Source of the DNA: a virus
Strand: one strand, 5' to 3'
Length of the DNA stretch: 20,369 nt
IMG/VR virus record: IMGVR_UViG_3300007344_000346
Location: 1 to 20,369 of that record
The notes under the pieces are model-generated. The model made no database searches, was not told the origin of the DNA, and was given only the letters and a program-made list of their open reading frames with translations. The position numbers and the translations under genes are program-made. Shown here piece by piece: positions 1-20,369 of the stretch (position 1 is its first letter; each line of letters begins with the position of its first letter).

Positions 1-1667
1 ACTAGGTTGCCTGTGGTGACTTCTACGTTCGAGTCGATGATCATTCGGTAGGCATTCGCTGTAAAATCTCTAATAGCGAATTTTCCTCCCCCGATTGACG
101 ATGAATTTGCAGTACAATTGAAGTGATATTCTTTACCACCCGTTGCAGTGCTCTTCATAATTATCTGAGTTGTAGAAAGATTATCTGACTCGATATGTAG
201 ATCGCCGCTCGGCGCACTCGTCCCTATGCCGACTCTTCCCACATTATCAATGACCATTTGATTAGTGTTTGCTGTCTTGAAATAAATTTTATCGCTAGAC
301 GTTTGCCCCGATGTTGTTGATTCAAATTTAATACCAACTTTGCCCGTAGTATCGCTTGATACGTCAAGACCGAAATTTAATCCATATAAAGTCGGATTTG
401 GACTAACTCCAGTATTGTAAAATTGATTAAATGTAGTTTGTCCATAACCGCCACCACGCACTAATGTTAAAAGGTTTGTATTTCCTGCCCCCGATGGTGA
501 CTCAACCTCTAACTTTGCATTCGGCGAACTCGTTCCGATGCCGACATTTCCAAAAGAACTAATTCTCATTTTTTCAGACAATGTCCCAGTATCAGCAAAC
601 CCAGAATGAGTAGCAAACGTCAATGCTGTATTTCCTGTTCTGACATCAGCAGTGGAATCAGAACCATCGTACTCAGCTTTAACAAATGCAACGGTATTAG
701 TGTTATGATTTGAATATCTAGGGTTAGTGTCTGCGATAAATTCTAGCTTAGTACCTTGAGTTAAGTGAGTATTGCTACCTGTACCATTATTAACATTATC
801 AAAATTACCAATTTTAACGTCACCGCTCATCACGCCAGTATTTACATCTAGTTTTCCGCTCGGCGAACTCGTTCCGATGCCGACGTTGCCGTCTGCGTCT
901 ATTCTTACTCTTTCTGTGAGTGTGCTTTGATCTCCCGTCGAAAAAGATAGTCCTGCTTTACCGATAGATGCGCTTTCATTAATTGATTGAATTTTCCCAA
1001 CAACACCTGCGCCTGGCGTTGAAGGGTCTTTTTGATTAAACTCAAATGTACCAATAATATCACCCTCGCCGAGAGTGCTATCGTCTCTGTTAATTCTTAT
1101 TGTTGGATTCACAGAATCCATAATTTCTAAGTTAGAAGTTGTTGCCGGTGCGGTTGTGCCTATCCCTACATTGCCGCCGGTATAAACTAAATCGCCTGCG
1201 GTATATCCGCTCTCCCATTGACCTTCATACAAGTCTACTGTCCAACCGTAAGAGCTTTGGAATATACAGCGAATCAATGCTCCGGTGCTTTTACTAACAA
1301 CGTTGGAAGCTGCGCCGTTAATGTTTTGGCCGTTCCTACCTATCGTTAGGTTGTTAGTCCCAAAGCTGCGCTTCTGATCCATCAAAAGTAATTGATCGCC
1401 TGTGCTTGGATTAAGCGGTAAAGTTACCGATACAGCTGCGCTAGATGTGTCGATCATATATAAAAAGTTTCTAGCTGCTGTGAAATTTGCATTTTTGAAT
1501 TCAACAGTTGCGTCAAAAGTAGATGAATTAATGAAGCTAATCGCCGAATTCATCTCACTTACAAAAGTGTTTTTAATATGATTAAAAAGTGCCGGTGCTT
1601 CGGTCTCAAAGTTTGGATCTGAAGTCGCCGGAACGGTTGGTAGGTTGCTTATTGTTGGGACTGTCAC
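1..1667 (-). CDS. Tail fiber protein, partial (C-terminus beyond window)
   Basis: The frame is open from a GTG at 1667 to the window edge, 555 codons with no stop. It is the last tail gene read and probably the receptor-contacting fiber. The GTG overlaps the previous stop as GTGA and has a strong GGAGG nine bases upstream, so this start is well supported although it is not ATG. The N-terminus is proline- and threonine-rich (residues 1-30), followed by a likely virion-anchoring region. Four copies of an NVGIGT-xx-P motif lie near residues 164, 257, 372 and 475, the third and fourth followed or bracketed by KLEV/DLHI-type strands. This motif is common in trimeric phage fibers, which often end in an intramolecular chaperone (endosialidase-type) domain. 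That end would lie outside the window, so its presence is inference. Confident as a fiber; receptor unknown. Confidence 0.88.
   Translation of the reverse strand, partial: MTVPTISNLPTVPATSDPNFETEAPALFNHIKNTFVSEMNSAISFINSSTFDATVEFKNANFTAARNFLYMIDTSSAAVSVTLPLNPSTGDQLLLMDQKRSFGTNNLTIGRNGQNINGAASNVVSKSTGALIRCIFQSSYGWTVDLYEGQWESGYTAGDLVYTGGNVGIGTTAPATTSNLEIMDSVNPTIRINRDDSTLGEGDIIGTFEFNQKDPSTPGAGVVGKIQSINESASIGKAGLSFSTGDQSTLTERVRIDADGNVGIGTSSPSGKLDVNTGVMSGDVKIGNFDNVNNGTGSNTHLTQGTKLEFIADTNPRYSNHNTNTVAFVKAEYDGSDSTADVRTGNTALTFATHSGFADTGTLSEKMRISSFGNVGIGTSSPNAKLEVESPSGAGNTNLLTLVRGGGYGQTTFNQFYNTGVSPNPTLYGLNFGLDVSSDTTGKVGIKFESTTSGQTSSDKIYFKTANTNQMVIDNVGRVGIGTSAPSGDLHIESDNLSTTQIIMKSTATGGKEYHFNCTANSSSIGGGKFAIRDFTANAYRMIIDSNVEVTTGNL
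209..885 (-). repeat. Dispersed 25-bp repeats inside the fiber gene
   Basis: The bases encoding GIGTSSP are repeated almost unchanged. A 25-base block at 861-885 is identical at 521-545, and a third, diverged copy lies at 209-233. The fourth protein motif, near plus 1157-1180, is conserved in protein but much less in DNA. Near-identical DNA inside a fiber gene can act as short homology for internal deletion, duplication or exchange of fiber segments. That role is inference; the repeats are directly visible. Confidence 0.8.
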
Positions 1668-2677
1668 GATTGATATCCTCCAATGCTCGAAATATTGAGC
1701 GAATAACCAAAACGGTCTGGACGATTCCACGTAACCGCCGGTTTGCGTTCAATTTTACCATAAAGTAATAGCTGTGAAATAAAACCATCGGTGTTACTAG
1801 GTTTTAATACAAATACTTTATAATCTGAGTTGTTATATTTCCATAAGTTTTCAAGTCCGATTGCTTCTTGTCGAGAGCATGAGACACTTGCAGTAGCGTT
1901 AAAATTAACCGGCCTAATGACCTGATTAAGCGAACCGTTGGAGCTTTTTCTATATATAGAATTGTCTTCTATATTCTTACTTGTGCCGTATTGCGCTACT
2001 CCAAAGCTGCGCCCGATTCCTGCGAATACAAGGCCTATGCTCGGGTTGCCGGTGCTCTTTGTGATTTGTACTCTCATTGTCGCATCTGTCAAAATGTCGG
2101 TAAGCTGTAAATAATACTTGTCGATCAAAATAGATTGACCGGTGAAGTAATCGGTGTAAGTCTTGCAGAACGAAAAGCTGATAGTTTTATTTACAACACA
2201 ATCACTCGTATTAAAGCGTACAATCTTCACCGCTTGCCCTGCTGATTCAGTTACTAAACTAGTTTCGGCGATTGTTAAACTTGTGGCTGTAGGAGTACCC
2301 GAAACAGTAAAAAGCCCGTTATTCGCTGAATTTTGGAATCCATAGACGGCTATTGTGTCGCCGTTCGAAAACACCGAAAGGTCAACGCTACCCGAAGCGG
2401 TAAAAGTGCTCGGATTTGTTGCGCTGATTGTTGTGCCTGTTTCAACTGGCACAGTGCTGTTATGATCGACGATTTGCAATATTCCTTGTTCTGCCGAAAC
2501 ATTAAAAAAGCTAACAGTATCAATCGAACCGCAGGAAATCAAAATGTCGGAACTTGTCGAGCTGCTTTTTGCTATCTGCATCGGCTGTTTATTTATTGCG
2601 TTTTCTTTTGGGTATACTGGATCCTCATTACTCATCGCAACAACAGAAATTAAATTATTTGTTTTTACTATCTGCAT
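1664..2677 (-). CDS. Distal tail/tail tip protein with repeated beta-domain
   Basis: A 337-aa protein between the hub-like protein and the fiber, so most likely a tail-tip component linking the two. Residues 15-60 (a DPVYPKENAIN segment, then a strand-rich stretch) resemble the start of the galactose-binding-like domains found in some phage tip proteins; this match is from memory and weak. Residues 83-154 form a small beta-domain with an FSNGDTIAVYG strand, an N-N-G-x-F-T-V turn and a TESAG motif, shared with the hub-like and tail tube proteins. The C-terminal half is beta-rich and ends with a GYSLNISSIGG segment. It starts with ATG one base after the hub-like stop, with GGAG six bases upstream inside the last codons of that gene. 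The exact Dit/hub assignment is uncertain. Confidence 0.65.
   Translation of the reverse strand: MQIVKTNNLISVVAMSNEDPVYPKENAINKQPMQIAKSSSTSSDILISCGSIDTVSFFNVSAEQGILQIVDHNSTVPVETGTTISATNPSTFTASGSVDLSVFSNGDTIAVYGFQNSANNGLFTVSGTPTATSLTIAETSLVTESAGQAVKIVRFNTSDCVVNKTISFSFCKTYTDYFTGQSILIDKYYLQLTDILTDATMRVQITKSTGNPSIGLVFAGIGRSFGVAQYGTSKNIEDNSIYRKSSNGSLNQVIRPVNFNATASVSCSRQEAIGLENLWKYNNSDYKVFVLKPSNTDGFISQLLLYGKIERKPAVTWNRPDRFGYSLNISSIGGYQS
1677..1681 (-). promoter_or_regulatory. Ribosome binding site deciding the fiber GTG start
   Basis: GGAGG on the minus strand lies nine bases upstream of the GTG at 1667. It sits inside the last codons of the preceding gene, which suggests translational coupling. 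It is the main reason to accept a GTG start for the fiber. Confidence 0.75.
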
Positions 2678-2678
2678 A

Positions 2679-4613
2679 TTAATCTCCGAATACTATGTTC
2701 TGCGCTATGCCTCGAATCGTTGTTTGACCACTTGAGAAGTCCCAAGCTATTTCTTGTATGTGTAGATCTCCAGAGATCCAGTCAGTAAACTGCACACGTT
2801 GGCCTGGAAATATCGAACTGTCGATTCCTTCGCCGTCGATTGTATAAACTATCTGTATACGATCCCAATCTAAAAAAAGATCTTTCTTTTTTGTCAGTGC
2901 TGTTGTTATTGCACTCGCATTTATATCAAATGCTTGTACTGTTTCAGTTGTGCCCACGTCGATACCGGTTGTTACTTCTGTTTTTGTCTCCAAGTTTAAT
3001 ACGCTTTGAGGGCTTGCAATAGCGATTCTCTGAATCCAGTTACTCGCAAAAGAAAATAAAACATCTTTTGTTAAGTAGCTCACACCTTCATCACGATTGA
3101 TTGAATATTGATCGAGTGATTTACTGCTGCTGTATTGCTCTTTGTCTATCAAATACATTAATTTAGCTGCTCGATCAAAAATGAATATATGCTCATGGTA
3201 TGCACAAATGCCCTTTAGAACATCGAGTATTTTTTGCTGAGTTACAAAACCGTAATTAATTGCAGCGGTTGCGCTTGAATGCTCTTTGCTGAATCCGTAA
3301 TAGCCCTGCAATGTGATTGTATTTCCTGCGCTCTCATCAACAAGCGTACCAGTAACGACAACGTAATAACCCGATGCATCGACTGAGCTGATTCTATAAT
3401 ATCCATTGTTTGATGTGCTTCCAGATATCTGTATTCTCTGCCCTGTTATATCTGTATCTGCTCCGGCAAAACCTAGAAAAATTGGACTTGTTGAGCTTAT
3501 GCGCTGATTTGATGCGGTGAAGCTTATCGTATTATTAATAAGCTTTTGATCTCTGACTTGTACGAGTCCTGACAAGGTTTCTGCTAAAGTCTCAAGCGTG
3601 TTGTATTCGCCTTGGATGTCGATAGATATTTCGTTAACTGGGGCTAGTCCTTGCAAAGTAAAATTAAAGGCAGTCGACTCAAAATCATCGTATGCCGGAT
3701 CTGCTGCGCCATGATGCGACCAATCAGTATTATTTGTATTCGCTCCTGTCGGACTCATCGTTGCAGTTCCTGATGTGTTGTTTCTTTTATAGTGATAATC
3801 TCCGTAATTTATATCCTGTGGGTAAGTGTAACTAGTTGTGACATCTTCAAAAGCTCTGTATTGTGCGCCCTCATAAACAGCGGTTAAAGTTGTTCCACCG
3901 GTGTAGTATTCTAAATTATTGTCATCTTGTAGTAGGGGACTAAAATTATTCAATGTGCCGATAACTTTGGGAAGTACTCGGCCTTGAGTGAATGAACTTG
4001 GATTGTTTATATCCTGCGCCGGATCAAGCCAGTCAGAATCATAAATGTCCGATTTTAATTGAAATACTATAGAAAGCTCGTCAAGATCTCGGATGATCCC
4101 TTTCACGTTATCAAACAAAACAAAACTGTCAAATTTAACGTAGAATTCAAATAGTTTTGTTTTATCGGACAAGTCGAAAATAGTCTGACCGTCTTCGCCT
4201 AACAAGCCTTTGCGCTTTAGCGTTACTGTTCCGTCATTGAGCTTAACAAATCCGCTATCCTCTGTATAACTTACTTCGCCGAAGTTGATAATTCCGCAAA
4301 AAAAGTACTGTGTGGTTCCTCGTTGATCTGTGTAGTATCCATCTGGATCGGAAAAGAATTCAATCTTTTGAATAGTGATCTCAAGTCCTGCCGGCTGTGT
4401 TGTAAGTGCTGCGCCGTCTACGACTAAAGCAGATGATGAAACGGTTACAATCTTACGCTGCAAGTCATTTGATGCGTTTAAGCTTCCCTTGATTATGATC
4501 TTATCGCCAACATTAAAGCCAGTAAAATCATTAGCACTCGTTGCAATGGAATTGCCCGAAAAGCTAACAGTCGAGCTAGTATAAAAGTCCTGCTTACATT
4601 CTAGATGAATCAT
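2679..4613 (-). CDS. Tail hub-like / tail-associated protein
   Basis: A 644-aa protein read directly after the tape measure gene, with its start overlapping that gene's stop as ATGA. The position after the tape measure is where distal-tail and hub proteins are encoded in siphoviruses. The N-terminus (residues 14-84) and a central segment (about 360-438) are two copies of the small beta-domain described in the findings, with GFNVGDKIIIKGS in the first and SNNGYYRISS plus DESAGNTITL in the second. The remainder looks like a beta-barrel hub: strands with G-E-V-S-Y-T, an Asn/Asp/Tyr-rich middle (about 190-330), and a C-terminal segment (about 540-644) with FPGQRVQF and IAWDF strands, typical of proteins with a hub-type fold. 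No lysozyme, peptidase or other enzymatic motif was seen. The role is taken mainly from gene order. Confidence 0.7.
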   Translation of the reverse strand: MIHLECKQDFYTSSTVSFSGNSIATSANDFTGFNVGDKIIIKGSLNASNDLQRKIVTVSSSALVVDGAALTTQPAGLEITIQKIEFFSDPDGYYTDQRGTTQYFFCGIINFGEVSYTEDSGFVKLNDGTVTLKRKGLLGEDGQTIFDLSDKTKLFEFYVKFDSFVLFDNVKGIIRDLDELSIVFQLKSDIYDSDWLDPAQDINNPSSFTQGRVLPKVIGTLNNFSPLLQDDNNLEYYTGGTTLTAVYEGAQYRAFEDVTTSYTYPQDINYGDYHYKRNNTSGTATMSPTGANTNNTDWSHHGAADPAYDDFESTAFNFTLQGLAPVNEISIDIQGEYNTLETLAETLSGLVQVRDQKLINNTISFTASNQRISSTSPIFLGFAGADTDITGQRIQISGSTSNNGYYRISSVDASGYYVVVTGTLVDESAGNTITLQGYYGFSKEHSSATAAINYGFVTQQKILDVLKGICAYHEHIFIFDRAAKLMYLIDKEQYSSSKSLDQYSINRDEGVSYLTKDVLFSFASNWIQRIAIASPQSVLNLETKTEVTTGIDVGTTETVQAFDINASAITTALTKKKDLFLDWDRIQIVYTIDGEGIDSSIFPGQRVQFTDWISGDLHIQEIAWDFSSGQTTIRGIAQNIVFGD

Positions 4614-7600
4614 GCGCTAAGCCCTCGATATCTTTGCAACTCTTCGCTGACTTTTCTGGCGTTTAGATAGACCGTTGGGTCTTTTTGGTCTCGTAGCTGC
4701 TCAAGGATCAATGACAATAGCTCGATTGTTCTTGCTGTGTCGTAGCTCGGAGCCTCGGAAATTGGAGCACCGTATTTACTGCTTGCTCCTGTGCTGCTTA
4801 AGTAGCTACGTACCGCCGGAGCGTCATCTTGTCTAATAACCATCTCGCCCCTGTGCAGCATTGCAGGCTGTACGGTTCCGTTGATGTTCCATGCTCCTTT
4901 TGCGAATGGTTTAGTAGATAAATCAATTGATTGAAGTTGCCCAGATACGTAATAGTCATATCTAGAAAAACCAATATCCTGTGAGGATTTATACGATTTA
5001 CCTCCTAATGTATCGCTACCAGATTCGACTGCGCCACTAGGTGTTATTACTTTCTGCCCTATGGTTGCGCCAAACTCATTGTAATATAATCGCCTTTTAT
5101 AACCTTTCTTTTCTATATACGCTCTTTGACCGTCTGCGCTAATCTTAGCTACTTGTTGGGCTCCTATGGCGTAATCGCTAAGTGATGAGCCAGTACCTGC
5201 CAATGCTCTTAATTGACCACTAGCAATAACAAATTGACTAAATGCGTTTACGTCACCTATTGCCGGCTGCTCTGTAGTTAATTGAGTTTCCTGCTCGATT
5301 GCTGTTTTTAGTTTTAGTGCATTATCTGCTATTGTCTCAAATACGTTTGCAGTATTTTGCGCAATCGTCTGAAGGTTTACACTCGTAGATTGTAGTGGTG
5401 TAGATGTAGATACTAAAGTATTCGATAAATCTGTTGTTTCTTGTCTCGTTGTTTTTGTTGCGCTAGAACTGTCATCAAGCTGAGTCTCTAAACTTGCTAG
5501 AGTCTCCGCAAAGCTTCCGGTTTTTGTTTTTGTTGTTGTGCTTGCTGTGCCTAATCCGTCGATTGAACTGTTGAGCTTTCCATCGCCAGAAAGTGCACTT
5601 GTTGCATTGTCGCTGTTTGTTTTGAGTCCTGCTAGGGAACTGTTAAGGTTTCCGTCTCCAGAAATTGAATCCTTAGCTCCTTCGCTGCTTGTTGTTAAAT
5701 TCTTCGTAGCTTCGTCAAGAAATGCAAAGCTTGTTTTCAGTAAATCTAGATTATCCTTAAAAGTCGTCGGGTCTGCTTCAGATGTTGCAGTGACTAAATT
5801 CGCTGCAAGACTATCGAAAGCACTTTTTACATTTTCTTTTATTTTGCTGTAATTCGCATCAGTTCCGAAAACTGTTTGGGCTTGATCTAGAAAAGTCTTA
5901 CTGACATTCTGAAATTGTGCGATTAATTGTTCATCTGCTGAGGTAAGCTCAGAAAAATCTATTTTATCAATTGCTTCGCTAGTCGCCACAAACTTCTGTT
6001 TGAGTAGCTCAAATTTATCAACTGGTATCGCTGATGATATATCACCGGCTGTCAATGAATCTAAATCTTGCAATACTGAAAAAAGTATTCCATTTATTCC
6101 TTCTGCGCTGCTTTTTTGTTGGTTCAATGCTGATTGCTGCTGCGCTGCTATTTGTGTCTGTAATCGGTCAACCGCTTGCACTTGGGCAAAATACTGTTCT
6201 GATAACTTGATGCGCTCCTCAAGCTGTCCCTCGTTGAGGCTTGCAAGCTCTACTGATAAATTCCGTAACTCTTGTTGAGCATCTGCAAGCTTGATATCAA
6301 GTGAAACATCTTTAGTTATAAAATCAGTGATCTGCTCAGAAAGTCGCTCATACCTTGTTAACAAATTGCTCAAGTTCGAACTAGATTGAGTTGTCTGCTG
6401 AACACCTCCACCAAAACCGCCAAAGCTCATAGGATGCGCTGTTTGTGTGGCTCTTGGTCTTGCTGCTTGCGTGACAATTGAAAAGCCTTGGCTCTTTACG
6501 TAATCTGACCAGTCGCTCCCGAAGCTTGAACCGGCAGGAAACCGGCTTGCTCTTTCTGCTGCTTGTGCTGCTTCTGCTTGTACTTGAATTGCTTGTACTT
6601 GTGTTTTTGCTTGTCGCTCAATCGCTTGAGTTGTTCGGCCTGTTGCAATCTCTTGCTGCTGTTGCGCTTGCGTTACTTTCTTAATTGCTTCTGTTGCTTT
6701 GTCGTTCTCTGTATTCAGATCTTTTGTTTTGTCTGTCAGATCTTTTGTTTTCTTTGTTTGATCGCCTATTGCTTTAGTTTGATCGTCTACAACGTCTCTG
6801 TTGTGATCTATTGCTTTAGTTTGATCTTCTGTTGTTTTCTTTTGAAGTCTTGCTGCTTTGTTTAGATCTACGAATTTATTTTTTAAGTATTCAACTCTGT
6901 CCGCTTGTTTTTCTATAAATTCTGTGCGTGTATCTAATAACTCTCTTACACTTTCCGCTGCCCTCTGTGTAGCGTCAGATAAGCCACCGACTAAAGCATC
7001 CCTCCAAGATTTAGCACTATCAAAATCAAGTGTTAAAGCACTGCCTACCATTTTTGCAAAATCTAAAGCACTTGACGCAGCATCGCCCAAAGCACGTCCG
7101 AACAAGGTAGCAAAGCTTTGAATTGCCTTGATATTCAACTGAATACTATCGACTACATAGCCGAAACCCTGACCGAGAGTAAGCATAACCTTGCCGGCAA
7201 ATGAGAAAGCTTCCGTTAATCCGGTAGTTTTACCGGTTAAGTCTTTAACTTTTCCGGAAGCATCAGAAGTTTTACCGCCGATATTTGTAAACTGCTCGAC
7301 TATTATTTTACCGACTTCTACAACGGCTCTAAAACTCTGCTCATTAGCTTGGATGCTTTCGGTTAATCCGTCGATGAATATTTTTAGATCATCTCTGATT
7401 AGATCCTCAAAAATACTAATCCGAATACCTTCAACCGCTGAGCTTAATTTGGTAAAAGATCCCTGCAAGGTATCCATCTGCTTTTTGGCTATCTCGTCAG
7501 CAACGTCACCCACGTTTTTCAATTGGTGCGCCATCTCTTCGACTGCTGCGATTCCTCCGCTTTGCTGCAAAGTCAATAATGCGCCTCCGGCCTCAGTGCC

Positions 7601-8482
7601 GAAAATTGCTATCATATCTTTGCTGCTTGCACCTGCATTTTCTAGATCTCTGAGAGTCTCAACCAGATTTTGACCGACTTCTACATTCAAGCTTTTAAGC
7701 GTATCCGCTGCTTTTTTTGTTGGGTCGATAAGCGTAGCCATTGCTTGACGCAAAGCTGTACCGGCTCTAGTGCCAGAAACACCGGCATTACCAAAGATCC
7801 CTAGAAAACCGTTAAGCTGTTCGAAACTTACGCCTGTTGTTGCTGCGATACCACCTGCATAACTAATAGAACTTGCTAGGCTTTCAAGCGTGGTGTTGCT
7901 GCTTGTAAAAGTCTCGACAAGTACATTGTTGACGTGAGCAAGATCTGAGACTTGCTTGCCCATCGAACTCATGACATTAGTCACGATATCCGCAGACTCA
8001 CCCAATGAAACGCCGGAAGCTGCTGATAGCTGTAAAACTTTCGGCAGTGCTGCGATGCTTTGCTGAGCTTTGAAACCTGCTCGACCCATTGCTTCAAGTG
8101 CTGTGGCTGCCTCTGTTGCGCTGAACTGGGTTGTCTTGCCCATCTCCTTAGCTGCTGCGCTTAAGGCTTTTGACTGCTCCGCTTGCGCTTCTAAACTCTG
8201 CGTTGATTTAACAGAGATAGCGACAACCTTCGCCATCTGTTGTTCAAAGCCTGCGCCGACTGTTACAGACTGCTTGAGTTGATCGGTAAGAAAATTCGCA
8301 GCTTTGGAAAGTGCTGCAAAAGCTATCTGGCTTTTGAGCATAGCACCTGCCATACTCTCGCCGGATTTTGTGACTTTGCCGGAACTTTTAGAAACGTCTA
8401 AAAGGGCTTTTTCTAGATTTTTAGCGTTACGTACTGCGCTACTTGTATCTAATCCTATACCAAAAACTTCGATATCTGCCAT
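4610..8482 (-). CDS. Tail tape measure protein
   Basis: At 1290 aa this is the longest gene in the window, in the expected place after the tail chaperones. It sets tail length and is packed inside the tail tube, probably then ejected with the DNA. The first ~380 residues match the phage tail tape measure (TP901-type) core: Ala/Ser/Gly-rich helices with LEAMGRAGFKAQQ, a GVSGTRAGTALRQAM segment and an IFGTEAG motif. Residues 425-480 are hydrophobic and could insert in a membrane. Residues 545-660 are a charged coiled coil with DQTKAI/DQTKKT repeats, then Gln-rich helices. Two SGDGxLNSS repeats lie near 937 and 963. The C-terminus has GAWNINGTVQPAMLHRGEMV, similar to the ends of many tape measure proteins. 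By the usual rule of about 1.5 angstrom per residue the tail would be near 190 nm (inference). The start is ATG at 8482, three bases after the T stop. Confidence 0.95.
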   Translation of the reverse strand: MADIEVFGIGLDTSSAVRNAKNLEKALLDVSKSSGKVTKSGESMAGAMLKSQIAFAALSKAANFLTDQLKQSVTVGAGFEQQMAKVVAISVKSTQSLEAQAEQSKALSAAAKEMGKTTQFSATEAATALEAMGRAGFKAQQSIAALPKVLQLSAASGVSLGESADIVTNVMSSMGKQVSDLAHVNNVLVETFTSSNTTLESLASSISYAGGIAATTGVSFEQLNGFLGIFGNAGVSGTRAGTALRQAMATLIDPTKKAADTLKSLNVEVGQNLVETLRDLENAGASSKDMIAIFGTEAGGALLTLQQSGGIAAVEEMAHQLKNVGDVADEIAKKQMDTLQGSFTKLSSAVEGIRISIFEDLIRDDLKIFIDGLTESIQANEQSFRAVVEVGKIIVEQFTNIGGKTSDASGKVKDLTGKTTGLTEAFSFAGKVMLTLGQGFGYVVDSIQLNIKAIQSFATLFGRALGDAASSALDFAKMVGSALTLDFDSAKSWRDALVGGLSDATQRAAESVRELLDTRTEFIEKQADRVEYLKNKFVDLNKAARLQKKTTEDQTKAIDHNRDVVDDQTKAIGDQTKKTKDLTDKTKDLNTENDKATEAIKKVTQAQQQQEIATGRTTQAIERQAKTQVQAIQVQAEAAQAAERASRFPAGSSFGSDWSDYVKSQGFSIVTQAARPRATQTAHPMSFGGFGGGVQQTTQSSSNLSNLLTRYERLSEQITDFITKDVSLDIKLADAQQELRNLSVELASLNEGQLEERIKLSEQYFAQVQAVDRLQTQIAAQQQSALNQQKSSAEGINGILFSVLQDLDSLTAGDISSAIPVDKFELLKQKFVATSEAIDKIDFSELTSADEQLIAQFQNVSKTFLDQAQTVFGTDANYSKIKENVKSAFDSLAANLVTATSEADPTTFKDNLDLLKTSFAFLDEATKNLTTSSEGAKDSISGDGNLNSSLAGLKTNSDNATSALSGDGKLNSSIDGLGTASTTTKTKTGSFAETLASLETQLDDSSSATKTTRQETTDLSNTLVSTSTPLQSTSVNLQTIAQNTANVFETIADNALKLKTAIEQETQLTTEQPAIGDVNAFSQFVIASGQLRALAGTGSSLSDYAIGAQQVAKISADGQRAYIEKKGYKRRLYYNEFGATIGQKVITPSGAVESGSDTLGGKSYKSSQDIGFSRYDYYVSGQLQSIDLSTKPFAKGAWNINGTVQPAMLHRGEMVIRQDDAPAVRSYLSSTGASSKYGAPISEAPSYDTARTIELLSLILEQLRDQKDPTVYLNARKVSEELQRYRGLSA
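6711..6830 (-). repeat. Heptad-like DQTK repeats in the tape measure gene
   Basis: The DNA encodes successive DQTKAI, DQTKAI, DQTKKT and DLTDKT units. A 19-base block is repeated exactly at 6766-6784 and 6808-6826. Such in-frame repeats in a coiled-coil rod allow tail length to change by slippage or recombination; that consequence is inference. Confidence 0.7.
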
Positions 8483-8485
8483 GCT

Positions 8486-9180
8486 TTAACCCCTATCGAA
8501 ATTCCTGTATAGGTTTTCGATTGATAGAATTATCCGGCGTGTCTCCGTCCTATACAATATTTTAACATCTTCGCAACAAATTTTGACAGTTTCTAGCCTT
8601 ATCTTGCCGGCCCCGTCCCACGACTGGCATAGATGCCAAAGATCTAGAAACTTATTAGACCAAAAGCATAAATTGCCTTCGGCTTGTTCTAACTCGTCTA
8701 ACTCTTTCGGTCTAGGCTTTCCTAGCACTTTGTTATATTTTTCGGCTTCTTTTAGTTCTCTGTAGCGCCCTGCAACGCCGAATTGAACTGTGCAAAACGC
8801 CGTTACTTTTTTTCGATTGCTTCAAAATCAAGCTCGCATGATTCTTTCCAGAAGCTTTGATCGAATAAGCGAGAAAATACAAAAGCGTGAAAAATTGAGT
8901 TCTTCATAAACTCGGAAGCATTCTTTTGACTGAAAGGGATCTTTTTACCTTTGTACTTCAAGCCGTCCCAGTTGCATACTAAGTGCTTGCTGACTGCTTC
9001 CAGTATATCGTTTGTCTTTTGCTGTTGGTCTTTTTCGCTTTTGATAATCTCAACTCTTGCGTCGATGAATTCTGGCGATGTGTCGGGATTTCTCAACTCG
9101 ATCCAGGCTTTTGTTTTTTGCTCCGTAAAGTCTTCAAAAGTGAATTTTTTAAGTTTTGCTATGTGCTCTGAAAATTCCAT
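8486..9180 (-). CDS. Tail assembly chaperone GT fusion by -1 frameshift
   Basis: Frame 0 (125 aa, see the separate entry) ends with codons GAA AAA AAG TAA. The heptamer A AAA AAG at 8812-8806 is the classic bacterial -1 slippery sequence. Slipping there continues reading from GTA at 8806 for 106 more codons with no stop until 8486, giving a fusion of about 231 aa. The extension carries GRYRELKEAEKY, a Leu/Glu-rich helix and an FLDLWHLCQSW segment that resembles the W-rich T part of phage chaperones. T has no convincing start of its own: the first start-like codons (TTG, GTG at 8728) lack a good ribosome site. In lambda-like phages G and GT bind the tape measure and recruit tube subunits. The stop lies three bases before the tape measure start. 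A downstream stimulatory structure was not convincingly found. Confidence 0.85.
8803..9180 (-). CDS. Tail assembly chaperone (G-like)
   Basis: A 125-aa protein between the tail tube and tape measure genes, the fixed position of the G chaperone. It is helical and charged in its first half. A WDGLKYKGKKIPFSQ segment at residues 71-85 matches the pattern of a Trp followed by an "x-G-x-x-I/V-P-F-S" strand common in siphophage tail chaperones. The ATG at 9180 is preferred: GGAGA lies seven bases upstream. A GTG at 9228 is in frame and would add 16 residues, but it has no ribosome site and lies in an inverted-repeat arm. The chaperone is not part of the finished virion in known phages. It terminates right after the slippery site, so most ribosomes should make this short form. 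Confidence 0.85.
   Translation of the reverse strand: MEFSEHIAKLKKFTFEDFTEQKTKAWIELRNPDTSPEFIDARVEIIKSEKDQQQKTNDILEAVSKHLVCNWDGLKYKGKKIPFSQKNASEFMKNSIFHAFVFSRLFDQSFWKESCELDFEAIEKK
8806..8812 (-). promoter_or_regulatory. Programmed -1 ribosomal frameshift site
   Basis: A AAA AAG in frame 0, followed immediately by the TAA stop of G. This is the same heptamer as in the E. coli dnaX site. The -1 frame is open for 106 codons afterwards, which is the strongest evidence that the site is used. Upstream there is no clear internal Shine-Dalgarno stimulator. Downstream, GTAACG and CGTTGC could pair across a 23-base loop, but this would abut the slippery site, so I give it little weight. Confidence 0.8.
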
Positions 9181-9182
9181 TG

Positions 9183-9229
9183 CGTGTCTCCATGTAAAAA
9201 GACTAACCTTTCCCCAAAGCGGAGACACG
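9183..9229 (-). promoter_or_regulatory. Inverted repeat covering the chaperone ribosome binding site
   Basis: On the minus strand CGTGTCTCC (9229-9221) is followed 29 bases later by its perfect complement GGAGACACG (9191-9183). The second arm contains the GGAGA used by the chaperone start at 9180. The loop holds a nested CTTTGGGGAAAG mini-hairpin. In mRNA this would hide the ribosome site. No T-run follows, so it does not look like a terminator. It sits in the only gap (9181-9270) between the tail tube gene and the chaperone, where a drop in translation is expected. The pairing is seen; the regulatory role is inference. Confidence 0.55.
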
Positions 9230-9270
9230 TACTGCTCCAGAGTCCGGCTAGTCTAGTTGTTAGTTTATTG

Positions 9271-10677
9271 TTATGCGTTTAATACGTGTATTATGCAGTT
9301 TGTTCCTAGTGCTGTATTTTTTTCTGACTTAAAAGGAATGTTTTGCAACAATGCCCCGTCATCAGCTCGCTTCACAAGTTCTTGATCCGCTTTTGCTTGA
9401 GGAACGTGTACAGCAATTACATTACCCGAAACATCAGCCATGAAAAACACAATCGGGAAAGTTGAACCGTTCCGAATGCTTGTCAAGATAGGCTGAATAG
9501 TTTTACAGAAATAAGGTGTGATTGTTCCTGTTACGTCTCTAGATCCTTCAACTAAATTAGTCGCTTCGTCGTCGCCTACACAGTTTGTAGGTGATAGGTT
9601 ACTAGTCAACGATAAATTACCTGCTGTGATGCAGTGTTGATCTCCATCAAGTGTCATGTATCCAAGATTGTTTTCCATTTTTTGACCGCTTCCGGCATCA
9701 GAACCAGGGCGATAGAAAAATACTTTGTCAGCATCTGCAATGTCATCTTGTAAAGTAGGGGAAACAGTGACAGTACCGGCAGCGAATGAGCTGACAGTAT
9801 ATCGAGTGTTTGTTGCGTCCCCTGCAATATGCATAATGTCACCTGCTTGAGGATCTGTTGTCCCTCCAGTGATTGCAATAGTTGTATCTGGTGCTGTTTG
9901 CGCTCCGTCCACTACCCAGTCATAAGGGCCGACTAATCCATCATTAGCAAATGTGTTATTTAGTCCTAAGAATTCAAAACTAAGCCCTGGAGCTCCACCT
10001 GGTGCAACGTCTAAAGACATTGTATTTACTTGCTCACCTGATAAGCGAATAAAAGAACCCTCAGTATTTACTTGGCTCATTCGCTTTTCAATAGTGAAAC
10101 TTGATGGATAATTACCGCCGTTTTTAGCGTAGGTTTGCGTAAGAGTTGCGGAAACTGTGCTTTCTGCTGCGAAGCTTTGCGAGTCTGAAATCTTACCGAT
10201 TTTTACAGAAAGACCAGAGCTTAAAACCTCAACGACTCTGAAAATATCATTCATCGCTGAAGCACTGAAGCCCGAAACCTTAATGGGGCCATTAACAATA
10301 ACATCGGCGAAAGGTGTACCGCTACCTGCTGCAATTGTACAAGTTCCGTCTCCATTGTCTGTGCTAGTTACTGTAACCGAATAAGTATCTGTAGTTAAAG
10401 CACTCTGACGCAAAAGAGAAAGGAAAAAATCATTGTATGCGCCTTTTTCTACTTGAGATGAGAAGCCACCTGTTAAAGTTCTAAGCTGTCGAACTGTTGA
10501 GGCTTTCATCCCATCGGATGCGATATCTCCGTCGAATTCTGTAGGTAGTTGTGATTCAAAGCTTTCCGATGCTGCTTTGATTTTGTAAACGCTTCCAGAA
10601 GTGGGTACACTTCCTGCGCTTGTTTCTTTAATGTATACGATCTCGGTTTGAGATCCTCGTGCAATTGATTCTGCCAT
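9271..10677 (-). CDS. Major tail tube protein (Phage_tube_2-like)
   Basis: A 468-aa protein between the tail terminator and the chaperone genes, where the tail tube subunit is expected. The N-terminus (MAESIARGSQTEIVYIKE, then strands up to residue 75 with TVRQLRTLTGGFSS) matches my memory of the phage tail tube protein 2 family. It is longer than a minimal tube protein because of two inserted beta-segments, about residues 111-181 (GFSASAMNDIFRV) and 264-323 (PQAGDIMHIAG). These probably decorate the tail surface. The C-terminal part (about 330-468) has further tube-like strands, with TGTITPYF and a region starting at FPIVFFM. It has a good ribosome site, AGGAG seven bases before ATG, consistent with high expression. 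Family name moderately sure; role quite sure. Confidence 0.85.
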   Translation of the reverse strand: MAESIARGSQTEIVYIKETSAGSVPTSGSVYKIKAASESFESQLPTEFDGDIASDGMKASTVRQLRTLTGGFSSQVEKGAYNDFFLSLLRQSALTTDTYSVTVTSTDNGDGTCTIAAGSGTPFADVIVNGPIKVSGFSASAMNDIFRVVEVLSSGLSVKIGKISDSQSFAAESTVSATLTQTYAKNGGNYPSSFTIEKRMSQVNTEGSFIRLSGEQVNTMSLDVAPGGAPGLSFEFLGLNNTFANDGLVGPYDWVVDGAQTAPDTTIAITGGTTDPQAGDIMHIAGDATNTRYTVSSFAAGTVTVSPTLQDDIADADKVFFYRPGSDAGSGQKMENNLGYMTLDGDQHCITAGNLSLTSNLSPTNCVGDDEATNLVEGSRDVTGTITPYFCKTIQPILTSIRNGSTFPIVFFMADVSGNVIAVHVPQAKADQELVKRADDGALLQNIPFKSEKNTALGTNCIIHVLNA

Positions 10678-10679
10678 TT

Positions 10680-11084
10680 TTAGCTCCTTGGATTCTGGTG
10701 ATGGTTGTAAGGAATCAATACCACAACCTCATACCGATTATCTGTTACTCCTAAATTTTGTATTCTCCCTGTTTCGGTGTGAGTAGCTCCGAAAAAGGTG
10801 TTAGAAAAATGATTATTCAAATTGTCAGCATATTGTAACAGCGTTCGAGTTCCTGTACCATCTGCTTTTCCTACAATTCTAATAGAAAAAAGCCCGAAAG
10901 TGTTTACAAGTCCACCTACACCCGATTCTATTTTTATCGAGTCAGCCGGTTGTACACTAGGCACAATATAAACGCTATTTGTATCTGATTCTTTTTGAAG
11001 TGTGTTTTCCCAGAGTATGGGTGTACTTGTCCAAAAAGAACTCAAAGCTGATTCAAGGTTATTTTTAATCTCTAAGTAATTCAT
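10680..11084 (-). CDS. Tail terminator protein (DUF4128-like)
   Basis: A 134-aa protein read just before the tail tube gene, as tail terminators usually are. Such proteins cap the tail tube after the tape measure length is reached and dock it to the head. The sequence has an N-terminal helix (residues 2-17), an edge strand with SVYIVPSVQPAD, a FGLFSIRIVGK strand, a helix with LLQYADNLNNHF, and a final strand VVVLIPYNHHQ. This alternating alpha/beta layout fits the DUF4128/lambda U-like fold. The start overlaps the preceding stop as ATGA. Function is from order plus fold pattern. Confidence 0.78.
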   Translation of the reverse strand: MNYLEIKNNLESALSSFWTSTPILWENTLQKESDTNSVYIVPSVQPADSIKIESGVGGLVNTFGLFSIRIVGKADGTGTRTLLQYADNLNNHFSNTFFGATHTETGRIQNLGVTDNRYEVVVLIPYNHHQNPRS

Positions 11085-11500
11085 GCGATTTTGTTCCGAA
11101 CTTTTTGAATTGCTATTTGTACCGCTTTGGATAGCATGAATTTACCAACTCTGCGCCCTGCGCCGAATTCTACAATTCGAGCGTATCTAACATTATTAGT
11201 AAGCCAAAGCACTCCAGACTTGAAAGCCTCGATCTTGTTTGTATTGTCTTGAATCTTGCTTGATCTGGCTGCTGTTTCGTCGGCTTTTGTCTTTCTCTCT
11301 GGCGGTGTTTTGCTGCTCGGTGTTCCTGTGCTAATCATCCACCCACCGACTAAACGCCCTGTATCAACCGGAGTTTGTAAAATTGTTTCTCGGTTGATTG
11401 TTAGCATCATAGATTTTGCAGCTTTACTCGGTGCTGCGTTAGTCTTTTCGACGTATTCATTGATTGTGCTTTGTAGTCGGGCTAGATCCATGCTAAGCAT
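11081..11500 (-). CDS. HK97 gp10-like neck protein
   Basis: A 139-aa protein with the hallmark TPVDTGRLVGGW segment at residues 42-53 and VRYARIVEFGAG near 104-115, as in the HK97 gp10/Minor tail Z-like family. Members help to complete the neck and join head to tail. The two ATGs at 11500 and 11491 (MLSMD) are both possible. The first overlaps the previous gene by eight bases. It is followed by the terminator with an ATGA overlap, so the connector genes form one translationally coupled block. Confidence 0.88.
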   Translation of the reverse strand: MLSMDLARLQSTINEYVEKTNAAPSKAAKSMMLTINRETILQTPVDTGRLVGGWMISTGTPSSKTPPERKTKADETAARSSKIQDNTNKIEAFKSGVLWLTNNVRYARIVEFGAGRRVGKFMLSKAVQIAIQKVRNKIA

Positions 11501-11858
11501 TGTTCACCGCCTCTACCCTGCACTCTGTCATGATTTGATTTGTTTTCGGTATAGGCTGCACCTCAAGCACTCGATACACTTTAGATCCCACAGTGATTTC
11601 GCTGTTCGGCGGTACTTCGCTTACTGTATCAAGTAGTAACCTAAGTTCACCGGCTTTTATTTCTAGGCCGGTCGCTTGTCGTTTGTATACTGATAAGTAA
11701 GCTTTAACCGTTTCATTGGTTGAATATGTAACTGTAGCTGCGCCGGTTGTGGCGTTGTATGTTGTCGTTGGATTAAACTTTAATGATACGCTCGACTCAA
11801 CAAAGTCATCAAAAGCATTCAAAATACTATTTTTCATTTTAACGAATGCTTGTTTCAT
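11493..11858 (-). CDS. Head closure (stopper) protein
   Basis: A 121-aa protein between the adaptor and the neck gene, the usual place of the head closure protein that seals the filled head. It is a small beta-barrel type sequence: TVKAYLSVYKRQ, an ELRLLLDTVSEVPPNSEITVGSK loop-strand, then VYRVLEVQPIP. The pattern of a "GSKVYRVLEV" strand after a charged turn recurs in SPP1 gp16/HK97 gp7-type closure proteins. No catalytic residues are expected. The assignment rests mainly on order and fold-like pattern. Confidence 0.72.
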   Translation of the reverse strand: MKQAFVKMKNSILNAFDDFVESSVSLKFNPTTTYNATTGAATVTYSTNETVKAYLSVYKRQATGLEIKAGELRLLLDTVSEVPPNSEITVGSKVYRVLEVQPIPKTNQIMTECRVEAVNNA

Positions 11859-11861
11859 TGT

Positions 11862-12380
11862 TTAAGCTCTTTCTAATCTTAAAATCCTAGCACCGCCAGG
11901 TCTTCCGACGATTAAGCCAGTTAGAATAGTGTCGATAAAAGAAAAGTCATCAGGTAACTGCTGACTATTCTTAGGATTGAAAAATTCCTGCTTACCCAAG
12001 CCTTCGAGTTCCTGACTTTTTATATTAGTGCTTGGAACTGGATCTAGTGTGGTTTGATTCTCTGCTCTAATCGCATACTCATATACAGCTTGCTGTACTT
12101 GTGCCGGTATCGCTGTTTTGCTTAATTCCGTTCCTGCAAAATCTTTTGCTCCGTCTTGAGGCCAGTGCAAAGCTTGAGTACTGACCGCTTTTTTTTGTGT
12201 TTTCCAGTAAGCTCTATAACAATTATCGAGCCAACTAGTAGCACGTATCAAGGCTACTTGGGCAGCCGATTCACTAAGAACCGACAAGCCCAAGTTTTCA
12301 CGGTATTGATTCAACTCGGCAACACTTGCATAAGAGTTTGCACCGCTTGCTGATACTGTCGAATTGAATACAATCGCCAT
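11862..12380 (-). CDS. Head-tail adaptor, DnaT-like family
   Basis: A 172-aa protein that starts one base after the 64-aa gene ends. The first third has SYASVAELNQYREN, then an ALIRATSWLDNCYRAYW helix and LHWPQDGA, which match the "putative DnaT-like ssDNA-binding protein" family seen in phage neck modules. Despite that name, the position between capsid and closure genes and the helical bundle are those of a gp6/gp15-type adaptor, which forms a ring under the portal. Direct DNA binding is not implied. The C-terminus ends with a basic RPGGARILRLERA segment. Confidence 0.82.
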   Translation of the reverse strand: MAIVFNSTVSASGANSYASVAELNQYRENLGLSVLSESAAQVALIRATSWLDNCYRAYWKTQKKAVSTQALHWPQDGAKDFAGTELSKTAIPAQVQQAVYEYAIRAENQTTLDPVPSTNIKSQELEGLGKQEFFNPKNSQQLPDDFSFIDTILTGLIVGRPGGARILRLERA

Positions 12381-12381
12381 G

Positions 12382-12576
12382 CTATTTAGCCTTTCTTAGA
12401 ACGTGTTTTGCAAATTCGTCGTGATCATTTTCAAGCTCAAAATAATGAACGTGCTTGATCTCGTCGTACTTTGCTTTTTTGACTTCGCCCCGAAACATGA
12501 AGGATGCAACACGAACGTCTACACGCCTTTTTTGTTTAACCGGTTCTAAGTCTTTTAGTTGTTTCTTTTCAGCCAT
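12382..12576 (-). CDS. Small basic protein after the capsid gene, unknown function
   Basis: A 64-aa charged protein (rich in Lys, Glu, Asp and His) lying ten bases after the major capsid gene, with AGGA upstream of its ATG. It has a central strand VDVRVASFMFRGEV and an acidic-histidine stretch near residues 43-55. I do not recognise the family. The position suits a small head component or a capsid-associated factor, but nothing in the sequence proves it. Confidence 0.65.
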   Translation of the reverse strand: MAEKKQLKDLEPVKQKRRVDVRVASFMFRGEVKKAKYDEIKHVHYFELENDHDEFAKHVLRKAK

Positions 12577-12586
12577 GCTTTATTCC

Positions 12587-13546
12587 TTACACTGATAAGT
12601 TATGAAGTGCTCCGTGCTTGCTTTCGTGACCGAAATCTATACCGATCTTAGCGAAAACCTCACCAATTTCACCTTGACCTACGTTTGCAGTAGATCGGAA
12701 TGAAATTTGTGGTAACCCTGGAGTTGTGTTAGAAACACCTTCACAATGTCCCATATCCACAGCTAACAAAACGCCGGAGGGTACAAGGTCGTTGTATACT
12801 AACTTGACTGGTGGCATACCTGGAATAACTAGCTCTAGCAAGTTGATACCTCCACGACTTTCGGATCTTGGCTGAACTCCGTAAAGTGTATTTATGTCCA
12901 TTAAAAGATTAGATCTACACATGAAGTACATATCTTCCATATCTGCGCCGTTATCAAGCATAGACTCGGCTAGGCTTTCGATTAAAGGCTTAGAGATTGC
13001 AACCGCTGAAGCGTCGATCTTGTTAGTACTCAAAGCTGTATAAAGCCCGTTGACTTGGAAAGCTGTAGCAGGATCTGACGAACCATCAGCACCCACGCCG
13101 TTAATAATTGAAAATTCGAAATCTCTTTTCATTTGCTCAAGATGAATCATAATTTGCTTTTGAAACTCTTGCATTGCGAAGATATCACCATCAATCGCAT
13201 TTCCGCTGATTGATCTATCAGACAATTTAAGATCTGAGAATTTAACGCCTTCTCGCATTACTTGACAGTAATTTGTATTTTGTGTGGTTTGGTACACTGT
13301 ACTAGTAGCACTATTAAAAGTCGAATTCTCACTATGCGAAGGTTGTGAGGCCGAATCGAGCGAATACGACTGGCTCATATTGAAGTGCATTGCTCCGACT
13401 TCTCTAAATGGTGACTCTTCACCTCGTTCTAGTGCTCCCATTCCCAAAAGACTTGAGAAAGGATATTTTCTTTGACCGATTCCGATCCACTCACCTTGGT
13501 AGTTGGCTAGGTTGGTGATTAACCCACTTGCTGTAGTAGATGCCAT
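12587..13546 (-). CDS. Major capsid protein (SU10/DUF5309-like)
   Basis: A 319-aa protein directly after the scaffold. It has an excellent ribosome site, AGGAG seven bases before the ATG, expected for the most abundant virion protein. The N-terminal arm (residues 1-60) includes SSLLGMGALERGEESPF. A long spine-like helix lies at 126-150 (EFQKQIMIHLEQMKRDFEF). An axial-type domain follows, with KPLIESLAESMLDNGADMEDMYFMC (187-211) and PPVKLVYNDLVPSGVLLAVDM (244-264). This layout and length match the HK97-fold capsid family known as SU10 major capsid/DUF5309. No N-terminal protease-type propeptide is visible, in line with a separate scaffold. Confidence 0.88.
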   Translation of the reverse strand: MASTTASGLITNLANYQGEWIGIGQRKYPFSSLLGMGALERGEESPFREVGAMHFNMSQSYSLDSASQPSHSENSTFNSATSTVYQTTQNTNYCQVMREGVKFSDLKLSDRSISGNAIDGDIFAMQEFQKQIMIHLEQMKRDFEFSIINGVGADGSSDPATAFQVNGLYTALSTNKIDASAVAISKPLIESLAESMLDNGADMEDMYFMCRSNLLMDINTLYGVQPRSESRGGINLLELVIPGMPPVKLVYNDLVPSGVLLAVDMGHCEGVSNTTPGLPQISFRSTANVGQGEIGEVFAKIGIDFGHESKHGALHNLSV

Positions 13547-13559
13547 TTTTTTACTCCTT

Positions 13560-14294
13560 TTATAAGTTTATTCCGGCGTTAATCGCCTTTAACCTAAATT
13601 TTTGTATTGCGTTTTTATTTCCGCTGAGTACAGCCTCTTGATACCCTTTGCGAATTTCTCGCTCTTGGGTTTTAGAGGTTTGCACTTTGTTGATTTGTCC
13701 TCGAATCCCAGAACCCTCGAAGCTTGCGCCAGAACTTGCATCTTTACTTGCCCATGAATTACTTTTTAAGTAATCCTTGAAATAATCTTCGATGCTGATT
13801 CTGTCGCCCGTCATAGGGTCAATTTTTGGAGTTCCGTCCACGTCCAGAACAAATGCACCTCTGTCATCAGAGGCTATCTGCCCGTCGAAGAGTTTAACGC
13901 ATTCTGAGCGCATTCCAACTGCTTCCGCTGCTCTTGCTGTTTGTTGCTGCATTTTCAGCTTTGCGTTTTGTTGTCTCTCAAAGCTCATTTGATCCTGCAT
14001 TGCTTTTAATGCTTTTTGCATCTCTAAAAGCTGCGCTGAATCTTGTGGTTCTTCTTTCTTCTCTTCTTGCTTTACCGCTTTGCTGTTTTCAGATTTTAAT
14101 ATCTCGATTTGCGCTTTGATTCGCTCCGCTTCCGCTTTTGCTTCTCTTTCCGCTTTTCTTTGATTCTCTAAAGTTCTTAAGAGTGGGCTCGGGTCATAGA
14201 ACACTTTCCCGTCTTCCTCAATCAAAAACTTCTTATCATCTTCGTTTAGTTCGTTAAAATCTTCAACGCTGTAAGCTGTTAAAACTTTAGACAT
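13560..14294 (-). CDS. Capsid scaffolding protein
   Basis: A 244-aa protein immediately before the capsid gene. Residues 38-117 form a long, highly charged Glu/Lys/Gln coiled coil, typical of internal scaffolds, followed by a conserved-looking DDRGAFVLDVDGTPKIDP segment and a C-terminal helix-turn-helix-like basic tail (about 195-244) that may bind the capsid shell. The ATG at 14294 is chosen because AGGAG lies eight bases before it. The in-frame GTG at 14303 falls inside that ribosome site and is rejected. No Ser/His protease motif was seen, so a separate or host-independent maturation route is implied but not shown. Confidence 0.82.
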   Translation of the reverse strand: MSKVLTAYSVEDFNELNEDDKKFLIEEDGKVFYDPSPLLRTLENQRKAEREAKAEAERIKAQIEILKSENSKAVKQEEKKEEPQDSAQLLEMQKALKAMQDQMSFERQQNAKLKMQQQTARAAEAVGMRSECVKLFDGQIASDDRGAFVLDVDGTPKIDPMTGDRISIEDYFKDYLKSNSWASKDASSGASFEGSGIRGQINKVQTSKTQEREIRKGYQEAVLSGNKNAIQKFRLKAINAGINL

Positions 14295-14302
14295 AGTTGT
14301 CA

Positions 14303-14307
14303 CTCCT
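14303..14307 (-). promoter_or_regulatory. Ribosome binding site fixing the scaffold start
   Basis: AGGAG, eight bases before the ATG at 14294 and immediately after the third hairpin of the leader (only one base, A, lies between). Its closeness to the hairpin means that folding or protein binding there could affect initiation. Confidence 0.7.
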
Positions 14308-14308
14308 T

Positions 14309-14374
14309 GGCATCTCGCCTAGTTTGGGATTTTTGAGCGTCTCGCTCGGTTTGGTTTTTTAGCATCTCGCTAAA
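14309..14374 (-). repeat. Three tandem hairpins with a conserved GAGAT/GAGAC loop
   Basis: Read on the minus strand, TTTAGC-GAGAT-GCTAAA (14374-14358), GAGCG-AGA-CGCTC (14347-14335, core AGC-GAGAC-GCT) and GGC-GAGAT-GCC (14319-14309) follow each other with centres 25 and 27 bases apart. The linkers are also alike, AAAAACCAAACC and AAAAATCCCAAAC. The loop stays GAGAY while stem bases change in pairs (A-T to G-C in the third unit). They lie just downstream of, and overlapping, the expected start point of the promoter at 14378-14407. They are either RNA leader hairpins or operator dyads for a phage regulator. Confidence 0.6.
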
Positions 14375-14377
14375 TGT

Positions 14378-14407
14378 ATTATAACGCATTTATTTACTTT
14401 CGTTCAA
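14378..14407 (-). promoter_or_regulatory. Predicted sigma-70-type promoter for scaffold and capsid genes
   Basis: A perfect TATAAT lies at 14383-14378 on the minus strand and TTGAAC (4 of 6 consensus) at 14407-14402, with an 18-base spacer. The -35 falls within the last codons of the head morphogenesis gene, and the -10 is in the only sizeable gap of the head module (14295-14389). The expected start is near 14371, at the base of the first hairpin. An internal promoter here would raise scaffold and capsid expression above the packaging genes. Confidence 0.6.
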
Positions 14408-15622
14408 TTTTCGGCGTTTTCTTTGTATGCTTGCTGCTCTTGTACTAATTTGTGGCTTTTTCGCTTTAATTTGCTTGTCACGCCTCCGTATCTCCTGCAA
14501 TGCTTCGCTTTTTATGCCGATCAGGTTCGCTAGCTCTTCAACTGTGCGAATTCGGCCTTGTCCGTCAAGTAGTTGCTTCATGCCTAATTTGCCACTCTGG
14601 TACATTTTATATCGCTGTGGGCCGAGCCAGTTTATTTGATCTTGCTTGCTCATCTGTTTGAAAAATACGTCGAAGCTTGTAAATTTGCTTGATTGTTTTG
14701 GTACTTGTATATCCATCACCTTATCAGTCTTTAACTTAAACTGACTTTTGATCTCGCCTCTTTCTGTTGCAACAATTTTCTGTTGCCAAGTTCTAGCTCT
14801 TTGGCTCATCGTCTTCGGATCGTCAAATTCACCGAAAGGCACAATCTGAGATCTACAATTTATATGCGCCGGTGGTCTGATTGGAAAGTCTTCGAGCTTC
14901 TTTTTAATTTGTCCTGCTTTGCTCGCACAGATCTTTGATGTGCGGTTGTCTAGTGTCGTCACCCATTGATAACCATCTATTATGTCGGAAAAATTTTGCT
15001 CGTTGGTGTATTCTTTTGTGCGCTGCATCGCTTCCGCTATTGTTGTTCGTGTTAATGCGTTTACTTGATGAGTTTTGAGATTGTCTGTATCTTCTGTCAG
15101 TTCTCTAAATAGTTTAACAGTATCGTCGATGCCTAAACCTTCCGCAATAGAAAGCCTCAAAGCTTTTTTGTACTCTTTGCTGTGCTGCCTCATTAGCTTG
15201 TCGATTTCCTTACTCGGCTTGAATTGTCTATCTGTCTGCTCGTAGCCCTCAAGCGTGATATTGTCCGTTATACTTATCAGCATCTTAAGAGCATCAAAAG
15301 GGATTGCGTCGAATGTCTGTTTGATTTCAACGCCGGCATTCTCGAAAGCTTTGTTAGTTATTTCGTAACTGAATTGAGAAGCGATTCGATTATCAGATTC
15401 TAGATCTGTCTTAAGTCTTGCGTAAAGCGGTCTAAGCTCTTCATCGACTTGTGCGATTAGATTCCGGTATCTTGTTTGACTCTGAATCGTGTCCGATGCT
15501 GCAAGACTAGATTCTAAATAGTCCCGAATCTCTTCGAGCTGATTTGTGTAATTCTCAGCACTGGCAAAGTCAAACCGTTGTAGAAATGCTTGATCTCTTA
15601 TGTACGTATCGAAAAAGCTCAT
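14390..15622 (-). CDS. Head morphogenesis protein (Mu gpF / SPP1 gp7-like)
   Basis: A 410-aa minor head protein, overlapping the portal stop as ATGA. Residues 187-263 contain the family signature: TRTTIAEAMQRTKEY, then YQWVTTLDNRTSKICASKAG, and PPAHINCRSQIVPF with the paired Cys and His residues of this domain. Relatives are carried inside the procapsid with the portal and influence DNA injection or early head assembly. The N-terminal ~180 residues are helical and charged. The C-terminal ~150 residues are basic and end in a Lys/Arg-rich tail (KAKKPQ, RKRRK), suited to DNA contact. Confidence 0.9.
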   Translation of the reverse strand: MSFFDTYIRDQAFLQRFDFASAENYTNQLEEIRDYLESSLAASDTIQSQTRYRNLIAQVDEELRPLYARLKTDLESDNRIASQFSYEITNKAFENAGVEIKQTFDAIPFDALKMLISITDNITLEGYEQTDRQFKPSKEIDKLMRQHSKEYKKALRLSIAEGLGIDDTVKLFRELTEDTDNLKTHQVNALTRTTIAEAMQRTKEYTNEQNFSDIIDGYQWVTTLDNRTSKICASKAGQIKKKLEDFPIRPPAHINCRSQIVPFGEFDDPKTMSQRARTWQQKIVATERGEIKSQFKLKTDKVMDIQVPKQSSKFTSFDVFFKQMSKQDQINWLGPQRYKMYQSGKLGMKQLLDGQGRIRTVEELANLIGIKSEALQEIRRRDKQIKAKKPQISTRAASIQRKRRKLNESK

Positions 15623-17184
15623 TCATTTTCTTCTGGGCTTGGTTCTGTTCCAGAGAATACCTGTTCTTGTTCTATCTTCTCAAGCTGCTCTTGGTATGTT
15701 GTGTCAGTCTCTATGATTTCCTTATCTCTCAAAATATTGATAGCAAGATCCCCAGAGATTAAACCACTCGCCCAAGTCTTAACAATAGAGTCAACAAATC
15801 CGCTCGGTACTTGCTCTCTGACAAAATCCCGATTCAAATCTATTTTTGGAATCTCTTGCTCCTGCCCTCCGAGATAGAAAATAGAAGCAACACAAGCAGA
15901 CTGAACCGCATTCTCACAAGAGTCTACAATTCTGAGAACTACGCTTGTATTAGTCATCTGCTGCCCTTCATACTCTGCTTTAGTTTTCATTGTTGATTGA
16001 TCCGCTAGTTTGTTAGCTATCATGCTGCTTACTTGATATGCAAGATGTTTCAAATACTCAAAGGTTAATTTGAAAGGCTTGCCCTCGTATTCTAGAAAGT
16101 CAAGCGAGTCATCTTGTGGCAGTTCGAAAACTGAGCGAGGGGAGATAATAAGACCAGGTCTTAAATTCTGGTTATTCTCTGTAACTTCCGAGTCAATCGG
16201 TAAGCTTGATCGGTCGCTTTTATGTACTAACATTGGATAATTCGCAACTGCTAAACCGTTTTCAAATACTGACTCTTGATCTGCAAGTTTCAAAGCTTTT
16301 TTAGCTGCACTAAAAAACGGCACTTCCATATTATCCGCACCTTTGAAAAGAAAGAATGGCAATCTGTTCAATGTCTCGCCGGATACGTTACGAAACACAC
16401 CTTGACTTGTCAGTTCCATCTCTTCGCTTTCTCGTTTCTCGTAGATCTGAAACACTGCTACAAAATTGTCGGGGTCTTTCTCTCGACTGAACGAAACATA
16501 TTCACCCGATTCGAACTCTGCAAGTTCTGAACGCTCAATAAGTTTTAGACACAATGCTTTTTTGCATTCTTCATACTCATATTCCTTGTCCTTGCGTTCC
16601 GTCTGGCTTGCTGTAACTAAAACGACTCGCTTTAGATAATCCTCTCCTGCGATATACTCAGAACATAGATGTTTTCTGGAAATGTGCCTTGCATCGTAGC
16701 AAGACCAAACCGGTCTACCATTTACATTGTCAACAAAGATGCCACCTAAACCAGTCATGGCAGCCGGAAAAACTTCGGTACGTATAAAGTTTTGCCAGTC
16801 TCTTGAGGAGCTGTCAATTTTGTGTAAAAAGTCGGTTCGTGCTTCTTCTGAATTTGTAATGGTTGCATCTTTGCGTCCGATGATTCCAAGCAATGCGTTG
16901 ATAGAATGTTTGTATACATTATAAGGGCTTGTTGTGCTCATGCGCCTAATATAGTCTTCTATCTGCTCGTGTTTGTGAGGTGGGAAGAAAATAGCGACAT
17001 CGTTTACAAAGTCTTTGTATCTTAAAAAACCGGAGCTAGTTAAATAGCTGCTGTAATAGTTGTATGAGTTTCTAAATTCTATCCAGTCGGTAAGGCTTGG
17101 AAAATCGTTCATTAGCTCAAAGTGTGATGCAACTTTGAAGTGTTGGCTAAAGTTGTCGAATACTTCAAATATTTCCTCGTTCAT
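15619..17184 (-). CDS. Portal protein (DUF4055-like)
   Basis: A 521-aa protein one base after the large terminase. Portals form the dodecameric ring through which DNA is pumped and to which the adaptor binds. Features match the DUF4055 portal family: an N-terminal FRNSYNYYSSYL region, a LLGIIGRKDA segment (about residues 90-105), then GLGGIFVDNVNGRP (about 143-156), and RLPFFLFKGADNMEVPFF followed by a long helix ADQESVFENGLAVANYP (about 273-320). The C-terminus is acidic (Glu-rich, EQEQVFSGTEPSPEENE). The length is in the range of that family. Confidence 0.87.
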   Translation of the reverse strand: MNEEIFEVFDNFSQHFKVASHFELMNDFPSLTDWIEFRNSYNYYSSYLTSSGFLRYKDFVNDVAIFFPPHKHEQIEDYIRRMSTTSPYNVYKHSINALLGIIGRKDATITNSEEARTDFLHKIDSSSRDWQNFIRTEVFPAAMTGLGGIFVDNVNGRPVWSCYDARHISRKHLCSEYIAGEDYLKRVVLVTASQTERKDKEYEYEECKKALCLKLIERSELAEFESGEYVSFSREKDPDNFVAVFQIYEKRESEEMELTSQGVFRNVSGETLNRLPFFLFKGADNMEVPFFSAAKKALKLADQESVFENGLAVANYPMLVHKSDRSSLPIDSEVTENNQNLRPGLIISPRSVFELPQDDSLDFLEYEGKPFKLTFEYLKHLAYQVSSMIANKLADQSTMKTKAEYEGQQMTNTSVVLRIVDSCENAVQSACVASIFYLGGQEQEIPKIDLNRDFVREQVPSGFVDSIVKTWASGLISGDLAINILRDKEIIETDTTYQEQLEKIEQEQVFSGTEPSPEENE

Positions 17185-17185
17185 T

Positions 17186-18454
17186 TTAGAATCCTTTTTG
17201 AGTCGCTGCTATTCCTTGATGTATAGGGTAGCGTGTCCAAGCCCAATAGCCAAGTGCCGTTGTTATATGTTGGTAGTCGTCCTCGACTTCTTGATAGCTC
17301 GAGCCTTTCATTAAATTAGTTTTGCTTAAGCCATTATCAACATACCGGCATTTTTTTACATTTACGTATAAATTCCGAGCCCCGAAGCTATTACATATTT
17401 GCGCCCTTAGTGAGTTTTGCCGGCTCTTGATTGCCGGATTAGGTTTGCAATGTCTTGTCACGTTCCAACCGTTAGACCTCAGGATCTGCTCTATAATTTT
17501 ATAGTCGCTGCCTTGGTTGTGTTTTTCTCCTGCTGTTCCGCTGTAGTCGCCAAAAATGTAACAGCGTTTTGTTTTGTGGTTTTTGTATCTGTCTACAAAT
17601 TCCAGAGCTGCGTTTTTAGCTACTGCACTAATCAAAATAATTTCATCAACTACATGGTTGCCGTCTTCGTGTTCTTGAATAATGCAGGAGCTTAGTGGCG
17701 TATAGTTGAAATCATGCGCCCATTGTATCGGCAATTCTAGATCAATAGTCTTGTGTGTTGCATTCTTGATCGAGTCGTAATCTGAATAGACTATGTTTGA
17801 GCCAGTCTCCCAACTTGCCTCATACTCTCGTCTGAATTGCAGCGGTGACAAGTCGCTCCTTGCTGCGTCTATTACTTCCTTGCTCAGAATCTCCGAGCTT
17901 TTCCAATGGTAGAATTCCCAGTTGTCATCTGTCGCTGCCTTCTTGCTCAACTCAAACAAAAGACCTTTACCTTCTGGCACTCCGCAAAGTATCGCCCAAG
18001 TGTTAAGACCGATTGTATCAAGTGCCGGTCTGATATGCGCTTGCCATGCTTCCTCTTTTAGATCGTCAGTTTCGTCTATTATTCCACCAGTCCATGGAAT
18101 ACCCTCGAATCGTGCCGGTCGGTCTAGTCCTATTATTCTAATCTCACTACCGTTTTTAAGAAACAGTTTACACTCCGACTCGTTCGGTGCTTTGCTTCTC
18201 AAGAAGTCCGGCAAGTATGCTTTTAGATCTTCCCAGAAAATCGCCTTTGCTTGTGGAAATGTTGGAGCTGAACAGAAATAGAGCCCTGGCGTATCGAGTG
18301 CTCGCATCACTAACTTTCGCTTTGCTGTGAAAGTCTTTCCGCTTCTACGTCCTGCTGCTATAACGATAAATCGAGCGTCACTATTAAACAAGTCGAATTG
18401 TGCTTGATGATAAATGACTTTCTGACTGTATATATTTTCAGTCGCCCGATTCAT
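17186..18454 (-). CDS. Terminase large subunit (packaging ATPase-nuclease)
   Basis: A 422-aa motor protein. Walker A is GRRSGKT at residues 35-41, and Walker B with the catalytic acid is GIIDETDD, with D127/E128. The nuclease domain (about 235-410) has the acidic triad of RNase H-like TerL nucleases: D248 in HDFNYT, D303 in FGDYSG and D392/D393 in VEDDYQHI. All expected catalytic residues are present, so it looks active. It powers DNA translocation into the procapsid and cuts the concatemer. It overlaps the small subunit by 17 bases. Length is typical. The cutting mode (pac, cos or repeats) cannot be told from this gene alone. Confidence 0.96.
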   Translation of the reverse strand: MNRATENIYSQKVIYHQAQFDLFNSDARFIVIAAGRRSGKTFTAKRKLVMRALDTPGLYFCSAPTFPQAKAIFWEDLKAYLPDFLRSKAPNESECKLFLKNGSEIRIIGLDRPARFEGIPWTGGIIDETDDLKEEAWQAHIRPALDTIGLNTWAILCGVPEGKGLLFELSKKAATDDNWEFYHWKSSEILSKEVIDAARSDLSPLQFRREYEASWETGSNIVYSDYDSIKNATHKTIDLELPIQWAHDFNYTPLSSCIIQEHEDGNHVVDEIILISAVAKNAALEFVDRYKNHKTKRCYIFGDYSGTAGEKHNQGSDYKIIEQILRSNGWNVTRHCKPNPAIKSRQNSLRAQICNSFGARNLYVNVKKCRYVDNGLSKTNLMKGSSYQEVEDDYQHITTALGYWAWTRYPIHQGIAATQKGF

Positions 18455-18842
18455 TTTTTGGTTTCTCGTCGTATGCTTTTCTGAATAGATTACTTAATCG
18501 CTTAAGATCTTCGGTGCTTGTGTCCTCCGATCTATCTTGCTTTTTGTTCGGCGTGTATCCTCTAGATTCACCTTGATTATTCAGATAGTACATTATAGCG
18601 TTCATCTGAGTATTCGGATGTTTTCTGTCCTTGAGTCGAAATAATAATTCTGATTCTGCTAGATCAAGTGTTTGTGCCTTTGCTTGTTTCACCACTTCCT
18701 GTAGTTTTTTGCTTTTGTTGACTCTTCGACTAATAGCCGAGCGGTACACTTTTAATTTTTTTGCAGCAATCGAAAGAATACCGCAACTTTGAATAAGTGC
18801 TTGCTCTAACTCCTCGTCTGTGAATTTTATAGGTCTGCCCAT
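18438..18842 (-). CDS. Terminase small subunit
   Basis: A 134-aa protein immediately before, and overlapping, the large subunit. The N-terminus is a helix-turn-helix (residues 11-42: ELEQALIQSCGILSIAAKKL, then VYRSAISRRVNKS) for DNA recognition, followed by a long helix and LLFRLKDRKHPNTQMNAIMYYL that resembles the oligomerisation region of TerS proteins. It would recognise the packaging site and start packaging. No clear Shine-Dalgarno precedes the ATG, only AAAAAA, which is unusual for this cluster. Confidence 0.85.
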   Translation of the reverse strand: MGRPIKFTDEELEQALIQSCGILSIAAKKLKVYRSAISRRVNKSKKLQEVVKQAKAQTLDLAESELLFRLKDRKHPNTQMNAIMYYLNNQGESRGYTPNKKQDRSEDTSTEDLKRLSNLFRKAYDEKPKNESGD

Positions 18843-18866
18843 TTTTTATACGTTGCTTTCGTTGCT

Positions 18867-18995
18867 TTACTTTTTCTTTCTCTTATATCCTGCTGCTTTG
18901 ATAGCTTTACCCTGTTTGACTGCTTTAGCTCGGCTTTTGTAGGTCTTACCTTTTTCGCCGTATTTGTAACCGCCCTTAGTTTTTTTAACTGGCAT
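18867..18995 (-). CDS. 42-aa Lys-rich mini-protein before the terminase
   Basis: A short complete gene beginning MPVKKTKGGYKYGEKG and ending in KKK, with net charge strongly positive. GAGG lies seven bases before the ATG and the start is nine bases after the preceding stop. Its composition (KGGY, GEKGK, YKSRAKA, AGYKRKKK) matches small basic proteins often found next to terminase genes in phages, for which I know no proven function. Likely a nucleic-acid-binding or packaging-related factor, by inference from charge and position only. Confidence 0.75.
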   Translation of the reverse strand: MPVKKTKGGYKYGEKGKTYKSRAKAVKQGKAIKAAGYKRKKK

Positions 18996-19003
18996 GATTT
19001 ACC

Positions 19004-19297
19004 TCACCATTTTGTACGACTAGCCCAATATGCAGCCGACATCTTACCTTTTTTAATATTCTTTGCGTGTCGAGCTTTGAAGCTTTTACGCTTTGCTTTG
19101 TCTGCTTCGCTCTCTCCTGCTCTTGGTGGTTTTGTCTTTGCGCCTTGCTGACCGAATCGAATCAGCTTGTATTGTTCGCCTTCTTTTGCTAGAACAATAT
19201 GACTTTTTGATTTATGCCCTGGTGTTCGCTTTGGCTTGTTTACACCTTGTAAATTATGCTTGTCGATAAGATTTTTAACACGCTTTGGAACTGCCAT
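19004..19297 (-). CDS. 97-aa basic protein with RKSFKARH motif, unknown function
   Basis: Highly basic, with an N-terminal helix and KPKRTPGHKSK stretch, a central strand VLAKEGEQYKLIRFGQQG, and a C-terminal KRKSFKARHAKNI ... AAYWASRTKW segment. I recognise this RKSF-x-ARH plus C-terminal Trp layout from other phage hypothetical proteins near terminases (DUF5872-like by memory, not certain). The start is ATG two bases after the upstream stop. No catalytic motif is evident. A DNA-associated role would fit the charge. Confidence 0.75.
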   Translation of the reverse strand: MAVPKRVKNLIDKHNLQGVNKPKRTPGHKSKSHIVLAKEGEQYKLIRFGQQGAKTKPPRAGESEADKAKRKSFKARHAKNIKKGKMSAAYWASRTKW

Positions 19298-19299
19298 GA

Positions 19300-19629
19300 C
19301 TACACCAAACTAGGATTAATTTTTAACGTCTTTTTGCTTGTAAGCTTAAATTCAACCGGAGTTAAAACGGAATTTGTGACTTGTATAATTAAGTTGTACT
19401 GTCCATCCCCTAGACTCGTAGTTTCGGCAGGAGTCAGAAAAGCCTCGAAATATTCATTTGCTGAGTCCTTATTTAGTGAGTTTTTAGTTATAAGGTGCGT
19501 GTCTGGATCGCTTGCTTTTGTTACATAAAGTTTAGCTACCCAATTCTCATCGAGCGTCGAATAGCTTGATACCTTAACTTTTATCAGCGGTAAATTATCG
19601 CCTTCTATAATTTCGTAGTCGTAGCTCAT
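19300..19629 (-). CDS. 109-aa beta-rich phage protein, unknown function
   Basis: A predicted all-beta protein: LPLIKVKVSSYS, WVAKLYVTKAS, then EYFEAFLTP and GQYNLIIQVTNS strands, ending in KLTSKKTLKI. This resembles the immunoglobulin-like N-terminal part of phage baseplate and fiber accessory proteins. It starts one base after the 50-aa gene and is followed within two bases by the 97-aa gene, so it belongs to the same operon. It is probably a virion accessory protein; I cannot name the family. Confidence 0.62.
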   Translation of the reverse strand: MSYDYEIIEGDNLPLIKVKVSSYSTLDENWVAKLYVTKASDPDTHLITKNSLNKDSANEYFEAFLTPAETTSLGDGQYNLIIQVTNSVLTPVEFKLTSKKTLKINPSLV

Positions 19630-19630
19630 T

Positions 19631-19783
19631 TTATTCTAACTCCAGAGTTATAGTGTCGTTCGTTATTTCAGCAAGTATTAACTCAGTGCTGACCTCTAAC
19701 ACCTGTTCGTTTTCTGTAAATTGTAGCGTAAGAGTGTCTCCGACTGCAAAGCCTTGACCTAATCCAAGAGTCATTATGCTCAT
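19631..19783 (-). CDS. 50-aa small protein, unknown function
   Basis: A short frame starting in an ATGA overlap with the preceding gene and stopping one base before the next. It reads MSIMTLGLGQGFAVGDTLTL and continues with an acidic, beta-like end (ITNDTITLELE). The tight packing on both sides and unbroken frame support it as real. It may be a strand-adding partner of the beta-rich proteins on either side. A second ATG at 19774 is also possible. Confidence 0.6.
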   Translation of the reverse strand: MSIMTLGLGQGFAVGDTLTLQFTENEQVLEVSTELILAEITNDTITLELE

Positions 19784-20369
19784 GTCCTTGGCCTTCTTTC
19801 GAATACGCTGCTGACTGTTGCATTTCCTTGAGCGTCGAGCATATCAAATTCGAATAATACGGTAGTTCCGTCAGAATCGTAAAACTTGAGCCTTCTTGTT
19901 TCTGCGTCGAGCTTCCAAGCTCCCGAATTAATCTGATAGATTCGGCGCATTATTTCGGATGCGTACTGACTCGCAATACTTGTTTGCCAGACGGCTTGTG
20001 CTATTTCTTGTGGATCTGTTATCACTTCGTCACCTTGAGTTTCGAACTCGTAAAAAACTGTCAGGGTACTACCTGCTGAAGGCATTGTACTTGTTAGCGT
20101 ATCTGCATCGAAACGAAAAAAATAATTTCCGCTCTCTTCAATTATATCAAAATCCGCACCTGTGGCTATCAGGTGGTAGTTTTGCAATTCTGGGTACAGA
20201 TTACCGGAATTTGTCTGAATCCACGCCCTGACTTTTTTGTTTTCTCTGGGCTGTGCTGTAAGTTGAACTTTTCCGTCTGCTATTGTTTGAGAGTCGAGCG
20301 TGAATGTATCAGTCTGTTGAGTTATCGTCAGCTCTCTAAATTCCCCAGAAATTTTTGATGCAAAAATAG
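19780..20369 (-). CDS. Beta-rich structural protein, partial (N-terminus beyond window)
   Basis: Translation is open from the edge at 20367 to the stop at 19780, about 195 residues; the true start lies outside. A TTG at 20187 could be misread as a start but has no role, as the frame continues well upstream with similar composition. The middle is strand-rich (VRAWIQTNSGNLYP, YFFRFDADTLTS). The C-terminal part has IAQAVWQTSIASQYASEIMRRI, then LKFYDSDGTTVLFEFDMLDAQG and ends in ERRPRT. This VW-helix plus YDxDGTTVL strand module recurs in phage tail and baseplate accessory proteins. The exact function is unknown. Confidence 0.65.
   Translation of the reverse strand, partial: IFASKISGEFRELTITQQTDTFTLDSQTIADGKVQLTAQPRENKKVRAWIQTNSGNLYPELQNYHLIATGADFDIIEESGNYFFRFDADTLTSTMPSAGSTLTVFYEFETQGDEVITDPQEIAQAVWQTSIASQYASEIMRRIYQINSGAWKLDAETRRLKFYDSDGTTVLFEFDMLDAQGNATVSSVFERRPRT

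Follow-up and report, generated by a model that had tools for sequence, protein, structure and literature searches.

The locus studied here raises the question of what three short hairpins, placed between two head genes of a virus, contribute to the expression of the gene that follows them. The window, i.e., the whole stretch of DNA analysed, is a 20,369-base IMG/VR virus record whose minus strand carries a block of head and tail genes, which comprises both terminase subunits (small and large), the portal, a MuF-type head protein, the scaffold, the major capsid protein, and tail genes including the tape measure; all genes around the hairpins are read from this strand. The hairpins, with the loops GAGAU, GAGAC, and GAGAU, are located on the minus strand between the MuF-type head morphogenesis gene (14390-15622, minus strand), which is the upstream neighbour of the scaffold gene, and the scaffold ribosome site. 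Hairpin 1 (14358-14374, minus strand; TTTAGC-GAGAT-GCTAAA, 6 bp), hairpin 2 (14335-14347, minus strand; GAGC-GAGAC-GCTC, 4 bp), and hairpin 3 (14309-14319, minus strand; GGC-GAGAT-GCC, 3 bp) have loops starting at -74, -49, and -22 from the ATG, respectively, and a single A separates hairpin 3 from the Shine-Dalgarno sequence AGGAG (14303-14307, minus strand). The probable target is the scaffold gene (13560-14294, minus strand; ATG at 14294), and the major capsid gene (12587-13546, minus strand) is situated downstream in the same operon, with no GNGAY hairpin in its own leader. The window scaffold protein itself matches no PHROG or Pfam family, and the putative scaffold gene is named by its place between the MuF-type and capsid genes, by its relatives, and by the hairpins.

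The sequence-only reading had described a TATAAT with an 18-base spacer to TTGAAC, followed by three GAGAY hairpins with repeated linkers, the last hairpin being one base from AGGAG, and had proposed either an RNA-binding site for a regulator or an operator set. On re-reading of the minus strand, all of these features are present as described: the -35-like TTGAAC (14402-14407, minus strand) lies within the 3′ end of the MuF-type gene, the -10-like TATAAT (14378-14383, minus strand) follows at the given spacing, and the linkers AAAAACCAAACC and AAAAATCCCAAACTA are similar to each other. The RNA folds into the hairpins as first described (z = -2.3). GCGAGAYGC occurs three times in the 20,369 bases, in each case in this leader and on the same strand, and the suggested search of the remaining genome for such dyads yielded no further copies; GNGAY hairpins of at least 4 bp on the entire coding strand of the window are limited to hairpins 1 and 2. 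Nevertheless, the triple in the window alone is suggestive and not decisive, because 19 of 60 dinucleotide-shuffled versions of the window contain weak same-loop hairpin triples of some sort and because the promoter-like site, matching the consensus at 10 of 12 positions, is one of 33 such matches vs. 20 expected (a mild enrichment in the stretch). The decision is made by comparative evidence.

Thirteen relatives were found via a capsid protein search. All three hairpins are retained in the close relatives (89-100% identity) that reach the region; stem 1 is changed from AGC/GCU to GGC/GCC, stem 2 from A-U to G-U, and stem 3 is extended by a pair in some of them. A distant relative, L013, which was found by capsid homology alone and shares 42% capsid identity and 66% terminase identity with the window, contains the hairpins AUAAAUCUU-GAGAC-AAGAUUUAU, UUCC-GAGAC-GGAA, and UUGC-GAGAU-GCAA, with loops starting at -73, -50, and -20 from the AUG. 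The loop class, the number of hairpins, and their spacing are kept between L013 and the window, whereas the stem sequences share little or nothing, and the conserved feature is therefore the RNA structure rather than the DNA sequence. The earlier expectation that stems change together around a maintained loop is thus borne out in relatives by compensated changes. Both TATAAT and TTGAAC are unchanged in those close relatives that cover them, which are little diverged, and a putative sigma-70 promoter upstream of the hairpins is plausible; its use is uncertain because the equivalent TATAAA of L013 overlaps hairpin 1. Directly upstream of the GAGAY hairpins, L013 additionally carries three copies of a CTACAAT-AAAAG/TTAAG-TTGTA(G) dyad (L013:3143-3205), which may represent an operator or a second hairpin set. 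A blastn search of the region against phages gave no matches, and searches of genome contigs with the MuF and terminase proteins found no prophage relatives.

Beyond these relatives, tandem GAGAY hairpins with differing self-complementary stems are present in many unrelated phages of IMG/VR. This database was scanned for three CGAGAYG loops (including the C-G closing pair) 12-30 nt apart, selected on the loops only, and at least 118 distinct triples were obtained among the matches listed. All three stems have at least 3 bp in 9 of the 118 listed loci vs. 0.59 expected on shuffling of the 3′ arms (maximum of 5 in 2000 permutations), and pairing of the arms in these nine listed loci is achieved with many different sequences. 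Each of the nine is situated at the start of a scaffold gene, the AUG often lying within a hairpin; the scaffold assignments are based on PHROG or Pfam matches, some of them weak, and on close kinship to the window in the case of L152. L085 is a tenth listed locus if closure of one stem by U-A is accepted, and its protein shares 40% identity with the L141 protein. Two further scans, requiring two different stems, gave 27 and 12 loci; 27 of these 39 lie at scaffold starts, and a further 4 are found in major capsid gene leaders. Many of the 39 are near-copies, and judged by eye the independent groups number approximately 11 for scaffold, 2 for capsid, and 7 for other places. The non-head matches (L188, L193/L209, L194, L204, L226, L228, and L235) look like coding repeats or chance matches.

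The position of the hairpins relative to the start codon differs among these loci. The start codon is included in a hairpin (GAGAUG at -3) in L088, L094, L117, L141, L181, L190, L196, L197, L202, L212, and L231, and lies within the third hairpin in L150. In L117, L141, and L212, one hairpin precedes the ribosome site, one covers the AUG, and one or more are located in the first codons. Hairpins continue well past the start codon, to approximately +90, in L094, L155, L157 (+33 to +90), and L181, and the only two hairpins of the L189/L192 group are at +51 and +81. Both the scaffold (PHROG 206) and the capsid (PHROG 212) genes of L233 carry the element. The capsid leader of this locus (L233:6879-7060, minus strand) contains a hairpin resembling a terminator, with a run of T, and an extended -10-like site, TTGGCATACT; since they divide the scaffold from the capsid gene, the two may be transcribed separately, each with its own GAGAY hairpins. 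Matches to the int-alpA RNA (RF02996) on the contigs of two loci with the scaffold element (L181:8425-8486 and L197:4063-4127, minus strands) suggest that these contigs are prophages.

A covariation test, as had been proposed, was applied to 27 distinct hairpins. Paired combinations occupy 95.4% of the cells, double changes are found at all four pairs, and the third pair is GC in 14, CG in 9, UA in 3, and AU in 1 hairpin. The covariation score is 0.90 vs. 0.22 (sd 0.04) in shuffles, none of 500 of which reached it, and at most 0.18 in slid versions; most loci had been chosen for having stems, which makes the number partly circular, whereas L013 and the cultured phages had not been so chosen. 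Two alternatives concern the nature of the repeats. One holds that the repeats are DNA operators bound by a transcription regulator beside a sigma-70 promoter, for which the dyad form of the repeats and the TTGAAC-18-TATAAT directly upstream would speak. Conserved half-sites would be expected of such an operator set, yet the arms differ widely among copies and co-vary freely (GGC/GCC, GCC/GGC, GTC/GAC, TTCC/GGAA), abolishing any DNA half-site; moreover, the asymmetric loop is carried by the coding strand, and copies are found inside coding regions and across start codons. The DNA operator is hence very improbable, and an RNA site is the supported reading, as the sequences of the stems vary freely while pairing and loop stay, with the hairpins shifting between the 5′ UTR and the coding region across phages. 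The other alternative, equally improbable, regards the repeats as an N-terminal peptide motif of the scaffold protein (GETP, AETA) with pairing as a by-product. In the coding-region copies, GAG ACG is indeed in frame and encodes Glu-Thr, but the neighbouring residues (G..P, A..A, V..T, P..G) vary as the pairing requires, the same hairpins are found in untranslated leaders (the window, L013, L085, L198, L200, and the cultured phages), and untranslated and coding copies coexist within one gene in L117, L141, and L212.

No cultured relatives were found by tblastn with three scaffold proteins. Cultured phages were picked by their scaffold protein, using tblastn with the L198 scaffold, to avoid selection on the motif. 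The phages picked, i.e., Elanor, PaMx28, Ab18, Bordetella CN1, Donnerlittchen, RcRudolph, and Sonora, span Pseudomonas, Bordetella, Xanthomonas, Janthinobacterium, Stenotrophomonas, and Rhodobacter, and all of them have hairpins right before the scaffold ribosome site, with GAGAU, GUGAY, or GCGAY loops. Hairpins are also present before the major capsid gene in the five examined (Ab18, CN1, RcRudolph, PaMx28, and Sonora). The positions in cultured phages are regular, at approximately -45 and -24 for scaffold and -82 and -52 for capsid. Pentaloop hairpins of at least 4 bp were counted in four cultured genomes, over the first 50 kb per genome, with eight 150-nt scaffold and capsid leaders; GNGAY accounts for 10 of the 37 in the eight leaders vs. 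46 of 4344 elsewhere (hypergeometric P = 1.3e-11), and the runner-up among 128 loop patterns of equal form occurs twice in the eight leaders. The GAGAY loop with compensated stems of the sequence-only reading is accordingly correct for the window but too narrow in general, the consensus across many phage lineages being G-N-G-A-Y on a short free helix. Under this rule, L155 gains two more hairpins, one of which, GGUC-GUGAU-GACC, has the AUG inside (GUGAUG). Members of the family have several hairpins with stems of about 3-9 bp, separated by roughly 20-35 nt and with greatly varying linker lengths; in scaffold genes, the sites are beside or over the Shine-Dalgarno sequence and AUG, and in capsid genes they precede the AUG by 45-100 nt. 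The structure, the covariation, the loop rule, the position, and the association with scaffold and capsid genes are established by these comparisons.

The element is not found universally. The tandem element was not found in the leaders of P22, Sf6, Sf101, ZP9, PfAn1, VSN-002, and T7, nor was the element found in PaMx25, MMDA13, S72, and Silvergun, and none was detected at gene starts of Microcystis phage Mae-JY09, DSL-LC06, and HTVC112P. Some of these (P22, Sf6, PfAn1, VSN-002, PaMx25, and MMDA13) are scaffold-related phages, and no protein was identified whose occurrence is confined to phages with the element; both points count against the reading favoured below. The scaffold and capsid leaders of PaMx25 (L250:6400-6460, 7300-7421) share the hairpins GCCAC-AUGA-GUGGC and UGUGGC-AUGA-GCCAUA, which perhaps represent a different loop code for the same job, although two copies could arise by chance. 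In relatives of P22, i.e., Shewanella phage ZP9 (L221:1720-1776) and Enterobacteria phage Sf101 (L224:1700-1764), a sequence similar to TCCGATGGG(A/C)T(A/G)AACATCGAGTAAA just upstream of the scaffold Shine-Dalgarno sequence constitutes a conserved hairpin unlike GNGAY.

The reading that we favour, with a probability of about 0.72, is that the hairpins form a cis-acting element of the scaffold mRNA, belonging to a widespread family of RNA operators, through which a phage protein, most likely the free scaffold protein, sets the translation of scaffold and capsid. The element would act in or across the translation start region of the scaffold gene and, depending on the lineage, also of the major capsid gene. 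Its loop would adopt either a GNGA turn followed by Y or a triloop, NGA, with a closing G-Y pair; the loop G and Y are able to pair in the 27 distinct hairpins (G-C in 14 and G-U in 13). A phage protein would recognise the GNGAY loop on a helix of any sequence, engage several hairpins at once, and thereby cover or expose the ribosome site, such that scaffold synthesis would follow need, and that of capsid as well, via the operon or its own copies. With free, unassembled scaffold protein as the most likely binder, a negative feedback would result. A partner is implied because single hairpins are weak (-2.5 to -8.4 kcal/mol) and would not be expected to block ribosomes alone and because the loop is invariant; we infer that protein binding, repression as the direction of control, and scaffold as the binder are most likely.

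Regarding the source of the partner, a host factor or the ribosome might read the hairpins for stability, processing, or translation enhancement without a phage regulator, and the same loop in phages of several proteobacterial host genera with a wide GC range would be compatible with this idea. It is nevertheless unlikely, for the element is limited to scaffold and capsid genes, unlike most host mRNA features, and a phage-encoded partner is favoured because the distribution is patchy within phages of a single host species, P. aeruginosa, PaMx28 and Ab18 having the element and PaMx25 being without it. Among phage proteins, the major capsid protein or a separate small RNA-binding protein is a genuine, though less probable, alternative to scaffold as the binder, and the element would then couple scaffold and capsid output to it. 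The divergence of the scaffold families is very high, and both the scaffold and capsid leaders carry GNGAY hairpins in Ab18, CN1, PaMx28, RcRudolph, and L233, as expected of one shared factor; however, no shared extra gene was identified. The scaffold protein is the best candidate because scaffold is the most constant target and because autogenous control of the P22 scaffold at the post-transcriptional level has been known classically, for decades, which also weighs against a capsid or small-protein binder. The hairpins located solely downstream of the start, in L189/L192 and L157, misfit simple blocking of initiation and might reflect tethering or multi-site spreading. Tethering of scaffold or capsid subunits to their own polysome, so that hairpins would nucleate or localise assembly and heads would start near the mRNA, would account for the hairpins up to about +90 in L094, L155, L157, and L181, where blocking of initiation is unexpected. 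This explanation is quite improbable, as hairpins are mostly clustered around the ribosome site and the start codon, and we know of no precedent in dsDNA phages for hairpins that tether assembly to mRNA.

Head assembly requires a set ratio of scaffold to capsid, and the RNA site described here is compact and predictable and occurs in many phages, including several cultured ones, so that the question of control becomes testable by a plasmid reporter. Should the scaffold protein prove to be the binder, it would define a novel class of proteins that bind RNA, and the hairpin could then serve to locate scaffold and capsid genes missed by sequence searches, as in the case of the window scaffold. 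We would further suggest, with limited confidence, that one protein-RNA code of GNGAY loop and free stem is common to numerous dsDNA tailed phage lineages whose scaffold and capsid families differ, and that it serves as a general assembly sensor tuning the translation of both head genes, other lineages using other loops at this place (e.g., AUGA in PaMx25).

With Rfam covariance models at the gathering score, the element was not matched in the window, L013, or 14 other loci, and no published description was found in the openly accessible literature, although older work in subscription journals could exist. The loops GAGAY, GUGAY, and GCGAY lack the GGA of CsrA/RsmA sites. Lambda-type boxB sites of N antitermination likewise have a purine-rich, GNRA-like pentaloop hairpin in phage mRNA; however, the boxB loop is GNRNA, whereas the fifth loop base is C or U here in 27 of 27 hairpins (Y being preset in the search), and when all loops in the cultured-phage leaders are counted, GNGAY occurs 10 times and any other pattern of that form at most twice. 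Furthermore, several copies surround the ribosome site, mainly of scaffold and capsid genes, in contrast to one boxB per nut site. The autoregulation of the P22 scaffolding protein (gene 8) concerns the same kind of gene and has the same presumed purpose, i.e., that scaffold is made only when free scaffold is low; to our knowledge, no RNA site has been defined for it, and P22 gene 8 has no GNGAY hairpins, so that P22 cannot use this element. In phage T4, RegA and gp43 also act through autogenous translational operators. Those of gp32 share with the present element the trait of repressor sites in gene leaders of a dsDNA phage, according to two reports (PMC3014915, PMC535899). The T4 operators of gp32, RegA, and gp43 differ in genes, RNA shapes, and sequences. 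A further close class is that of the RNA-phage coat operators (MS2, Qbeta, and PP7), in which a short hairpin with a fixed loop and a largely free stem is placed at a phage start codon, and the MS2 coat-operator hairpin mediates translational repression by a virion protein. A fixed loop, a free stem, and a position at the ribosome site or start codon are likewise found here, whereas the ANYA tetraloop and the bulged A of the MS2 operator are replaced by GAGAY/GNGAY loops on stems with no conserved bulge, and the element occurs in several tandem copies in dsDNA tailed phages with scaffold and capsid genes as probable targets. The element is classed as a putative type of translational operator, apparently undescribed so far, with an unusually wide and gene-specific distribution.
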